Source: Microscillaceae bacterium (GTDB taxonomy: Bacteria > Bacteroidota > Bacteroidia > Cytophagales > Microscillaceae). Taken from it: a DNA stretch of 64,000 nt. Every line of letters starts with the position of its first letter. The first letter of the stretch is position 1. The stretch lies in the NCBI GenBank assembly GCA_025054775.1, contig JANWZA010000011.1, positions 1 to 64,000 on the forward strand. Reading direction: 5' to 3'. The position numbers and the translations under genes are program-made. Below, in pieces: positions 1-64,000 of the stretch. Below the pieces are notes generated by a model. The model was not told where the DNA came from, did no database searches, and saw nothing but the letters and a program-made list of their open reading frames with translations.

Positions 1-106
1 TTCTACTGTAAAACGAAAACTGCAGTCTTTATTTAAATCGTTGTTTGCCTTTAGCTATACCATCTTTACAAAATTTTGTTGATTTGCATTTGGGACATCG
101 TTCCAT
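1..106 (-). mobile_element. Remnant of an IS1-like transposase N-terminus (zinc ribbon), frameshifted
   Basis: Reading leftward from an ATG at 106-104 gives a short frame with two CPKC/FCKDG-type motifs (MERCPKCKSTKFCKDGIAKG), then KQRFK and a TAA at 31-29. In the next frame the reading continues as KDCSFRFTVE. The joined product is the four-cysteine zinc ribbon that opens IS1-family and related transposases (CPKC...G.QR.KCKDC...F). The second Cys-Lys-Cys stretch has lost two bases (or gained one), so the frame is broken. The rest of the element lies beyond the left edge, so I cannot tell whether a second, overlapping frame rescues it as in IS1 InsA/InsB. No terminal inverted repeat was identified. 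Confidence 0.6.
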
Positions 107-244
107 AGTTTCAGGGTTGTAGTAATTTTTTTGCAAAAAAAGATCTATACAAAATTAACAATATCGATTTTTCAATACCTATTTCGCTTATCTTTCTGCT
201 TTTATGTGGTAAAAGTGGTTATACTTGAGTTGTCTGATTTCTTT

Positions 245-277
245 AACTTTCCAAAAGTGAGTAACTTTTGGAAAGTT
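245..277. terminator. Perfect 14-bp hairpin downstream of ssb
   Basis: Positions 245-258 and 264-277 are perfect inverted repeats around a 5-base loop. The plus strand continues with a short T run (to 280); the minus strand, which carries ssb, has no U-tract. It may be a terminator or a bidirectional end of transcription. Its core CTTTCCAAAAG / CTTTTGGAAAG closely matches the terminator after the marC-like gene at 60145-60178, so the same hairpin sequence is used more than once. Confidence 0.45.
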
Positions 278-360
278 TTTGAAAGTGAAGTAAAAGATAC
301 CAAACCTTAAATTAGAAGGAAGTTGGTTCAATTTTTTGAAATAATACTCTAATCCCTTGA

Positions 361-786
361 TTAGAAAGGCAGATCATCGTTGTCAGCAGATATGTCATTA
401 GTTGGATAGCTTTCTTGGGTAGCAGTGGGAGCGGTATTACCAGCGGAATTACTATTCTCTTTTGAGCCTAATAAGGTAAGGGTTTGCCCTGTAACTTCTA
501 AAGCAAAACGTTTTTCATTGTTCCTGTCCATGTATTCGCGAGTGCTAAGTTTTCCTTCCACATATACTTGTGTGCCTTTACGTACATACTTTTCTACAAC
601 GTCTGCAATATTTCCCCAAAAAGAGACTCTAAACCAGTCTGTCTTTTCTACTTGCTCGCCATTGGCTTTGGTATATTTTTCATTGACTGCCAGAGAAAAG
701 TTAGCTACTTTTTTATTTTCAAAAATACGCACTTCGGGGTCTGCACCTACGTTGCCTATGAGAGTAATTTTACTCAAACTTGCCAT
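361..786 (-). CDS. ssb: Single-stranded DNA-binding protein
   Basis: This 141-residue protein coats single-stranded DNA during replication, repair and recombination. Residues 1-105 form the OB fold (start SLSKITLIGNVGADPEV, then DWFRVSFWGN and VYVEGKLSTREY). A flexible Asn/Thr/Ser-rich linker follows, and the chain ends in the acidic DNDDLPF tip that binds partner proteins such as exonuclease I, PriA and RecO. The length suits short Bacteroidota SSBs. It stands alone on the minus strand, with a 20-bp tandem repeat 34 bases upstream of its start codon. The identification is secure; whether it is the main replicative SSB or one of several paralogs cannot be told from this window. Confidence 0.95.
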   Translation of the reverse strand: MASLSKITLIGNVGADPEVRIFENKKVANFSLAVNEKYTKANGEQVEKTDWFRVSFWGNIADVVEKYVRKGTQVYVEGKLSTREYMDRNNEKRFALEVTGQTLTLLGSKENSNSAGNTAPTATQESYPTNDISADNDDLPF

Positions 787-819
787 AATGATTAAAGAGT
801 TTGTAAGGGTGAGTAGATA

Positions 820-859
820 TTTTACGAATAAATTACTTATTTTACGAATAAATTACTAA
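820..859. repeat. Two tandem copies of a 20-bp AT-rich unit upstream of ssb
   Basis: Positions 820-839 and 840-859 are head-to-tail copies of TTTTACGAATAAATTACT plus two bases; only the last bases differ. The repeat ends 34 bases upstream of the ssb start, within the gap between ssb and the TPR/PspC gene. A 20-bp period is about two helical turns, which would suit paired protein-binding sites, but a chance slippage duplication is equally possible. Confidence 0.6.
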
Positions 860-879
860 AAATTTGTTCATACGGTTTT

Positions 880-1638
880 TTATTTTTTAGGCAGTATAAA
901 AGATAGTATAATGTAGAGGGGTATAGTAATACCTCCAAAAAAGAAGGCTCCTATCAAAAATGCAATGCGTATCCAGGTAGGATCTATACCAAAATATTCT
1001 GCAATACCTGAGCATACACCTGAGATTTTTCTATCTCTGTTAGATCTTGCTAAACGTTTCTCTTCTTGGAGGGTAAAGAGTTGGTTAATCTCGTTGAGTG
1101 TATCCAGGCGTATACCAGCCAAAGAACTTTTATCGTTGTGTAACCAAGAGGGTTTTCTATCATTTGCCCATAGAGGTTTGGTAGTAGAAAAAGGGTTGGT
1201 GTTGGTAAGTCCTCCTAGTCCTTTGTTTAACTCTGCCGAAAGCTTATAAGCGAGTTCGTGGTTAGGATTCACTTGTAGGGTTCGCTTTACATAATGTTTT
1301 GCTTTATTAAGCAGTTCCTTATCACGTTTTTGCCTTGCTAAGTGTTTATAGGCGAGTGCCAAGCCATACAAGGCCTCTGCACTATTAGGCTTAAGGCTTA
1401 CAGCTTGCTTAAACTCTTCAGCAGCACTTTGCCAGTCTTCGTAACGGCTATAGCCTAGTCCTCGCGTAAGATAGTCTTTATACTTATTCTCAATAAACGC
1501 TAAATCCTGAGGGGAGAGCCCTAAGTCCTCTGCAATTTTATGCATTTCGGCTTCGCTTAATGGGTTTTGGCTTCTCTCCTCTTGTATTTTAAGCACTTGT
1601 TGGATATAGGCTTTTATATTATTTTCTGATTCGCTCAT
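880..1638 (-). CDS. TPR protein with C-terminal PspC membrane domain
   Basis: The protein has 252 residues. The N-terminal ~60 residues are helical and polar. Residues ~60-150 form about two tetratricopeptide repeats (AAEEFKQAVSLKPNSAEALY and AKHYVKRTLQVNPNHELAY). Residues ~195-252 are a PspC domain (RDRKISGVCSGIAEYFGIDP followed by a hydrophobic Gly/Ile-rich membrane helix and a Lys-Lys end). PspC in proteobacteria senses membrane stress with PspA/B. In Bacteroidota the domain is often fused to other modules and its role is not established. A TAATTTTG box (minus strand, 1706-1699) lies 61 bases upstream. I infer a membrane-anchored scaffold facing the cytoplasm; no other Psp genes are nearby. 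Confidence 0.75.
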   Translation of the reverse strand: MSESENNIKAYIQQVLKIQEERSQNPLSEAEMHKIAEDLGLSPQDLAFIENKYKDYLTRGLGYSRYEDWQSAAEEFKQAVSLKPNSAEALYGLALAYKHLARQKRDKELLNKAKHYVKRTLQVNPNHELAYKLSAELNKGLGGLTNTNPFSTTKPLWANDRKPSWLHNDKSSLAGIRLDTLNEINQLFTLQEEKRLARSNRDRKISGVCSGIAEYFGIDPTWIRIAFLIGAFFFGGITIPLYIILSFILPKK

Positions 1639-1731
1639 ATTAGGTATCGTAAAAAGTGGGCTTTATAGTATAAGACATCAAAACGAGGCTTTTAGTTACA
1701 AAATTAATAAAAAAAAGCCGTATATTTTACT

Positions 1732-2442
1732 TTACATTTGAAGCATAATTTGATTTACTTCTGCAAAGTTAGTTGCTATTGGGTGCTTTGGGTTGGCTTG
1801 TATATGTCCGTTACGGACTAATTGTATGGTTTGAAAGCCGCACAATTTGGCTGCATCTAGCTCTGCAACTACATCGGAGAGAAATAAGATTTGCGAGGCA
1901 GGTAGTTCCAAAATATTTTGGATATTTTTATAGGACTCGCTTGCCTTTTTTTGTCCAATATTAGTATCAAAATAATGCGAGAAGTAAGGGGTTAGGTCTC
2001 CAAAAATAGAAGTTCCAAAGAGCAATTTTTGAGCTTTAACTGAGCCTGAAGAGTAAATTCCTAAGCGAATCCCTGCTTTGTGCCATTGTGCTAGGTAGGT
2101 AGGTACTTCTTCATAGATATGTCCTTTAATTTCTCCTTTTTGGTAGCCGAGTTCCCATAAAATTCCTTGTAAAGTTTTTAAGGCGGTATGCTTGCGGTCT
2201 TGCCGTGTCCATTGCAGTAAAGTGTGCAGAGCGTCTTCTAAACGGAAGTTCGTGGTCAAATTCTGCTCCTGCTCTACGGTTCGTTGCACTTCTTGTAAGC
2301 AGGCTTGTACCAAACTATTTTGTTGGTTTTGCTCTAAAAACTTGGGTAAATTTTTTTCAAAATAAGGAAAAAGTACCTCATATACGAAACTTACCGAAGT
2401 AGTAGTACCTTCTATATCGGTCAAGATATATTGAATTGGCAT
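1732..2442 (-). CDS. mtnC: Enolase-phosphatase E1 (methionine salvage)
   Basis: This 236-residue HAD-superfamily enzyme carries out two successive steps of the methionine salvage pathway: enolisation of 2,3-diketo-5-methylthiopentyl-1-phosphate and its dephosphorylation to the aci-reductone. The family signature ILTDIEGTTTSVSFVYEVLF carries the nucleophile and acid Asp/Glu pair. YSSGSVKAQKLLFG is HAD motif II, and ILFLSDVVAELDAAK is motif III with its Mg2+-binding Asp. The length is typical. It has its own strong promoter. The next pathway gene, mtnD (aci-reductone dioxygenase), is not in this window. Confidence 0.9.
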   Translation of the reverse strand: MPIQYILTDIEGTTTSVSFVYEVLFPYFEKNLPKFLEQNQQNSLVQACLQEVQRTVEQEQNLTTNFRLEDALHTLLQWTRQDRKHTALKTLQGILWELGYQKGEIKGHIYEEVPTYLAQWHKAGIRLGIYSSGSVKAQKLLFGTSIFGDLTPYFSHYFDTNIGQKKASESYKNIQNILELPASQILFLSDVVAELDAAKLCGFQTIQLVRNGHIQANPKHPIATNFAEVNQIMLQM

Positions 2443-2479
2443 AAGAAAATAGTTTTTGATATTGATTGCAGTAGTGCTA

Positions 2480-2511
2480 CAAAGGTATAAAAATTATACT
2501 TGTATACCAAA
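2480..2511 (-). promoter_or_regulatory. Bacteroidota-type promoter of mtnC
   Basis: On the minus strand, TTTG (2511-2508) is followed after 20 bases by TACCTTTG (2487-2480), an excellent match to the Bacteroidota consensus TTTG-N19-20-TAnnTTTG. The predicted transcript starts about 30 bases before the mtnC ATG. Confidence 0.7.
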
Positions 2512-2638
2512 GATAAACATGGGCACTTTTCAAACTCTTTGAAATAAAAAATTAGGTAGCAATTAGCCTAATTAGTTCAATTTTATTGTATTTTTGCCTC
2601 TTCTTTTGAACTTATTTTTCAAACTACATAGTTTGACT

Positions 2639-3608
2639 ATGCGTATTCTTACAGGTATTCAGAGTTCGGGCAAGCCGCATTTAGGTAACTTACTTGGGGC
2701 AATTCTGCCGGCAGTAGAGCTTTCTAAGGACCCAAAAAACGAAGCCTTTTTTTTTTATTGCCGATTTGCATTCGCTCACTACAATAAAAGATGCCCAAGT
2801 TCGCCGAAATAGTACTCTTTCAGTAGCAGCTGCATGGTTAGCCTCAGGATTTGATGTAGAGAGAAATGTATTTTATCGGCAATCGCAAATTCCTGAAGTA
2901 TGCGAACTTGCGTGGTATTTGAATTGCTTTACGCCCTACCCTATGTTAGCAAATGCTCATTCCTTTAAGGATAAATCCGGTAACTTGTCTGATGTAAATG
3001 CGGGCTTGTTTACCTATCCCGTACTTATGGCAGCCGATATTCTGCTTTATGACGCGCATCTTGTGCCTGTGGGTAAAGACCAAAAACAACATTTAGAAAT
3101 CACTCGCGATATTGCTGAAGCCTTTAACCGTAAGTATGGAAATGTATTTGTAGTGCCTGAAGCTAAAATTGATGAAGAGGTAATGACTATTCCTGGTACT
3201 GACGGCAAAAAAATGAGCAAAAGCTATGAAAATACGATTGATATTTTTTTACCTGAAAAAGAACTTCGCAAACAAATAATGAGCATTATTTCGGATAGTA
3301 CACCCTTGGAAGCTCCCAAAAATCCTGATACTTCGGTTGTTTTTCAGCTATATTCGCTTTTAGCTACCCCTGAACAAACCGCTCAAATGCGTGAGAAATA
3401 TCTTGCTGGAGGTTATGGCTATGGGCAAGCCAAGCAAGCATTATATGAACTTATCTTAGAAAAATTTGCTACTCACCGTAACCTTTATCAAAGGTATATG
3501 CAAAATCCAAATGAACTAGAGCAAATTTTACAACAAGGTGAACAAAAAGCCCGCAAAATTGCCCAAGCAAAGATGCAAGTTATTAGAAAACTATTAGGCT
3601 TTGGGTGA
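2639..3608 (+). CDS. trpS: Tryptophanyl-tRNA synthetase, interrupted by a +1 frameshift in a T10 run
   Basis: Class I aminoacyl-tRNA synthetase that charges tRNA-Trp. The ATG at 2639 opens MRILTGIQSSGKPHLGNLLG, the usual start with the HIGH-like PHLGN motif. At 2747-2756 there is a run of ten T. With nine T the frame would read EAFFFIADLHSLTTIKDAQ, as in the family. With ten it shifts and stops at 2812. The rest continues in another frame from about 2757 to the TGA at 3608, including GKKMSKSYENT (the KMSKS loop). The two halves together make a full-length enzyme of about 322 residues. As this gene is normally essential, the extra T is either a sequencing error, bypassed by slippage, or covered by a second trpS elsewhere. 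A TATTTTTG box at 2589-2596 is a plausible -7 element. Confidence 0.88.
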
Positions 3609-3690
3609 GGCAAAGTCCTACGTTTTTCACAAATAACTTTTGCTTTTTCTTTTTTAGCTTATGAATAGCTTATGCAACGAAGGCGAAGCC

Positions 3691-5007
3691 CTATATTTTC
3701 ATAAACAACCATTTACCTAATTCCTTGTAGGTAGGTTTTTTACCATACATTAGCACACCTACTCGATAAATGCGCGCCGCTAACCACGTGCAAAATACGA
3801 AACCTACCAAAAGGAGTAGCATAGAGAGAATAAGTTGCCATGTGGGTACGCCAAAGGGTAAACGAACCATCATAGTTACAGGTGAGGTGAGGGGAAAAAG
3901 TGAAAATATGAGGGCTAGTATTCCATCAGGCTCGCGCAGGACAGGTTGCACTACCACAATAGCAGCAATCATAGGCGTGGTAATTGGGAATGTAAATTGT
4001 TGAGCGTCAGTTACGTTATCAATAGCTGACCCTACTGCGGCAAATAAAGCACTGTAAATCAAATAACCAAACAAGAAATAAAATAGAAACACTCCCAAAA
4101 TCAAAGATAAGTTCATATTGAACAAAGCTGCTAGCATCTTGTTGTCTGAAGTTTGCGTTTCTTTTGCAATCGCTTCTTTTCGCTCTTTGTTTATGGCTTC
4201 TAATTGCTGAGTGGTTGCTTTCGTATTATCTATTTTCAATATGCTAAACGTAGCTGTTGTGATACTAAACGTAAGTATAATCCATAAAAGAAACTGAGTG
4301 AGACCAATGGCAGCTATGCCTAAGATTTTACCCATCATTAGCTCAAAAGGCTTTACTGAAGAGATAATAACTTCAATAATGCGGTTACTTTTCTCTTCTA
4401 TCACTCCTTGCAACACTTGCGAACCATACAAAAAAACAGCAAAGTAGACAATAAAAGCTCCTATAAGAGCAATAGCAGAAGCAACAATTGAACTGCTATC
4501 TTCTCCTTTAAGGGTTTCGGTATTCATTTTTATACTAATTTTAGCCTTTTCCAAATCTTGTGGTTTGATACCAATACGGCTTAACTTCTGCTCCTCTATG
4601 GCTTGTTTTACAGCATCTCTCAAAGCAAGTTCTACATCCACACTAATGCTCTTTTCAGAAAAGATTTTGATGTTATTTACCTCTTTTACTTCATCAATAT
4701 CTAATTTAGGAATGTAAAGCAAAGCATAATAACCTTCCTGAGGTAAGTTATTTTTTAAGGTTTGTATATTAACTTGGGGATAGACAAAGGTGATTTTAGG
4801 TTTATCTCTTAACTTATTGATAAACAAGCCATTATCATCTATGACTGCAATCTTTTTCTCATTTTCTACAGTGCTAGACAGCCAAACAGGGAGTATCATA
4901 ATAGCTGCAAAAAACAGTGGCGTTAGGATTGTGGCTAGTAAAAAAGTTCGCTTACGTACTCTAACCAAATACTCTCTTTGGGCAATAAGAAATATTTTTC
5001 GCATCAT
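3691..5007 (-). CDS. ABC-2 type transporter permease (NatB-like)
   Basis: This 438-residue membrane protein belongs to the ABC-2 permease family related to the sodium exporter subunit NatB. It has one N-terminal membrane helix (LATILTPLFFAAIMILPVWL, residues ~24-43), an extracytoplasmic domain of ~130 residues, and then five or six helices in the C-terminal half, including FAVFLYGSQVLQGVIEEKSN, the characteristic coupling segment. Export substrates in this family include Na+ and small molecules; none can be assigned here. The cognate ATPase is not adjacent, since the flanking genes are trpS and a long gene-free stretch, so the partner must be encoded elsewhere. The start is one of two consecutive ATG codons. 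Confidence 0.85.
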   Translation of the reverse strand: MMRKIFLIAQREYLVRVRKRTFLLATILTPLFFAAIMILPVWLSSTVENEKKIAVIDDNGLFINKLRDKPKITFVYPQVNIQTLKNNLPQEGYYALLYIPKLDIDEVKEVNNIKIFSEKSISVDVELALRDAVKQAIEEQKLSRIGIKPQDLEKAKISIKMNTETLKGEDSSSIVASAIALIGAFIVYFAVFLYGSQVLQGVIEEKSNRIIEVIISSVKPFELMMGKILGIAAIGLTQFLLWIILTFSITTATFSILKIDNTKATTQQLEAINKERKEAIAKETQTSDNKMLAALFNMNLSLILGVFLFYFLFGYLIYSALFAAVGSAIDNVTDAQQFTFPITTPMIAAIVVVQPVLREPDGILALIFSLFPLTSPVTMMVRLPFGVPTWQLILSMLLLLVGFVFCTWLAARIYRVGVLMYGKKPTYKELGKWLFMKI

Positions 5008-5587
5008 AAATTTACAATTACGGGATTTATTTTTTGCAAATATACCAAAAAACTTTACACAAGTAATTGCAGTTTAATAAAATTACATAAGCATACGCAA
5101 GAAGTACACTATCTCACTTGCAAAACTATCCTATACATCTCTTATTTTAATTACTTGCCACAATTCCTACATAAAAAGTTTTGCGTGCCATCTTTATTCA
5201 TGACTATTTTTACTACCTTTGTCCTAAGGCAATAAGAGCTAGTTTACTTTCATCGTTGCTTCGCAAATAGCAAAAAAGCGAAAAATCCATTGCTCATTTC
5301 AATAAACTACTCAATTTTAACCACCACCAAAAATTTCTACTAACTTTTTAGACGTAATTGACTCATATGATTAGATTAAATATTTGAAACATGCAATTCA
5401 AACCTAATCATTTTTTTAATTATACTAATACTTAGCAAAATTTTAGCCTCTGTGACTCACTTATATAAAAAATAATGCCTTAATGAAATACATTTACCCC
5501 TATTTACACGTTTTACTTTGTGAACTCAAACGTGAATAAGATTTTAATCATAGCTATTTTGTTCAGTAAACAACCTAGAAACAACTT
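5008..5587. other. 580-bp gene-free stretch between the ABC permease and a TPR gene
   Basis: No credible coding frame was found on either strand. It holds a -7-like box on the minus strand (TATATTTG, 5044-5037) for the permease, a plus-strand TACCTTTG at 5214-5221, and a terminator-like hairpin at 5368-5417, which is listed separately. The remainder is AT-rich without clear structure. Confidence 0.6.
5228..5417 (+). ncRNA. Candidate small RNA or leader transcript ending at an orphan terminator
   Basis: A Bacteroidota -7 box, TACCTTTG, lies at 5214-5221, although no good -33 TTG is at the right distance. About 150 bases further, 5368-5374 (TGATTAG) pairs with 5404-5410 (CTAATCA), with an inner stem 5383-5388 / 5397-5402 (TTTGAA / TTCAAA), followed directly by seven T. 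No plus-strand gene ends nearby that would need this terminator: trpS stops at 3608 and the intervening gene is on the other strand. The simplest reading is a transcript of about 190 bases, or an attenuator in a long leader of the TPR gene at 5588. This is inference from signals only. Confidence 0.3.
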
Positions 5588-6823
5588 ATGAACAACTATT
5601 TTTTTAAAAAAAAATACTTTTTAACTTGGTTTTTGGTCCCTTTCTTTATTTTCATATCTCTTTGGAGCTTTGCTCAAGAGGAGATTATAGATAAAAAAGA
5701 AATCCTCTTATTAAACAGAGCCATAGAAATTTTGGCTACAGAAGGTGTAAATCAAATGTATAATTTTGATTTTGTACGTGCTGAGCAGCGGTTTCAATAC
5801 CTTAAACAATTATATCCAGAACATCCCTTAGCATATTTTTTAATGGGCTTAGGGTACTGGTGGCGTATTATGGTAAATACGGATAACCAAGAGTATGACG
5901 ACATATTTTTGGCCTATATGGACAGTAGCCTTACTTTTGCTCATAGGTTATACAATCAGAATAAGAACAATCCCGAAGCTTCATTTTTTCTTTCAGCAGC
6001 TTATGGCTTTAAGGGAAGACTCTATGCAGAACGCAAACAATGGACTAAAGCCGCCTTAGCAGGCAATAATGCCCTCGCTTATTTGAAACACGGCAAGCAA
6101 TATAGCGATCTTAGCCCTGAATTCAAGTTCGGAGATGCTCTCTACAATTACTATTCGGTGTGGATACCTAAAAACTACCCTTCGCTTCGCCCTCTTATGC
6201 TTTTTTTCAAGAAGGGAAATAAGGAATTAGGTTTGCAACTTTTGCACGAAGTAGCTAACAACTCTTTCTACACTCGTACAGAAGCTCAATATTTTTTAAT
6301 GCGAATCTATCATGTAGAAGAAGAAATGCCTGAAAAAGCCTTGCCTATTGCAGAATACTTAAGCCGTACTTTTCCAAACAATCCTTTTTTTCAGCGGTAC
6401 TACGCAGCAATGTGTTTTTCACAGAGCCAATTTGCTGAAGCCGAAAGAGTAGCAAGGCATATTTTAGAAAAAATTGAAACAGGTACACGTTATTACGAGG
6501 AAGTTTCAGGTAGATACGCTTGTTATATCTTGGCATATATTTACAGATACCAAAAAAACGACCGTGCTAATGCCAAACTATATTACACCCGTGCTATGAA
6601 CTATGCCGAACAGATAAAAGCATATGATTCAGGCTATTACCACTCCTCACTTATGAGCCTTGCTCGGATCGCTAAAGAAGAGAAAGACTTTGAAACAGCT
6701 AAACAGTTTTATGAAAAAGCTAAAAAATACGTAGAAAAAAAAGGAAATTACCGTAAAGAAATTGACGATTTTTTGAAGGAATATAAGAAAAATGCAAAAA
6801 ACGCAAAAAAAGTTAGAAAGTAG
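5588..6823 (+). CDS. Secreted tetratricopeptide-repeat protein
   Basis: The protein has 411 residues. A signal peptide is visible (KKK at 7-9, a hydrophobic run, then SLWSFAQEE, with cleavage after Ala around residue 30). The mature part is made almost wholly of TPR-like helical hairpins, for example EQRFQYLKQLYPEHPLAYFL, AEYLSRTFPNNPFFQRYYAA and AKQFYEKAKKYVEKK. It ends in a Lys/Asn-rich tail. It is probably periplasmic and serves as a protein-protein scaffold. No enzyme motif is visible and the exact role is unknown. A strong terminator follows 17 bases after the stop codon. Confidence 0.75.
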   Translation: MNNYFFKKKYFLTWFLVPFFIFISLWSFAQEEIIDKKEILLLNRAIEILATEGVNQMYNFDFVRAEQRFQYLKQLYPEHPLAYFLMGLGYWWRIMVNTDNQEYDDIFLAYMDSSLTFAHRLYNQNKNNPEASFFLSAAYGFKGRLYAERKQWTKAALAGNNALAYLKHGKQYSDLSPEFKFGDALYNYYSVWIPKNYPSLRPLMLFFKKGNKELGLQLLHEVANNSFYTRTEAQYFLMRIYHVEEEMPEKALPIAEYLSRTFPNNPFFQRYYAAMCFSQSQFAEAERVARHILEKIETGTRYYEEVSGRYACYILAYIYRYQKNDRANAKLYYTRAMNYAEQIKAYDSGYYHSSLMSLARIAKEEKDFETAKQFYEKAKKYVEKKGNYRKEIDDFLKEYKKNAKNAKKVRK

Positions 6824-6839
6824 TTTTAGAATTTGAAAA

Positions 6840-6873
6840 TGGCACAAGCTTTTAACTTGTGCCAATATTTTTT
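6840..6873 (+). terminator. Intrinsic terminator of the TPR gene
   Basis: TGGCACAAG (6840-6848) pairs perfectly with CTTGTGCCA (6856-6864) over a 7-base loop and is followed by ATATTTTTT. It sits between the TPR gene and the convergent nrdA, whose stop codon it touches. Confidence 0.8.
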
Positions 6874-9319
6874 ATGCACTGCATGCCTCGCAATCGGAGT
6901 TGTTTATAGTACAGGCTTTCCAAGCGAGAGTTTCGGCTTGGGGAGGGCTTGTGATATGGCTTAGGGTCTCCTGCTCGGAAGAGAGGCTCTTATGGGTCTG
7001 CTCTTCTGTGCCTGAGGAGGCATCGGAGGGCTTGAGCGCCTGCTCGGCGAGGTCTCTATCTAAGGTGAACTTGATTGCCTCTGTAGCGGGACGTGTGCGT
7101 AGGTAATACATGCCCGTCTTAAGCCCTTTTTTCCAGGCATAGAAGTGCATGGAAGTGAGCTTAGCCTCTGTGGGCGCCTCCATGTAGATGTTCAGGCTTT
7201 GGCTTTGGCAGATGAAGGCGCCCCTGTCCGCTGCCATATCAATGATGTGCCTCTGCTTAATCTCCCAAGCGGTCTTATACAACTCCTTCAACTCTTGGGG
7301 AATTTCAGGGATGGGCTGTAGAGAGCCATCCGTCGCCTTGAGCTTGTTCTGCATGGTCTCGTTCCAAAGCCCCAGCGCCACGAGGTCTCGCATTAGATGC
7401 TTGTTCACCACGATAAACTCTCCCGAAAGCACTCTCCGCTTATAGATGTTAGAGGTGTAGGGTTCAAAGCTCTCATTATTACCTAAGATTTGTGAGGTGG
7501 TGGCAGTGGGCATGGGCGCTACTAGGAGCGAGTTACGGACTCCGTATCGCAGGATTTGCTTGCGTAAACCCTCCCAATCCCAGCGAGCAGAGGGCTGTAC
7601 GCCCCACATATCAAACTGAAAGATGCCTTGCGAAATGGGGGAGCCTGCGTAGCTGGCGTAGGGGCCGTGTTTCTGAGCCAACTCCATAGAGGCGGTCAGA
7701 GCAGCGAAATAAATTGTCTCAAAAATATCTCTATTTAGTTGCCTTGCCTGCTGGCTGTCAAATGGGTAACGGAGCATCAAGAAGACGTCTGCTAGTCCCT
7801 GCACGCCTATACCGATAGGACGATGCTTGAGATTAGAGTGCTTAGCCTCGGGAATAGGGTAGTGGTTAATATCAATGATTTTATTCAAGTTGCGAGTAAC
7901 CACTTTAGTAACCTCAAAAAGTTTTTGGTGGTCAAAGGTCCGGTTCTGAGTGTCCACGAAGCGAGGCAGGGAGAGGGAGGCTAGATTGCAGACGGCTACC
8001 TCTTCGGGGCTGGTGTATTCTATGATTTCAGTGCAGAGGTTAGAGGATTGGATAGTGCCTAAGTGCTGTTGGTTGGATTTGCGGTTAGCGTGGTCTTTAT
8101 AGAGCATATAAGGAGTACCCGTCTCAATTTGGGTTCTTAGGATTTTGAACCAAAGTTCTTGGGCTTTCAGGGTTCTGCGTTGTCTGCCCTCCTGCTCATA
8201 ACGGACATATAGCCTTTCAAACTCCTCGCCCCAGAGGTTGGCTAGTCCAGGGGCTTCGTTAGGGCAGAAGAGGCTCCAAGTTTGGTCAGCTTCTACGCGT
8301 TTCATGAAGAGGTCGGGGATCCAGAGGGCATAGAACAGATCTCTTGCTCGCAACTCTTCTTTGCCGTGATTCTTCTTTAGGTCAAGGAACTCAAATATAT
8401 CGGCGTGCCAGGGCTCAAGGTAGATGGCGAAGGCTCCCTTACGTTTGCCACCGCCTTGATCAATATAACGTGCTGTGTCATTGAACACCTTGAGCATAGG
8501 GATGATGCCATTAGAGTAGCCGTTAGTGCCTTTGATGTAGGAGCCTGTGGCACGGACATTATGGATAGCTAAGCCAATGCCTCCTGCCGATTGGGAGATT
8601 TTCGCACAATTCTTCAGAGTGTCGTAGATACCATCAATGCTATCACTCTTCATAGTGAGCAGGAAGCAACTGCTCAGTTGAGGCTTGGGAGTACCCGCAT
8701 TGAACAGCGTGGGGGTGGCATGGATAAACCACTTTTCGGAGAGCAGATCGTACGTCTCCAAGACAGCCTCTATATCGTTGCCGTGAATGCCCACAGCCAC
8801 CCGCATGAGCATGTGCTGAGGACGCTCCACAACCCTGCCATTGATTTTCAGCAGATAGGAACGCTCTAGGGTCTTAAAGCCGAAGTAGTCGTAATGAAAG
8901 TCACGGTCATAAACGATATACGAGTCTAATCGATCGGCATGCCTTCTTACCACTTCGTAGGTCTCCTTTGAAATTAGCCCTGCCCTTTGCCCACTCTTGG
9001 CGTCTACGTAGTTATAGAGTTTCTTGATTGTCTTAAAGAAGGACTTTTCGGTGTTCTTCTGTAGATTGGAGATAGCGATACGTGCTGCTAGGACGGCATA
9101 GTCAGGATGCTTTACCGCCATAGTAGCTGCGATTTCAGCTGCTAGGTTGTCTAGTTCGGTAGTGGTTATGCCATCATAGATGCCATGAATAACCTTCTTA
9201 GCTACCTCTACTGGGTCTACATATCGCCTGTCTAGGCTATAAGATAGCTTTTCTATTCTCGCTGTAATCTTATCAAATTTTACAGGCTCGCGCCTGCCAT
9301 CACGTTTAATGACTTGCAT
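6872..9319 (-). CDS. nrdA: Ribonucleoside-diphosphate reductase large subunit, class Ia, eukaryote-like
   Basis: This 815-residue enzyme reduces ribonucleotides to deoxyribonucleotides. Residues 1-90 are the ATP-cone ([20 protein letters not shown]), the allosteric activity site. The catalytic cysteines are visible: Cys218 (QLSSCFLL) and Cys444 (AVCNLAS) as the redox pair and Cys429 (NLCTE) as the thiyl-radical residue. These positions coincide with the mammalian enzyme as I recall it, and most blocks between them ([37 protein letters not shown]) are nearly the same as in animals. The end, CEACSA, is the shuttle cysteine pair. The small subunit nrdB is absent from this window. The gene is clearly richer in G+C than its neighbours (37 of 60 bases in 8401-8460). 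A TAGTTTTG box lies at 9364-9357. Confidence 0.96.
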
Positions 9320-9667
9320 AGGTTGTAAGGAAATATTTGTAGTAAAAAAGTATTTGCAAAACTAAAAATTAGAAGTAGAAATATTGGAGTATGTTTTCTA
9401 CTGGGAAAGGAAAACATTACCAAAGTTAAAAATAACAATAATCAAAGTTAGATTCATTTGCTCAATTTTTTTGTATTATTTGCTTGTTAAATGCCTTAGT
9501 TGAAAATTATTGGATTTGGAAAAGATTTATCAAGAATATCATTAGTACTGATAATCAATGAAATTAGCAGTATGATTTTGTTCTTTTTTTGAGCCGCACT
9601 TGTTTATAGTTATGCTTTTGTAAAAATATCGTATTTTTGTATAATTCTGACTTTTAGATATTTCAAA
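9320..9667. other. 348-bp divergent intergenic region between nrdA and the MscS gene
   Basis: No coding frame was found. It holds the minus-strand -7 candidate TAGTTTTG (9364-9357) for nrdA and a plus-strand TATTTTTG at 9632-9639, which would start a transcript about 35 bases before the ATG at 9680. I did not see clear NrdR boxes. Confidence 0.5.
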
Positions 9668-9679
9668 TTGCAAAAGTTT

Positions 9680-11749
9680 ATGCAAAATTTTTTGAAATCT
9701 TTTATTATTTTCCTTTCAATAGGCTTATTAAGCATATTTTTATGTATTAAGCAAACATTACCAGTTTTTGCTCAAAAAGAAACTAAGCCAACAGCGCTTT
9801 TTCAAATAGATAGCCTGCAAATTAGTTTACAAAAGAAAAGTGAAACTACGCATGAACTTCAAATTAAGGCACAAATTACAGAAGATATAGCTTCTACCAA
9901 AACAAGTCAGTCTAAAACTCCTGCAAAGCCCAAGAAAGTAAAAAAGACTACTTTCTATTATCTTGTCAATATTGGGGTGATTCTTTCATTTGTTGTGCTG
10001 TCAATCTTATTTATTGTGCTAATGTTACGTGTGGCAAAATATGTAGGTTACATTCCTGAAATGTCTGACTTGAAACGAGAAAAGCAAAGTGATAAAAATC
10101 GTATAGAACAGGAAGAGATTTTGCGGGAAGCAAACTATGATGCCTTGAAGGCGAGGACTCGTTTGGTGCGCATCCGACGTATGATAGTGATTTGTATAGC
10201 TTTTTTTCTTGAATTCAGCATACTACAAGAAATTTTTATCAGGTTAGTAGAATTAGTTATCAGTCATTGGAATACTGCTACTGATGCAGTAGCAGCTGTA
10301 GCTACTGGAAGCACGAATGTAGATCTTTCTAGTTCGTTTACTCTACAAATTGATTTGGCAGAGAATGTAATCAATCAAATGCTGGTGATTATACCATTTT
10401 TCTTTACTGCCTACCTAATAGATATGTTTCTTAGTTTCTTTGTGTGGTTCAATATCTTAGCTGCTTCTCCTGATGAAAGTTTGCCTCCTGGGGAGTCCAA
10501 AGTGCCACGTCTTATTCGTTTTCTTGTTTCAATAATTTTGTATGCTATTGCCTTAGTTGCTATTGCGGCAGTACTCTATCCACAAGCTCTTTTTGGAGTG
10601 ATAGCAAGTTTAGGGGCATCGGGGGCAATTGGGGCATTTTTTGCTAAAGAGCCTGTAAAACGTGCCTTAATTGCTCTTTCACTCAATATCAACAAGCAAT
10701 ATAAACGAGGGGATTTAATAGAAATAAACGGCTTGAAAGGGCGCATAATTGATATAGGTTGGCGTGCCGTGAAACTTCGCACCGCAGAAGGAAATGAAAT
10801 TATCATTCCTAATACTACCCTTTTGGAGTCAAACGTAATTGAGTATCCGTACCGAAGCATCAAATTTACGCTTTCACTTGACGCTAACATTTCTCCACAG
10901 AGCGTGAAAGAGAAGCTGTTGCGAAGCGTTCATAATTCTGATTTGATAATGAGCCAAATAAAGCCTAATATCAATCTAGTTGAACTTCAGGAGAATACAG
11001 CTACTTATTCAATAGAAGTTTTTACTAAGCATGATAACGAAGAAGCGGTGCGAGGCGAAATCTTGTCATCTATTTGGTACACTCTTCGTAGGGAGGGCTG
11101 GGTAAAACAGCCTGTAGAGTTTGAAATAGCTTACCCTGAAGCATTAGCAAGAGAACTTATAGATAATGCTGTAGTAACCGTAACCGATGACAATACAGGG
11201 GAAAGTAGAGTGGTAAAAATTTTTGCTCCTTTCTCTGATGAAGAGGTGCAAGAAATAGCTAAAAAAGCAAAGTTTTTACGATTTGGTTATCCAGAGCGAA
11301 TAGTTGTTCAAGGAGATAATGATACAGATTTATATATAGTAGCTCAGGGTACGCTTCAAGTATTTCAAAGGCAATCCGATGGCACAAATCAGCCAATTAT
11401 GGTAGAAGATAAAGAAGGTAAAAAAAAGCCCTTAGAACTTAAAGCAGGTAATTTTTTTGGAGAAATGAGTTTGCTTGGGGGAGAGCCTCGCTCAGCCACA
11501 GTGCGTGCTATGAATGACGTATTAGTTTGTCAAATTTCACAAGAAATTATTAAACCTGCTATTGAAAAGAATCCTGAAATTATCAAAGAACTTTCCGAAA
11601 TTTTGGCAGAGCGTAAAATGGCAAATCTTAAAAATTCATCTGACTATAATCAATCCTTATCCAGAAAACAAAAAGAAGCCATACTTAAAACATTGATTAA
11701 CGATATGTTTTCTATCTTCATTGGTAAAACTTCAAAAAGCCACAATTAA
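9680..11749 (+). CDS. MscS-family mechanosensitive channel with C-terminal cyclic-nucleotide-binding domain
   Basis: The ATG at 9680 is preferred over an upstream TTG at 9668, because it gives a clean signal-like start (MQNFLKSFIIFLSIGLLSIF) and 689 residues. Membrane helices follow near residues 93-118, 165-190, 230-255 and 275-300. The pore helix and beta domain of MscS occupy about 300-395 (GVIASLGASGAIGAFFAKEP, then YKRGDLIEINGLKGRIIDIG). Residues ~525-650 are a cyclic-nucleotide-binding domain whose phosphate cassette FGEMSLLGGEPRSATVRA keeps the Gly-Glu and Arg expected for cAMP/cGMP binding. Such MscS-CNBD fusions are known (bacterial cyclic-nucleotide-gated channels). It probably acts in the inner membrane as a ligand-modulated channel. 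No cyclase is nearby. Confidence 0.9.
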   Translation: MQNFLKSFIIFLSIGLLSIFLCIKQTLPVFAQKETKPTALFQIDSLQISLQKKSETTHELQIKAQITEDIASTKTSQSKTPAKPKKVKKTTFYYLVNIGVILSFVVLSILFIVLMLRVAKYVGYIPEMSDLKREKQSDKNRIEQEEILREANYDALKARTRLVRIRRMIVICIAFFLEFSILQEIFIRLVELVISHWNTATDAVAAVATGSTNVDLSSSFTLQIDLAENVINQMLVIIPFFFTAYLIDMFLSFFVWFNILAASPDESLPPGESKVPRLIRFLVSIILYAIALVAIAAVLYPQALFGVIASLGASGAIGAFFAKEPVKRALIALSLNINKQYKRGDLIEINGLKGRIIDIGWRAVKLRTAEGNEIIIPNTTLLESNVIEYPYRSIKFTLSLDANISPQSVKEKLLRSVHNSDLIMSQIKPNINLVELQENTATYSIEVFTKHDNEEAVRGEILSSIWYTLRREGWVKQPVEFEIAYPEALARELIDNAVVTVTDDNTGESRVVKIFAPFSDEEVQEIAKKAKFLRFGYPERIVVQGDNDTDLYIVAQGTLQVFQRQSDGTNQPIMVEDKEGKKKPLELKAGNFFGEMSLLGGEPRSATVRAMNDVLVCQISQEIIKPAIEKNPEIIKELSEILAERKMANLKNSSDYNQSLSRKQKEAILKTLINDMFSIFIGKTSKSHN

Positions 11750-11758
11750 AAAATCAGA

Positions 11759-12193
11759 TTAGTATTTATTCTCTGCCTTTTTGCCTAATCGTTTGGCGGC
11801 GAGGGCTGTGCTGTCCCCGTTCCACTAAAAGGGTCAAGCATAATATCGTTTTCTTCTGTGCTTATCAAAATTATTCTTTCCAACAAATGAATAGGCAACT
11901 TTTGAAGTCTGCAACTTTGTTTAGGAAAATTGCATAATTTAGGTAAGCCATTTAGGAATTTTATGCGAACAAATAGAGCCTGTGGGCTTGGTAACACGCA
12001 CCATCTCCAAAATCCACGCTTTGCACCACTCTAAAGTATTCTTGTAAAGCCGAACTATCTTTATACGATTTCTAGCCTTTTTTGAGATTAAAAGGTGGGT
12101 CGGCAAAAGTCATATCTACCGAATTTCAGTAATTTGCTTTAGCAAATCCAAGCAATTCTCTTGATGTATTTTATTCAAAAATGGCTCTATCAT
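11759..12193 (-). pseudogene. Decayed DNA adenine/cytosine-N4 methyltransferase
   Basis: Reading leftward from an ATG at 12193, fragments of one methyltransferase appear in changing frames: IHQENCLDLLKQITEI (12178-12122), then VDMTFADPPFNLKKG with the catalytic DPPF motif (about 12119-12075), a TAG, KSYKDSSALQEY, then after a shift LEWCKAWILEMVRVTKPTGS, then after another shift KLPIHLLERIILISTEENDI and MLDPFSGTGTA (the cofactor-binding FxGxG motif), and finally ALAAKRLGKKAENKY and a TAA at 11761-11759. At least four frame breaks, one stop, and a missing stretch between the WLT and KLPIH segments show it is dead. Intact relatives are about 250-300 residues. No restriction enzyme remnant was seen beside it. 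Confidence 0.85.
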
Positions 12194-12338
12194 TTCAAGG
12201 CAAGGTTTATTCAATCAATTTCCTAGCATAAGCGAAGTTTCATTCAAATAATGAGGCAGGCATAATCACAGAAAGAAAAGATGCTCGTTCTTTGAATGGT
12301 TTGATGCTTTTGCTTGTTAGGCATAGTGCGAAGTTAGT

Positions 12339-12362
12339 AAAAAAGCCTGCAAGTTGCAGGCT
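12339..12362 (-). terminator. Intrinsic terminator of the rimP-nusA operon
   Basis: AGCCTGC (12344-12350) pairs with GCAGGCT (12356-12362) around a 5-base loop, and the pairing can extend further. On the minus strand the hairpin is followed by a run of six T (12344-12339). It lies 42 bases beyond the nusA stop codon. Confidence 0.85.
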
Positions 12363-12403
12363 CGCTGTTCTTGTGATTTTTAGAGGTAGTTGTTAATTTT
12401 TTA

Positions 12404-13708
12404 CTACTCATCGCTCAGTTCTTTCTGAAACAAGTCTAGCAAGTAATCTATCATTTCCTCTTCTAGTTCGGTTCTTTTCAATAGTTCTTCTTTGCCTAGG
12501 TCTAAGACACTTCTTGCGGTATCAAGTCCTATTCTACGCAACTCGTCTACTACCCAAGGTTCAATTTCATCGTCATCAAATTCGGTGAGGTCAATATCTA
12601 CCTCACTTTCGTCCTCGTCTGTTTCTCTGAACACGTCAATTTCATAGCCTACTAATTTACTTGCTAATTTGATATTAGAACCATTTTTACCGATAGCTGC
12701 AGCCACTTGGTCAGGGCGTAAGAATACTGACACTCTCCCATTGCCCTCTACCTTGATACTTAAAATTTTTGCAGGGCTTAAAGCACGGGCAATAAAAAGT
12801 TCTAGATTTTCGGTATAACTAATTACATCAATGTTTTCGTTGTTTAGTTCACGTACAATGCTATGGATTCGCGAGCCTTTTACGCCCACGCAAGCACCTA
12901 CGGGGTCTATGCGGTCGTCATCTGATTCTACAGCTACTTTAGCTCTTTCACCGGGTTCGCGTACGATTTTACGAATGGTGATAATTCCGTCTGCAATTTC
13001 AGGAATTTCTGCTTCAAAAAGTTTCTCTAAAAAAGTAGGAGAGGTACGTGAAAGGATGATGCGAGTACTGCTATTGTGCATTTCTACCTTGTGGACAACG
13101 GCTTTCACCATATCCCCTTTTTTGTACTTGTCGCCTGGAATTTGATGCCTTATGCGTTGTTTGCGGTCTTTTTCGCTGGGTAAACTTTCAGGGAGTATTA
13201 GTTCTATGCCTTCGTTATCTAGTAAGATATAATCACGTCCTACGATTTGGTCTACTCGGGCTACGACAATTTCCCCTTCACGTTCTTTATATTTTTCGTA
13301 GATGTGCTCTTTTTCAAGTTCTTTCACTTTTTGTATCATAGTTTGCCTTGCCATAAGCACGGCTCTGCGCCCAAACTCATTTAGGCTAATATCCTCGGCA
13401 AGTTCTTCTCCAATTTCAAAGTCGGGGTCTATTTTACGGGCTTCTGAAAGGCTTATTTTATCGCTGTGGTGGCTTTCGGGGGATCCATCAGCTACTACCT
13501 TACGCATGCGGCGCATTTCTAGGTCTCCGCTCTCAATGTTTACAATTACATCAAAGTTTTTATCCGTACCGTATTTTTTTCTTATCATAGTACGAAACAC
13601 GTCTTCTAAAAGTCGTGCCATCTTTGTTCCATCAATGCCTTTAGCTTTGGCAAATTCAGCAAACGACTCTATAAACTTAGATTTGTCTGTTTCTGGGGTA
13701 TTTCTCAT
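12404..13708 (-). CDS. nusA: Transcription termination/antitermination factor NusA
   Basis: This 434-residue RNA-polymerase-associated factor controls pausing, termination and antitermination. Residues 1-130 form the N-terminal RNAP-binding domain. About 137-205 is an S1 domain (REGEIVVARVDQIVGRDYIL). About 230-370 are two KH domains (DPVGACVGVKGSRIHSIVRE and VAAAIGKNGSNIKLASKLVG, both with the GxxG loop). The last ~60 residues are acidic with a helix-hairpin-helix-like segment (VDELRRIGLDTARSVLDLGK). It lies 49 bases downstream of rimP in one operon. Unusually, infB does not follow; the operon ends at a terminator beside a dead methyltransferase. Confidence 0.96.
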   Translation of the reverse strand: MRNTPETDKSKFIESFAEFAKAKGIDGTKMARLLEDVFRTMIRKKYGTDKNFDVIVNIESGDLEMRRMRKVVADGSPESHHSDKISLSEARKIDPDFEIGEELAEDISLNEFGRRAVLMARQTMIQKVKELEKEHIYEKYKEREGEIVVARVDQIVGRDYILLDNEGIELILPESLPSEKDRKQRIRHQIPGDKYKKGDMVKAVVHKVEMHNSSTRIILSRTSPTFLEKLFEAEIPEIADGIITIRKIVREPGERAKVAVESDDDRIDPVGACVGVKGSRIHSIVRELNNENIDVISYTENLELFIARALSPAKILSIKVEGNGRVSVFLRPDQVAAAIGKNGSNIKLASKLVGYEIDVFRETDEDESEVDIDLTEFDDDEIEPWVVDELRRIGLDTARSVLDLGKEELLKRTELEEEMIDYLLDLFQKELSDE

Positions 13709-13757
13709 TTTCTTATAGTTTGAATATGCTTAATATTTTGTAAGCTCAAATACAGAA

Positions 13758-14249
13758 TTAGCCAATCAATACTTGTATCGTTTTTATATTTTCCAAAGGA
13801 ATGGTTATTGGATTTTCAACATTAAATACTACTTTTTGGGCTTTGTTTTTAGCTGTTTGGTTTACTTGTTTTAGTGAAGCGACTTGCAAGCTCTTGTCAT
13901 CCATCGCCTGAAACAAACCTTGTATTTCTTGCCCAGTATTTGTTAAAATTTTTACCTTTCTACCGATATGTTGTTTATATTGTCGTATATTTTGCAGAGG
14001 CCTGTCAGCCCCAGGAGAGGATACCTCTAATACATAGCTTTCCTTTATCCAGTCTTTTTCGTCTAAAATTTTTGAAAGTTGTGAGCTAATATTGGCACAA
14101 GTATCTATATCAATACCATTATCCCCATCAAGAATTACTACAATTTTGGTGTTTTTTTTGCCTTTCTTGATTTGTACTTCTATCAAAAAGTGTGCATCAC
14201 TCAATAAAGCATTTACCAGATTACTAATTTTCTCCTTTAATTCTATCAT
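13758..14249 (-). CDS. rimP: Ribosome maturation factor RimP
   Basis: This 163-residue protein is needed for assembly of the 30S ribosomal subunit. The N-terminal alpha/beta domain includes the pattern VVILDGDNGIDIDTCANISS, and YVLEVSSPGADRPLQ is the family signature. Residues ~95-163 are the Sm-like C-terminal domain (HIGRKVKILTNTGQEIQGLF). It is the first gene of the operon with nusA, as in most bacteria. A near-perfect promoter places the transcript start about 15 bases before the ATG. Confidence 0.95.
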   Translation of the reverse strand: MIELKEKISNLVNALLSDAHFLIEVQIKKGKKNTKIVVILDGDNGIDIDTCANISSQLSKILDEKDWIKESYVLEVSSPGADRPLQNIRQYKQHIGRKVKILTNTGQEIQGLFQAMDDKSLQVASLKQVNQTAKNKAQKVVFNVENPITIPLENIKTIQVLIG

Positions 14250-14270
14250 AAAGTTAATGTAATGAATTTA

Positions 14271-14302
14271 CAAAAATAGCAGTTTTATTCGGTTCAAGCA
14301 AA
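14271..14302 (-). promoter_or_regulatory. Bacteroidota-type promoter of rimP-nusA
   Basis: On the minus strand, TTTG (14302-14299), a 20-base spacer and TATTTTTG (14278-14271) match the consensus. The start of transcription is expected near 14264. Confidence 0.75.
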
Positions 14303-14323
14303 TATTTTTTAGAAACCTTTTTG

Positions 14324-14560
14324 TAACTTTGCTATAAGATACAAAAACTAAACAAAGTAAAACTTCAGCATATTTAAATTAAGAGCACGAATAAACCTAA
14401 TCAACAATACATTGCGTATTTAGCTAAAAAGTAAAGTTCTAAAAAGAGAGTAAAAATGGATGATATTTTTACTCATGTAAGGATTTTACGCCAAACTTGT
14501 TACTTTTCATTTGGATTTCGTATTAAAATAAAATACCAAACATGTCTAAGAGTAGTTTAA
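14324..14560 (+). promoter_or_regulatory. Promoter element and ~200-base leader with small upstream frame for the giant surface gene
   Basis: TAACTTTG at 14324-14331 is a good -7 element; the -33 element is not clear. It implies a leader of about 200 bases. Within it, an inverted repeat GTAAAAAT...ATTTTTAC (from 14450) overlaps the ATG of a 34-codon frame, 14456-14560. That frame runs past the start codon of the giant gene at 14542 and overlaps it in another frame. The leader could couple or limit translation of the large protein. This is seen in sequence, but its function is inference. Confidence 0.4.
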
Positions 14561-17500
14561 TGAGTAGTTTATTTGATATTGACAAGAATATTACAAGAAA
14601 TTTTAGGTATATGAAACCACTTGATTATCCTACTATTGCTAAGGCCTGCTTTTGGTGGGTTGCCTTTACTTTCTACTTATTTTGGGTATCCTCTTTGGGC
14701 ACGGTTGAAGTAAAAGCACAACATCAAATTCCACCTTGTCAAGTGCGTGCACCAGGATTACCACATAGACCAATTCGTCCCGAAAACCTAACTGCTTTAG
14801 GGGATAAACTAATATTTAAAGGATTTAGGCTAGGGCGAGGTTTTGAACCTTTTGTGAGTAGCACATGCTCAGCAGATACTTTGAGAGATTTAGCAATAGG
14901 GGTTAATAGCAGTAATCCAAGTAGCTTTGTAGTGTTTAACCAAGGAGGTAATAACTACATTTATTTCTCTGCTGATGGACAATGTAGTGAACCTGGCTGT
15001 GATAATCCCTCTAACCTGCTTAGTAATTCTGATTTATGGCGTACTGATGGCACATACGCAGGGACGATTCGCATAAAACGTATCAATCCAGGAGCTTCTG
15101 CTACTTCAGGCATGGTGAGCCTGATTACAGTGGTAGGTAACAAGCTCTTCTTTAGAGCCAATGGGCAAGTACCTTCTGCAACAGGTGTGGAACTTTGGGT
15201 AAGCGATGGCACTTCGGCAGGTACTAATTTGGTGAAAGATATTCGGCCAGGTCCACCAGGCTCTGATCCACAACATCTTACAAGTGTATTCATAGGAACC
15301 AGCCACAAACTCTTCTTTACTGCAGACGACGGCACACATGGTAGAGAACTTTGGGTAAGTGATGGTACAGCAGCAGGCACTTTTATGGTTAAAGATATTC
15401 GCCCAGGGAGTAACTCTTCTAATCCTATTTATCTTATTGACAAAGGCGATGGTGTTTGTTATTTCGTAGCTGATGATGGCTCAGGGACTGCCTTGTGGCA
15501 AAGTGATGGTACTGCAACAGGCACTTCTAAAATTATTAATATTTCCATTGATACTACCGTAGGGATTATCAACTCAGGAGGTATCTTATACTTTGCCTCT
15601 ACCGATGCTGCAGGCAAAGAACTTTGGCGAAGTAATGGACAAGCCGCAGGTACAACCCGTGTATGCGATATAAACCCTGGCCCAGGGAGCTCAAACCCAA
15701 GAAATTTCTCTGATGTGAATGGTATTTTATATTTTACTGCTGACAATGGTACAGATGGTGAAGAGTTATACCAAACTAACGGAATTAATTGTGCGGGAAC
15801 TATCCGTGTAAAAGATATTAGACCAGGACCGCAAGGTTCGGATATCATAAATATTAAAGCTGTAAATAACCCGCAAAATCCAGGATCTACCCTTATTTAT
15901 TTCTTTGCTGATAGTGATGGTACAGGACGTAGACTTTGGAAAACCGATGGTACAGAAGCAGGAACGGTACTGGTGTGGCCTCCTTTGTCAAATACACAAA
16001 CTCTCAGTGAGGTAGGGGAAATCACCGATGTAAATAATGCAGTATATTTCAGAGCCAATTTGGGTTCTTCTCCATTGGGTGCCGATCTATATAGACTCAA
16101 CCCTTGCAATACGGCCACTTTGACTTATCCCTCTACGATATGTGTAGGTTCTGGGAATGTTAATCCTACTCTCGTAGGACCCACGGGAGGAACTTTCTCT
16201 TCAAGTTCACCGAATTTAGTAATTAACAATGTTACAGGAGTAATCAACGCTAATGCGAGTATTATCGGAGGACCTTACACTGTTACTTACACTGTTACGG
16301 AGAATGGTTGTGTAATTACAGCACAATTTAGCGTAACTGTAGTAGGAGGTGTAAATACTGTTCGCAATGTCTCTACTTTGGCAGGAAATGGCACGCAGGG
16401 CTTTACTAACGGAGTCGGCACTGCTGCGACTTTTAACTTCAACCCTCTCTCTACACCTACGGGTAGTATAATTTTTGATGGTGCTATAGGATTAGCTTTT
16501 TCGCCTTCACAAGATACGCTCTATGTAGCAGATGAACTCAATAATGCTGTACGTAGAATAATTGTAAAACCTGGTCCGAACTATGGTCAAGTAACTACTT
16601 TAGCCGCAGGCTTCAATCGCCCTACTGGGGTAGCTACTGATGCACTGGGCTATATCTATGTAGCTGACAAAAATAATAACCAAATCAAGCGAGTAACTAC
16701 CACAGGAGTAGTTACTACTATTGCAGGGCAAGTTGCAGGAGGCTACCAAGACGGACCTGCTGCTACTGCACTTTTCAATCAACCCTCTGATTTAGCAATA
16801 GATTTTATCGGAAATATCTACGTAGCAGATAAAGAAAACCATCGCATACGAAAAATTGCTCCCGATGGTACGGTAAGTACTATTGCTGGAAATAACTCAG
16901 CTACTTTTCAAGATGGCGTAGGCACGGCTGCAAGTTTCTTCTCGCCCACAGGCATTGATATTGATTTGCAAGGAAATCTCTACGTAGCAGATAGACGTAA
17001 CCACAGAATTAGGAAAATTACTCCTGATGGTACAGTAACTACCATAGCAGGAGTAAGCGCAAGCGGACCTTTGGACGGACCCGTGAATACGGCACAACTC
17101 AACTTCCCCTCTGATGTAACCTTAGATTATTTGGGTAACATTTACATAGCAGACCGATCCAATAATCGCATTCGTTTATTAGCCAACGGACAAGTAACCA
17201 CTTACGCAGGTGATGGAACTGGACCTTCAGGAGCAGGGACAAACTTTGCCGACGGACAAGCCAGTGCAGCTAAATTTGCCTACCCTAGTGGTATTATAAG
17301 TGATGTAAACGGTAGGATTTATGTAGGAGACAGAAATAACCACCGTGTACGCTTAATTACTACAAACAATAACCTTGGCACGATGGGGGTTATCAATGGA
17401 GCAAATTTTGTTTGCCGTGGCACAAGCGGAACACTCACTATTACAGGCTACCCTAACGAAGGTGTAAATACCCTTGCGTTAGCTACGTGGCAACAAAGCA

Positions 17501-20500
17501 CAGACTTTGGGCAAACTTGGACCGATATACCAGGTACTGCTAACCAAGCAACATATAACTACACTAATATCCAGCAAACAACTATCTTTAGGGTAATGGT
17601 TGCCCAAGGTACGTGTACACCAACCCCTTCCAACTATGCTACTGTGGTAGTGAGCGAGCCTACTACTCCTACGGTAGCTAATCCGAATATAACTATTTGT
17701 GGTGCAGGTAATGTTACTATGACCGCTACAGGTGGAAGTAACGGTACTTATCGTTGGTATAGCGTACCCACGGGAGGCTCACCTATTAGCGGTTCTCCAA
17801 CCACAGGTACTTATACTACTTTCGTATCAGCTAATACTACTTTTTATGTAGCCATCAATAATGGCAAGTGTGAAAGCCCACGAGTAGCTATTAATGTAAC
17901 GGTTCTTCCACCAATTACTCCTGTTATTACTCTGCCTAGCCCCAATATAGCTTGTCCTGGCTCACCTGTACAATATACCGTAACCGCTTATCCTGGTGGA
18001 AGCTATAACTGGTCAATTCTTTCAGGAACAGGGACTATTACTGCAGGAGTAGGCACCCCTACTATTACCGTAGATTGGACTTCGGGAACTTCAGGTACAG
18101 TACAAGTAACAGTAACCGATGCTAACGGTTGTACTGCTACCGTGAATACAACAGCTAACCCAACTAATATTACTTCCCCACCTGCTACACCTGTTATCAA
18201 CTTGCCAAATCCTAATAGTGTTTGTGCTAATTCAAACATTACATACTCCATCAATGCTTACCCACCAGGACATACCTACCTTTGGAGTATTCCTGCTAGT
18301 GAGGGAACTATAGTAGGCAGTGCCACTGGTACAAGCGTAGTAGTAAAGTGGAATAATGGTGCTTCAGGAGTAGTTACAATTCAAGTAACGGATACTGCCA
18401 CAGGTTGTAAATCTACGGCGAGCAATACGGCAAATCCTACTACTGTTATACCTTCTCCTACACCTAATATTACTCCTAATAAGCCAAGTGCTTGTTTGAA
18501 CGGCGAAGTAGTTTACACTACTCCTAATTCTTCTAATACTTTCACTTGGTCAATCATAGGGGGACAAGGAACCATCGTTTCAGGACAGGGTACCAACTCT
18601 ATTACCGTACAATGGACAGGAGGCACCGTAGGTACGGTTCAATTAGTAGAGGCTAATCCTAACTGTTCGGTTACAGTTACCAATACTTTACCTATTAATA
18701 CGCCTCCTACCACTTCCATAACACCCTCACTCACACAAGTTTGTTTGGGTAATAGTGTAAATTATACTGTACCTCCTATCGCGGGGGCTACCTATGCTTG
18801 GAGTATCTTAAATGGAACAGGAACTATTACAGGACAAGGTACAAATCAAATTACCGTACAATGGACAGGTGGCACAAGCGGCGTAGTGCAGGTTGTTGTT
18901 ACGGATGCAAATAGTTGTAGCACTACTGCTTCTAATACATCAAATCCGACAATTCTCCAATCTATCCCCACTCCTAATATTGTTGTGCCTAATCCTAATA
19001 CAGTTTGTGTAGGAGTACCTGTCACTTATTCTACTACTGCGACAGGTAATACCTTTACTTGGTCAATTCTTTCAGGTACAGGTAATATTATTTCAGGGCA
19101 GGGTACCAATCAAATTACGGTAATTTGGACTGCTCCAGGTACCGACGGGGTAGTGCAAGTACAAGAAACAAACTCTGCAGGTTGCTCTGCTACTGTAAAT
19201 TCAAATGCGAACCCTACAACTATTCAGCCTGCGGGAGGTACACTTACACTCACTCAACCTAATCCGAACCAAGTGTGCCAAGGTAGTACCGTACTTTACA
19301 GTGTAAATGGTACAGGTACATTCAATTGGACTATATCAAGCAATGGAACGATTCTCTCAGGACAAGGTACTTACCAAATTGCAGTACGCTGGGATAGCGG
19401 TACGCAGGGAATAGTACAAGTGCAACAAACAGGTGGTTCGGGCTGCCCTGCTAATGCTAATAATTTGAGTAATCCTACGATTATCAATTCACCTGTGGCA
19501 AACAGTATTACCTTGCCAAATCCTAATGTAGTATGTGCAGGAGGTTCTCTAACTTATTCTGTACCTAATGCACCTAATCACACCTATAATTGGAGTATCA
19601 TTAGTGGTGTAGGTACAATTACAGGGCAAGGTACTCACCAAATTTCAGTACAATGGTTAGCGGGTACGCAAGGAATAGTACAAGTAGTGGTTACAAATAC
19701 TAGTACAGGTTGTTCTGCTACCATTAGCAACCAGAGCCAACCTACCACTATCAATCCAATACCAGTAGCTACTTTCTATTTACCAACTCCTAATAGTGTC
19801 TGCCTAGGAGGAAGCTTAAGCTACTCTGTAACCAATATTTCAGGTGCCACCTATCTGTGGTCTATTTTGAATGGTACAGGTACTATTACAGGGCAAGGTA
19901 CAAATCAGATCTCTGTACTTTGGACGGCAGGCACAACAGGCGTAGTGCAAGTGGTAATTACAGCAAGCACAGGCTGCAGTACCACACTGAATAATGCAAA
20001 TAATCCAAGTACACTTAACCCTTTACCTACACCTAACATTACAGCTTCTACATCAAGCGTATGTGTGGGTATCCCAATGACTTACTCTACACCTGCAAGT
20101 GCTAATAACTTTACTTGGTTAATCCTTACAGGAACAGGTACTATCACTGCAGGGCAAGGCACAAATCAAATTACAGTAATTTGGACTGTGGCAGGAACGG
20201 GTACAGTACAAGTGGTAGAAACAGGAGTAGGACCTAATTGCTCTGCAACAGCTAACAACTCCTCTTCTCCTACTACCATCACTAGTAGTCCTTCGCTTAC
20301 ACTTATTCAACCTAACCCGAATCAAGTTTGTCCAGGAGAAACAGCTACTTACAGCGTATCTCCCGCAGGAGTGTATAATTGGACTATCTCCAGTAATGGT
20401 ACTATCCTTTCAGGGCAAGGTACAGAAAGCATTACCGTAAGATGGAATAGTGGCACGCAAGGTATTGTGCAAGTACAACAAACGGGGGGAGGTTGCCCTG

Positions 20501-23500
20501 CCAATGCCAACAATACGGCAAATCCTACTGTAATTCAAAGCCCTACCACAGCGTCTATTACTGTTCCTTCGCCCAATACTGTTTGTGTTGGTAATTCAGT
20601 TAATTATTCGCTACCTAATTTGGCTAATCATACCTACGTTTGGAGTATTTTGAGTGGAACAGGAACCATTACCGCAGGGGCAGGTACCAATCAAATTACC
20701 GTACAGTGGACAGGTGGCACAAGTGGGGTGGTGCAAGCAGTAGTTACCAATACTGCTACCACTTGTGCAGTTACCGTCAATAATAGTTCTCAACCTACTA
20801 TTATCCACCCCGCTGTAAATCAGGTGCTTACTATTAATCCTACCTCTAATCAAGTGTGCAGAAATGGAACGGTTACTTACTCAGTGGGAAGTTTAGCAGG
20901 TGCTACATATAATTGGTCTATTTTGAACGGAACGGGTGACATTGTTGGTCAAGGTACAAATCAAATTACTGTACAATGGACAGGTGGCACAAGCGGCGTA
21001 GTGCAGGTAGTAATTACAGCAAGCACAGGCTGTTCACAAACGTTGAGCAACACGAATAATCCAACTACTATCCATCCTTTGCCCACACCTACCATTACTA
21101 TACCTAATCCTAACTCGGTGTGTGCAGGCGTACCCGTTACCTATTCAGTACCAAGTAGTCCTAATTTATTTACTTGGACAATTACCTCTGGTACAGGAAG
21201 CATCATCTCTGGTCAGGGTACAAATAGCATACAAGTTGTATGGACGAATGCAGGATTAAGTACAGTTCAATTACAAGAAGTAAGTAGTGCAGGCTGTTCG
21301 GCTATAGTGAATACTAATTCTAATCCTACGCAGGTATTGCCTAATAATCCAACTTTAACTATCAATCAGCCAAATCCCAACCAAACCTGCCCTGGCGGAA
21401 CGCTTACTTATTCAGTAACGCCTACAGGTACTTACACTTGGACAGTCTCAGGCAATGGTACTATTCTCTCAGGGCAAGGTACAAATACTATTTCGGTACG
21501 TTGGAATAGCGGTACGGTAGGTCAAGTGAGCGTACAGACTACAAGTACCTCAGGTTGCCCTGCCACAGGAAATAATTTTTCTAATCCTACTACTATTCTC
21601 TCACCTGCAGTAACACAAATTACTTTGCCCAATCCTAATTCGGTATGTGTGGGGCAAAGCGTAACATACGAAGTTCCTAATTTACCTAATCATACTTACG
21701 CTTGGTCTATTTTGAGCGGAACAGGAACTCCCACTACCTCAACCTCAAACCAATTTACCGTTCAATGGACGGGTGGTACAAGCGGCATTGTGCAAGTAGT
21801 GGTTACAAATACAGGTAACAGTTGTGCAATTACATTAAACAACAATGCCAATCCTACTATTATCAACACTATACCTAACACCACACTTACGCAACCCACT
21901 AACAACACGCTTTGTGTGAACAATACGGCTACCTACTCTGTAGGAACAGGCTTTGCTAATTATGTTTGGTCAATATCAGGAGCAGCGGGAACTATTAACG
22001 CAGGGCAAGGCACAAACCAAATTATTGTGCAATGGACAGGTACAGGTAATGGCATTGTTTCGGTAGTTGTAAGCAATACTGCGGGTTGCACCCAAACTTT
22101 GAGCAATTCAGCAAATCCGACTACTATTATCAATGCACCCGCCCCTGCTATTGTGGGAAGCGCAAATGCTTGCTATAATTCTATCGCAACATATAGTATT
22201 AATCCCATACCTGGAACAACTTATACCTGGAGTGTATCAGGTGGTGGGGCTGGCACGAGCATACTCTCAGGGCAAGGCACGAATAGCATTACAGTACGCT
22301 GGGGCAATGTAGGTACGGCAGGTCAAGTATCGGTTATACAAGCCCTTACAGGCACAACTTGTCAAGGAACTGCTACGCTGAATATCAACCTATTACCTGT
22401 TCCACAGCCCACCGTTTCGGCAGTAGTGCCTTCGCAAACTACGGTGTGTGTAAATCAAACAGCGTCGTATCAGTCGCCTAATGTAGCAGGACATACTTAT
22501 TTGTGGGAAGTAACTAATGGTACTATTGCAAGCGGGCAAGGCACTAACGTTGTGAGTATCAATTGGACTACCGCAGGCACAGGCAAAGTAAAACTTACAC
22601 AAACACACCCCAACGGTTGTGCCGTAGCCGATAGTTTGAGCATAACTATCCACGCCTTACCCGCAGCACCTACGGCAAATAACCGAACTACTTGTAACGG
22701 AGTAACCTCTATCAGTCTTATAGCTGAAGAACCCACAGCCGTAAGCTATCGTTGGTACACCGTTCCTAGCGGTGGTACACCCATCGGTACAGGGACAAAT
22801 ACAAATCCCTATGTAGCCACAGGGCTAAACCCAGGTATAAATACTTTCTACGTCTCTGCCGTAAATGCTAATAATTGTGAAGGTAGCCGTACTATGGTAA
22901 CAGTAACGGTAAACAATACTAACTCAGAAGCTAATGTTACTCCTACTATTACGCCTGTCCAAACTTGCAATGCTAATAATACAGGTAGAATTCAACTAAC
23001 AGTAACAGGAGGTAATCCACCTTATACTTTCGCTTGGTCTAATGGGGCTACTACCAAAGATATTGAAAACTTACAAGCGGGAAATTACACTATTACCATT
23101 ACCGACGCAGGAGGTTGTACCACAGTAAGAACTTACAACGTACCTACGCAGCTGAAACAAATTACAGATGCTAAAATAGAGGTACTCTCAGGGCAACCTA
23201 TCGTACAGGATACTATTACGATTTTCAGAGGTGAAAGTGTGCAACTCAAAGCCTCAGCTACTGATGCTGTAAGCTATTTATGGGAGCCCGTCGAACTTGC
23301 TGATGACGCAACCTCTGCAACACCGACTTTCACACCTGAATTTACTACCCGCATAAAAGTTACCATTACCAACGATAAAGGTTGTACAGCAGAGAAATTT
23401 ATCAATATCAAAGTAGAACAATTCGAAATATTTATTCCTAACCTATTTACACCAAATAATGATGGAAAAAATGATCGCCTACGCGTACAAGGTACGAATA

Positions 23501-23718
23501 TTCAAAAAATAGAATTTAAAGTCTTTAACCGACTAGGTGAAATCGTTTATCAAACTAATGATTTAGTAGAAGCTACTCAAATCGGTTGGGACGGAACCTA
23601 CAATGGTAAAGAAGCAGAAAATGATAATTATGTGTGGTCTATTAAAGGAAACTTTATAAATGGACAGCCACTCAAATTCAGAGGAAAAACCTCTGGAAAC
23701 GTAGTACTTATGAGATAG
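14542..23718 (+). CDS. Giant multidomain surface protein, exported by type IX secretion (type B sorting domain)
   Basis: The protein has 3058 residues. A hydrophobic signal segment lies at ~33-55 (ACFWWVAFTFYLFWVSSLG) and ends in KAQ; an internal ATG at residue 24 is an alternative start. Residues ~165-470 hold seven ELWxSDGTxAGT repeats (for example ELWVSDGTSAGTNLVKDI). About 650-945 are six NHL repeats (IYVADKNNNQIKRV, LYVADRRNHRIRKI), enough for one six-bladed propeller. About 1035-1120 is an Ig-like domain, followed by 18 PKD/Ig-like modules of ~88 residues (to ~2690), another Ig-like domain, and a SprB-like repeat (~2810-2870). Residues 2964-3058 are the gliding-motility-associated C-terminal domain (IPNLFTPNNDGKNDRL). 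It is expected to be displayed on the cell surface or released as an adhesin. Its partner sprF-ompA begins 41 bases downstream. Confidence 0.9.
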   Translation: MSKSSLMSSLFDIDKNITRNFRYMKPLDYPTIAKACFWWVAFTFYLFWVSSLGTVEVKAQHQIPPCQVRAPGLPHRPIRPENLTALGDKLIFKGFRLGRGFEPFVSSTCSADTLRDLAIGVNSSNPSSFVVFNQGGNNYIYFSADGQCSEPGCDNPSNLLSNSDLWRTDGTYAGTIRIKRINPGASATSGMVSLITVVGNKLFFRANGQVPSATGVELWVSDGTSAGTNLVKDIRPGPPGSDPQHLTSVFIGTSHKLFFTADDGTHGRELWVSDGTAAGTFMVKDIRPGSNSSNPIYLIDKGDGVCYFVADDGSGTALWQSDGTATGTSKIINISIDTTVGIINSGGILYFASTDAAGKELWRSNGQAAGTTRVCDINPGPGSSNPRNFSDVNGILYFTADNGTDGEELYQTNGINCAGTIRVKDIRPGPQGSDIINIKAVNNPQNPGSTLIYFFADSDGTGRRLWKTDGTEAGTVLVWPPLSNTQTLSEVGEITDVNNAVYFRANLGSSPLGADLYRLNPCNTATLTYPSTICVGSGNVNPTLVGPTGGTFSSSSPNLVINNVTGVINANASIIGGPYTVTYTVTENGCVITAQFSVTVVGGVNTVRNVSTLAGNGTQGFTNGVGTAATFNFNPLSTPTGSIIFDGAIGLAFSPSQDTLYVADELNNAVRRIIVKPGPNYGQVTTLAAGFNRPTGVATDALGYIYVADKNNNQIKRVTTTGVVTTIAGQVAGGYQDGPAATALFNQPSDLAIDFIGNIYVADKENHRIRKIAPDGTVSTIAGNNSATFQDGVGTAASFFSPTGIDIDLQGNLYVADRRNHRIRKITPDGTVTTIAGVSASGPLDGPVNTAQLNFPSDVTLDYLGNIYIADRSNNRIRLLANGQVTTYAGDGTGPSGAGTNFADGQASAAKFAYPSGIISDVNGRIYVGDRNNHRVRLITTNNNLGTMGVINGANFVCRGTSGTLTITGYPNEGVNTLALATWQQSTDFGQTWTDIPGTANQATYNYTNIQQTTIFRVMVAQGTCTPTPSNYATVVVSEPTTPTVANPNITICGAGNVTMTATGGSNGTYRWYSVPTGGSPISGSPTTGTYTTFVSANTTFYVAINNGKCESPRVAINVTVLPPITPVITLPSPNIACPGSPVQYTVTAYPGGSYNWSILSGTGTITAGVGTPTITVDWTSGTSGTVQVTVTDANGCTATVNTTANPTNITSPPATPVINLPNPNSVCANSNITYSINAYPPGHTYLWSIPASEGTIVGSATGTSVVVKWNNGASGVVTIQVTDTATGCKSTASNTANPTTVIPSPTPNITPNKPSACLNGEVVYTTPNSSNTFTWSIIGGQGTIVSGQGTNSITVQWTGGTVGTVQLVEANPNCSVTVTNTLPINTPPTTSITPSLTQVCLGNSVNYTVPPIAGATYAWSILNGTGTITGQGTNQITVQWTGGTSGVVQVVVTDANSCSTTASNTSNPTILQSIPTPNIVVPNPNTVCVGVPVTYSTTATGNTFTWSILSGTGNIISGQGTNQITVIWTAPGTDGVVQVQETNSAGCSATVNSNANPTTIQPAGGTLTLTQPNPNQVCQGSTVLYSVNGTGTFNWTISSNGTILSGQGTYQIAVRWDSGTQGIVQVQQTGGSGCPANANNLSNPTIINSPVANSITLPNPNVVCAGGSLTYSVPNAPNHTYNWSIISGVGTITGQGTHQISVQWLAGTQGIVQVVVTNTSTGCSATISNQSQPTTINPIPVATFYLPTPNSVCLGGSLSYSVTNISGATYLWSILNGTGTITGQGTNQISVLWTAGTTGVVQVVITASTGCSTTLNNANNPSTLNPLPTPNITASTSSVCVGIPMTYSTPASANNFTWLILTGTGTITAGQGTNQITVIWTVAGTGTVQVVETGVGPNCSATANNSSSPTTITSSPSLTLIQPNPNQVCPGETATYSVSPAGVYNWTISSNGTILSGQGTESITVRWNSGTQGIVQVQQTGGGCPANANNTANPTVIQSPTTASITVPSPNTVCVGNSVNYSLPNLANHTYVWSILSGTGTITAGAGTNQITVQWTGGTSGVVQAVVTNTATTCAVTVNNSSQPTIIHPAVNQVLTINPTSNQVCRNGTVTYSVGSLAGATYNWSILNGTGDIVGQGTNQITVQWTGGTSGVVQVVITASTGCSQTLSNTNNPTTIHPLPTPTITIPNPNSVCAGVPVTYSVPSSPNLFTWTITSGTGSIISGQGTNSIQVVWTNAGLSTVQLQEVSSAGCSAIVNTNSNPTQVLPNNPTLTINQPNPNQTCPGGTLTYSVTPTGTYTWTVSGNGTILSGQGTNTISVRWNSGTVGQVSVQTTSTSGCPATGNNFSNPTTILSPAVTQITLPNPNSVCVGQSVTYEVPNLPNHTYAWSILSGTGTPTTSTSNQFTVQWTGGTSGIVQVVVTNTGNSCAITLNNNANPTIINTIPNTTLTQPTNNTLCVNNTATYSVGTGFANYVWSISGAAGTINAGQGTNQIIVQWTGTGNGIVSVVVSNTAGCTQTLSNSANPTTIINAPAPAIVGSANACYNSIATYSINPIPGTTYTWSVSGGGAGTSILSGQGTNSITVRWGNVGTAGQVSVIQALTGTTCQGTATLNINLLPVPQPTVSAVVPSQTTVCVNQTASYQSPNVAGHTYLWEVTNGTIASGQGTNVVSINWTTAGTGKVKLTQTHPNGCAVADSLSITIHALPAAPTANNRTTCNGVTSISLIAEEPTAVSYRWYTVPSGGTPIGTGTNTNPYVATGLNPGINTFYVSAVNANNCEGSRTMVTVTVNNTNSEANVTPTITPVQTCNANNTGRIQLTVTGGNPPYTFAWSNGATTKDIENLQAGNYTITITDAGGCTTVRTYNVPTQLKQITDAKIEVLSGQPIVQDTITIFRGESVQLKASATDAVSYLWEPVELADDATSATPTFTPEFTTRIKVTITNDKGCTAEKFINIKVEQFEIFIPNLFTPNNDGKNDRLRVQGTNIQKIEFKVFNRLGEIVYQTNDLVEATQIGWDGTYNGKEAENDNYVWSIKGNFINGQPLKFRGKTSGNVVLMR
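18700..22640 (+). repeat. Four-module super-repeat of ~1056 bp inside the giant gene
   Basis: The ~265-bp modules are not independent copies: they fall into a repeating order of four types. The cysteine codons that open the type-1 modules lie at 18742, 19801, 20857 and 21913, giving spacings of 1059, 1056 and 1056 bases, all in frame. Type 2 modules have linkers such as PLPTPTITIPNPNS and end ...QE; type 3 have QPNPNQVC, ISSNGTILSGQGT and VRW; type 4 have SPVANSITLPNPN, NHTYxWSI and VQW. Three complete tetramers run from about 18.70 to 21.87 kb, and a partial, more diverged fourth follows to about 22.64 kb. Successive duplication of a four-module cassette explains this pattern. Confidence 0.85.
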
Positions 23719-23759
23719 TTTGTTATTTTTGTACTCCCAACTTTTATTTCAAACGACTT

Positions 23760-25331
23760 ATGATATTTCACCACAAAGGTATGCTTGTCAAATTATTATA
23801 CATAACAAGCATGCTTTTTTCAACCTTTTTCTCACTTCAAGGGCAAGATGTTAATTCTTTTTCACTTTTTCATCTTGCTCCTTTTCAGACTAATCCAGCC
23901 CTGCTTGCCACTAGCAATCAAATGCAATTTCTATTTAACTACCGAAGTCAGTTCATTAATGCAGGGCAAGCCTTTGCTACCCCTATGGCTTCCGTTTCTA
24001 TGCCTATCCTGAATAAAGCCAGAGGAAAGCGATATGGGGCAGTAGGCGCTTCTTTTTTAGGTGATAGGGCTGGAGCAAATGGTATTTTGCAAACCAACGG
24101 TGTGAGCCTTGCCGCCGCTTTGAACGTTGATGCTACCTACACACACCATTTTTCATTAGGTCTGCAAGGGGGATACTTCCAGCGAGCTATCAATGCAAAC
24201 CAAATCCAAACCAGCGATATGTACGTACCTGGCTTGGGGGTAGTATCCAGTACCACCGAGCAGTTTGATAATCTTACACGCTCCTTTCCTATTTTCAATG
24301 CAGGGGCTTTATGGTATCATACAGGCTACGACACTGACTCTGCCGAAGTAGTGAAAGCTTATATCGGAGCAAATTTTCAAAGTCTAAATCAGCCCGATAT
24401 TTCTTTTGTAGCTCAAAATTACGATAAACTTTCTTTGAATTATATCATTACAGGAGGCGTAAATTTGTTTCAAAGTCAAGTCTTTGGGGTTTCGCCTAAC
24501 TTTCGTTGGGTACAGCAACGTGCTGCTAGTAAATTGAATATAGGGGCATTATTAAATTACAATATCCATGAAGAAATGGGCTTCCTTAAAACAGGAAATA
24601 TCGGTTTGGGGGTCTGGTATAGTAATACAAGCAGTATGGTACTCGGTTTGCAAGTAGATCAACCAAGCTATGCAATCGCTTTTAGTTATGACTTAGGTAC
24701 AAATAGTGCTATTAATTATCTAGGCGGAACAGCAATCGAACTAGCAATAGGAGTGAGACTAGGTAATAAAAAATTAAAGCGACCTGACAAACAACTACAA
24801 GAGAAAGAGCCTGAAAAAGAAGATAAGTTACCGCAGATTATAACCAAAGATACCATTAATACCGATGAAGCTACCTACATCGTGCAAGTGGTAAGGAAAG
24901 GAAAAGAAATTGTAAAAACAGACACTTTAGAACGCATACCTGTTGAAAGTACGGACGCTGAACCCTCAGAACAAGACCTAGAAATTTTTAAGCGTAAAGC
25001 TACTTTTTATTACACAAGTTACGATATTAACCGCTCTTCTGAAATACTATTGAATGAAATAGCTCGTGTCATGCGTAAGTTTCGCATTATCCATATTCAA
25101 GTAGAAGGACATGCCTGTAACATAGGTAAGAACGAAGAAGATAACAAAGCCCTCTCCTTAAAACGTGCCGAATCAATTAAAAACTTCTTAGTTAAAAAAG
25201 GCATCAACCCAAACAGAATTAGCACCGTAGGTTTTGGTACACAAATGCCTCTCTTACCTAACGATACAGAGTATGGCAGAATACAAAATCGCAGAGCAGA
25301 ATTTAAGGTTACACTAAAAAAAGTAAGATAG
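23760..25331 (+). CDS. PorP/SprF-type outer-membrane protein fused to an OmpA peptidoglycan-binding domain
   Basis: The protein has 523 residues. An N-terminal signal peptide (LLYITSMLFSTFFSLQGQ) is followed by a PorP/SprF beta-barrel-like domain to about residue 335 (LFHLAPFQTNPALLA, NYRSQFINAGQAF, GAVGASFLGDRAG). A charged Lys/Glu linker (~340-400) leads to an OmpA-like domain at ~415-520, with the binding pattern IQVEGHACNIGKNEEDN and NRISTVGFGTQMP...NRRAEF. SprF proteins pair with type IX-secreted proteins that carry type B sorting domains and are needed to display them. The pairing with the giant gene 41 bases upstream fits that rule. A TATTTTTG box at 23724-23731 may add an internal promoter. 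The OmpA fusion would tie the export partner to the cell wall. Confidence 0.88.
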   Translation: MIFHHKGMLVKLLYITSMLFSTFFSLQGQDVNSFSLFHLAPFQTNPALLATSNQMQFLFNYRSQFINAGQAFATPMASVSMPILNKARGKRYGAVGASFLGDRAGANGILQTNGVSLAAALNVDATYTHHFSLGLQGGYFQRAINANQIQTSDMYVPGLGVVSSTTEQFDNLTRSFPIFNAGALWYHTGYDTDSAEVVKAYIGANFQSLNQPDISFVAQNYDKLSLNYIITGGVNLFQSQVFGVSPNFRWVQQRAASKLNIGALLNYNIHEEMGFLKTGNIGLGVWYSNTSSMVLGLQVDQPSYAIAFSYDLGTNSAINYLGGTAIELAIGVRLGNKKLKRPDKQLQEKEPEKEDKLPQIITKDTINTDEATYIVQVVRKGKEIVKTDTLERIPVESTDAEPSEQDLEIFKRKATFYYTSYDINRSSEILLNEIARVMRKFRIIHIQVEGHACNIGKNEEDNKALSLKRAESIKNFLVKKGINPNRISTVGFGTQMPLLPNDTEYGRIQNRRAEFKVTLKKVR

Positions 25332-25690
25332 TATTAAAAAACTAACTGATTTTATTTATCTTTTTAAGCAAATGCAAAAAAAGACTTATGATAACAAAGA
25401 ACTATACCTGTTCAAATGTAATAGTGGGTGTCTAATGGTAAAAATAAAGGTGGAATCTCTACTTCTCATGAGGAAAGGTTAAATAACAATACAAGGCAAT
25501 GACTTAGTCGTTTGGCTAATAATGCTTTATCTTTTTCTAAAAAGGTATTTGTTGCATTTACATTTCAAACTCTGGATACATCAATATAATCTAAATGTTA
25601 TCAGTAAAAATTAATGCTACTTTGGTACCAGTGTACTTAAAAAGAACTTCCCTGTCTCTTATCTTTTGCTTTTAGCTTTCAATTCTTGGA
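25332..25690 (+). other. 359-bp intergenic stretch upstream of ccmB
   Basis: Only very short frames are present and there is no stem-loop with a T run. I see no convincing promoter box, RNA gene or repeat in it. Confidence 0.5.
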
Positions 25691-26356
25691 ATGTGGCGAC
25701 AAACTTTTGCGTGGATAATTAAAGAAATCCAGTTAGAATTTCGCAACCCTAACCAATTTTATGCTCTTCTGCTATATGCATTTAGCTCTATCATAGTCAT
25801 ATACCTGAGTTTTCGTTTGCGTGGGCAAAGTATAGCACCTTTGGTTTGGCATACTTTATTTTGGATAATCATTTTATTTACTTCTTTTCAAGTAGTTATC
25901 AAAAGTTTCGCTCAAGAACGCCCTGAGCGTTTGGCATATTATTACACAATATGCAACCCACAAGTATTTATATTAGCCAAAATGTTTTACAATGCAGGGC
26001 TAATTCTTTCCATTTCTTTGCTAAGTTTAGGAATCTATACGCTGTTGTTCGGCAACCCTACCCAAGACAGCAAGCTATTTTCATTGAATGTCGTATTAGG
26101 TTCTATTAGCCTTTCCAATACACTCACCATGATTTCAGGTATTGCCTCTAAAACTAATAATGCAGGTACGCTTGTGGCAATATTAGGATTTCCTGTTGTT
26201 GTACCTATTTTTTTGATGTTGCTCAAAATTTCAAAAAATGCTCTTGACGGCTTAGAATGGGCTTTCAGCTACGACGAGATAGCCATACTTTTAGCAATTA
26301 ATGCCATAGTAATTTCGCTTTCTTACATCCTATTTCCTTTCCTTTGGCGACGATAA
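25691..26356 (+). CDS. ccmB: Heme exporter subunit CcmB (cytochrome c maturation)
   Basis: This 221-residue integral membrane protein has about six helices. It is the permease of the CcmAB(CD) complex that releases heme-loaded CcmE for cytochrome c assembly. Recognisable blocks are the N-terminal IIKEIQLEFRNPNQFYALLLY and SFAQERPERLAYYYTI, where the family has QEE..G.LE, followed by GFPVVVPIFLMLLKIS near the C-terminal helices. In Bacteroidota ccmB usually lies near ccmC and ccmA; here it stands alone, facing the convergent folB. Moderate sequence divergence but a typical length make the call fairly firm. Confidence 0.85.
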   Translation: MWRQTFAWIIKEIQLEFRNPNQFYALLLYAFSSIIVIYLSFRLRGQSIAPLVWHTLFWIIILFTSFQVVIKSFAQERPERLAYYYTICNPQVFILAKMFYNAGLILSISLLSLGIYTLLFGNPTQDSKLFSLNVVLGSISLSNTLTMISGIASKTNNAGTLVAILGFPVVVPIFLMLLKISKNALDGLEWAFSYDEIAILLAINAIVISLSYILFPFLWRR

Positions 26357-26434
26357 TGGCAAAAATAGATCAAATATTTTGTAGGTATAACCCATGGCTA
26401 TTTTTGTATCAATTCTGAAGTAGATTAAAATTTT

Positions 26435-26800
26435 TTAGGAACTACGTTTTTGTTTCAAAGTAATTTTAGACCAACGTGCTAACCCTGCCACAGGTGGGTT
26501 ATGTTTGTAAATAGTTACCTTTGCTTTTTCTGCTTTCGGAAATCGTTCAAAAATTTGTTGTATGATTTGATAGGCTAAATTCTCTAGTAGTTTTGCAGGT
26601 TTTTGCATAGCTTGAGCGGTTATCTGGTACAAATCTGCATAATTGATAGTTCCTTCTAGAGTGTCGGTTTGAGCAGCAAGGGTGAAATCAGTCCAAACTG
26701 TAATATCTACAGTAAATCGGTTACCTGTTTGATTTTCTTGGGGCATTACTCCATGGTAAGCATAAAATTCCATGCCTTCTATGCTGATAGTTTGGAGCAT
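26435..26800 (-). CDS. folB: Dihydroneopterin aldolase
   Basis: This 121-residue enzyme of folate synthesis cleaves 7,8-dihydroneopterin to 6-hydroxymethyl-dihydropterin and glycolaldehyde. The start ISIEGMEFYAYHGVMPQENQ carries the conserved Tyr-His-Gly and Glu. INYADLYQI and LLENLAYQI are further family blocks, and VTIYKHNPPVAGLA carries the catalytic lysine. The length is typical. It is a single gene, convergent with ccmB. Confidence 0.93.
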   Translation of the reverse strand: MLQTISIEGMEFYAYHGVMPQENQTGNRFTVDITVWTDFTLAAQTDTLEGTINYADLYQITAQAMQKPAKLLENLAYQIIQQIFERFPKAEKAKVTIYKHNPPVAGLARWSKITLKQKRSS

Positions 26801-27050
26801 ATTTTTGGTTTTGTTTGGTTTACAAGGTAAAAATATTTGTAGCTAATTTTTGGGTTTCTGACAAAGTTTTTTAATAGAAGAAAAGCACATTTGTAGGGGA
26901 AAATCAAAATTACAAGGCTCTTTATCAAGGTATTATACCTACTATTTATTAAATCTTTGTCAGAGGATAAAAAAAAGTGTAGTGTAAGTTTTTCTAGATT
27001 TCTAACATAACTAAAAAATTATCTACTTATGTTAATTATGAATGACTAAA

Positions 27051-27482
27051 TTACTCATTTTCTGTTTTATCAAGATTATCTAACCAAGCCTCTGCTTGCT
27101 CACGAGAGGAGAAATAATGGGGTGAGTTAGATGCATTTGGGTCTATTTTGGAAGTAATTTGAGTAACTAAACGTGCCACTTTATCTTCGGGAAGAACAAC
27201 AGCAGTATGAGCAGGTTTCGCATTTTGTAGCAAATACTCAGCGCGGCTAATAAGCTTTGAGGCAACTTCTTGGGGAACAACCGTGTATTTAGAGTTATCT
27301 TGCAATGCTGTAAAACCTGGTTTTAGTTTTTCTAAGGCTTGTTGTATTTCTGTCAAATAATTAGGTGCTACTGCTGCGTTTCTCCAAAAACGTTTGTGTG
27401 TAATGTAAAACCTATTCTTGTCTGTATCTATTTCTATTTCGTAATAGTCATTTTTGCTAATTTTTTTTCTCATGGCTGACAT
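27051..27482 (-). CDS. Conserved-looking hypothetical protein
   Basis: I do not recognise this 143-residue protein. It opens with a basic segment and a short beta-rich stretch (DYYEIEIDTDKNRFYITHKRFW). A helical middle follows (YLTEIQQALEKLKPGFTALQ), then a second alpha/beta part ending SSREQAEAWLDNLDKTENE. There is no signal peptide and no membrane helix, so it is cytoplasmic. The pattern of strands, 'xPGFTALxD' and a closing 'SxxEAxxWL' resembles small single-domain Bacteroidota proteins with a SpoIIAA/STAS-like outline, but this is only an impression. A minus-strand TATATTTG box (27523-27516) could be its promoter. Confidence 0.6.
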   Translation of the reverse strand: MSAMRKKISKNDYYEIEIDTDKNRFYITHKRFWRNAAVAPNYLTEIQQALEKLKPGFTALQDNSKYTVVPQEVASKLISRAEYLLQNAKPAHTAVVLPEDKVARLVTQITSKIDPNASNSPHYFSSREQAEAWLDNLDKTENE

Positions 27483-27950
27483 GTGTTTTTAGAATAGCCT
27501 ACAATCAATGACTTGCAAATATAAGTATTTTTTTGCAAAAAATTCAAAAAAAAACAAAAAAATAATCCTAGCCGCTGTGAAGATAACATTATCTTAACTT
27601 TTTGGTAACTATTTAGGTTAGTGAAAAACTTATTATATTGATTACTAGTAAATTATTCTTAACAAAAACTGAAAAAAATGAGGTGGCATTTTAGAATATA
27701 TGATAGTGGTAATTTCTAATAGTAAAACATAAAAAGAAGCATTCTGGTAAAGGTGTTTTTTTTGGAGAAATAAGTAGTTTTTCGGAATAATCGTCTGTTT
27801 CTAGCTCACAAGCAAGTATTTACGCCTTCCATCTGCTTATAAGCCTTACCGACTTGATGATTTTCCTGGCTAAACATCCGTATAAATACCCTTCATTCAT
27901 GAGTATAATTAACTAAATATTCATCACATATTTTAGATTACAACTAAAAC
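27483..27950. other. 468-bp gap containing a possible coding fossil
   Basis: No intact gene. The left part holds the TATATTTG box for the gene to its left. The right part contains the fragment described at 27713-27916. Nothing else stands out. Confidence 0.5.
27713..27916 (+). pseudogene. Possible fossil of a cyclic-nucleotide-binding protein
   Basis: One plus-strand frame reads FLIVKHKKKHSGKGVFFGEI then SSFSE, meets a TAA at 27788, and continues open as SSVSSSQASIYAFHLLISL then TDLMIFLAKHPYKYPSF to a TAA at 27914-27916. The order FLIV...GKG.FFGEIS..S and later a hydrophobic helix before KHP is that of the phosphate cassette and last helix of CNB domains (compare GNFFGEMSLLGG in the MscS-like gene here). 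The Pro-Arg-x-Ala segment is missing. Weak evidence, but better than chance for a gap. Confidence 0.3.
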
Positions 27951-28715
27951 TTAATACATTTTTCTCCTTTTCAAAAGGAAGATAAAACTACGGAGAATAA
28001 TTAGAAAATGATTCCAGAGGTTAGGAAAGAAGCCAAAATGCTTTTTCAAAATACGGTATCGATCTTTAAGTGAATTTTTGAGGTGCCTGCGCGAGAAACC
28101 ACCTTGCAAATAAATACTTAAAATCATTTGTGTATTCACCACGCTACGTGCTCTTTTAAGGCATTGGATTACCCATTCAATATCGGCACTATATGGATAA
28201 GTTTGCCAATCATAGTTTGGAGCAATTGCACGCCTCACAATAAAAGACTGATGACACACCACCATGCCCATTTTCATGCTCTGCCAAGTAAGTGAAGCGG
28301 GGAGTTTGTGCGGTGTTACTTCACTACGCAAGCCTAAGGGTTTGCGGTTCAAATCATGAAACATCGCTTCACCATAATATACATCTGCCCAAGGTTTAGG
28401 CCTAAGGACTTTTGTAAGTGTCTGTTTATCATAAATCTCGTCGCCTGCATTTATAAACCATACGTATTCACCTGTGGCAAGAGCAAGCCCTTTGTTCATA
28501 GCATCATATAGGCCTTGGTCAGGTTCAGAAATTACTTGGGTAATGTATTTTTGGTAAGGATGTATAATTTCCAAAGTTCGGTCTGTTGAGCCACCATCAA
28601 TAATAAGGTATTCTATGTTTGGGTAGGTTTGCTGAGCCACACTTTTGAGGGTAGCTTCAATATAATTTTCAGCATTAAAGGTAACAGTGATGATGCTAAT
28701 CTTGGGTACATTCAT
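27951..28715 (-). CDS. Family 2 glycosyltransferase
   Basis: This 254-residue GT-A fold enzyme of the WcaA/GT2 type transfers a sugar from a nucleotide-sugar to a glycan acceptor. It opens with SIITVTFNAENYIEATLKSV, and continues YPNIEYLIIDGGSTDRTLEI (the nucleotide-binding DGGSTD) and WFINAGDEIYD, where the usual DxD is AGDE, which is normal for this subgroup. The C-terminal part contains a short hydrophobic helix and a basic end. The substrate cannot be read from sequence. It is a lone gene rather than part of a polysaccharide cluster; the nearest related functions are the UDP-sugar dehydrogenase and methyltransferase 27 kb away. Confidence 0.88.
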   Translation of the reverse strand: MNVPKISIITVTFNAENYIEATLKSVAQQTYPNIEYLIIDGGSTDRTLEIIHPYQKYITQVISEPDQGLYDAMNKGLALATGEYVWFINAGDEIYDKQTLTKVLRPKPWADVYYGEAMFHDLNRKPLGLRSEVTPHKLPASLTWQSMKMGMVVCHQSFIVRRAIAPNYDWQTYPYSADIEWVIQCLKRARSVVNTQMILSIYLQGGFSRRHLKNSLKDRYRILKKHFGFFPNLWNHFLIILRSFIFLLKRRKMY

Positions 28716-29053
28716 AGCTTTATTGAGAGGGAAATAAAATAAAAACCAAGAGAATACTTCTAATGAAACAGAATTGTTTATTTTGCACCTATCTATTTAG
28801 GTGAAATGATAAAAATCAGTGGTCAGCATAACACAATACTATTGTTTTTCTCCTCTTTTGAGGAGCAACACACTCTGTCATATAAAATTAGCACACAAGT
28901 AACACGGATTAGGTAGATAAAACCCAATTTTTCAGACTAATCGTTACTAACTAAAAATAGCCAAATAATTAGCTTATTACATTATCCTTACATTGATAGT
29001 ATTGGCATAATTTTTATCTTTATTGATTTTTTTATGTGTTGGTTTTCAATTAC
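28716..29053. other. 338-bp gene-free stretch with small hairpins
   Basis: It holds two short inverted repeats, CACCTA...TAGGTG (about 28788-28805) and CTCCTCTTTTGAGGAG (about 28849-28864), without a downstream T run on either strand. No coding frame or promoter was identified with confidence. Confidence 0.45.
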
Positions 29054-29761
29054 TTACAAACGCCAACCACCTGCTACTTCAAGGTGCGTACCTGTGATGT
29101 AATTACTTTGTGGAGAAAGCAAAAAATTGAGAGCATGGTTGAATTCGGCAAATGTTCCTACACGTCCCGAGGGGATTTCATGCAGAGGTTGGCTTAGGCT
29201 GTTTTCCAATACACCTGGTGAGAGCATATTTACCTGAACATTATAAGGGGCTAATTCCTTAGCAAGGGCCTTAGTAAGCAACCACACACCTGTCTTGGCA
29301 ATAAGATATGGTGTAATGTTAGGTTGTGCTGTGAACTGCCCTACCATAGAAAAACCGATGTTTACAATTTTTCCCCTCTTTTTAGACTTCATGACTTGAA
29401 TAGCCTCGCGGCAGCAATAAAATGTACTATGTAAGTTAGTATTTATGATGGATTGCCATTCAGTAGGACTAATTTCTTGGATATTTTTTTTGAGGTAGTT
29501 ACCTACATTATTTACAAGCACATCTAACTCTCCGATTTCATTTTTTATACAATGAAACATAGCTTGTACTTGGGCGGGTTGGCTCAAATCGGCTTGTATA
29601 CAGTGGGCTTTTTTGCCTTCTGTTTGTAGTTTTTCCTTTAGGGCGCGTGCTTCTTGGTAGCTTTGAGCATAGTGAATAATTACTTCGTAGCCTTGTTGAG
29701 CCAAATATTCAATCATAGCTTTGCCTAGCCCCCTTGCACTTCCTGTAACTAAGGCAAGCAT
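29054..29761 (-). CDS. Short-chain dehydrogenase/reductase (SDR)
   Basis: This 235-residue classical SDR has LVTGSARGLGKAMIEYLAQQ (TGxxxGxG cofactor loop), DVLVNNVGNY (NNxG), a serine in KIVNIGFSMVG, and the catalytic YLIAK (YxxxK). It ends VNMLSPGVLENS and YITGTHLEVAGGWRL, as in 3-oxoacyl-ACP reductase relatives. An NADPH preference is likely from the loop but not proven, and the substrate is unknown. It starts two bases after the siaC stop codon, so it is co-transcribed with siaB and siaC. That linkage is unusual and suggests a shared regulon rather than a metabolic partner. Confidence 0.88.
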   Translation of the reverse strand: MLALVTGSARGLGKAMIEYLAQQGYEVIIHYAQSYQEARALKEKLQTEGKKAHCIQADLSQPAQVQAMFHCIKNEIGELDVLVNNVGNYLKKNIQEISPTEWQSIINTNLHSTFYCCREAIQVMKSKKRGKIVNIGFSMVGQFTAQPNITPYLIAKTGVWLLTKALAKELAPYNVQVNMLSPGVLENSLSQPLHEIPSGRVGTFAEFNHALNFLLSPQSNYITGTHLEVAGGWRL

Positions 29762-29763
29762 AA

Positions 29764-30150
29764 CTAATAAACAAGCGTTTCAAAGTGAACATCTAATTGA
29801 ACTATATCTTGAAAATCTTTACCCTCTTGCATCAAATCCTCATTATCTTCAGGATAGTACCAATAGATCTGTAAAGGAGCTTTGAGGGAATAATTTTTTA
29901 ATATCTTAAACATTTTGAGAATACTTTTAGACGTGCTACTATTGTAATATAAAAATTTGAAGTTGAATACCAAGGGCTCGCTATATGTCTCTGCAAATTC
30001 CTCTAACCAATTCAGAATAGGGCTGTAATACTCGTCTGTGTCTTCCATAAAAGATTCACCTCCAATTTCAAATACCATAAGGTTAAGATCAAAATTGACA
30101 TAAGGAGTAGCAAACTCGCCTGTGCAATCCTCAATAACAAGACTTTGCAT
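29764..30150 (-). CDS. siaC: SiaC-family regulatory phosphoprotein (DUF1987)
   Basis: The protein has 128 residues. The family forms a small alpha/beta protein that is phosphorylated on a Ser/Thr by the SiaB kinase. In Pseudomonas the unphosphorylated form binds and activates a diguanylate cyclase and so controls aggregation and biofilm. Family features seen here are an acidic start (TGEFATPYVNFDLNLMVFEI), a run GGESFMEDTDEYYSPILNWL, and the phospho-site region YYNSSTSKSILKMF. The PP2C phosphatase SiaA is not in the window. It lies 58 bases after siaB and 2 bases before the SDR. The substrate residue among the Ser/Thr cluster cannot be fixed by eye. Confidence 0.8.
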   Translation of the reverse strand: MQSLVIEDCTGEFATPYVNFDLNLMVFEIGGESFMEDTDEYYSPILNWLEEFAETYSEPLVFNFKFLYYNSSTSKSILKMFKILKNYSLKAPLQIYWYYPEDNEDLMQEGKDFQDIVQLDVHFETLVY

Positions 30151-30208
30151 AAATTTTGTCGTAAAAAGTTTTAATTAAGGAATTAAAAAGTTGAAGTAGC
30201 ATATGGAT

Positions 30209-30814
30209 TTAAGATTTAGCAACAGAAACCGAGACTTGAAAAACTGCTCTTTCGGTATCCAAAGGTAGAATGTGATAGTCTAATTTATTTTTAGCTATCA
30301 GGGCTACCTGCACCAAGCCGATATTTGCTCCTGCCTTTCGGTTAATTTCAGTGGATTTTTCAAGTAACTGATTCTTGAACTTACGAAGTTCCTCTGTATT
30401 AAGATTGTTGATTTCTTCACATCGAGTTTTGAGCAGGTAAACTTGTTGTTGTGTTACTAAATTAGTTGTAGTAATTTCATAAGTGTCTTTGTATTCTTTT
30501 ACTAAAACTAAACCAATAGCTTCGTTTTTATCAAAAATGGCTCTATCTGCAGAGTAGAGAGCAATATTTTGTGCCATCTCTGTAAAAATCGTATGTACTT
30601 TCCAGTGGGAAGGTTTGCTGCGGTCTAACTTTTTGCGTAAATATTGCGTGAGGCTTCCTACCAATGCGTTATTCAGCGTTCCTTGGTAATACAAGAGTAT
30701 CTTTTCGCAATTTCTTGTATCTTTGTTATCTTTATTCCTAGTAATATAAAGGTGAATAGCGTTGTTCATTACTGGCATATGGTAGGTATAAGAAAAAATA
30801 GAATTTTCATGCAT
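30209..30814 (-). CDS. siaB: SiaB-family protein kinase (DUF6272)
   Basis: The protein has 201 residues. It has the GHKL-type kinase outline of SiaB: a first beta/alpha part with LLYYQGTLNNALVGSLTQYL, then the N-box-like TIFTEMAQNIALYSA with the conserved Glu and Asn, and a glycine-bearing end segment RKAGANIGLVQVALIA. In the known system it phosphorylates SiaC. ATG codons at residues 12 and 15 are alternative starts. It is the first gene of the siaB-siaC-SDR operon. No promoter match was found in the 81 bases before the phosphoesterase gene. The pairing with a DUF1987 gene makes the assignment firm even though the sequence is divergent. Confidence 0.75.
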   Translation of the reverse strand: MHENSIFSYTYHMPVMNNAIHLYITRNKDNKDTRNCEKILLYYQGTLNNALVGSLTQYLRKKLDRSKPSHWKVHTIFTEMAQNIALYSADRAIFDKNEAIGLVLVKEYKDTYEITTTNLVTQQQVYLLKTRCEEINNLNTEELRKFKNQLLEKSTEINRKAGANIGLVQVALIAKNKLDYHILPLDTERAVFQVSVSVAKS

Positions 30815-30895
30815 ATATTACACGAAGGCACTGAAATGTAAACTGTTTTTTGTTTTTTTTTCAAAAAAATACATTTTTTCAAAGTCATGCAAAAA

Positions 30896-31756
30896 TTATT
30901 TTTTGTAAGGCAAAGCTTGTGCTATGGTCAAATACTCGGGTTCTATTTTAATATTTTTGTCTAATTGTTCGTTCTCTTGTTCAAGAGTAGTATGTTCGTT
31001 TTCCAGAAGCGATAAAAGCCAATCCTTGTAGTAAATGAGTTCCCAGTTGCCATCATAGTCTTCTACGAGTGCAGTCATAGACTCTACCCAATCCCCTGAA
31101 TTCATGTAAAGCAAGCCTCCTTCCATTTCTTTCATAGCGGGCTTATGAATATGCCCACAAACTATTCCATCGCATTGCTTAGTACGGGCAAATTCGGTAA
31201 GTTGTTTTTCATAAGCTGATATTTTATTAACAGCCGATTTCACCTTTCCTTTGATATATTGCGAAAAAGAGTATGGTTCTTTTCCACGCCAGCGTCGGTA
31301 TTGGTTATAGAATTTGTTAAGCCAAAGCAAAAGATTATAGCCAGCAGAGCCTAATTTGGCTATCCATTTCATATGAGTGGTTACATTATCGAAAATATCA
31401 CCGTGTACCACAAAAAGGCGTTTATCTTTACTTTCCAAAATGCAATCCTGCTGGATAAATAAATTACCCACTTGCAGTGGCATAAACTCTTCTAAAAACT
31501 CGTCATGATTGCCGCGCAAGTAGGTTACTCTGGTATTATACATTTCCATCATTCGCATGATTACTTTTACAAAGCGTGTATGGCGAGCTTTCCACTTACC
31601 TGATTTGCGGAGTTCCCAAGCATCTATCATATCACCATTCATGATTAAATGGTCGCAAGTATTTTTGAGTAGAAACTTTACAATTTCCTCTACTTTAGAA
31701 CTTGCTGTGCCAAGGTGCAAGTCTGAAATGATAATGGTTCTATAATGCTTGTGCAT
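30896..31756 (-). CDS. UDP-2,3-diacylglucosamine diphosphatase-like metallophosphoesterase
   Basis: The protein has 286 residues. The calcineurin-type metal ligands are complete: IISDLHLGTASS (DxH), MNGDMIDAW (GD), YLRGNHDEFLEEF (GNHD), VVHGDIFD (the usual H) and GIVCGHIHKPAM (GHxH). The arrangement and the WxxRHTRF...GNHDE block match LpxH/LpxG-type enzymes that hydrolyse UDP-2,3-diacylglucosamine in lipid A synthesis. The C-terminal ~50 residues are acidic. A minus-strand TATATTTG box lies at 31835-31828. Several Bacteroidota carry a family of such phosphoesterases, so the lipid A role is likely rather than proven. Confidence 0.85.
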   Translation of the reverse strand: MHKHYRTIIISDLHLGTASSKVEEIVKFLLKNTCDHLIMNGDMIDAWELRKSGKWKARHTRFVKVIMRMMEMYNTRVTYLRGNHDEFLEEFMPLQVGNLFIQQDCILESKDKRLFVVHGDIFDNVTTHMKWIAKLGSAGYNLLLWLNKFYNQYRRWRGKEPYSFSQYIKGKVKSAVNKISAYEKQLTEFARTKQCDGIVCGHIHKPAMKEMEGGLLYMNSGDWVESMTALVEDYDGNWELIYYKDWLLSLLENEHTTLEQENEQLDKNIKIEPEYLTIAQALPYKK

Positions 31757-31962
31757 ATTTCGTAATACTTTGCGAATGATGGCTTTATAGTGTTGAATGC
31801 AATAAATAAAAAAGAGAAAAAGCTTTGCAAATATATAAATCTATAGAACTCCGTTACATTAACAGGTAGCTTCAAGCTAATTTTCTACAAAATACAAGAA
31901 AACCCTTCTTTTGATATCTTTGTAATTAGATGCCTGTTTAGAAGACAAATAATTTTGAGAAC

Positions 31963-32604
31963 TTACAAAAACCTTTGAGCAATTTCTTTAAGAGTATCAT
32001 CTATTTTGGTTTTATTACCTGCTTCTCCTATGGCTTTGAATTCCCAACTATTATCATCTTTACGTACCAACTTACCCAAAATCATAGCCACCTTTTTCTT
32101 AAACTGCTCTTCGGCAGAGAGATTAAAGGTGGCAAAAATTTCGGTAATATGGCGTGGGCTTTCTCCTTCAAAGATACGAATTTTAGAATAGGGGATTTGC
32201 CTAAAGTCATGCCCTTTATAGGAATTAAGGAAAAAAACAATTTGATGTATATTTGGCGACACTTGGCTCAATTTTACTTGTATAATTTCGTTGTCCAAAT
32301 TATCGTCTCCGAATACGTCTCCTGTGCGGTCATCCCCACTATGCCTTACTGCTCCATCTTTAGATTTAAGGTTGTGGTAATATACAATGTCTACTAGTCT
32401 GTTTTGTTTGTCATACATAGCTACACTACCATCTAAATCCACGGTCTCTTTTTGGCTCACCAAGCCAAATAAGGATTTACGAGTTATGCAGCCCCAATTC
32501 AACCCTACATAAATATTCTCTAATTTTTTCCCTTGTTTCTCTAAGGTAACGGCATTACCTTTTTCTAATTCAATACCTTTACTTTTATCATCTATGGTAT
32601 TCAT
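31963..32604 (-). CDS. TerD-family stress protein
   Basis: This 213-residue protein has the calcium-binding TerD fold found in tellurite/stress resistance clusters. It shows the opening KGNAVTLEKQGKKLENIYVG LNWG (in sequence), then VDLDGSVAMYDKQNRLVDIV with the acidic calcium site, and AVRHSGDDRTGD with the second Asp-rich loop, followed by the typical end FKAIGEAGNKT. TerD-type proteins in Bacteroidota often occur singly; here no terA/C/E or other partner is near. A TerB-like protein lies 20 kb away. Its specific role is unknown; calcium binding is inferred from the conserved acidic loops. Confidence 0.88.
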   Translation of the reverse strand: MNTIDDKSKGIELEKGNAVTLEKQGKKLENIYVGLNWGCITRKSLFGLVSQKETVDLDGSVAMYDKQNRLVDIVYYHNLKSKDGAVRHSGDDRTGDVFGDDNLDNEIIQVKLSQVSPNIHQIVFFLNSYKGHDFRQIPYSKIRIFEGESPRHITEIFATFNLSAEEQFKKKVAMILGKLVRKDDNSWEFKAIGEAGNKTKIDDTLKEIAQRFL

Positions 32605-32771
32605 TGGTGTAAAATTGTTTTTCTAAATGAAGTTTATACGTAAAGATAGTTTTTTTGAAAAAAATAGTACAGTTTGATACGGTTATTTTATGAATGCGAG
32701 GAGTGTCAATTCATAGTTTGGTAATTTTTGAAACTATTTTTTTTGCAAGAGATATTTTTTTTTCTAATTAT

Positions 32772-34997
32772 TCAAATACTCTTGAATATCAAACTTTGGA
32801 AATTTTTATTACTTAATAGTTGCTCATAGTTTCCGATAGCAGCTACTTCTCCTTTATCCATTAGCATTACTTTGTCGCAGGCGGAGAGTAGAATAGGATC
32901 ATCAGCCATACTTAAAATGATTAAGTTCCATCCATTAGACTTGTCTTGTAAGAAGGATAGAATTTTCATTTTTTCTCTTTTAGAAATGTGTTCAGAAAAG
33001 TCGTTAATAATTAATATTTTAGGTCTTGCTGCTACGCAACGTGCCAAGATTAATTTAGTAACTATGCCACTAGAAAGATGTTTTCCTGATGCTCCTACAA
33101 TGGTATATAGCCCGTCAGGTAAGCTAGCGATATAGTCAGCAAGTCCTACGTTTTGAATTGCCCATACTACATCATTATATTGAATACTACCTCGCCCCAT
33201 AGTAATGTTATCTAGGATAGTTCCATAAAAAATACCATCTTCTGAGAGGTCTTTACTGATGGCTTCGCGTAGGACATTTAGATTCAAATCTCTAATTGAG
33301 GCATGGTTAATAGTAACAATTCCTTCGTAATCTTCCAGTGCTCCTGCTAATACTTTTACTAAAGTATGTTTCCCTGAATTATTCGGACCGACAATACACA
33401 AACTTTCGCCGGGTAATACCTCAAAACTTACTCCTTTAAGTGAATATTCTTTGCTGTCAGGATATTTGTATTTTAGCCCTTTGACTTGAATATGTACTCC
33501 TTCTTTGTACTCATCAAGCAAAATTTTCAAACCCTCTTGTCTTTCAAGAGGCAGGTCAGTTACTTGTCCTAACTTATCTAGCCCTGTAAGCAAATCATAC
33601 ATTACATCAATACTCAAAATTAACTTTTCTACCGAACCTACTACTAGAATAATAACCACCTCTGAAGCTACGAACTGCCCCAAGGTAATTTGCCGCTCTA
33701 CCACTAACACTGTACCTAAAACGAGCAAGCCTCCTGTAATAATAGTTTTGAACAAGAGCATATTGATAAACTGCGAAAGCAATATGCGGAAGTGTGATTT
33801 ACGATAGTACAAATAGCTGTTCACATAGTCGTCCATTTTTTGAATGGGTAGGTTAGTATTTCCTGCCTGCTTAAACGAACTAATAGCTCGTGCTAATTCT
33901 TCTAACCAAAAAGCTATTTTATATTTGTATTTTGACTCCATGATGGAAGTCTTCAAGCCATTAGGGCCTGTTACATAAAAAATAGCAATCACAATTGCTA
34001 AAACAAATATACTGAAAATCAGAAAGAAGGGGTGGTATAAGGAGAGTAACAATAAGCCGAAAGTAATTTGAAGAATAGCACCTGTAATATCAATAAAAAA
34101 TTTGGGCAACCCTTTTTGGACAGTAATTACGTCAAAAAAGCGGTTCATAAGCTCAGGGGGATAGATATGCTCAAAAGCTGAGTTTTTAATACGGGTGATG
34201 CGAAAGGCCAACTCAAAGGAAGCCTTAGCGAATATGCGTTGCTGTAAAATTTCAACCAAAGTGATTTGCATAATTTGTAGAGCGCCTGCCAAAACAATAC
34301 CCAAAATAACCAGAGTAATCAGTACTACTACCGAGCTAAAAAACATCCCTCCTGAAATTTGGCTTATAGTGGCTTGTACGCCCAAAGGAAGTGAGAGACT
34401 TATAATTCCTACTACAATAGCATACATATAGACGTAGAAAATGTCTTTCTTTTCGTTGTTAAGTAATCTAAATAGTCGTTGTACTGGGTGGAGTTTCTTA
34501 CGTTCTTCTTCTTTGCTGTAGTAGTCGGTTACTACGTAATCCAAAGGAAATACTGTTAGGAATATGACTTGTCCGTCCAAAAGAGGATTGGCTGAGTCTT
34601 CGTATACTACTAATGACTCAAAGAAGGCATCTTCACCCTTAAACTCCACTGAATCGCCACTAGAGAAGTCATAAAAGTGGATTTCATTTTTTTCATCAGT
34701 ATAAATTACAATAGGAGTTATTTCATCTTGGCTATTTTTGCTAAAAACTAGAATAGGGTGATGTATATCTTGTAAAAATTTGCTAATTTTCTTTTGGTCT
34801 TTGGGGATATAGTTTCGTAAAATAGCGAGATTTATCTTTTCTCCTTTTTGTATAAGGTGGTCAATGAAGCGTCCTATTTCACGCTTACCGTACTCAATAT
34901 GTTCTGCATATTTGTCTTTCAGGTCAAAATAGTTAAACTCACGGTCAGAGAGTTCGGCTAATTTGATAATAATTTTATCTATTTGTGCTGTATTCAT
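32772..34997 (-). CDS. ABC exporter-type protein with a degraded ATPase domain
   Basis: The protein has 741 residues. Residues ~1-190 are a soluble region without a C39 peptidase Cys. About 190-460 are the six-helix transmembrane domain of type IV exporters (SLPLGVQATISQISGGMFFS). About 500-741 form the nucleotide-binding domain. Its motifs are damaged: Walker A reads GPNNSGKHT (His544 where Ser/Thr is expected), the signature is LSSG (Gly644) instead of LSGGQ, Walker B ends INDF (Asp666 then Phe instead of the catalytic Glu), and the H-switch histidine is Ser696 (ILSMADD). It may bind ATP but should not hydrolyse it well, so it may be a regulatory or half-site partner. A promoter with TTTG and TATCTTTG lies upstream. 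Confidence 0.85.
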   Translation of the reverse strand: MNTAQIDKIIIKLAELSDREFNYFDLKDKYAEHIEYGKREIGRFIDHLIQKGEKINLAILRNYIPKDQKKISKFLQDIHHPILVFSKNSQDEITPIVIYTDEKNEIHFYDFSSGDSVEFKGEDAFFESLVVYEDSANPLLDGQVIFLTVFPLDYVVTDYYSKEEERKKLHPVQRLFRLLNNEKKDIFYVYMYAIVVGIISLSLPLGVQATISQISGGMFFSSVVVLITLVILGIVLAGALQIMQITLVEILQQRIFAKASFELAFRITRIKNSAFEHIYPPELMNRFFDVITVQKGLPKFFIDITGAILQITFGLLLLSLYHPFFLIFSIFVLAIVIAIFYVTGPNGLKTSIMESKYKYKIAFWLEELARAISSFKQAGNTNLPIQKMDDYVNSYLYYRKSHFRILLSQFINMLLFKTIITGGLLVLGTVLVVERQITLGQFVASEVVIILVVGSVEKLILSIDVMYDLLTGLDKLGQVTDLPLERQEGLKILLDEYKEGVHIQVKGLKYKYPDSKEYSLKGVSFEVLPGESLCIVGPNNSGKHTLVKVLAGALEDYEGIVTINHASIRDLNLNVLREAISKDLSEDGIFYGTILDNITMGRGSIQYNDVVWAIQNVGLADYIASLPDGLYTIVGASGKHLSSGIVTKLILARCVAARPKILIINDFSEHISKREKMKILSFLQDKSNGWNLIILSMADDPILLSACDKVMLMDKGEVAAIGNYEQLLSNKNFQSLIFKSI

Positions 34998-35049
34998 AGA
35001 TGCTTCAATGTATTGCCAAGGGAGTCGTTAAATGCATGCTTTTATATTA

Positions 35050-35083
35050 CAAAGATAATCTATATTTTAGAAAAAACCTCAAA
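35050..35083 (-). promoter_or_regulatory. Promoter of the degenerate ABC exporter gene
   Basis: On the minus strand, TTTG (35083-35080) and TATCTTTG (35057-35050) are separated by 22 bases. Transcription should start about 45 bases before the ATG at 34997. Confidence 0.6.
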
Positions 35084-35178
35084 AGCTGATTTTATGTTTG
35101 AGAGGCTTTTTAGGATGTATGTTCAAATACCTTTATATTTTTCTTGCAAAATATTAGCCAAAAATAGATTATCGTAGG

Positions 35179-35802
35179 TTATTCATCAACTAGAAATAGG
35201 GTGAGTTCTTTTGGGCCGTGTGCTCCTAGGACTAGGGTTTTTTCAATATCCGCTGTTTGGCTGGGACCAGAAATAACACTTATCAAAGAAGGGAAAGAGG
35301 AGTAACTTTGTTGCAAATTATGCAAAGCAGAAGCCACATCGGGGGTTACTTGGGAAGTAAAAGCTACAACAATATGAATAGGTGGATAAATAGTAAGGCT
35401 ACGAGTTTGGTGGCTACTTACCACAATGCTTCCTGTACGAGCAATAAGGCTTTCGCATAGAGTAATAGCTCCTTCTATCGCAGTAATTTCTGTAAGGTCG
35501 GGAATAAAAGTTATATTTATTAACTTTAATAATTCTTGTAAATAAGGCTCAACCACGTGAATCTGACGTAGTGAACGCTTTTGTAAATAGTGCTTTAGGT
35601 CTAAAAGAAATTGCTCTAAATTTTCACAAAAGAACAAATCAACTTTGGCTTTGCTGAATTCTTGGGCAAATTGTACCACCAAATCTTGCTCTTCAGAGGG
35701 CTGATAAATGGGTTGTGTAAAATCAGGTTTTGCCAACTTTTGGGCAGTCGGCTGTTGGAGAGCTTGTCGAACACGTGCTAAAATATTGTCTCTGGCACTC
35801 AT
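35179..35802 (-). CDS. LutC/YkgG-family LUD-domain protein
   Basis: This 207-residue protein has the LUD fold of lactate-utilisation subunit C. The signature near the end reads ISGPSQTADIEKTLVLGAHG. EGAITLCESLIARTGSIV is another conserved block with its Arg-Thr-Gly. LutC works with the iron-sulfur proteins LutA and LutB to oxidise L-lactate in Bacillus, but neither is adjacent, so its partners must lie elsewhere. In Cytophagales such stand-alone copies are common. A clear promoter precedes it. Confidence 0.88.
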   Translation of the reverse strand: MSARDNILARVRQALQQPTAQKLAKPDFTQPIYQPSEEQDLVVQFAQEFSKAKVDLFFCENLEQFLLDLKHYLQKRSLRQIHVVEPYLQELLKLINITFIPDLTEITAIEGAITLCESLIARTGSIVVSSHQTRSLTIYPPIHIVVAFTSQVTPDVASALHNLQQSYSSFPSLISVISGPSQTADIEKTLVLGAHGPKELTLFLVDE

Positions 35803-35851
35803 TGAGTTTAGGTTGAGGCATTTTCATGCAGGCTAAATTAGCTATGACTTG

Positions 35852-35882
35852 CAAAAATAGTTATTTTGCCAAATATTAGCAA
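35852..35882 (-). promoter_or_regulatory. Promoter of the LUD gene
   Basis: On the minus strand, TTG (35882-35880), a 20-base spacer and TATTTTTG (35859-35852) match the Bacteroidota consensus, about 50 bases before the ATG at 35802. Confidence 0.65.
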
Positions 35883-36048
35883 TATAAACTACGTAGTTTG
35901 CTCTTTATATTTTGTATAGGAGCAGCGGATTTGCTTTTTCAGCATACAAGCGCGATAGAGTTTATCTTAGATGTAAATTTTTCAGATGATTAGGTATAAT
36001 TAAGATTTTAAGTAAATGTAGTTTTAGAAGTAAAGTTAGCCTTAGAGT

Positions 36049-36636
36049 TTATGTTTTTTTATGTTTACTATTTCTCCTTACTAGTTGCATAAGCAAGTAA
36101 TTAGCATCTTCATCTTGCATTTGTACTGCTTTTTGTAAATTTTTTAGAGCTAATTCTTCTTTGTTGAGAGCTAGATAACACTGCCCTAAATAACGATATA
36201 CCTCGGGCAACTTGTGGCGCGAATGCCATAAATTTTTTTCAAATTCTTGGCAAGCTTTTTCATAGTCCTCTAATTCAAAAAAGGCTCTTCCTTTATAGAA
36301 ATAACACTGTGTCAATGTATAGTCAATTTCAAGGGCTTTTTGGCAATATGCCAGGGTATGATAATAATCACCTAAATAGAAGTGAGCAATCCCACTATAT
36401 GCCCATACAACCGCCGACTGCGGGTGTGTTTCCTTCAAGGTATCAAAATAAATTACAGCCTCTTCATATTTTTTTTGCTTGACAAGTTCAATGCCTTCTT
36501 TGTATCGCCTCAAATCGCGCATAACAGGGGTGATGTGCTTTCCTAATAAAAGTTGGGCGATAAGCACAAAAACAAAGATAAAGCTAAATAGAATTACTTC
36601 CATAAAGTGGAAAGCATTACAGAGTGAGTAAATCAA
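36049..36636 (-). CDS. Membrane-anchored tetratricopeptide-repeat protein
   Basis: The protein is 195 residues from the first ATG; an internal ATG at 36603 (residue 12) gives a cleaner membrane anchor (MEVILFSFIFVFVLIAQLLL). After it come about three TPR units, for example YEEAVIYFDTLKETHPQSAV, YHTLAYCQKALEIDYTLTQC and EKACQEFEKNLWHSRHKLPE, ending in a basic tail RRNSKHKKT. It is a cytoplasm-facing or periplasmic scaffold with no visible catalytic residues. It lies 62 bases downstream of panC on the same strand, so it may be read from the same transcript. Confidence 0.72.
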   Translation of the reverse strand: MIYSLCNAFHFMEVILFSFIFVFVLIAQLLLGKHITPVMRDLRRYKEGIELVKQKKYEEAVIYFDTLKETHPQSAVVWAYSGIAHFYLGDYYHTLAYCQKALEIDYTLTQCYFYKGRAFFELEDYEKACQEFEKNLWHSRHKLPEVYRYLGQCYLALNKEELALKNLQKAVQMQDEDANYLLMQLVRRNSKHKKT

Positions 36637-36698
36637 TGGCAGTCAGCATGATTACAAATATACAAAAAGTTTATATCATATCCTAATTTATAGGAAAT

Positions 36699-37538
36699 TC
36701 ACAACAAAAAATTATCAATTAGTCTTACCTCGCCAACATAGCCTGCAATGCACAAGGCTGTTTGGTTAGGTTGGTAGGTTGTAAGGTTTTCAAGGGTATC
36801 CTTATGCACTATTTCAAAGTATTCTAATTTGATGTAGGGCTTATTTTCAAATGACTGAACAATTTGTGCTTTAATTTGTTTGATTTCAACACCCTCTAAA
36901 ATCAATTCTTGAGCCAAAGATAAGGCTTGGTAAAAAGCGAGGGCTTGTTGGCGTTCGGTTTCGTTGAGCCGCATATTGCGCGAGGACATAGCCAAGCCAT
37001 CAGTTTCGCGCACGGTTTGCCCTACTGCAATCTGTACAGGAAAAAATAAATCTTTGACTAATTGCCTAATAATTACTACTTGCTGCCAGTCTTTTTGCCC
37101 TAAAAAAATCATTGTAGGTTGAACTAAATGCAACAATTTAGAAATAACCACTGCTACCCCACTAAAATGTGAAGGACGAAATTTGCCTTCCATTACTTGC
37201 TCTAAAAAGCCGAAGTTAAATTGCAGGATTGTTTTCTCAGGATACATCATAGCCTCTGAAGGTGTAAAAACAGCATGACAGCCTACCGAAGCCAAAAGTG
37301 AAATATCCTTCTCAATAGTACGGGGATAGTTGGCTAAATCTTCTGCTCTATTAAACTGAATAGGATTAACAAAAATACTACAAACCGTGAAATCGCATTG
37401 CTCTAGGGATTGTTTCACGAGGCTCAAATGCCCCGCATGTAAGGCTCCCATAGTAGGTACGAAACCTATTCGCATTTTTTGCTCTCTTACCTTAGTTAAA
37501 TGCTCTTTAAGTGAGGTTATGGTATCAAAAATGTACAT
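36699..37538 (-). CDS. panC: Pantothenate synthetase
   Basis: This 279-residue enzyme condenses pantoate and beta-alanine using ATP, the last step of pantothenate (vitamin B5) synthesis. Signature blocks are VPTMGALHAGHLSLV (HIGH motif), CSIFVNPIQFN, SHFSGVAVVISKLLHLVQP, IFLGQKDWQQVVIIRQLV, and AMSSRNMRLN in the place of KMSKS. The length is typical. It is divergent from the glycogen-synthase-like gene, an arrangement also found in other Bacteroidota. Confidence 0.96.
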   Translation of the reverse strand: MYIFDTITSLKEHLTKVREQKMRIGFVPTMGALHAGHLSLVKQSLEQCDFTVCSIFVNPIQFNRAEDLANYPRTIEKDISLLASVGCHAVFTPSEAMMYPEKTILQFNFGFLEQVMEGKFRPSHFSGVAVVISKLLHLVQPTMIFLGQKDWQQVVIIRQLVKDLFFPVQIAVGQTVRETDGLAMSSRNMRLNETERQQALAFYQALSLAQELILEGVEIKQIKAQIVQSFENKPYIKLEYFEIVHKDTLENLTTYQPNQTALCIAGYVGEVRLIDNFLL

Positions 37539-37585
37539 ATCTTTTCAAAAAAAGGTATTTTTTTTGCACAAACATACACAAAAAA

Positions 37586-37615
37586 TTGAAAAGTCTTTTT
37601 TTTTTTGTAATTTTG
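37586..37615 (+). promoter_or_regulatory. Promoter of the glycogen-synthase-like / DUF4270 / glmS group
   Basis: TTG (37586-37588), a 19-base spacer and TAATTTTG (37608-37615) fit the consensus exactly. The transcript would begin about 45 bases before the ATG at 37667. Confidence 0.75.
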
Positions 37616-37666
37616 CAAGCGTTTTGTCTTTTACGCTTTTTTTACAATTCAAACAACGTAATTTCT

Positions 37667-38500
37667 ATGGGAAAAATACGAATTCTTTACGTAGCAAGCG
37701 AAATAGCTCCCTTCCTTCAAACCTCTTCCGTAGGTAGTTTTACCCGTCAAATTTCTGAAGCCATGCAAGAGCGTGGGATGGAAATCCGAATTTTAGCACC
37801 ACGCTTTGGCACAATCAACGAAAGAAGAAACAAACTACACGAGGTTGTACGGCTTTCAGGAATAAACATTAGTATCGGAGATGACGAAAAACCACTTGTA
37901 ATAAAAGTAGCTTCTATTCCCAACTCCAAATTACAAGTATATTTTATTGATAATGAAGATTATTTTAGCCGAAAGGCTGTTTTTTATGATGAGCAACAAA
38001 ACTTTTTTCAAGATAACGATGAACGTGCTATCTTCTTTTGTAAAGGTGTGTTAGAAACGGTAAGAAAATTGGGATGGTCTCCTAATATTATTCACTGCCA
38101 CGATTGGATGACAAGTATTATTCCACTTTATATTCGCTCTACCTATCACCACGATCCCGTATTCAGGAACACAAAAACTATCTTTTCCCTCTACAATACC
38201 GCCTTCCCACACCTCTTTTCTGCCAACCTGATAGAGAAGATAAAAACCAACGATATAACCTCTGAAATATTAGAACCGCTTACTTCTCTTGATTATGAAG
38301 GTTTTATCAAATTAGGACTCAAATATGCAGATCTAAGCATCTTATCTACTTGTTTGCACGAACAAGAAGACATGAAAACCCGTATCAACGCGTATGCCCA
38401 AATTCATAATCTAAATTATCTCTCATTAGAGCAGAATGAAAATCCGGCTGAGGTGCTTTACAATCTATACCATGAGCTTCAGAGCGTTCCTGTGGCTTAA
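37667..38500 (+). CDS. Half-length glycogen/starch-synthase-like protein (N-terminal domain only)
   Basis: The protein has 277 residues from the ATG at 37667, chosen because it lies just after the promoter and gives the family start MGKIRILYVASEIAPF. The sequence is that of the N-terminal Rossmann half of GT5 glycogen synthases (SVGSFTRQISEAMQERG, IIHCHDWMTSIIPLYI, FSLYN). It stops before the C-terminal nucleotide-binding half, so it should not act as a complete glucosyltransferase. The typical KxGGL pocket reads TSSVGS, another sign of lost catalysis. The half-length form and its position before DUF4270 and glmS recur in Bacteroidota, so it is a conserved truncation and not damage. Its last bases overlap the next gene. 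Confidence 0.85.
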   Translation: MGKIRILYVASEIAPFLQTSSVGSFTRQISEAMQERGMEIRILAPRFGTINERRNKLHEVVRLSGINISIGDDEKPLVIKVASIPNSKLQVYFIDNEDYFSRKAVFYDEQQNFFQDNDERAIFFCKGVLETVRKLGWSPNIIHCHDWMTSIIPLYIRSTYHHDPVFRNTKTIFSLYNTAFPHLFSANLIEKIKTNDITSEILEPLTSLDYEGFIKLGLKYADLSILSTCLHEQEDMKTRINAYAQIHNLNYLSLEQNENPAEVLYNLYHELQSVPVA

Positions 38501-39830
38501 AAACTGGTTAATGCTTAGCTTAGGAGCATGGGGCTTGTTAAATATTTTTGCTTGTGAACGTCCCAAAGAAATTGGGTTAAACTTACAGCCACAAGGAAAG
38601 GCAGGTGTATTTTTTACAGATACTTGCAAGCTACAACTATCTACTATAGTGTTTGATAGTGTAGCTACAGATCCAAGGCAGACCCCTGTCTTACTCGTAG
38701 GTAAATATGAAGACCCCGAGCTGGGTAAAATTACTGCTAGGTGCTTTTTTCAGCCAGTTTTTGTAGGAGCAAGTGTAGCTGCAGCTGAGGGTACGGTAGA
38801 ATATGACTCGCTCTCACTTATCCTCGCAGTAGGAAGTGAGAGTAACTACGGTAACCTAAAAAGGACACAAAAAGCCTATATCTATCGGCTACAAGAAAGA
38901 CCTGACGAGGATTTGAAATATCAATTTAATTCATTGCCCTATGACAATAGCAAACTTTTAGGTAAAATTGAGGCTAAACCCGAAGAGGTTATTAAACAAA
39001 GTCTATTGCGTATCAAACTAGATGATGACCTTGGGAGAGAATTTGCTTCATATGCACAGCAAAAGATTTCGCGCGAAACTTACTTAAACACCTTTAAGGG
39101 GTTAGCCATTGTAGAAGATGCCACAAATGACTGTGTGTGGGGCTTTTCAGCTTTGAGCTCCAGCTCTATTTTACGATTATATTACAAAATAGCAGGAGAA
39201 GGCATACAACGCACCTTGGATTTTAATATACAGATAGGTACACGTTTCAACCAAATTATTAGTGATAGAAGTAATACCGTTTTAGCTCCATTTACCCAAA
39301 ACTATCAAATAATCCCTCCACAAAGCGTTGGTTTTAAGGCTTTTCAACAATATGAAACAGGACTAATTAACCGCATAGATTTTCCCTCAGTATTTAATCT
39401 TAAAAAATTAGGTAATACGTTAGCAATTAACAAAGCTGAGATTGTACTCCGCACTCAACCTAATAGTACCCAAAATTTTGCTGTACCTAATGCCGTAGCT
39501 CTGTATGAAACTAATGACTCTAACAGAATATTGTTTGTTACTAATGCAGAGGGGAGAAGAATTCCTAAAGTAATTCCCGTAGAAGGAACGCGAGCAGGCA
39601 TACTTACTATTGACCCTGCCTCAGGTACCTTTTCTAACGCACGCCAAGAATATAGAATAGAAATTACTACTTATTTGCAACAATTATTGCGTGAAAATAG
39701 TACAAATAAAAGCATATTAGTTCTAGGAAGCCAAGGAAATCAATTGAAACGAGTCATTTTTAATGCTAATCCTAACGACCGTGCAGGTTCAAAAATTGAA
39801 ATTACCTACACTTTATTTGATAAAAAATGA
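38472..39830 (+). CDS. DUF4270 lipoprotein
   Basis: This is about 452 residues from the ATG at 38472. That start is preferred because it yields a short signal peptide ending in LLNIFAC, a lipobox with the cysteine to be lipidated. An upstream ATG at 38436 also exists. Family features are ELGKITARCFFQPVF, VATDPRQTPVLLVGKYED and a beta-rich body ending in RAGSKIEITYTLF. The function of DUF4270 is not known; it is an envelope protein typical of Bacteroidota. It overlaps the preceding gene by 29 bases and lies 42 bases before glmS, so the three probably form one operon. Confidence 0.85.
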   Translation: MSFRAFLWLKNWLMLSLGAWGLLNIFACERPKEIGLNLQPQGKAGVFFTDTCKLQLSTIVFDSVATDPRQTPVLLVGKYEDPELGKITARCFFQPVFVGASVAAAEGTVEYDSLSLILAVGSESNYGNLKRTQKAYIYRLQERPDEDLKYQFNSLPYDNSKLLGKIEAKPEEVIKQSLLRIKLDDDLGREFASYAQQKISRETYLNTFKGLAIVEDATNDCVWGFSALSSSSILRLYYKIAGEGIQRTLDFNIQIGTRFNQIISDRSNTVLAPFTQNYQIIPPQSVGFKAFQQYETGLINRIDFPSVFNLKKLGNTLAINKAEIVLRTQPNSTQNFAVPNAVALYETNDSNRILFVTNAEGRRIPKVIPVEGTRAGILTIDPASGTFSNARQEYRIEITTYLQQLLRENSTNKSILVLGSQGNQLKRVIFNANPNDRAGSKIEITYTLFDKK

Positions 39831-39872
39831 TTTATAGTTTAACCTAAAACCATATTAACTTTTTCTACTTTT

Positions 39873-41711
39873 ATGTGCGGAATTGTTGCTTATACAGGAC
39901 ATCGCGAAGCGTACCCTGTCATTATCAAAGGTTTGAAAAGGTTAGAATACAGAGGATACGATAGTGCAGGAGTAGCACTGCTTAACGGGGAAATTAGCAT
40001 CTATAAAAAGAAAGGAAAAGTTGCCGATTTAGAAAAATTTATTGAACAAAACCTCCCACCTTACGCTACTATTGGAATCGGGCACACGCGCTGGGCTACA
40101 CACGGCGAACCGAATGATATAAATGCACATCCCCACCTCTCTTCAGACCAAAATTTAGCAATTATACACAACGGAATTATTGAAAATTATTCAAGCCTCA
40201 AACAAGACCTCATACAACACGGGCACCAATTCCAAAGTGATACCGATACCGAAGTTTTAGTACATTTTATTGAATTTATACAAAAACAAGAAAATTGTAA
40301 CTTGGAAGATGCAGTACGTTTAGCATTACAACGCGTAGTTGGTGCATATGCTATTGTAGTGCTTTCTAAACATGCCCCGCGAAAGTTGATTGCAGCACGC
40401 AAAGGGAGTCCTTTGGTAATAGGAGTAGGAAATGGTGAGTATTTCGTCGCCTCTGATGCTACCCCTATCATTGAATATACTAAAAAAGTGATTTATTTGG
40501 ATGACAACGAAGTAGCAATTATTGAAGATAGTACGCTTAAAATTACCAACTTAAATGCAGTTCCCAAAACTCCTACCATTCAAAAACTTGACCTTGAATT
40601 GCAAGCCATAGAAAAAGGTGGATTTGACCACTTCATGCTCAAAGAAATTTACGAACAGCCTCGCTCAGTAGCTGATACGATGCGCGGTAGGATAAATATA
40701 CACGAAGGTAGCCTGCATATGGCAGGCATTATTGACTATGCCAACCGCTTCATGCAAGCCGACAGAATTATCATTGCCGCTTGTGGCACTTCTTGGCATG
40801 CAGGACTGGTAGGAGAATATTTGATTGAAGAGCTAGCCCGAATACCTGTAGAAGTAGAATATGCTTCTGAATTTCGCTACCGAAATCCTATTATTAAAGC
40901 CAATGATATTTTAATTGCCATTTCGCAATCAGGAGAAACCGCCGATACCTTAGCCGCTATTGAAATTGCTAAACAAAAAGGAGCTTTTATTTTTGGTATA
41001 TGTAACGTAGTAGGAGCTTCTATTCCAAGAGCTACCCATGCTGGTGCTTACTTACACGCAGGCCCTGAAATCGGTGTTGCAAGTACCAAAGCCTTTACAG
41101 CACAAATCACGGTACTTACCATGTTGGCACTACTTTTAGGATATAAAAAAGGAGTGCTAGCTCACAGCAAGTATCGCGAATACTTGGTAGAAATGGAGCA
41201 GATTCCTGCTAAAATTGAAAAAATTTTAGCCCTAAATGATAGAATTAAAGAAATAGCTTATATCTTTAAAGATGCTCAAAATTTCTTGTATTTAGGGCGG
41301 GGCTATAATTTCCCTGTAGCCCTAGAAGGTGCTTTGAAACTAAAAGAAATTTCTTATATCCATGCCGAGGGTTACCCTGCCGCAGAAATGAAACACGGAC
41401 CTATTGCTTTGATAGATGACCAAATGCCCGTAGTATTTATTGCCACAGCGGATAGTAGTTACGAAAAAATAGTTTCTAATATTCAAGAGGTGAAAGCCCG
41501 TAAGGGGCGCGTAATAGCTATCGTAAGTGAAGGGGATACCGAAATTAAACGGATGGCTGAATTTACCATTGAAATTCCACAAACCTTAGAACCTTTAGTA
41601 CCCTTGCTTTCGGTAGTACCTTTACAACTTTTAGCTTATCATATTGCCGTCATGCGTGGGTGCAACGTAGATCAGCCGCGAAATTTAGCTAAATCTGTTA
41701 CCGTAGAATAA
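39873..41711 (+). CDS. glmS: Glutamine--fructose-6-phosphate aminotransferase (isomerising)
   Basis: This 612-residue enzyme makes glucosamine-6-phosphate from fructose-6-phosphate and glutamine, the entry step to peptidoglycan and lipopolysaccharide amino sugars. Cys2 is the glutaminase nucleophile (MCGIVAYTGHREA). Other glutaminase marks are RLEYRGYDSAGVAL and GIGHTRWATHGEP. Two SIS domains follow, with IIAACGTSWHAGLVGEYLIE and LYLGRGYNFPVALEGALKLK, and the end DQPRNLAKSVTVE is the family C-terminus. A terminator directly follows. No glmS ribozyme was seen, as expected outside Firmicutes. Confidence 0.97.
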   Translation: MCGIVAYTGHREAYPVIIKGLKRLEYRGYDSAGVALLNGEISIYKKKGKVADLEKFIEQNLPPYATIGIGHTRWATHGEPNDINAHPHLSSDQNLAIIHNGIIENYSSLKQDLIQHGHQFQSDTDTEVLVHFIEFIQKQENCNLEDAVRLALQRVVGAYAIVVLSKHAPRKLIAARKGSPLVIGVGNGEYFVASDATPIIEYTKKVIYLDDNEVAIIEDSTLKITNLNAVPKTPTIQKLDLELQAIEKGGFDHFMLKEIYEQPRSVADTMRGRINIHEGSLHMAGIIDYANRFMQADRIIIAACGTSWHAGLVGEYLIEELARIPVEVEYASEFRYRNPIIKANDILIAISQSGETADTLAAIEIAKQKGAFIFGICNVVGASIPRATHAGAYLHAGPEIGVASTKAFTAQITVLTMLALLLGYKKGVLAHSKYREYLVEMEQIPAKIEKILALNDRIKEIAYIFKDAQNFLYLGRGYNFPVALEGALKLKEISYIHAEGYPAAEMKHGPIALIDDQMPVVFIATADSSYEKIVSNIQEVKARKGRVIAIVSEGDTEIKRMAEFTIEIPQTLEPLVPLLSVVPLQLLAYHIAVMRGCNVDQPRNLAKSVTVE

Positions 41712-41719
41712 CCTCAACC

Positions 41720-41754
41720 AAAGGAACACAAAAGTTCGGTGTTCCTTTTCTTAT
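41720..41754 (+). terminator. Intrinsic terminator of glmS
   Basis: AAAGGAACAC (41720-41729) pairs with GTGTTCCTTT (41739-41748) over a 9-base loop and is followed by TCTTATT. It begins eight bases after the glmS stop codon. Confidence 0.8.
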
Positions 41755-41991
41755 TGTACTTTCAGCAGTGGTTCAAATAGAGGATACGTGTGTATTTCAT
41801 ATTCAAAAACCAAATTAGCAGTTCAATTTTTAATAAAATTTCATAGCTTACTTTTTTACAGTATTGCATATTTTACACTACTACCTTTTTATTTTCATTA
41901 TTTGCAAAGTAAATGATAAATGTAACTACCAAAACTTATTTGAAGTACTTATTTATTATTGCTTTTGAGAGATACACGCGAGGTGATTTTT

Positions 41992-42576
41992 TTAACTATT
42001 CTTGGAATTGAACATATAGCCAAATACCCCCCCGCATATACCACCAATAATATGGGCAAATTGTGAAATATTATCAGATTTGTAAATAGCATTGAATACT
42101 TCTTGCCCTAAATAAAGCAAAGCAATAAGAATGAAGGTAAGTGGAATAGTTTGGGCTTGGGCGTTGGCAAAGGAACTAAGCAAGATAAGCATAAACACGA
42201 TGCCACTTGCCCCCAAAAGGCACGAATTGAAAAAAATAACCTGTAAAATGCCCGTAAGCAAAGCCGTAGCTAAAATCATACTTAATAAGCGGCGCGAGCC
42301 ATACTTCTCTTCCATCATAGGACCAACTACCAAAATGAAAAGAAAGTTGTTAATCAGATGTTGCCAGTCAGCATGTCCTGCAATGTGCGAGAAGAGTGTA
42401 AAATAAGTGAATGGATTTGAAAAACTGGCACTAGAACAGATAGCAAAAAGTTGTTTTATTCCACTTAAAGTGCGTGTATTAGTAGCCGTAACATCTATTG
42501 AAGCAATAAACATTACCAAAACACAAATGAAAGTATAAGTTAAGATAACAGGCGAATTGTAACGAATACGCAACAT
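41992..42576 (-). CDS. Rhomboid-family intramembrane serine protease
   Basis: This 194-residue membrane protein has about six helices. The catalytic serine lies in LLGASGIVFMLILL (GASG) and the catalytic histidine in AHIIGGICGGVFGY. HIAGHADWQHLINNFLFI is the typical HxxxxHxxxN segment. It cleaves membrane helices of unknown substrates. It is 75 bases downstream of the DUF2927 gene on the same strand and may be its third operon member after the AsmA gene. Confidence 0.9.
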   Translation of the reverse strand: MLRIRYNSPVILTYTFICVLVMFIASIDVTATNTRTLSGIKQLFAICSSASFSNPFTYFTLFSHIAGHADWQHLINNFLFILVVGPMMEEKYGSRRLLSMILATALLTGILQVIFFNSCLLGASGIVFMLILLSSFANAQAQTIPLTFILIALLYLGQEVFNAIYKSDNISQFAHIIGGICGGVFGYMFNSKNS

Positions 42577-42651
42577 AACTTTTAGGATTGTAACATAACT
42601 TTTAGGCTTGTATAAGCCATTGATTTATTAGGGCAAAGCTAATAGTTTTTT

Positions 42652-43992
42652 TCAAAAATTGTTGTGTTGGATAAATATTTTTTCAAATTCTGTGAGGGTA
42701 GTTCCTGCTTTGAGCCAAGGTTGGTACAAAAGGCGAATGGCTTGGCGGTCAAGTTGAGAAAAATTACTATTCCCCTTAAAATTAGGGTGCAAAATGCTCT
42801 CGGTATATTGTGAGGCATTGTTGAGTAGTCCGAGGGCTTGAGCAAAAGTTTTACATAGAAGGCGTTTTTGGTCTGTAAGTTTAGGTATTTGAGCAAAATC
42901 AAGATACATGGAACCGTGAGTAAGGTAACCTTCGGTATTGTTATAGACAATAAACCCTGCGGGTTGTGTATCACAAACCGTTAATAATTGTGGTGCGAAT
43001 TGTTGAGCATAAACACAAGCGGGCATAAAGTAGATAGTAAAATTAGCCTCTTTAGGTTGCGGAGTATGGGCGATGGACAAATTTTTTTCTGAAATTTCTG
43101 TAATTTCTTTCGTCAAATTATGTATTTCTTGGGCAAAATATGAAGGTATTTTACCTTCAATGCAATAGTTAATTATACCTTTCCATTTCTTGACAATGCG
43201 TGGCTTTTTGAGGTCTTGGGGTAGGGGAAAAGCAACTTCTTTGAAATGGGCAAGTAGTCGTTGCTTTTCAGCAGAGAGCGTAGGCTTTTTAGGAGTGCGT
43301 TTCCAAAATTCGCGCTCCACCTCATCAGCAGTCATGCGTGGCTTTACCCAAGGTTGGTAAAGTAGTTTTACAAGCTGTCGGTCTATGGGGTCGTATTCAG
43401 TGGTTTCTGTCCAATTTTGTTGAAAAATACTATTAGGGTAGGTGTAAGAATCACGCATGAGTCCGAGTGCTTGGGTAAGTTCTTCGCGTAGTAGGTGCTT
43501 TCGTGCTTCTTGACTATCCAAATTAGGCAAATCTACGTACAGGGTAGCTTTGGTAATTACTCCTGCACCGTTGGTATGGGTGGTAAACAATCCTCTATTT
43601 GTTTTCACGAGATTTTCAGCATCTTTGTCATATTTTTGTACGTACATTTCGGCACTACCCAAATAGATTATCAAATTTGCTTGACTTTGAGCATTGACTT
43701 TGTAAATTTTAATTTCTTGCACAAGTTGGTTAAGTTCAGTGATAATGCGGTCAAGTTCACGCAAGAGCGTAAGATTTTGCTCACCATCAACAAAAATTTT
43801 GATGTCTTGTGTCCATTTTTTGATAAAACTTGTACTACTTCCAAACTCACTACCGAAGGCAATTTCTTTGAAATAAGCTATGACTTTTTCAGGAGGTATA
43901 TCGCCTGTATCGTAATTTTGCACCTTGGACTGTTGCCCTTGGCAAGCGAAGGAGAGCATAGCTAACAAGTAAAAGACTCTTAGGTACTGCAT
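42652..43992 (-). CDS. Lipoprotein with two tandem DUF2927-like domains
   Basis: The protein has 446 residues. The signal segment ends in LSFAC, a lipobox. The mature part is an internal duplication: residues ~34-225 and ~232-440 share YFKEIAF / HFKEVAF, then KKW..., a long middle, ITKATLYVDLPNLD / LTHGSMYLDFAQIP, and LREELTQALGLMRDSYTY / LCKTFAQALGLLNNASQY, with closing RQLVKLLYQPWVK / RQAIRLLYQPWLK. DUF2927 looks like a zinc-peptidase relative; copy one keeps a Glu-Glu at the helix (REELTQALG) while copy two (CKTFAQALG) has lost it. It sits 19 bases after the AsmA gene, so the two are probably co-expressed. Confidence 0.8.
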   Translation of the reverse strand: MQYLRVFYLLAMLSFACQGQQSKVQNYDTGDIPPEKVIAYFKEIAFGSEFGSSTSFIKKWTQDIKIFVDGEQNLTLLRELDRIITELNQLVQEIKIYKVNAQSQANLIIYLGSAEMYVQKYDKDAENLVKTNRGLFTTHTNGAGVITKATLYVDLPNLDSQEARKHLLREELTQALGLMRDSYTYPNSIFQQNWTETTEYDPIDRQLVKLLYQPWVKPRMTADEVEREFWKRTPKKPTLSAEKQRLLAHFKEVAFPLPQDLKKPRIVKKWKGIINYCIEGKIPSYFAQEIHNLTKEITEISEKNLSIAHTPQPKEANFTIYFMPACVYAQQFAPQLLTVCDTQPAGFIVYNNTEGYLTHGSMYLDFAQIPKLTDQKRLLCKTFAQALGLLNNASQYTESILHPNFKGNSNFSQLDRQAIRLLYQPWLKAGTTLTEFEKIFIQHNNF

Positions 43993-44011
43993 ACTTCTTG
44001 GTAAGCTAAAC

Positions 44012-47000
44012 TTACTCAGTTAAATTTTTTACCTTATTAGCACGCTCTTGGGCTTGTTTTAATAAGTTTTCAGCCCGTTTTTCAGCTTCGGCAACAAGAT
44101 TATCGGCACGAAGGTATGCCTCACGTTTGCCACGTTGAGCCACTTTTTCTGCAGCTAGTTTTGCCAAGAAGCCATTTTTTGCGGCCTCCTCTATGGCTTT
44201 TTGAGCGTTTATATCTGCTTCTTCTTTAATTTTTTGGGCTAAATTCCGTGCTTCTTGCACGATGGCTTCAGCTTGCTGGCGCGCTTGTGCCATAATTTCT
44301 TCAGCCTTTTGATTTGCATTCTCTTTCAATTCTTGCACTTGCTTATTTTCTTTCACCACTTCTTGTGCCTTTTCTACAACGGCTTGCTTAATCATTTCCT
44401 TTGCATTAGCCCCAAGCAAAGTGAGTGTTGGTTTACTATAAGTACCTGCTAATTTAAGGTTTAAGTTTATACGTTCAGTATTTTGATTGATTTGCCCTGT
44501 TAAGGCACTAAGCGTATTGCGGGCAACAGGGTTGAGTTGTTGCGCGGCAAGGTCTAGTTTGAGTACAAAGTCTAATGAACCGTCTAACCCATTGTTCCCA
44601 CTTACATTTACTTTATGCTTACCAGTCTGAATATCAAAAGGTTGGTAAATAACTCGCCCCTGTTGGATTTGTGCTAACATTTTTACATCTTGCAGATTCA
44701 ACTGCTCGAATTCTTGTATGCCTGTCAATTTTGCTAAGTTTTGGAGAATGGGTGAACCCTTAATAAGGGCTGAAAGAATTTGGATTGAACCCGCACCATT
44801 GAAAGTATTATCTAATTTGGGCATAAAATTTTGGTCTAATTCCCCACTAAATTTGAATAAAGTAGAAAAATCACCGCTAATTTCTTGAGCCAGGCGCGAA
44901 GTTTTTTGAGGCTCAGGGTTGAAGGTATTAAATATTTCAGCAATAGGTAGTTTATTTATGCCAAAATCAAACATAAATTTAGGGTGAAACAATTCACGCG
45001 GGTCATATAAACCTTTGAGTGTAAAGCCCCCACCTAATAGATTAAATTTGGTATCGTCTAATTGAATTATGCCGTTGCGTATAATAATTTTTCCTACCAG
45101 ATTTTGAATAGTATATTTACCATAGAGTACTTTTTGCAAATTAGCGGCAAAAGTAAAATCAATATTTTTGGGAATTTCTAAGGGTGAGTTGCCTGTACTA
45201 GTTTGACTTGGAGCGTTGCTCACGGTAGTACTCGGAGTGGAACTAGTAGATTTACTTGTTTGATTTTCAGGAGTTTGAGGTATAAATTCGTTTACATCAA
45301 ATTGTTCGCTGTTTAAGGTCATGCTACCTTTCAGAGTTTCGGCTTTGAGTACGTAAGCCATGTAATTACTCAAATCCCCTTTGAGTTGGATTTTACTTTT
45401 GCCCACGCTACCGTCAAAAGTGTTGAGTAAAATTTTCTCAGGTGTAAAATCGGCATGGGCTTGGGTAATGCCAAAACCTTGTGGAAAATCTTTGCTTGTA
45501 TAGAGAAAATCCTTCACCTCTATGTAACCCTGAGTAGGTAATTGGTCGTATTTGCCTGCTAACGCTTTGGAGAGTTGCCCTTGTGTTTGCACATCAGCTA
45601 ATAGTTGCCCTTTAAGTTGCATGTCAGGCAAAGGATAAATTTTAGTAATTTTTTCTAAAACTATCTTACCTTTTGCCTTTACATCATATTGAATATCAGC
45701 TAAATTTTTGAAAAAAGCTGTAGCTTCAAAGCGTTCTTTTTCTAAAAGCATAGTAAACTTTTGTACGCCTATTTCAGTGTCTTCGTATTTTCCTGTGGTA
45801 TTTTTTGCTATGGCTTTAAGTTCTAACTCCTCTAAAGGCTCGGGAAAATACTTCGACTTGATATAGCCTTGGGTTAGATTCAAAACAGCATTCACTTGGG
45901 GAAGACTACTACCATCGTATCTGCCTTTTGCTTTCACGAGCAAATCTAACAAACCTTTGAGTTGCAATCCTTCCACAGGAAAAATTTGGCTTACTTCAGC
46001 TAGATTGAGTTTCCCTTCTATATCAGCCTCAACATTGGAAGGTGAGATTCCCTGCAAGAGAGCCTTTGCTTTGAATGGATTTTGCCCAAAGTTGGCTTGT
46101 AATTGTTTCAAATTAACAATGGTGTTCAATACTACACCATCTTTATTTTCAACTTCGGCATCAATTTGCACGTTTTTAACCGCAGTAGGCAAAGTAGGAT
46201 ACTGAAAAAAGCCATCTTTTACTTGTAATTTTAGCCCAAAGTTAGGTAATTTTTGGCTATTATACGTACCTTTTACAAAACCATTACAAGCCAAATTGCC
46301 ACTGGTTTTCAGGTCTTTGAAGCTAGCTGTATAGATACCTGGCACCAAAGAGAGCAAATTCTTGAATTGGGTTTCTTTTACATTCCAACGTATATCGGTA
46401 ATGATGTTAGTATCTTTGAGTTGGACAAAACCTTCAAATCCTAAAGCAAAGTCATTGATTTTGAGTAAGTTTTCCTTAAATGTATAAGTTTGTTTAGGCA
46501 TATTTATGCCTAAGGTAGCATCAAATTGCAAAGTTTTTTCATTCAAATAACTTACGCCGTCATAGTTAGCTGTAAGCTTTTGTATTTGAGTACGTAGGTT
46601 CAAATCAAATTCATCTTGGGTAAAATTACCATTTCCTTCATGCGTAAGATTTTGTACTTTTACAAAAATATTACTTACTTTATCATCATACACAATCAAT
46701 CCATTTTTAATTTGCCAATACCTAACTGAAGCCTTAAACTTGGTAGGGAGGGTGTCTGCTTTAGGTGCCTCTTTTTTTGTAGTATCAGGTTTCATGATGT
46801 CCCAGTTAGCTTTACCATTGGGCAATACTTTAGCAAAAATACGAGGCTGGTGAAGGTAAATGCCATTTACTTTTATCTCATTTTCAAACAAAATAGACCA
46901 TACATTCAAACTTAGTTCAAATTTTTGAATAGAAGCCAAGGTATCTCCTTGAAAGGGAGCATGGTTAATAACACCAAAACTTTGCATACCTAAGGAGAGG

Positions 47001-47197
47001 TGTGGGAAGTGTGAAAAAAAACTCAAACTAAATTTGTCAGGGTTGTAAAAAACTTTAGCGTTGATGCGTTTAGCTATCTCGGTATCTACTATTTTTTGTA
47101 TATCATCCTTGAAAAAATACGGAATAGCTACCATGATTAGCACCAAAAAGAGCAGGGAAAACAAGGCAATGTACAAAAAAATACGTAAGATCTTCAT
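44012..47197 (-). CDS. AsmA-family protein with long coiled-coil tail
   Basis: This 1061-residue AsmA-like protein is associated with envelope lipid homeostasis. The opening helix (ILRIFLYIALFSLLFLVLIM) anchors it in the inner membrane and the body faces the periplasm. AsmA features are the early FSLSFFSHFPHLSLGMQSFG and IYLHQPRIFAKVLPNGKANW blocks and repeated beta-rich segments of bridge-like lipid-transport proteins. The last ~130 residues (from about 925) are Ala/Glu/Lys/Gln-rich and predicted coiled coil (AEEIMAQARQQAEAIVQEAR), an uncommon addition. A Ser/Thr-rich linker occurs near residue 640-660. It is followed closely by the DUF2927 lipoprotein. Confidence 0.88.
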   Translation of the reverse strand: MKILRIFLYIALFSLLFLVLIMVAIPYFFKDDIQKIVDTEIAKRINAKVFYNPDKFSLSFFSHFPHLSLGMQSFGVINHAPFQGDTLASIQKFELSLNVWSILFENEIKVNGIYLHQPRIFAKVLPNGKANWDIMKPDTTKKEAPKADTLPTKFKASVRYWQIKNGLIVYDDKVSNIFVKVQNLTHEGNGNFTQDEFDLNLRTQIQKLTANYDGVSYLNEKTLQFDATLGINMPKQTYTFKENLLKINDFALGFEGFVQLKDTNIITDIRWNVKETQFKNLLSLVPGIYTASFKDLKTSGNLACNGFVKGTYNSQKLPNFGLKLQVKDGFFQYPTLPTAVKNVQIDAEVENKDGVVLNTIVNLKQLQANFGQNPFKAKALLQGISPSNVEADIEGKLNLAEVSQIFPVEGLQLKGLLDLLVKAKGRYDGSSLPQVNAVLNLTQGYIKSKYFPEPLEELELKAIAKNTTGKYEDTEIGVQKFTMLLEKERFEATAFFKNLADIQYDVKAKGKIVLEKITKIYPLPDMQLKGQLLADVQTQGQLSKALAGKYDQLPTQGYIEVKDFLYTSKDFPQGFGITQAHADFTPEKILLNTFDGSVGKSKIQLKGDLSNYMAYVLKAETLKGSMTLNSEQFDVNEFIPQTPENQTSKSTSSTPSTTVSNAPSQTSTGNSPLEIPKNIDFTFAANLQKVLYGKYTIQNLVGKIIIRNGIIQLDDTKFNLLGGGFTLKGLYDPRELFHPKFMFDFGINKLPIAEIFNTFNPEPQKTSRLAQEISGDFSTLFKFSGELDQNFMPKLDNTFNGAGSIQILSALIKGSPILQNLAKLTGIQEFEQLNLQDVKMLAQIQQGRVIYQPFDIQTGKHKVNVSGNNGLDGSLDFVLKLDLAAQQLNPVARNTLSALTGQINQNTERINLNLKLAGTYSKPTLTLLGANAKEMIKQAVVEKAQEVVKENKQVQELKENANQKAEEIMAQARQQAEAIVQEARNLAQKIKEEADINAQKAIEEAAKNGFLAKLAAEKVAQRGKREAYLRADNLVAEAEKRAENLLKQAQERANKVKNLTE

Positions 47198-47376
47198 GAT
47201 TTTTTAGGTTAGTAATATTCAAATCAAACTTTCGATAATATAACGAAAATTAGCAAAAAATGTGTACTTGAAATCCCACTAGATTTTTGCCAAGTTGCAC
47301 CCACAAAGATATACCATTTTGGTATTTATGAATAATTAAATGAATAAATTAAGCAGAAATTTGTACGAAATAGCAA

Positions 47377-47952
47377 CTATTTTTTAGGTTTTCGTAGAGG
47401 AGGGGGTGATTGGGAGTGTGTTTTTTCGTGTGGTTTGGCATCATTTTCAGAGTCTTGGTTAGTATTTTGAGCTATTTGAATTTTTTGGCTAAATACATTA
47501 GGTTGGCGAATATTCGCAAAACGGCTCACTGCTCCACCTGTCCCCGTGATATAGATAGTACCATAACCCAGAATGCGTCCACGCAAGGTTTGCACTACCT
47601 TTAGCCCTTCCACTTTGGAGAGCATAATAGTAAGCGAGGTACGTTTTAGGACTCCTGTTTCTATGATTACGCGTTGGTTAGTTAGTACAAAAAGCGAAGT
47701 TTTATGCAAAATATATTCAGCAAAAAATTTACCCAATCCTATCAAAATAATGCCATAACCTATCCAACTTAACCATTTTGCCACTTCCATAGACAGGTAG
47801 TTGGAATAGTAAAAAATGGCAATGTTCCAGGCTAAGCCCATACAAAAGATAGATATAGAAGGTACAAATAGTATCCAATGCAGAGAGGTTTGAAAGATAA
47901 TTCGCTCTGACGGGGCGAGTTCTACACTTACGTTTTTTTTCCATTTCCACAT
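47377..47952 (-). CDS. Membrane protein with bacterial PH domain
   Basis: This 191-residue protein has two membrane helices near residues 28-50 (WILFVPSISIFCMGLAWNIA) and 60-82 (WLSWIGYGIILIGLGKFFAE). A bPH2 (YdbT/YdbS-like) domain follows at about 85-155 (TSLFVLTNQRVIIETGVLKR, then VEGLKVVQTLRGRILGYGTI). The hydrophilic tail is rich in Pro/Lys/Gln. Such proteins are inner-membrane proteins of unknown function. A TAATTTTG box (minus strand, 48064-48057) lies about 105 bases upstream. Confidence 0.85.
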   Translation of the reverse strand: MWKWKKNVSVELAPSERIIFQTSLHWILFVPSISIFCMGLAWNIAIFYYSNYLSMEVAKWLSWIGYGIILIGLGKFFAEYILHKTSLFVLTNQRVIIETGVLKRTSLTIMLSKVEGLKVVQTLRGRILGYGTIYITGTGGAVSRFANIRQPNVFSQKIQIAQNTNQDSENDAKPHEKTHSQSPPPLRKPKK

Positions 47953-48075
47953 AGCTCAGTTAGATTTGGGTGGAGGTAAGCTAATTAAGAGAAATATTTT
48001 ACTATTAAACAAACTTCTCTTTTAACCTGTTTTTTGTGATTTTACAAAGATTAACGCAAAATTACAATAAGGGTT

Positions 48076-48675
48076 ATGAAAATTATCCGCAATATAAACC
48101 TATTAGACTTTGAAAAGACCTATACCTATGCCGATTATTTGCTTTGGCAATTTGAGGAGCGTCTGAAATTGATTAAGGGCAAAATATTCAAAATGGCAGC
48201 CGTCCCGAGTATGCAGCATCAACGCATAGCCAGTCGATTGCATACCTACATTGGGCACTACCTGCTCAATCAGCCTTGTGAGTTGTTTTCTGCCCCGTTT
48301 GATGTGCGGTTGTTAGATAAAAAGAAATCTATTAAATCAAATAAAGAGATTTACACCGTGGTTCAGCCTGATTTGTGCGTGGTGTGCGATAAAGAAAAAT
48401 TAGATGAACGCGGTTGCTTAGGTTCGCCTGATTAGATAATTGAAATTTTATCCTTAGGCAACTCCAAAAAGGAAATGAAAATCAAATACGAATTGTACGA
48501 AGAGGCAGGCATACAAGAATATTGGGCGGTAGTGCCATATGAGCAATTCGTTCACCAATTTGTATTAAATCAGAAGGGTAAATACGAACTGAAAGGCATT
48601 TTTGTAGAAGGTATTATCCAACCTCACCTATTTCCTGATTTGAGTATCGAGGTAGAGAAGATTTTTGAGGAGTAA
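48076..48675 (+). pseudogene. Uma2-family endonuclease-like gene with an in-frame TAG
   Basis: The frame 48076-48675 (about 199 codons) encodes a complete Uma2 (DUF820) protein: FEKTYTYADYLLWQFEERLK, PSMQHQRIASRLHTYIGHYL, VVQPDLCVVCDKEKLDERG, then GSPD, a TAG at 48433-48435, and IIEILSLGNSKKEMKIKYEL with YEEAGIQEYWAV to the end. Relatives have Leu or Val at the TAG position, so one point mutation would explain the stop. Uma2 proteins share the PD-(D/E)XK nuclease fold (the acidic pair in QPDLCVVCD and IIEIL). The stop comes between the first acidic site and the second, so the truncated product should be inactive. It is a pseudogene or sequence error. Confidence 0.85.
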
Positions 48676-48815
48676 GCTCCCAGAGCATAAAAATACTAGC
48701 AACAATACAAAAAACATTTTTTTTGAAAGTTCTACTACGTTTTTTTGCAATTTAATTGAAATTACGTATAATTGCTATTTCAAAGTACACATTATTGAAA
48801 TAATCTCAAACACAT

Positions 48816-49913
48816 ATGCACATCTTTACCTTAGGAATTGAAGAAGAGTTTCAAACAATTGACCCTGTTACTCGCGAGTTGCGTTCACACATGTCTAAAA
48901 TTGTAGAAGGAGGTAGGATAAGATTACAAGAACAAGTAAAAGCTGAAATGCACCAATCCGTAGTAGAAGTAGGTACGGTAGTGTGTAAAAATATCCAAGA
49001 GGCACGCCAAGAAGTACTCTCTTTACGACGAATGATTGTAGAATTGGCTTACAAAAACGACCTAAAAATTGCTGCCTCAGGGACGCACCCTTTTTCACGA
49101 TGGGTAGATCAACCTATCACCCCTAATCCTCGGTACGAGGAGATAGTAAACGAACTACAAGATGCAGCACGTTCTAACCTTATTTTTGGTTTACACGTAC
49201 ACGTAGGGATTCCTACCCGCGAGGTAGGTATTCAAATCATGAATATTGGACGTTATTTTTTGCCTCATATCTTCGCCCTCTCTACCAACTCCCCTTTTTG
49301 GGAGGGACGAAACACAGGCTTCAAATCGTTCAGAACTAAAGTTTTTGATAAATTTCCACGTACAGGACTGCCTGAATCCTTCTCAAGTGCCGCTGAGTAT
49401 GACGACTACATTAACCTGCTCATAAAAACAAATTGTATAGATAACGGCAAAAAAATTTGGTGGGACTTACGACTGCACCCTTTCTTCAATACTATCGAAT
49501 TTAGAATTTGCGACGTGCAAATGCGTGTAGATGAAACTATTGCCTTAGCAGCTATCATGCAAGCCATTGTAGCCAAGCTCTACAAACTTATGAAAAGCAA
49601 TTTAAGCTTTCGCTATTATAACAAACCTCTTATCAATGAAAACAAGTGGCGTGCAGCCCGCTATGGCATAGACGGAAAATTGATTGATTTCGGCAAACAA
49701 GAGGAAGTGCCGTGTAGAAACCTTATCCACGAACTAGTAGATTTTGTAGATGATGTACTTGATGAACTAGGAAGCCGTAAAGAGGTAGAATACATTTTTA
49801 CCATGTTAGAAAATGGTACAGGAGCAGACCGACAACTAGCCGTTTATGAAAAAACAAAAGACCTCAAAAGTGTAGTAGATTATATTATCAGTGAAACTGA
49901 ATATGGATTGTAG
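48816..49913 (+). CDS. Carboxylate-amine ligase (YbdK/GCS2 family)
   Basis: This 365-residue enzyme is of the glutamate-cysteine ligase type 2 superfamily. Signature blocks are LGIEEEFQTIDPVTREL (the metal-binding Glu-Glu-Glu), VVEVGTVVCKNIQEARQEV, LIFGLHVHVGIPTREVGIQI, WWDLRLHPFFNTIEFRICDV. These keep the glutamate and metal ligands of the active site. Close relatives (E. coli YbdK) have weak glutamate-cysteine ligase activity and the true substrate is unclear, so the generic name is safest. It has its own terminator and is not in an operon with the universal stress protein downstream. Confidence 0.9.
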   Translation: MHIFTLGIEEEFQTIDPVTRELRSHMSKIVEGGRIRLQEQVKAEMHQSVVEVGTVVCKNIQEARQEVLSLRRMIVELAYKNDLKIAASGTHPFSRWVDQPITPNPRYEEIVNELQDAARSNLIFGLHVHVGIPTREVGIQIMNIGRYFLPHIFALSTNSPFWEGRNTGFKSFRTKVFDKFPRTGLPESFSSAAEYDDYINLLIKTNCIDNGKKIWWDLRLHPFFNTIEFRICDVQMRVDETIALAAIMQAIVAKLYKLMKSNLSFRYYNKPLINENKWRAARYGIDGKLIDFGKQEEVPCRNLIHELVDFVDDVLDELGSRKEVEYIFTMLENGTGADRQLAVYEKTKDLKSVVDYIISETEYGL

Positions 49914-49936
49914 TTCATTATCAAAGATTTATATAC

Positions 49937-49975
49937 AACCAAAGCAATTTAATTTGTTTTGGTTATTTTTTACTT
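49937..49975 (+). terminator. Intrinsic terminator of the carboxylate-amine ligase gene
   Basis: AACCAAAGCAA (49937-49947) pairs with TTGTTTTGGTT (49954-49964), with one G-T pair, and is followed by ATTTTTTACTTC. Confidence 0.75.
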
Positions 49976-50159
49976 CTTTTAGCTTGCAAGTTTATCATTT
50001 TTAGAACTGACAACAATCATATTTGCCTCTGATTTTTGTATTTCTTTTTCTACCCTGTTCCTATTACCTTTGACCCGTAAAACAAGTCTAGAAAAAGCAA
50101 CGGGCTTGCAGGTTTTAAAGAAAGTCAATTCGTTCCATCTTAAAATACCCTTTAGAATT

Positions 50160-51023
50160 ATGAAACGTATCCTAGTTCCAACCGATTTTTCCGTGTTTGC
50201 TCAGAATGCTCTTCATGTGGCGGCTCATATTGTTCGCAAAACAAATGGTGAAATATTTTTGCTCAATGTCAATGAGGTATCTTCACAAAATGCCCCATTA
50301 GCAGGTTTCTACATCGACAAGACAGTGGAAGAACAGTACCTCCAATTGCTCACAGCCAGCGTACAGCGTGCCTTAGATGAAATATTGAAAAGTCCTGAAT
50401 TAGCTGACGTAAAAATTAACACCTTGATTGAAGTAGGCTCCTTGACAAGTAAAATCAATGAAGTTGCCCAAAGAATAGAAGCAGATTTGATTGTCATGGG
50501 GACGAAGGGCGCCTCAGGGTTAGAAGAAGTATTAGTCGGTTCTAATACAGAGCGTGTAGTTCGTACTGCCAGTGTACCCGTACTTACCATAAACCAAGCA
50601 GTAGAGAAAGGTGCCTTTCACAAAATTGCCTTTGCTACTACACTCAAATCTGACCAACTTGTGGGCTTTAAGCGATTGGCAGAGTTTCAAAAAATATTCA
50701 ATTCCAAAGTATTTTTGCTCTACCTTAACAACCCCGCAGGTTTTAGCAATGACCAAGAAATGCAAGCACGCTATCAAGAACTGGTGAAAGAAAGTGGCTT
50801 AGAAAATACTGAATTAGTTACCTCCTCTACCCTCGATGAGCAACAAGCCATCATGCGTTTTGCCGATGAAATTGATGCCGATTTAATCGTAATGGCTACT
50901 CACCAACGCCAAGGCTTGTGGCATTTCTTGGTAGGAAGCCTCACCGAAGACGTAGTAAATCATTCGCACAAACCCGTGTTGAGCATTAGCATTAAGAAAG
51001 TAGAAAGTAAAGTATTGGCTTAG
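50160..51023 (+). CDS. Universal stress protein with two Usp domains
   Basis: This is 287 residues from the ATG at 50160. An upstream TTG at 50070 is in frame but overlaps a -7-like box (TACCTTTG, 50065-50072), so it is unlikely to be used. Two tandem Usp domains are present: the first opens KRILVPTDFSVFAQNA and contains DLIVMGTKGASGLEEVLVGS (the ATP-binding GxxGx9GS pattern). The second has DLIVMATHQRQGLWHFLVGS with the glycine pattern partly replaced. Such double-domain proteins are cytoplasmic and respond to starvation or redox stress; the exact stimulus cannot be read here. Confidence 0.92.
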   Translation: MKRILVPTDFSVFAQNALHVAAHIVRKTNGEIFLLNVNEVSSQNAPLAGFYIDKTVEEQYLQLLTASVQRALDEILKSPELADVKINTLIEVGSLTSKINEVAQRIEADLIVMGTKGASGLEEVLVGSNTERVVRTASVPVLTINQAVEKGAFHKIAFATTLKSDQLVGFKRLAEFQKIFNSKVFLLYLNNPAGFSNDQEMQARYQELVKESGLENTELVTSSTLDEQQAIMRFADEIDADLIVMATHQRQGLWHFLVGSLTEDVVNHSHKPVLSISIKKVESKVLA

Positions 51024-51045
51024 TTTCAATCTCAATATTCAAACA

Positions 51046-51078
51046 GGGAGAGCAATTTTTGCTCTCTTTGTTTTTTTC
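51046..51078 (+). terminator. Intrinsic terminator of the universal stress protein gene
   Basis: GGGAGAGCAA (51046-51055) pairs with TTGCTCTCTT (51059-51068), allowing two G-T pairs, around a three-base loop. It is followed by TG and a seven-T run. It abuts the stop codon of the convergent MBOAT gene. Confidence 0.85.
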
Positions 51079-52578
51079 TCAAAACTGAAAATAGATAAAG
51101 GGCTGCACACTTTCAGTTTTGAGTTGGAGAACTAACTGTATAATAACAAGGAAAAAAGCAATTTTCCAATAAGTAGGGCTTTGGCAAAAGAAATCGTATA
51201 ACAATTTTTTTTCCTTCTCAGGTAAGAGCGTCGCCCCAAAGCCTACCAACATCAGGACCACTAACAAACTACGCACTTGCAGGAAAGGTAGAAAATATCC
51301 CCACTCCATAGCTACAAAAATTTGCTTTATCATTATAAAAGCTGTAGTAAAATCATTTGCCCTAAAAAATATCCACAAAAAAGCTACATAATGAAACGTT
51401 AGCAAGCCACTAATCAATAAAAGAGGAGTTTGTGTAATGTATTTCGCCCAAGTTTGCCCACTTACCCACTTGTGTACTACCAAAGCAAGCCCATGCATGA
51501 GTCCCCAAAAAATAAATTTCCAACTTGCCCCATGCCAAAAGCCACCAATCAACATAGTAATGAGCAAAAAAAGGTATTGTTTGGTTTTGCCTTTTCGGTT
51601 GCCACCAAGAGGAATATAAATATAATCGCGAAGCCAAGTTGAGAGTGAAATATGCCAACGTCGCCAAAATTCGGTAATATTTAAGGATTGATAAGGGCTA
51701 CGAAAATTCTCTAACAAGCGATACCCCATGAGCAATGCAATGCCTATTGCCATATCCGAGTAACCTGAGAAATCGCAATAAATTTGCAGTGTGTAAGCAT
51801 ACATTGCCATGAGATTCTCAAAACCACTATATCCCTGTGGATTAGCAAACACCAAGTCAGCGTATTGTGCCATGTAATCGGCAATCACTGCTTTTTTGAA
51901 CAAGCCCTTCAAAATTAGATATAAACCTTCGTGTATTTCATGAGTTTCAAAACGAATTTCCTTGCGAATTTGGTGCAAAAAATCTTTAGCTCGCACAATG
52001 GGACCTGCTACCAAATGCGGAAAAAAGGACATGTAAAAGGTGTAATCAATCAGATTACGGCAGGCGGGAATTACCTTATTATACACATCTACTACATAGC
52101 TAATAGTTTGGAAAGTATAGAATGATATGCCAATAGGTAGAAAAATGTCCCATGCCTCAAAAGGTTTACCATGCAAAGCATACCAATTGGATAGAAAAAA
52201 GTTGGTATATTTGAAATACATCAGCAAACTTACATTTGCCCAAATAGAAATAATCAAAAGCGTTTTGCGAAAAATAGGATTTTGGGAATAATCTAACCAA
52301 CAAGCTACCCAATAATCTAGTACTATAGAAAAAAGTAAGATGACTAAATACCAGCCACTGGCTTTGTAATAGAAAAAAAAACTGAATATTACTACGTAAA
52401 TTAGCCTAATTGTGGTGTTCTTATAGGCAAAAAGATAGTAGAAAGTAATAAAAATAGTAAAAAAAACCAAAAAAAGCCCGCTATTAAACAGCATTGGCTC
52501 GTCAGGTATGTAAGCAAAGAGGTCTCTTAGATTTTCTTTTAGCACGCTAGTAACAAACTCAAAATAGTACAAACACAA
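51079..52578 (-). CDS. MBOAT-family O-acyltransferase (AlgI-like)
   Basis: This membrane protein of about 470-499 residues has ten or more helices. The active-site histidine lies in LITMLIGGFWHGASWKFIFW. The family blocks FPHLVAGPIVRAKDFLHQIR and EFWRRWHISLSTWLRDYIYI and the end of the fold are all present. It acetylates (or acylates) a surface glycan from the cytoplasmic side. The start is uncertain: a TTG at 52578, a GTG at 52545 (which gives VLKENLRDLFAYIPDEPMLF) or an ATG at 52494 are possible; the GTG best matches related proteins. No AlgJ/AlgX-like partner is beside it. Confidence 0.9.
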   Translation of the reverse strand: MCLYYFEFVTSVLKENLRDLFAYIPDEPMLFNSGLFLVFFTIFITFYYLFAYKNTTIRLIYVVIFSFFFYYKASGWYLVILLFSIVLDYWVACWLDYSQNPIFRKTLLIISIWANVSLLMYFKYTNFFLSNWYALHGKPFEAWDIFLPIGISFYTFQTISYVVDVYNKVIPACRNLIDYTFYMSFFPHLVAGPIVRAKDFLHQIRKEIRFETHEIHEGLYLILKGLFKKAVIADYMAQYADLVFANPQGYSGFENLMAMYAYTLQIYCDFSGYSDMAIGIALLMGYRLLENFRSPYQSLNITEFWRRWHISLSTWLRDYIYIPLGGNRKGKTKQYLFLLITMLIGGFWHGASWKFIFWGLMHGLALVVHKWVSGQTWAKYITQTPLLLISGLLTFHYVAFLWIFFRANDFTTAFIMIKQIFVAMEWGYFLPFLQVRSLLVVLMLVGFGATLLPEKEKKLLYDFFCQSPTYWKIAFFLVIIQLVLQLKTESVQPFIYFQF

Positions 52579-52655
52579 CTAAACCCTTAAACGCACCTTC
52601 CAAGTTCTTAAAACATGGGAAGGGTTGTTTAGCTAATAGATAGTTACTAAACTTT

Positions 52656-53030
52656 TTAGAGAAACTTTTTAATATCTTGGTTAAAACGGTCTAGAATGGC
52701 TTGCTCTTCATTTGAAACACCTGCCACGTTGGCAACCTTTTGCAAAATGCGTTGAAATTTAGCCACTAACTCCGGGGTTAGTCCTTTTTGATTATTTTTA
52801 ATCAAAAACATAGAATGATTGTAAGCCGACTCCAAATCAGGCTTAATAGAAGTTCGGAGAATTTTGAAGTGAATTTCAGCTAGCCATTCATCAACTTCCA
52901 ACTCTTCTCTAACGGCATTCTCAAAGGCTTCAATTTCAGCCTCTTCCAAAGTTTTATCTGCCTTGGCTATGGCATACGCTAATTCTGCAATAGCACGATA
53001 AAGGTTTTTTTGTTCGTGTGAAAGTTCCAT
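52656..53030 (-). CDS. TerB-family tellurite-resistance-like protein
   Basis: This 124-residue all-helical protein has the outline of TerB: EQKNLYRAIAELAYAIAKAD, then KTLEEAEIEAFENAVREE with the acidic metal-like site, and VANVAGVSNEEQAILDRFNQ with a second acidic site. TerB folds bind metal and sit near membranes. Its partners (TerC, TerY) are not here; the TerD gene lies 20 kb away. A TATCTTTG box lies on the minus strand at 53114-53107. The specific function is unknown. Confidence 0.75.
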   Translation of the reverse strand: MELSHEQKNLYRAIAELAYAIAKADKTLEEAEIEAFENAVREELEVDEWLAEIHFKILRTSIKPDLESAYNHSMFLIKNNQKGLTPELVAKFQRILQKVANVAGVSNEEQAILDRFNQDIKKFL

Positions 53031-55188
<2,158 letters not shown>

Positions 55189-55215
55189 CCTCGTACAAAA
55201 GAAGCTTTCACAAAC

Positions 55216-56505
55216 TTACAAACTCCAGTATTTAAGTGAATGAATTTTATTACGATAAATCCCTTTTACATCTATCAAAACCCCATTAGGTATGCAAATA
55301 TCTTGAAAATACTCTTCTGTCAGGTCCAAATAAGGTTTGTGTGGCACAGCCACGATAACTGCATGGTAGCCCTTGCCCACTTGCTTAGTAAGCGAAAAAC
55401 CGTATTCGTGCATGAGTTCGTGTGAGTCAGCGTATGCATCTACTACATCTACTTGGGCATTGTAGGCACGAAGTTCGTGATAAATATCTACTACTCTGGA
55501 ATTGCGAATATCCTTTACGTTTTCCTTGAAGGTAATCCCCATGAGCAGAATACGGATGTGGGAAGTGGTTATACCACTGCTCAAAATTTTTTTTATTGTC
55601 TCTTGGGCTACATATTTGCCCATATTATCATTGATGTTTCTACCACTTAAAATAACTTGTGGATTATGCCCTACTTGCTTAGCTTTGTAGGTAAGGTAAT
55701 ATGGATCTACCCCGATGCAGTGCCCACCTACCAAGCCGGGGGTAAATTTAAGAAAATTCCACTTCGTACCTGCAGCTTCTAATACTTCAAAAGTGTTGAT
55801 ATTCAGCTTATTAAATATAAGTGAAAGTTCGTTCATTAAAGCAATATTCAAATCTCGTTGGGTATTTTCTATTACTTTGGCAGCTTCCGCTACTTTAATA
55901 CTACTTGCCCTGTAGACTCCTGCCTCTACCACTAATTCATAAACCTTAGCAATATTTTCTAATGACTCCGCACAACATCCTGAAACCACTTTGGTAATTT
56001 TAGCTAAGGTATGTTGCTTATCCCCAGGATTTATACGTTCAGGAGAATACCCTACTTTGAAGTCTCGGTGAAACTTTAGCCCAGACTCTTGCTCTAAAAT
56101 TGGTATGCAATCCTCTTCCGTACATCCTGGATAAACCGTGGACTCAAATACTACATAATCCCCTTTTTTTAATACTTTGCCCACAGTGCGCGAAGCTGAG
56201 AGTAAAGGTTTAAGGTCAGGAAAGGTACTTGAATCTATAGGGGTAGGAACTGCTACGATAAAAAAATTAGCTTGTCTTAGGTCTTCTAGTTGGTGGGTAA
56301 ACAAGATATTGCAATTTTCAAACTCGTGTGTTTCTACCTCTCCGCTCGGGTCTATGTGTTGTTTCAATAATTCAATTTTAGCAGCATTGATATCAAAGCC
56401 AATTACTTTTACTTTTTTAGCAAAGGCTAAAGCAATAGGCAACCCTACATAGCCTAATCCGATAAGAGCGATGGCTTTTTTTCCTTCTATAATTTCTTGA
56501 TACAT
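55216..56505 (-). CDS. Nucleotide sugar dehydrogenase (UDP-N-acetyl-hexosamine dehydrogenase type)
   Basis: This 429-residue enzyme oxidises a UDP-sugar C6 to the uronate with NAD+. It has IGLGYVGLPIALAFAKK (Rossmann glycine motif), VAVPTPIDSSTFPDLKPL, VVFESTVYPGCTEEDCIPIL and GYSPERINPGDKQHTL, with the catalytic Cys in GGHCIGVDPYYL. The GYSPERINPGD block and the motif order match the WbpO/TviB/WecC group acting on UDP-GalNAc or UDP-ManNAc rather than UDP-glucose. It is 65 bases downstream of the methyltransferase gene on the same strand, which suggests a surface-glycan or capsule context. The exact sugar cannot be told by eye. Confidence 0.92.
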   Translation of the reverse strand: MYQEIIEGKKAIALIGLGYVGLPIALAFAKKVKVIGFDINAAKIELLKQHIDPSGEVETHEFENCNILFTHQLEDLRQANFFIVAVPTPIDSSTFPDLKPLLSASRTVGKVLKKGDYVVFESTVYPGCTEEDCIPILEQESGLKFHRDFKVGYSPERINPGDKQHTLAKITKVVSGCCAESLENIAKVYELVVEAGVYRASSIKVAEAAKVIENTQRDLNIALMNELSLIFNKLNINTFEVLEAAGTKWNFLKFTPGLVGGHCIGVDPYYLTYKAKQVGHNPQVILSGRNINDNMGKYVAQETIKKILSSGITTSHIRILLMGITFKENVKDIRNSRVVDIYHELRAYNAQVDVVDAYADSHELMHEYGFSLTKQVGKGYHAVIVAVPHKPYLDLTEEYFQDICIPNGVLIDVKGIYRNKIHSLKYWSL

Positions 56506-56570
56506 AACAAGTTATGCACAAATCTTAATCTAAATAATTTCATTGAGTTATTAATGGGCAAAGGTACAAG

Positions 56571-57461
56571 TTATTTTTGAAAAACATATATCATGCTACT
56601 GCTATTGCCTCCTGCTGTTCGTTTGGCTTGTTGGTTAGAGTACCACCCCTGCCAAAATGATTGAAAGTAACGGCTTTGGTTATATTTGTACCGATTACTA
56701 AGCAAAGCAATATAATATGCATCAAAAGGCATGGTTTTTTGCTTTACTAACCGAAATTGATATTTTGCGAAAAGTGTGTGTAAGTCTTTGGGCTTGAAAT
56801 GGTATAAGTGGCGAGGGACATCGTAAGCTGCCCAAAATTCTTGAAACCATCGAGCATCGGGGCTTTGAGCATTGGGAACAGCTATAACTAACGAGCCACT
56901 ATTTTTTAGAATTTGATAAAAATGTTGTAAAGTTTGGTCTAATTGGTGTATATGTTCCAAGACGTGCCAAAGTGTAATACAGTCAAAGATTGGCTTGGCA
57001 GATAGGTCAAAAATATTTTTGTACAAAATAGCTTGTGGTGCTTGTTTTTGGGCTAAAGCTCTTGCGTGGTGATCTGGTTCTGTACCCGTAGTGTGCCAAC
57101 CATCTTTTTGGCAAGCATTTAAGAAGTAACCTGTACCACAACCTACATCAAGCAAATTGCCTTTTTGGGGTTGAAGTTGATTGATAAAGTGTAATTTCTG
57201 TCGCAAAGTCCACTTACGTACTAAGTGATATATGCGATTGATAAGTCCTTTTCTAGTGTCAGTATGTGAAATATAATTTTCTGCTTGGTAATATTTACTA
57301 ATTGCCTGCTCGTTAGGGCGAGGGTTCGTAAAAAGAAATTGGCATTGCTGGCACTGCACAATATCAAATTTTTCACCTGAGACGGTGTAATCCTTACAAG
57401 TCAAAAAGTGTTGAAAATGAGTGTATTGGCAGATAGGGCAATGTGTAAGCGTTTCTAGCAT
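56571..57461 (-). CDS. Class I SAM-dependent methyltransferase with N-terminal zinc ribbon
   Basis: This 296-residue protein opens with a zinc ribbon (CPICQYTHFQHF ... VQCQQCQFLFTNPRP, two CxxC pairs). The Rossmann methyltransferase core follows (NLLDVGCGTGYFLNACQKDG, the SAM motif, then DCITLWHVLEHIHQLDQTL and SLVIAVPNAQSPDARWF). The layout is that of sugar or lipid methyltransferases of the C-methyltransferase and SAM-ribbon type found in polysaccharide clusters. The C-terminal ~70 residues are helical. It stands between the small basic protein and the nucleotide-sugar dehydrogenase, so a surface-sugar role is likely but unproven. Confidence 0.88.
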   Translation of the reverse strand: MLETLTHCPICQYTHFQHFLTCKDYTVSGEKFDIVQCQQCQFLFTNPRPNEQAISKYYQAENYISHTDTRKGLINRIYHLVRKWTLRQKLHFINQLQPQKGNLLDVGCGTGYFLNACQKDGWHTTGTEPDHHARALAQKQAPQAILYKNIFDLSAKPIFDCITLWHVLEHIHQLDQTLQHFYQILKNSGSLVIAVPNAQSPDARWFQEFWAAYDVPRHLYHFKPKDLHTLFAKYQFRLVKQKTMPFDAYYIALLSNRYKYNQSRYFQSFWQGWYSNQQAKRTAGGNSSSMIYVFQK

Positions 57462-57516
57462 GGGGTAGTAAAAAGCAAAAAATCAACAAAAATTAAAAAT
57501 TTCTATGCAAAGGTCG

Positions 57517-57930
57517 TTACTTTTTGCCTTTTGTGCCACTTTTTTGTTGTTTTTGTTTGTTTGTTTTATGTTTCTTGTCTTTCTTATTTCTTAAATTTTT
57601 GGGTTGGGTGTTTCTTTTAGTAAATTCTTGCTTATCGCGTGCCATTTTATCCGTATTTTTGCTTATAGCTTGCCCGCGTCCGCGTTTAGGAGGCTTTTTA
57701 TCTAAACGATTATCCCATTTTTGGGAATTTTTTTCAGCTTTTCGTAGGTATTTCTTCTGTCGCTTTTTCTCTTCTTTTGAGATTTTTTTCTCCTCTTTTT
57801 TACGTTGTTTTTCGGCTTGTTCCAGTTGTTTTCGTGTCTCTTGCCAAGCATTTTGGGCAAGGCTATAAGTAAGATTTATGAACAGTAATAACCATGTCGT
57901 TATTAGCCTTATGATAAAATCATTTTTCAT
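57517..57930 (-). CDS. Small, very basic exported protein
   Basis: This 137-residue protein has a signal peptide at residues 1-25 (RLITTWLLLFINLTYSLAQN, cut after Ala). The mature chain is almost entirely Lys/Arg/Glu/Gln, for example RKKEEKKISKEEKKRQKKYL and KDKKHKTNKQKQQKSGTKG, with no globular core. It is predicted to be disordered or coiled coil. It is a Bacteroidota-style periplasmic or surface basic protein that I cannot assign further; binding to nucleic acid or acidic polysaccharide would be guesses. It is 55 bases upstream of the methyltransferase on the same strand. Confidence 0.6.
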   Translation of the reverse strand: MKNDFIIRLITTWLLLFINLTYSLAQNAWQETRKQLEQAEKQRKKEEKKISKEEKKRQKKYLRKAEKNSQKWDNRLDKKPPKRGRGQAISKNTDKMARDKQEFTKRNTQPKNLRNKKDKKHKTNKQKQQKSGTKGKK

Positions 57931-58353
57931 AAGAATTGCTATGAAGAAATTACAAATACTATTTTTATTATACCGAAAAATGCAACAGAAAGTTAAACTT
58001 TCTTTTGATAAAACGAATTTGCTAAATTATGAGAACTTAAAAACTACTCTGATTACAATTCACTGGGAGTAGGTGGGAGTTTTTTACGTATTCAAAAATT
58101 TTTATGAAAAAGAAAGCAATTTTTATTCTTACTTAATTACAATTTTGCTAAATATCAATTAAATATCAAAATACCAAAAAACTTATTTTATTTAGTTTAC
58201 TTATAGGTTTTTACGTGAAAAAATAGTAAAACTACATAAAAACTTAGGCATGCTCACATTTGAAACCGCAATTTGTAAACACTCTTATATTGCCTTTGCA
58301 TTATTTTTCAAAAATAGTTCTTAAATATAACTCTTCTTTTTGTTATACCATTT
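57931..58353. other. 423-bp gap between the basic protein and the SerC-like gene
   Basis: A 41-codon frame (57947-58072) is AT-biased and unlike any family I know, so it is not called. Short direct repeats AAATATCAA occur at about 58151 and 58162. No promoter fits well and there is no terminator hairpin. Confidence 0.45.
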
Positions 58354-59442
58354 ATGCAAAGAACACCTATTACTTTCTATCCTGGTCCTGCTAAAATTTA
58401 CCCGCAAATAGCACAATTTTGGTATGAGGCTTACCAAGAAGGTATTTTAAGTATTAACCACCGCAGTAGTGAATTTGAGCAAATCTACCAAAAAGTAGTG
58501 GTAGGTTTTCGGCAAAAGTTGAATCTTCCTTCCAATTATCATCTTTTTTTTGTCTCCTCAGCTACGGAGTGTTGGCAAATTATAGCACAATCTTACAAAA
58601 ATTTGGCTTTTTTACATTTTTTTTGTGGGAGCTTTGGGGAAAAATGGTATAAGGTAAGCCAACAAATCCCTGACCGCCAAGCAAGTGAAACTGATTTTGT
58701 ATGCTGGGGTTTTAACCAACCTTTGAGCCTCGAAATCCTGAAAAATTACAAAAAAATACCTCAACTTATTGCCTTCTGCCAAAATGAAACTGCTAATGGC
58801 ACATGTGTATCCTTTGAAATAATAGCCCACGTTCACCAAAAATTTCCTGAAGCCCTTATCGCCCTTGACCTCACCTCGTCTTTGGGAGGTGTGAGTATAG
58901 ACTGGCAGCACACCGATATTGCTTTCGCTTCAGTGCAAAAGTGTTTAGGATTGCCTGCGGGCTTGGCAGTGCTTATCTGTTCGCCCAAAGCCATAGAAAA
59001 AGCCCAAGTACTAGGACAAAGAAATTACTACAATAACATATTGAACTTATACGAAAATGCCCAAAAGTGGCAAACAACACATACCCCTAATGTAATGAAT
59101 ATTTTTTTATTAAGCAAAGTGTTAGAAATACTGCCGAACATTCTGCAAACGCAAGCTATGCTAGAAGTACGAGCCACTGATTTGTATAATTTTTTTGAAA
59201 CCCACCCACTTTTTCAGCCCTTAATTACAGCCAAGTCAAATCGTTCAGCTACAGTAATAGCGATTACGGCTTTACAAGAAAAAAACATTGAAAAATCGAG
59301 AATATTAGCTAAAAGTCAAAATATTATTTTGGGAAAAGGTTACGGAGGATTAAAAAATTCTACTTTTCGTATAGCTAATTTTCCTCAAATAGATGCACAA
59401 GAAATTGCACTTTTGAAAGATTTTTTTGCTAATTTTTCCTAA
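58354..59442 (+). CDS. Class V aminotransferase, phosphoserine-aminotransferase-like
   Basis: This 362-residue PLP enzyme of fold type I opens ITFYPGPAKIYPQIAQFW, as SerC (SGPAxLP) does. It has LSINHRSSEFEQIYQ, VSSATECWQIIAQSY, and IALDLTSSLGGVSIDW with the cofactor Asp. The lysine that binds PLP is in ASVQKCLGLPAGLAVL (Lys of VQKCxG). It may make serine from 3-phosphohydroxypyruvate or transaminate another substrate: some SerC-specific residues differ, so the exact reaction is open. It is not adjacent to serA or serB here. Confidence 0.85.
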   Translation: MQRTPITFYPGPAKIYPQIAQFWYEAYQEGILSINHRSSEFEQIYQKVVVGFRQKLNLPSNYHLFFVSSATECWQIIAQSYKNLAFLHFFCGSFGEKWYKVSQQIPDRQASETDFVCWGFNQPLSLEILKNYKKIPQLIAFCQNETANGTCVSFEIIAHVHQKFPEALIALDLTSSLGGVSIDWQHTDIAFASVQKCLGLPAGLAVLICSPKAIEKAQVLGQRNYYNNILNLYENAQKWQTTHTPNVMNIFLLSKVLEILPNILQTQAMLEVRATDLYNFFETHPLFQPLITAKSNRSATVIAITALQEKNIEKSRILAKSQNIILGKGYGGLKNSTFRIANFPQIDAQEIALLKDFFANFS

Positions 59443-59518
59443 TTTATTGAACTTAACAATTATTTAATATACTTAAAAGGCAACCTTTTTGTACAAAATA
59501 ATGTTTTGTATATAGTTT

Positions 59519-60112
59519 ATGGAATTTTTAGATAACTTTGTAAAACTTATCAATATGAGAGAAATACTTTCTGCTACCTTAGTACTATTTTCAGTGATAG
59601 ATATTTTGGGAGCAATTCCTGTAATTATTGACCTTAAAAAGAAAACAGGATATATTGATGCGCGTCAGACTACCTTGGTTTCGGGTATTTTGATGTTTGC
59701 GTTCCTATTTTTGGGAGAGTCTATTCTCAAATTATTCGGGTTAGATATAGCTTCGTTTGCTATTGCAGGAGCAATTATCATTTTTTTGATTGGCTTTGAA
59801 ATGGTGCTGGGCATTCACCTATTTAAGGGTGATACTCAAGGCGGCTCGTCTTCTATCGTGCCGTTGGCTTTTCCTATCATTGCAGGGGCAGGTACGATGA
59901 CTACCATTATTACCATCCGTGCAGAATTTACACAAATTAGTGTTATTATTGCTATTTTGCTTAATTTGTTGCTTATCTTTATAGTACTGCGTGCCTCCGA
60001 CTGGTTGGAAAAGAAACTCGGACACACAGGTACAGAGATTTTACGCAAAGCCTTTGGTATCATTTTGTTGGCTATTGCTATCAAAATTTTCAAAACAAAT
60101 TTGAATTTTTAG
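59519..60112 (+). CDS. MarC-family inner membrane protein
   Basis: This 197-residue membrane protein has six helices. MarC signature parts are DILGAIPVIIDLKKKTG, IIFLIGFEMVLGI and PLAFPIIAGAGTMTTIITI. The family was linked to multiple antibiotic resistance by genetic neighbourhood in E. coli but no resistance role has been shown, and its function is unknown. It has its own strong terminator downstream. Confidence 0.92.
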   Translation: MEFLDNFVKLINMREILSATLVLFSVIDILGAIPVIIDLKKKTGYIDARQTTLVSGILMFAFLFLGESILKLFGLDIASFAIAGAIIIFLIGFEMVLGIHLFKGDTQGGSSSIVPLAFPIIAGAGTMTTIITIRAEFTQISVIIAILLNLLLIFIVLRASDWLEKKLGHTGTEILRKAFGIILLAIAIKIFKTNLNF

Positions 60113-60144
60113 ACTAAGCTATTTCCCAGCGTTGGTGCGAGTGC

Positions 60145-60184
60145 AACCTTTCCAAAAGTTCACTGCTTTTGGAAGGTTTTTTCA
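60145..60184 (+). terminator. Intrinsic terminator of the MarC-family gene
   Basis: AACCTTTCCAAAAG (60145-60158) pairs with CTTTTGGAAGGTT (60166-60178), with one bulged base and a seven-base loop. It is followed by TTTTC. It shares its core with the hairpin after ssb (245-277). Confidence 0.85.
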
Positions 60185-60212
60185 TATGTTAGGGATTGAA
60201 AGAGTAAACCCT

Positions 60213-60255
60213 GCAGGGCTTAGTGCAAAGCACTGAAGCATTAGCGAAGTCCTGC
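60213..60255 (+). repeat. Clover-like structured element, possibly a dispersed palindromic repeat
   Basis: GCAGG (60213-60217) pairs with CCTGC (60251-60255). Inside it, AGTGC (60222-60226) pairs with GCACT (60230-60234) around AAA, extended by CTT with AAG. The unusually G+C-rich nested stem set stands out in AT-rich DNA and resembles REP-type palindromes. No second copy was noticed in this window. Confidence 0.4.
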
Positions 60256-60375
60256 AAAGACTATTCTTTTGCCCTTTGAATCACAGACGAAAAGGATAAA
60301 AGGAACACCCAAAAACATAAGCAACACTCTGAAAACCAAAAGTATAGATAAATGTAAGAAGTTTTTCATTTCTAT

Positions 60376-60409
60376 TTTGTAAAACGGTAAGATTTTTTAG
60401 CTATCTTTG
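60376..60409 (+). promoter_or_regulatory. Promoter of the channel operon
   Basis: TTTG (60376-60379), a 22-base spacer and TATCTTTG (60402-60409) fit the Bacteroidota consensus. The transcript would start about 65 bases before the ATG at 60481. Confidence 0.6.
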
Positions 60410-60480
60410 AACGCATTTAACTTGCGAACATTGCAAACTATGCTAAAAGAATAAGTTTTTTTATATTTTTTTAGATTTAG

Positions 60481-62385
60481 ATGACTAATTGCCCAAAAAT
60501 TGTACTACTTTTTGGTAAAATGCCACAAAACTATGCGTATTATTTTGCCCACTTTCTTAAGACAATACATCAAAAAGGATTTCTCTTGTTTTTAGGATGG
60601 TTTGCTTATACCTCTCTTGTTCGGGCACAAAACGGCAACTACGAGGAAATACATCTAGCTGACATCCTTTTTAATGCTATTACCAAAAAAGAGAACCAAA
60701 ACCTCAACAAACAAACTATTATTTACGACTATAATCTTAATGAATTACTTTCCAAAAAATTGAGTGAGGTGGGTATCCATAAGGAGAGTGATAGTGCAAA
60801 ATTTATAGTACCTGCGGTACTCAATTTTGATAATTGTACCTTTTTAGCAAATAATACAGGAATTACCTTAAATAATATCAATTTTCAAAAACGATTACAA
60901 TTTAGAGAATGTACCTTTTACACTAAAACCAATCCAAACGAAATACAACCCTGCGACTTCTCTTTGGTAGATTGTATTTTTGCCGATAAATTAGAAATTA
61001 CACAATATACAGGGCGTTTTTTGGATATTGTGAGTTGTAGAATTGGTGGAAAACTCAAATTACAATTCCGGCAACTCAATAAAATTTCTATCAAAAATAT
61101 TGAATACCATTACGTAAGCAATGAGGACCCTACAGAAACTGACCGAAAAGATGCCCAAGGACGCACTGTTTTCAGCGAAAATCCGATTATTTTGATTGAC
61201 AACAGCTATGGCAAAGAAGCCTGCGACTTGGTAATTACCGAGTCTAAATTTCGCTCTCGGTATAATGGTTGTAAATTTGAAATCATTGGAGGGTTTAGTT
61301 CTTTTGAAATGAATAAGAACTCTATCTCCGAAAACTTGCCTTTAGACCTGAATGGAACACGTATGGACGGGAAAATGGAAATTTCGGAGAACAAACTCTC
61401 TTATATTGCTCTTAACGAGTGCCTTATGCCTGACAATCCCTCTAACCTAATTTTTACCTGGGAGCAGTTGGCGGGTTTTAAGCTATGCACATTTAGAAAT
61501 ATTGATGAGCCCAGCGGGCAGATCCTTTACCAAGCCCAAACACAAGAAGAGTTAGCTAATTGGAAAGACTACGAGGGGCTTATCAAATCGTATAGTATTT
61601 TGCTTATGATTTATCGCGGACGTGGCGATATTGAATCAGCGAATGCATGTTATGTAGAATCTAAAAAGATAAAAACCCGCAGGCTAAAATATTTATTTAA
61701 CCAAAATCCTACGCTTGACTCGTACCTTCGCTACCAGGTAAGTGAATTTTTAGAATATTTCTGCGATTATGGCACAAACCCCGTCAAGTCGGTAATTTAT
61801 GCAGCAGAGGTTATCTTTTATTTTAGCATTATTTATTTCTTTTTACCTAGCCGTATAGATAACCTTTACACAAGGCGAGTCATGGCAAAATTAAGTGGAC
61901 TGATGCAGTACTTCTCTGAAAATCATACTCTTGCTCAAAGGTATAAAAGGCGAAAAATGATAGCTTTTCAACAATTAGAACAGTTTGACAAGCAAATACG
62001 AAGCAGTTTGAACCAAGCACCTGCTTTTTTGTACTTTTTAGCCAAACCTCTATACAAAACTTTATTTGTTTATCACCAGTTTAATTTGTGGTTGTTAGAT
62101 AAAATTGCTCCTACACCTGGCGAGTGGGCTACACTCCCCAAGCGTAAGAAGTGGTATATAGGTTCGTTAGTTATGGGCTATTTCGTCTATTTTTTAGTTA
62201 TAGGATTACTTACTCGCTTGCTCAATGCCATAGCGTTGAGTATCAATGCATTTATGACTTTGGGCTATGGCGAAATTGTTGCCAAAGGAATTGCACGATA
62301 CCTGGCTGTTGCCGAGGGCTTTATTGGTTGGTTTTTACTTTCTATTTTTAGTGCAAGTCTAATTAGTCAGTTGTTACAAAATTAA
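60481..62385 (+). CDS. Pentapeptide-like protein fused to a two-helix potassium channel
   Basis: The protein has 634 residues. Residues ~1-45 contain a hydrophobic signal or anchor helix (GFLLFLGWFAYTSLVRAQ). About 100-345 is beta-rich with a recurring Asn/Phe/Cys pattern (NFDNCTFLANNTGITLNNIN, LVDCIFADKLEITQYTGRF, ITESKFRSRYNGCKFEIIGG), like a pentapeptide or beta-helix domain. A helical linker (YEGLIKSYSILLMIYRGRGD) follows, then membrane helices near 440-460 and 555-580. The pore helix and selectivity filter TLGYG are at 593-597 (the K+ channel TxGYG), and a last helix to the end follows. Family proteins of this layout have a cytoplasmic pentapeptide part; the signal-like N-terminus makes topology uncertain. 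It heads a three-gene operon. Confidence 0.8.
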   Translation: MTNCPKIVLLFGKMPQNYAYYFAHFLKTIHQKGFLLFLGWFAYTSLVRAQNGNYEEIHLADILFNAITKKENQNLNKQTIIYDYNLNELLSKKLSEVGIHKESDSAKFIVPAVLNFDNCTFLANNTGITLNNINFQKRLQFRECTFYTKTNPNEIQPCDFSLVDCIFADKLEITQYTGRFLDIVSCRIGGKLKLQFRQLNKISIKNIEYHYVSNEDPTETDRKDAQGRTVFSENPIILIDNSYGKEACDLVITESKFRSRYNGCKFEIIGGFSSFEMNKNSISENLPLDLNGTRMDGKMEISENKLSYIALNECLMPDNPSNLIFTWEQLAGFKLCTFRNIDEPSGQILYQAQTQEELANWKDYEGLIKSYSILLMIYRGRGDIESANACYVESKKIKTRRLKYLFNQNPTLDSYLRYQVSEFLEYFCDYGTNPVKSVIYAAEVIFYFSIIYFFLPSRIDNLYTRRVMAKLSGLMQYFSENHTLAQRYKRRKMIAFQQLEQFDKQIRSSLNQAPAFLYFLAKPLYKTLFVYHQFNLWLLDKIAPTPGEWATLPKRKKWYIGSLVMGYFVYFLVIGLLTRLLNAIALSINAFMTLGYGEIVAKGIARYLAVAEGFIGWFLLSIFSASLISQLLQN

Positions 62386-62396
62386 ATTGTTTCTCA

Positions 62397-62843
62397 ATGA
62401 AAATGCTATTTTTTGGTAAAATTCTACTCCTCTTTTGTTTTATTTTTGGAGCGGATACTTTTGCTATTGCTCAAGAAAATGATATAGTGGGCACGTGGAA
62501 AACTATAGATGATGAAACTGAAAAAGAACGCTCTTGGGTAGAAATTTACAAGCAAGGTACAAAATATTTTGGTAAAATTACCAAAATTTACCTTCGCCCT
62601 GGTGAAAAACCTGATGCAGTATGCGAAAAATGCACAGACCACCGTAAAAATCAAAAAGTGATGGGTTTGGTAATCATTGAAAACATGCAGAAGCAAGGAG
62701 ACGTGTGGACAGGTGGCAAAATATTAGACCCTAGCAATGGACAAGTGTATAGCTGTAAAATGTGGTTAGAGCAAGGCGTACTTAAAGTGCGCGGTTATTG
62801 GGGCATCTTTTATAGGACGCAGAACTGGTACAGAGTAAAATAA
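62397..62843 (+). CDS. DUF2147 periplasmic protein
   Basis: This 148-residue protein has a signal peptide (KILLLFCFIFGADTFAIAQ) and a DUF2147 body with the opening DIVGTWKTIDDETEKERSWV, the middle IYKQGTKYFGKITKIYLRP, VMGLVIIENMQKQGDVWTGG and end LKVRGYWGIFYRTQNWYRVK. The fold is a lipocalin-like barrel of unknown ligand. It is 11 bases after the channel gene and 16 bases before the next, so one operon of three is likely. Confidence 0.88.
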   Translation: MKMLFFGKILLLFCFIFGADTFAIAQENDIVGTWKTIDDETEKERSWVEIYKQGTKYFGKITKIYLRPGEKPDAVCEKCTDHRKNQKVMGLVIIENMQKQGDVWTGGKILDPSNGQVYSCKMWLEQGVLKVRGYWGIFYRTQNWYRVK

Positions 62844-62859
62844 ATTTTGTTTCAATAAA

Positions 62860-63582
62860 GTGAAATTATTTTTTTTATGGTTAAATGTTGCATTAATTAT
62901 TCACGTAAATAGAAGTATAGCCCAAGTCAATAATGGTGCGGAAGATTTTTTACAAAAATACGCTCAATCTTACCAAGAAACCCTTGCCTTTTTGAAAGAA
63001 AATAAAACCCTTACTCAAAAAATATTATGTGCTTATCACAAGGATTGGCGATTTGTGTTAGCCCTTGCCTTCCCTGAAATGATACGTTACAACGAAACAC
63101 AAAACTTTTACGAAACTGCTAGCCTCTCACTCTTATATATACGTTGGGGAACAGATTATGCTAATTTTTCAGTAGGAAGGTTACAAATGAAGCCCTCGTT
63201 TGCAGAAATAGTTGAGCAAGAAATTATTAAATACAATTTAATACCTCAATACAAAGCCCTACTTTTTTCTAAAAATATTTCTGCTACTGAACAGCGGCAA
63301 ATCCGTATACAACGCCTCAATGATTGGAAATTTCAACTCCTTTACCTTGCAGCCTTTGTAAGTTTGATAGAAAAAAAATTTGCCTTATATTTGCAGAACT
63401 ATTCTGTACTTCAAAAACTTACTTTCTGTGCTTCAGCTTACAATTTGGGCTTGCAATACTCCGCAGAAATAATTGAACGATGGGCAACCACAGCCGCCTT
63501 TCCCTACGGCAAGAACAGCCGTACCTGTCGTTACAATTATACCCAAATAGCTTTATTCTTCTATCAAAACATTCATTTCTGA
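62860..63582 (+). CDS. Secreted protein, possibly lytic-transglycosylase-like
   Basis: This is 240 residues from a GTG start at 62860, chosen because it lies 16 bases after the preceding stop codon and opens a signal peptide (KLFFLWLNVALIIHVNRSIA then QVN). I do not recognise an exact family. The order of motifs suggests a lysozyme/SLT-like fold: FPEMIRYNE with a candidate catalytic Glu, later FSVGRLQMKPSFAE in the place of the SLT GxxQxxPxxA block, and FCASAYNLGLQYSAE in the place of the AAYNxG block. An enzyme that cleaves peptidoglycan is plausible, but the link is inferred from pattern only. It is the last gene of the channel operon. Confidence 0.55.
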   Translation: MKLFFLWLNVALIIHVNRSIAQVNNGAEDFLQKYAQSYQETLAFLKENKTLTQKILCAYHKDWRFVLALAFPEMIRYNETQNFYETASLSLLYIRWGTDYANFSVGRLQMKPSFAEIVEQEIIKYNLIPQYKALLFSKNISATEQRQIRIQRLNDWKFQLLYLAAFVSLIEKKFALYLQNYSVLQKLTFCASAYNLGLQYSAEIIERWATTAAFPYGKNSRTCRYNYTQIALFFYQNIHF

Positions 63583-63799
63583 AAACTTATATCTAAAAAA
63601 TTATACTTTATATACAAAACTAACTAAAATTTTAACTTTGTATGAATTATATAACCCTGTAAATCAGCTATTTAATTCTTGGAAAATCTAAAACCTTTTT
63701 TGCTTCGTATGATTAGTGTAAAATAGCAAAAAACATGACGTATCGCTTAGTTTGGTCTTTTATTTGCAAAAATGTAAATTAAACATAATTCCAAAAAAT

Positions 63800-64000
63800 A
63801 TGTCCTCGCATCATGTAGTAAGAAATGAACAAGAGCCTGCCCTTTTCATTATAGAACCTAAAGCCTGTGATTTTGCCATTGTGCAGGAACTTTTAGAGTG
63901 GAATCCTACCATAATAGTGTTGGAGTCTGCTGTGGAAACTGTGTTAAGTTGGGGTATCAAAATTGATGTTGTGATATGTCATTTAGAGAATTTTGATGCT
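63800..64000 (+). CDS. Thiamine pyrophosphokinase-like protein, cut by the window edge
   Basis: The ATG at 63800 starts SSHHVVRNEQEPALFIIEP, followed by LLEWNPTIIVLESAVETVLS and WGIKIDVVICHLENFDA at the edge. The spacing of a nucleotide-binding strand, an 'LGIKIDVxxGDFD'-like segment and an N-terminal SSHHxV block is what I know from Cytophagales thiamine diphosphokinases. Here the usual GDFD reads CHLENFD. Only the first 67 codons are visible, so the call is tentative. A TAACTTTG box lies at 63633-63640. Confidence 0.6.
   Translation, partial: MSSHHVVRNEQEPALFIIEPKACDFAIVQELLEWNPTIIVLESAVETVLSWGIKIDVVICHLENFDA

Follow-up and report, generated by a model that had tools for sequence, protein, structure and literature searches.

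The Giant Gene and Its Presumed Partner

The window (the whole stretch of DNA analysed, positions 1 to 64,000 of contig JANWZA010000011.1 from a Microscillaceae bacterium) contains a giant ORF predicted to encode a secreted T9SS type B surface protein. It is adjoined by a gene for a PorP/SprF-family outer membrane barrel that carries an OmpA domain in the same polypeptide (Table 1). A signal peptide is likely at aa ~24–60 as read from the sequence, and the start codon is either ATG 14542 or an internal ATG at aa 24. The N-terminal head has two parts, and its ELWxxDGT repeats probably form a beta-propeller. The stalk consists of 18 PKD_6 stretches (Pfam, E = 2.4e-127), which bears out the 18 modules counted in an earlier note on this DNA. 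These modules, m01 to m18, were cut at the first Cys of each. The C-terminal sorting domain scored 50.7 bits against TIGR04131 (cut-off 35) and 49.5 bits against PF13585 (cut-off 27), and the adjoining partner scored 178 bits against TIGR03519 (cut-off 90.55). From its domains and position the PorP/SprF-OmpA protein is presumed to be the cognate shuttle and anchor. Promoter and terminator scans performed no better than shuffles. The sequence TAACTTTG at 14325–14332, upstream of the giant gene, fits TAnnTTTG, the Bacteroidota −7 promoter motif. The same genome encodes a second PKD_6 protein in a 1573-aa frame (L002, G000:C64:8365-8595).

Table 1. Features of the giant gene and the adjoining partner gene (positions are those of the window).
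Feature	Position	Strand	Evidence and remarks
Giant ORF, 3058 aa	14542..23718	+	Predicted secreted T9SS type B surface protein
Head part 1, seven ELWxxDGT repeats	14929..16101 (limits approximate)	+	NCBIfam TIGR04534, E 1.4e-102, 7 stretches
Head part 2, NHL beta-propeller	16360..17361 (limits approximate)	+	PF01436 E 9.2e-36, TEN_NHL; NHL propellers in PDB
Ig_7 domain between head and stalk	17659..17910	+	PF19081, aa 1040-1123
m01-m03, PKD_6, not in the four-module cycle	17911..18699	+	Module identities, tree
Cassette 1, m04-m07 (types 1, 2, 3, 4), 353 aa	18700..19758	+	Identities, tree, permutation
Cassette 2, m08-m11, 352 aa	19759..20814	+	Identities, tree, permutation
Cassette 3, m12-m15, 352 aa	20815..21870	+	Identities, tree, permutation
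m16, diverged type-1 module opening an incomplete fourth cycle	21871..22128	+	55% identity to m12; m12+m16 support 82/85
m17 and m18, old stalk-base modules	22129..22653	+	Best matches in other species
T9SS type B C-terminal sorting domain (CHU_C / TIGR04131)	23431..23649	+	Pfam, NCBIfam
PorP/SprF-family outer membrane barrel and OmpA peptidoglycan-binding domain, one polypeptide	23760..25331	+	PF11751 E 1.8e-30, TIGR03519 E 2.3e-52, PF00691 E 7.3e-21

A Four-Module Period in the Core of the Stalk

Pairwise comparison of modules m04 to m16 gave a mean identity of 0.63 at an offset of four modules, 0.47 to 0.48 at offsets 1–3, 5, and 6, 0.53 at offset 7, and 0.59 at offset 8. Similarity thus peaks at k = 4 and not between neighbours, the pattern of block-wise domain repeats. 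The offset-4 identity was reached in none of 200,000 permutations of module order. In the maximum-likelihood tree of m04–m16 the modulo-4 labels need three changes, which is the minimum, and clades of adjacent modules were rejected (AU p 2.9e-41 for m04–m07, 3.4e-8 for m08–m11, and 2.5e-5 for m12–m15). In the tree of all 18 modules the same labels need seven changes, so the cycle spans 13 modules and not 18. The earlier note had described an ordered four-type cycle over all 18 modules, with clustering modulo 4 rather than by adjacency as its test; the cycle and the modulo-4 clustering hold for m04–m16 (13 of 18) and do not extend to m01–m03, m17, and m18.

The type-1 Cys codons that it placed at 18742, 19801, 20857, and 21913 (spacing 1059, 1056, and 1056 bases) are correct to the base. 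The first-Cys spacing between successive modules of the other types is 1056/1059 bases for type 2, 1053/1059 for type 3, and 1050/1062 for type 4. Since these spacings are unequal, the cycle length is 350 to 354 residues; the period of four is real and the "exact" ~352-residue period was an overstatement. Tandem Repeats Finder detected no array in the tract, and its sole match was a 12-base repeat at 16274; its maximum period is 500, which puts a 1056-base period out of its reach.

Types 2 and 3 are firm (clade support of 84/92 and 100/99, respectively, in the maximum-likelihood tree). Types 1 and 4 are alike and statistically inseparable: support is 40/26, and the AU test of a type 4 clade (p 0.416) neither shows nor rejects it. 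Module m04 is as close to a type-4 module as to type 1, with 67% identity to m11 (type 4) vs. 60–61% to m08 and m12 (type 1). The four distinguishable types proposed earlier are therefore well supported for two of them and unseparated for the other two. The wording QPNPNQVC / VRW, said to mark type 3 in all three cycles, does so in part: QPNPNQVC is replaced by QPNPNQTC in the third type-3 module, and m17 carries VRW as well. In the tree, the type-3 modules of cassettes 1 and 2 group together, while for types 1, 2, and 4 it is the modules of cassettes 2 and 3 that do so, though weakly. Because the cassette pairings conflict by type, the array is not a clean series of whole-cassette copies.

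Age of the Array

DNA identity between copies in m04–m16 is 46–68%, and the cassettes share 62–64% identity in protein and 62–64% in DNA. Amino acid identity is ~60% within a type and ~48% between neighbouring modules. Where two modules share a residue, they also share its codon with a frequency of 0.48 in same-type pairs and 0.45 in different-type pairs, compared to 0.40 after codon shuffling. The synonymous sites are therefore nearly, not wholly, randomised. The array is old and is not a slippage hot spot at present. No exact repeat in the tract exceeds the 38 bases shared by m04 and m12 at 18856 and 20971, two cycles apart and in register. This match is longer than any repeat in the 1000 codon shuffles (maximum 32) and hints at occasional later gene conversion.

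Short-read assemblies often collapse or expand tandem repeats, and a period produced in this way was considered. The chance of this is negligible: DNA identity between module copies does not exceed 68%, the 38-base repeat is shorter than any common read length, and the ORF is open all the way through. In practice, assembly collapse can be dismissed.

Relatives and the Origin of the Core Modules

A NusA tree groups the genome studied with a family whose member G003 has a NusA identical to that of an uncultured Microscilla sp., which assigns the genome to Microscillaceae, Cytophagales; in the NusA scan the closest named relative was Microscilla sp. (65%). A search of the genome contigs with the PorP protein as query found no relative, an alignment of PorP contained no sufficiently conserved stretch, and a plasmid DNA search gave no match. 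The ELWxxDGT head and NHL propeller are common to five same-family proteins (L045, L046, L047, L058, and L061), and the C-terminus is conserved in L045–L047, L049, and L058. The PorP-OmpA gene adjoins the giant gene in several of these relatives. PKD_6 modules number 11 in L045, 7 in L046, 6 in L047, 18 in L058, and 11 in L061, compared to 18 in the protein studied here. Across genera of Microscillaceae, then, the head, the type B T9SS tail, and the PorP/SprF-OmpA partner are kept while the modules range from 6 to 18.

For each core module (m04–m16) the best match is always within its own protein (scores of 229–338 vs. 145–194 for any relative's module), while for m17 and m18 the closest modules are those of other species and not those of their own protein. 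A search for counterparts of types 1–4 among the relatives' modules found none. It follows that the cycle arose in this lineage, inside an older stalk; types 1–4 are private to it. Domain repeats usually expand by block duplication in mid-array (PMC1553488).

A period test was carried out on 28 giant stalk proteins. Significant periods were 2 (L054), 3 (L053, L055, and L058), 4 (the protein studied and L159), and 5 (L164). L056 shows a weaker period of 2 (p 0.009), three further proteins show neighbour similarity only, and L045, L046, and L047 show no significant period. Since the periods differ between relatives, step size belongs to each lineage and there is no fixed ruler. L159 (G018) and L164 (G055) are giant stalks from other families of the order. 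In L058 (G007), L055 (G008), and L054 (G032) we found copies of 2- or 3-module cassettes with about 85–95% DNA identity over 489–992 bases (992 bp with a shift of 754 in L058, 851 bp with a shift of 762 in L055, and 489–738 bp in L054). These are cassette duplications soon after the event, and ongoing length change is better studied in these three proteins than in the present one. In L049 (G010) a single module is duplicated with 96% DNA identity (ORF aa 539–638 vs. 626–725).

Structure of a Cassette and Similarity to GhpA

Eight Cys residues are invariant in 47 four-module stretches, and this invariance is consistent with one probable disulfide in each module. The AlphaFold2 model of cassette 2 is all-beta (mean pLDDT 94.8). 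Its best fold matches among solved structures are stalk fragments of grappling hook protein A (GhpA), with all four modules aligned (Z 11–13, rmsd 7–8 Å, about 300 residues). A four-module profile matches GhpA of Aureispira with E = 8.8e-246 over 17 stretches, and the stalk at 17911–22653 is clearly homologous to the solved stalk of GhpA (residues 1147–4758). A single-sequence PDB search with m01–m16 missed GhpA, while the profile and a full-length query both matched it. A PDB search with the C-terminal part (m17 onward) gave no match.

GhpA-type hooks are T9SS substrates (PMC11205867), and the strength of the profile match and the GhpA fragments among the closest folds raise the question of whether this protein is a grappling hook for prey rather than a general adhesin. 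We consider this very unlikely. The match lies in stalk modules of a kind widespread in Bacteroidota, and a PDB search with the N-terminal 1123 aa matched NHL propellers; of its 64 hits, the best 60 did not include GhpA. What the similarity establishes is that the stalks are homologous; it does not do so for the complete machine. This giant Cytophagales protein family may nonetheless include undescribed hook-like structures.

A Stalk Probably Lengthened by Tandem Duplication

In our best reading, which we hold to be quite probable, the protein is a T9SS type B surface adhesin whose stalk grew by lineage-specific tandem duplication of a four-module block. The adhesion function is suggested by domain content. 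That the stalk grew as a four-module cassette was duplicated, as first suggested in the earlier note, is well supported by the offset-4 identity, the rejection of adjacency clades, the lineage-private types, and the recent 2- and 3-module duplications in relatives. Its companion proposal, that fibre length changes in steps of ~352 residues as a standing rule, finds no support: the array is old (module DNA identity of no more than 68% and a longest exact repeat of 38 bases), and relatives step by 2, 3, or 5 modules. The block would have been duplicated in mid-stalk in at least two events, leaving three copies and one extra module, and the likeliest route would be unequal homologous recombination with the register shifted by four modules. 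Afterwards the copies would have diverged to near-saturated synonymous sites with the types still recognisable. Unlike neighbours may also lower misfolding between modules (cf. PMC4660218).

That last effect could by itself be thought to generate the pattern, with modules duplicated singly and selection against misfolding of identical neighbours producing the alternation. Adjacent domains in tandem arrays do tend to diverge, probably avoiding misfolding (PMC4660218), and neighbours here are only ~48% identical. Divergence between neighbours alone, however, predicts no strict modulo-4 order, the adjacency clades were rejected, and relatives carry recent blocks of two and three modules with 85–95% DNA identity; we find this account highly implausible. 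It is also rather unlikely, if somewhat less so, that the four-module register is a functional ruler, with a binding or self-assembly face every ~352 residues and the order under selection. The titin A-band super-repeat is a known precedent (PMC10665226, PMC7427331), and the types have remained recognisable (~60% aa identity) despite nearly saturated synonymous sites. Purifying selection on the module fold alone would suffice to keep descent visible, however, and the types belong to this lineage alone. Relatives with the same head and tail differ in register (L058 has a period of 3, L045–L047 have none that is significant), and other giant stalks have periods of 2, 3, 4, and 5. A version in which the ordered types present a repeated site for self-assembly, a ligand, or a glycan every ~352 residues, with the register selected and the step size set at 2, 3, 4, or 5 by lineage, seems to us similarly doubtful. 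We know of no partner with matching spacing for this stalk.

If the duplicated stalk is built and exported like other type B substrates, its sorting domain would direct passage via the T9SS, followed by retention on the neighbouring PorP/SprF-OmpA barrel. OmpA domains bind peptidoglycan, and the OmpA fusion would tie the barrel to it. The 18 Ig/PKD-like modules would form an extended stalk, with the ELWxxDGT and NHL domains at the far end, away from the cell. An Ig-like module is about 4 nm long; each cassette would add roughly 16 nm and the 18 modules would reach roughly 70 nm. Type B substrates rely on shuttles of the PorP/SprF type, and barrels resembling PorP retain them (PMC9143113, PMC12618676).

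Block-wise expansion of domain repeats, including the lengthening of stalks, is already known as a phenomenon. What the present comparison adds is that, in Cytophagales, T9SS stalks grow longer by multi-module blocks whose size varies by protein, with head and anchor constant. Natural variants of 6 to 18 modules with comparable heads and anchors are useful for testing stalk length against surface reach.

Comparison With Known Systems

The Pfam families PF19403–PF19408 were constructed to represent stalk domains in a study of fibrillar adhesins (PMC8286594). The protein studied here resembles the PKD_6 (PF19408) members in its domain family, in a long tandem stalk (18 stretches), and in carrying its other domains N-terminally; it differs in its ELWxxDGT and NHL head, whose adhesive role is putative. 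Ordered multi-module cycles are not described in the portion of that source consulted, and a literature search on ordered super-repeats in adhesins of Bacteroidota gave no specific result. With SprB and other T9SS type B adhesins (PMC9143113, PMC12618676) it shares the type B CTD, an adjoining PorP/SprF-like gene, and a large repetitive build, although the PorP-like partner is here fused to OmpA.

GhpA of Aureispira sp. CCB-QB1 (PDB 9flp, 9fls, and others) has a long tract of homologous Ig/PKD-like modules and the same fold over four modules, and is likewise a T9SS-secreted surface protein of Bacteroidota (predicted in our case). It is larger (5898 aa vs. 3058 aa), and nothing in the studied protein points to its head or heptamer. 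In Periscope Proteins (PMC8201768), too, a rod of tandem folded domains projects an N-terminal part and length varies among relatives. Their repeats are highly identical in DNA and their length varies between strains, whereas the copies here are old and fall short of such identity (46–68% in m04–m16, with no exact repeat longer than 38 bases). The nebulin (unit of 7) and titin super-repeats (PMC1553488, PMC10665226) also grew by several domains at a time in mid-array; here the unit is four PKD_6 modules and the protein is bacterial.

Follow-up and report, generated by a model that had tools for sequence, protein, structure and literature searches.

Gene organization of the locus

The window, which is the whole stretch of DNA analyzed here, covers 64,000 nt of contig JANWZA010000011.1 from a Microscillaceae bacterium. 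Three ORFs were found on the + strand at 60481–62385 (634 aa), 62397–62843 (148 aa), and 62860–63582 (240 aa, GTG start). They encode a putative K+ channel, a DUF2147 protein, and a third, exported protein. The intergenic gaps are 11 nt between the channel and DUF2147 genes and 16 nt between the DUF2147 and third genes. The set of three + strand genes with short gaps, described in an earlier note on this DNA, is real. The channel gene is present as one copy in the window genome. The features of the locus are listed below.

60148..60176, + strand: terminator-like stem-loop with a T tail, 3' of MarC (12-pair stem; parts the channel gene from the upstream genes)
60402..60409, + strand: TATCTTTG, about 72 nt 5' of the channel ATG (fits TAnnTTTG, the presumed -7 promoter box of Bacteroidota)
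60481..60627, + strand: signal-peptide-like start, residues 1–49, probable cleavage at VRA|Q (49/50) (hydropathy and -3/-1 pattern)
60646..61530, + strand: beta-helix/pentapeptide-like domain, residues 56–350, presumably periplasmic (AlphaFold, VIA, family profile, and Pfam in relatives)
61561..61776, + strand: linker helices with a conserved YGTNP motif, residues 361–432 (AlphaFold and family conservation)
61780..61842, + strand: TM1, residues 434–454 (hydropathy and AlphaFold)
61843..62139, + strand: basic loop, presumably cytoplasmic, residues 455–553 (K/R content)
62143..62202, + strand: M1-like TM before the pore, residues 555–574 (hydropathy; within one continuous helix, 554–592, in AlphaFold)
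62212..62271, + strand: pore helix and selectivity filter TLGYG, filter residues 593–597 (Pfam Ion_trans_2 and conservation)
62290..62379, + strand: M2 helix, residues 604–633 (AlphaFold)
62397..62843, + strand: DUF2147 secreted protein (Pfam DUF2147, E 1.9e-31; a neighbor, not a conserved partner)
62860..63582, + strand: exported protein with a lysozyme-like motif order (family in 12/15 Microscillaceae genomes; a neighbor, not a conserved partner)

The stem-loop after MarC and the promoter-like box together indicate that the channel gene probably begins its own transcript. The evidence from the stem-loop at 60148–60176 is weak, since four terminator-like sites were found in total and 3.1 were expected from shuffled sequences. 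TAnnTTTG, which we take to be the -7 promoter consensus of Bacteroidota, occurs 159 times in the window, with 93 expected. The sigma-70 promoter scan was uninformative (16 found, 15.8 expected). The terminator scan detected no terminator-like site between the three genes.

Distribution of the channel family

The window protein had matches in 10 of 395 genomes from its phylum, one of them the window genome, and a profile search of these 395 genomes returned the same 10. Within Microscillaceae, the channel was present in 6 of 15 genomes, the window genome among them. The contig scan with the single window sequence found no relatives. The scan with a 17-row alignment found 161, from which 78 loci were kept (L022–L099). 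The labels of these loci include Microscillaceae, Cyclobacteriaceae, Flavobacteriaceae, Saprospiraceae, Marinilabiliales, Ignavibacteria, and Kapaibacterium. The distribution of the family is patchy, covering Bacteroidota, Ignavibacteria, and Kapaibacteria. Spread on plasmids was rejected, because tblastn of residues 360–634 against 72,556 plasmids gave no match at E ≤ 0.01.

An HMM search of the ORFs in L001–L099 yielded 124 matches. After end-open ORFs, ORFs shorter than 480 aa, and identical copies were dropped, 95 distinct proteins remained, including that of the window. These 95 members are the basis of the family counts given below.

Apparently, the channel family is undescribed. In the open-licence PMC literature, no description of it was found, nor was DUF6090 or a combination of Ion_trans_2 with pentapeptide.

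Pore, sensor, and predicted export signal of the channel

The Pfam model Ion_trans_2 matched residues 564–631 above its curated cut-off (E 2.5e-5; 24.5 bits, cut-off 22.5), and it matched 46 of 51 relatives at E ≤ 0.01. The sequence TLGYG at residues 593–597, which has the form TxG(Y/F)G, lies between two TM helices. In the family the filter is TLGFG (83/95) or TLGYG (12/95), and the C-terminal end is 36–37 residues past the filter in all members. By profile and filter, the 634-aa protein is assigned to the pore-loop K+ channel superfamily, and it is predicted to be selective for K+. No PDB chain was matched by the window channel in phmmer.

An AlphaFold model was built from an alignment of 51 rows, consisting of the window protein and relatives from the alignment-based contig scan. 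Its mean pLDDT was 87.8, with the sensor mostly above 90. The model contains strands at 108–350, helices at 361–432, a TM at 434–454, helices at 458–542, a helix at 554–592, and a last helix at 604–633. The strands and the structure comparison identify a right-handed beta-helix. In VIA, the pentapeptide chains 6fls, 2w7z, and 2xtw matched at Z 12.4–12.7, tied with many other beta-helices. When the family profile was compared with the PDB, pentapeptide proteins (McbG-like at E 2.6e-4, with the range extending to 0.06) and HalA (E 0.0017, over its beta-helix) were found. Foldseek gave no match at E ≤ 0.001 for the whole-protein model or the C-terminal model.

The earlier note had described a beta-rich domain joined to a K+ pore, and the strands at 108–350, Ion_trans_2, and TLGYG bear this out. 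Its term "pentapeptide-like" holds for the fold of the model but not for the sequence profile, since Pentapeptide_3 scored below its cut-off in the window protein (E 0.74; 10.5 bits, cut-off 27). Among the relatives, Pentapeptide_3 and Pentapeptide_4 each matched 6 of 51 at E ≤ 0.01. The likeness to the pentapeptide-repeat proteins (McbG-like, Qnr, and MfpA) consists of the right-handed beta-helix and a weak family-profile match. These are soluble cytosolic proteins not known to have a membrane part, whereas the beta-helix of the window protein is joined to a channel.

A signal-peptide-like start, defined as a 13-residue stretch with KD ≥ 2.0 in the first 70 residues, was present in 88 of 95 members, and 92 of 95 reached KD ≥ 1.6. 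A hydrophobic core followed by small residues at -3/-1 and then a polar residue was found in 86 of 95. The N-terminal hydropathy peak of the window protein itself is only 1.75, weaker than in most of the family. The suggestion that a signal-like start places the sensor in the periplasm gains support from the 88 complete members that share such a start.

Downstream of the sensor, the family has TM1 near residue 437, followed by a K/R-rich loop roughly 104 residues long, another TM, the filter, and the last TM. The loop between TM1 and M1 contains on average 17.7 K+R versus 12.1 D+E, and its loop-facing flanks carry net charges of +1.8 and +2.1 (95 members). The residues flanking TM1 on its N-terminal side are basic as well (net +1.6; 95 members), so the charge rule is a weak guide to topology. 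The TM preceding the pore reached KD ≥ 1.6 in 93 of 95 members; the corresponding segment of L010 hardly qualifies as a TM (KD 1.08). The last 10 residues were without charge in 95 of 95.

Comparison with HalA and GluR0

The nearest solved relative is HalA (PDB 9nyi), the channel of the Hailong anti-phage defence. In PMC13275509, HalA is described as the DNA-gated channel effector of this system. For the whole model, Foldseek placed 9nyi (HalA with oligodeoxyadenylate) at rank 1 (probability 0.98, E 0.02, TM-scores 0.18 and 0.28). VIA aligned 288 residues of the whole model, spanning 139–633, with HalA at Z 12.5, tied with many beta-helix enzymes and tailspikes. For the C-terminal model (window 352–634), HalA was the top VIA match (Z 10.8, 158 aligned; model 2–282, HalA 175–356), although it was not among the best 50 Foldseek matches for this half. 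The other top VIA matches were K+ channels and AMPA receptors (81–99 residues, Z 8.5–9.7).

With moderate confidence, the order of beta-helix, linker, and pore appears to be common to HalA and the window channel: both would have a beta-helix, linker helices, and a TM-pore-TM unit in the same order. The HalA chain has 371 aa, compared with 634 aa here, and the window channel adds the signal-peptide-like start, a loop of about 100 residues, and an extra TM. HalA presumably has no signal peptide and a cytoplasmic sensor; in this family, by contrast, 88/95 members have the signal-peptide-like start. The resemblance links the family to a defence channel whose ligand is known, and it bears on how a sensor switches membrane side. 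A known defence system was rejected for the locus, since no PADLOC model matched any of five proteins, the window channel and the third gene product among them, in PADLOC-DB 2023, a release that may predate Hailong.

To our knowledge, few prokaryotic K+ channels carry their sensor outside the inner membrane, and GluR0 is one case. In PMC2950845 and PMC13099474, GluR0 and the Group 1 prokaryotic glutamate receptors resemble the window channel in having an exported sensor and a pore with a K+-type filter. They differ in a glutamate-binding domain that is split into parts flanking the pore, and in an inverted pore. In the window channel, the beta-helix lies wholly before the pore, and AlphaFold and VIA indicate this beta-helix rather than a bilobed periplasmic amino-acid-binding domain. 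The 634-aa channel was not filed as a member of either the HalA or the GluR0 class.

Membrane topology

In our view the best explanation, with a probability of about two in three, is a pore-loop K+ channel that assembles as a tetramer, has its beta-helix receptor exported to the periplasm, and keeps its pore in the canonical orientation. The export signal conserved in the family, the beta-helix fold, the K+-type filter, and the domain order were all obtained by computation. We infer the tetramer, the orientation, the gating, and the nature of the signal as follows. The signal peptide would direct the right-handed, pentapeptide-like beta-helix into the periplasm. TM1 would bring the chain back to the cytoplasm, where the basic loop of about 100 residues would lie. 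The next TM would run outward, the pore helix would re-enter from outside, and M2 would end inside, which is the ordinary K+-channel orientation. One signal peptide and one extra TM would thus place the sensor outside while the pore kept its canonical orientation. An envelope signal could bind or deform the beta-helix and, through the YGTNP-containing linker helices and TM1, open or close the flow of K+. If true, an exported beta-helix family would give envelope signals a new means of gating K+.

The monomer AlphaFold model packs TM1 (434–454), not 555–574, in the M1 position, and it shows 554–592 as a single helix that leads into the filter with no turret. In VIA, K+ channels align with the C-terminal model from model residues 76–81, which correspond to window residues 427–432. 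If TM1 is packed as M1, a canonical pore would leave the sensor inside, as expected for HalA, and the presence of a signal peptide would give an inverted pore as in GluR0.

We consider the second of these arrangements unlikely. Here the sensor would be periplasmic, TM1 would serve as M1, the pore loop would enter from the cytoplasm, M2 would end outside, and 555–574 would not cross the membrane. The packing of TM1 against the pore and M2, the AMPA receptor pores among the VIA matches of the C-terminal model, and the uncharged last ten residues in 95/95 members are consistent with it. There is also a precedent in GluR0, described in PMC13099474 as a K+ channel with a topology opposite to the canonical one. 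However, the segment 555–574 is strongly hydrophobic in 93/95 and hard to place without crossing, and the Ion_trans_2 match starts at residue 564.

A HalA-like channel with a cytoplasmic sensor appears quite improbable. The start would then be a membrane anchor or miscalled, TM1 would be M1, and 455–553 would form a periplasmic insert. HalA leads the VIA comparison of the C-terminal half (158 aligned residues, Z 10.8) and the Foldseek search with the whole model (rank 1, probability 0.98, E 0.02), and it binds oligodeoxyadenylate, taken as made inside the cell. However, typical signal peptides were found in 86/95 members, and the basic flanks of the loop would be outside.

The export signal and the hydrophobic segment 555–574 were weighed above the monomer packing, and a ladder-like sensor in the periplasm is accordingly considered very probable. 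The earlier note had named a cytoplasmic N-terminal domain and an unconserved gene order as the outcomes that would speak against its own interpretation. The gene order is indeed not conserved; a cytoplasmic domain is favored solely by the packing in the monomer model.

Neighboring genes

DUF2147 was present in all 15 Microscillaceae genomes and the third gene in 12. The third protein matched no Pfam or NCBIfam model. An exported start and the blocks FPE, GRFQMKPSF, and AYN.G were kept in 12 aligned members of its family, and the family profile found no solved lysozyme-like structure in the PDB. The label "transglycosylase-like" given earlier to this protein agrees with the motif resemblance, but no profile or structure match in Pfam, NCBIfam, or the PDB accompanied it.

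The third gene and DUF2147 were on one contig in 0 of the 11 other genomes having both (draft assemblies). In the 5 other Microscillaceae genomes with the channel, also drafts, neither neighbor gene was on the contig of the channel. When the DUF2147 protein, the third protein, MarC, and the aminotransferase were searched with phmmer against the ORFs of L002–L099, no match was found at E 1e-3; the flanks covered were at most 1.5 kb in L002–L021 and up to 6 kb in L022–L099. Around the third gene in 12 loci, that of the window included, no other gene cluster occurred in more than 3 loci.

A conserved operon was therefore rejected. Because the neighbor genes were found neither beside channels nor together elsewhere, the set of three is local, and a link to wall remodeling thereby loses its chief support. 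The proposed coupling of the channel to DUF2147 and a wall enzyme, and with it the idea of wall remodeling, was thus not upheld. Probably, the DUF2147 and lysozyme-like genes have no functional partnership with the channel and are cotranscribed with it solely in the window genome. That an envelope-sensing channel works together with DUF2147 and a wall hydrolase as one functional operon is very improbable, since the gaps of 11 and 16 nt, the lack of a detected terminator-like site between the genes, and the exported or membrane-bound look of all three products are set against an unconserved gene order and a third protein that Pfam and PDB profile searches did not confirm as a lysozyme-like enzyme.

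DUF6090 and tandem arrays in relatives

The ORFs neighboring the channels were clustered across 82 loci. One family was common beside channels, with 72 members in 18 loci, and the two members run against Pfam were both identified as DUF6090. Every other gene family was limited to 7 or fewer of the 82 loci. The DUF6090-family HMM matched 21 of the loci L001–L099. In 14 of these 21 (13 distinct, as L080 and L081 are copies), DUF6090 was located within 120 nt of the channel on the same strand. The genomes reached through the loci contained 2 to 77 DUF6090 matches each (11/11 searched). Judged from these match counts, chance would not be expected to place the two genes side by side in most genomes. 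DUF6090 was found in 0 of 15 Microscillaceae genomes, where all controls were silent too; the model matched 11/11 other genomes. The window channel is probably without a DUF6090 partner.

Two to four channel ORFs (HMM score >200) were present in 11 of the 78 named loci, usually with gaps of 1 nt or overlaps of 4 nt. Sensor identity was 12–24% in 25 of 27 within-locus pairs, the exceptions being L087_2/4 (55%) and L036 (78%). With the exception of pairs involving L035_22, which is divergent throughout, within-locus loop identity was 90–98% in many pairs and 42–88% in others, and pore identity was 81–100%. Sensors of the arrays match sensors of other species (e.g., L044_9/L037_9, 51%), and their loops match those of array mates. 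At the DNA level, loop identity was 94% for L042_19/21 and 92% for L037_3/9, versus sensor identities of 35% and 38%.

Trees of the sensor and of the channel half were constructed from 45 proteins, leaving out L037_5, L042_15, and L035_22. In the channel-half tree, the array copies of L044, L035, L037, and L042 each grouped with their own array mates (support 0, 100, 96.7, and 91.4, respectively). The sensor tree rejected these groupings, with AU p values of 2e-5, 5e-75, 1e-40, and 7e-67. Conversely, a seven-member sensor clade (support 100) was rejected on the channel tree (p 5e-4), as was the pair L043_12/L044_5 (p 2e-6). All of these p values are descriptive, because the six sets were picked after the identities had been seen and the quick trees hold long branches.

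Most simply, these patterns would mean that subunits with differing sensors assemble together and that their channel halves undergo gene conversion or are held alike by strong joint constraint. The conflict between the sensor and pore trees suggests that the arrays may encode heteromeric channels whose subunits differ in their sensors. Tandem genes with such similar pores and such unlike sensors would open combinatorial assembly to direct testing. Tentatively, the family may comprise heteromeric K+ channels with near-identical pores and divergent periplasmic sensors, in which gene conversion of the channel half keeps the subunits compatible and DUF6090 membrane proteins from the same arrays serve as auxiliary subunits. 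They would be relatives of HalA whose sensor was moved to the periplasm by a signal peptide and one TM, with the window gene as a single-copy member. This combined reading is possible, but we regard it as doubtful. Not all arrays are alike, and the copies from L074 stay apart in the channel tree.

Channel arrays and atypical channel members

Channel genes of the predicted K+ channel family were found in tandem at several related loci, and at some loci they adjoined long arrays of DUF6090 genes, a Pfam family recurring beside them.

L035, L036, L037, L042, L043, L044, L061, L074 and L087: tandem channel-gene arrays, 2-4 genes each
L043:1-5292, L060:1-5160, L094:7477-12763 and L099:6789-12181: long DUF6090 gene array, one strand, adjoining channel genes
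L009:1225-1971 (+): 248-aa channel relative, linker and TM1 kept

When array copies were compared by sequence, the pore halves were alike and the sensors mostly far apart, and the sensor-half tree conflicted with the pore-half tree. A genome search of the L074 genome gave 77 DUF6090 matches.

In the 248-aa relative, hydropathy showed no pore segment; this gene may be truncated or may encode a separate subunit. The L010 / L013 (G186) member has a loop of just ~30 residues and a weak TM ahead of the pore, and could settle the choice between channel topologies. None of the 95 distinct complete members has a charged residue in its last 10 positions, which is odd if this end is cytoplasmic.

Third-gene family and promoter-like motif

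Window 62860-63582 (+), with homologues in L133-L143: exported 240-aa protein family

This family was present in 12 of the 15 genomes of the window's family. Among aligned homologues, FPE and QMKP were invariant and AYN.G nearly so; no Pfam model matched, and no conserved neighbours were found around its loci. Judged from sequence, it is perhaps an undescribed lysozyme-like family.

TAnnTTTG, the Bacteroidota promoter consensus, occurred 159 times on both strands of the window compared to 93 expected from shuffles. As expected, this excess fits Bacteroidota promoters.
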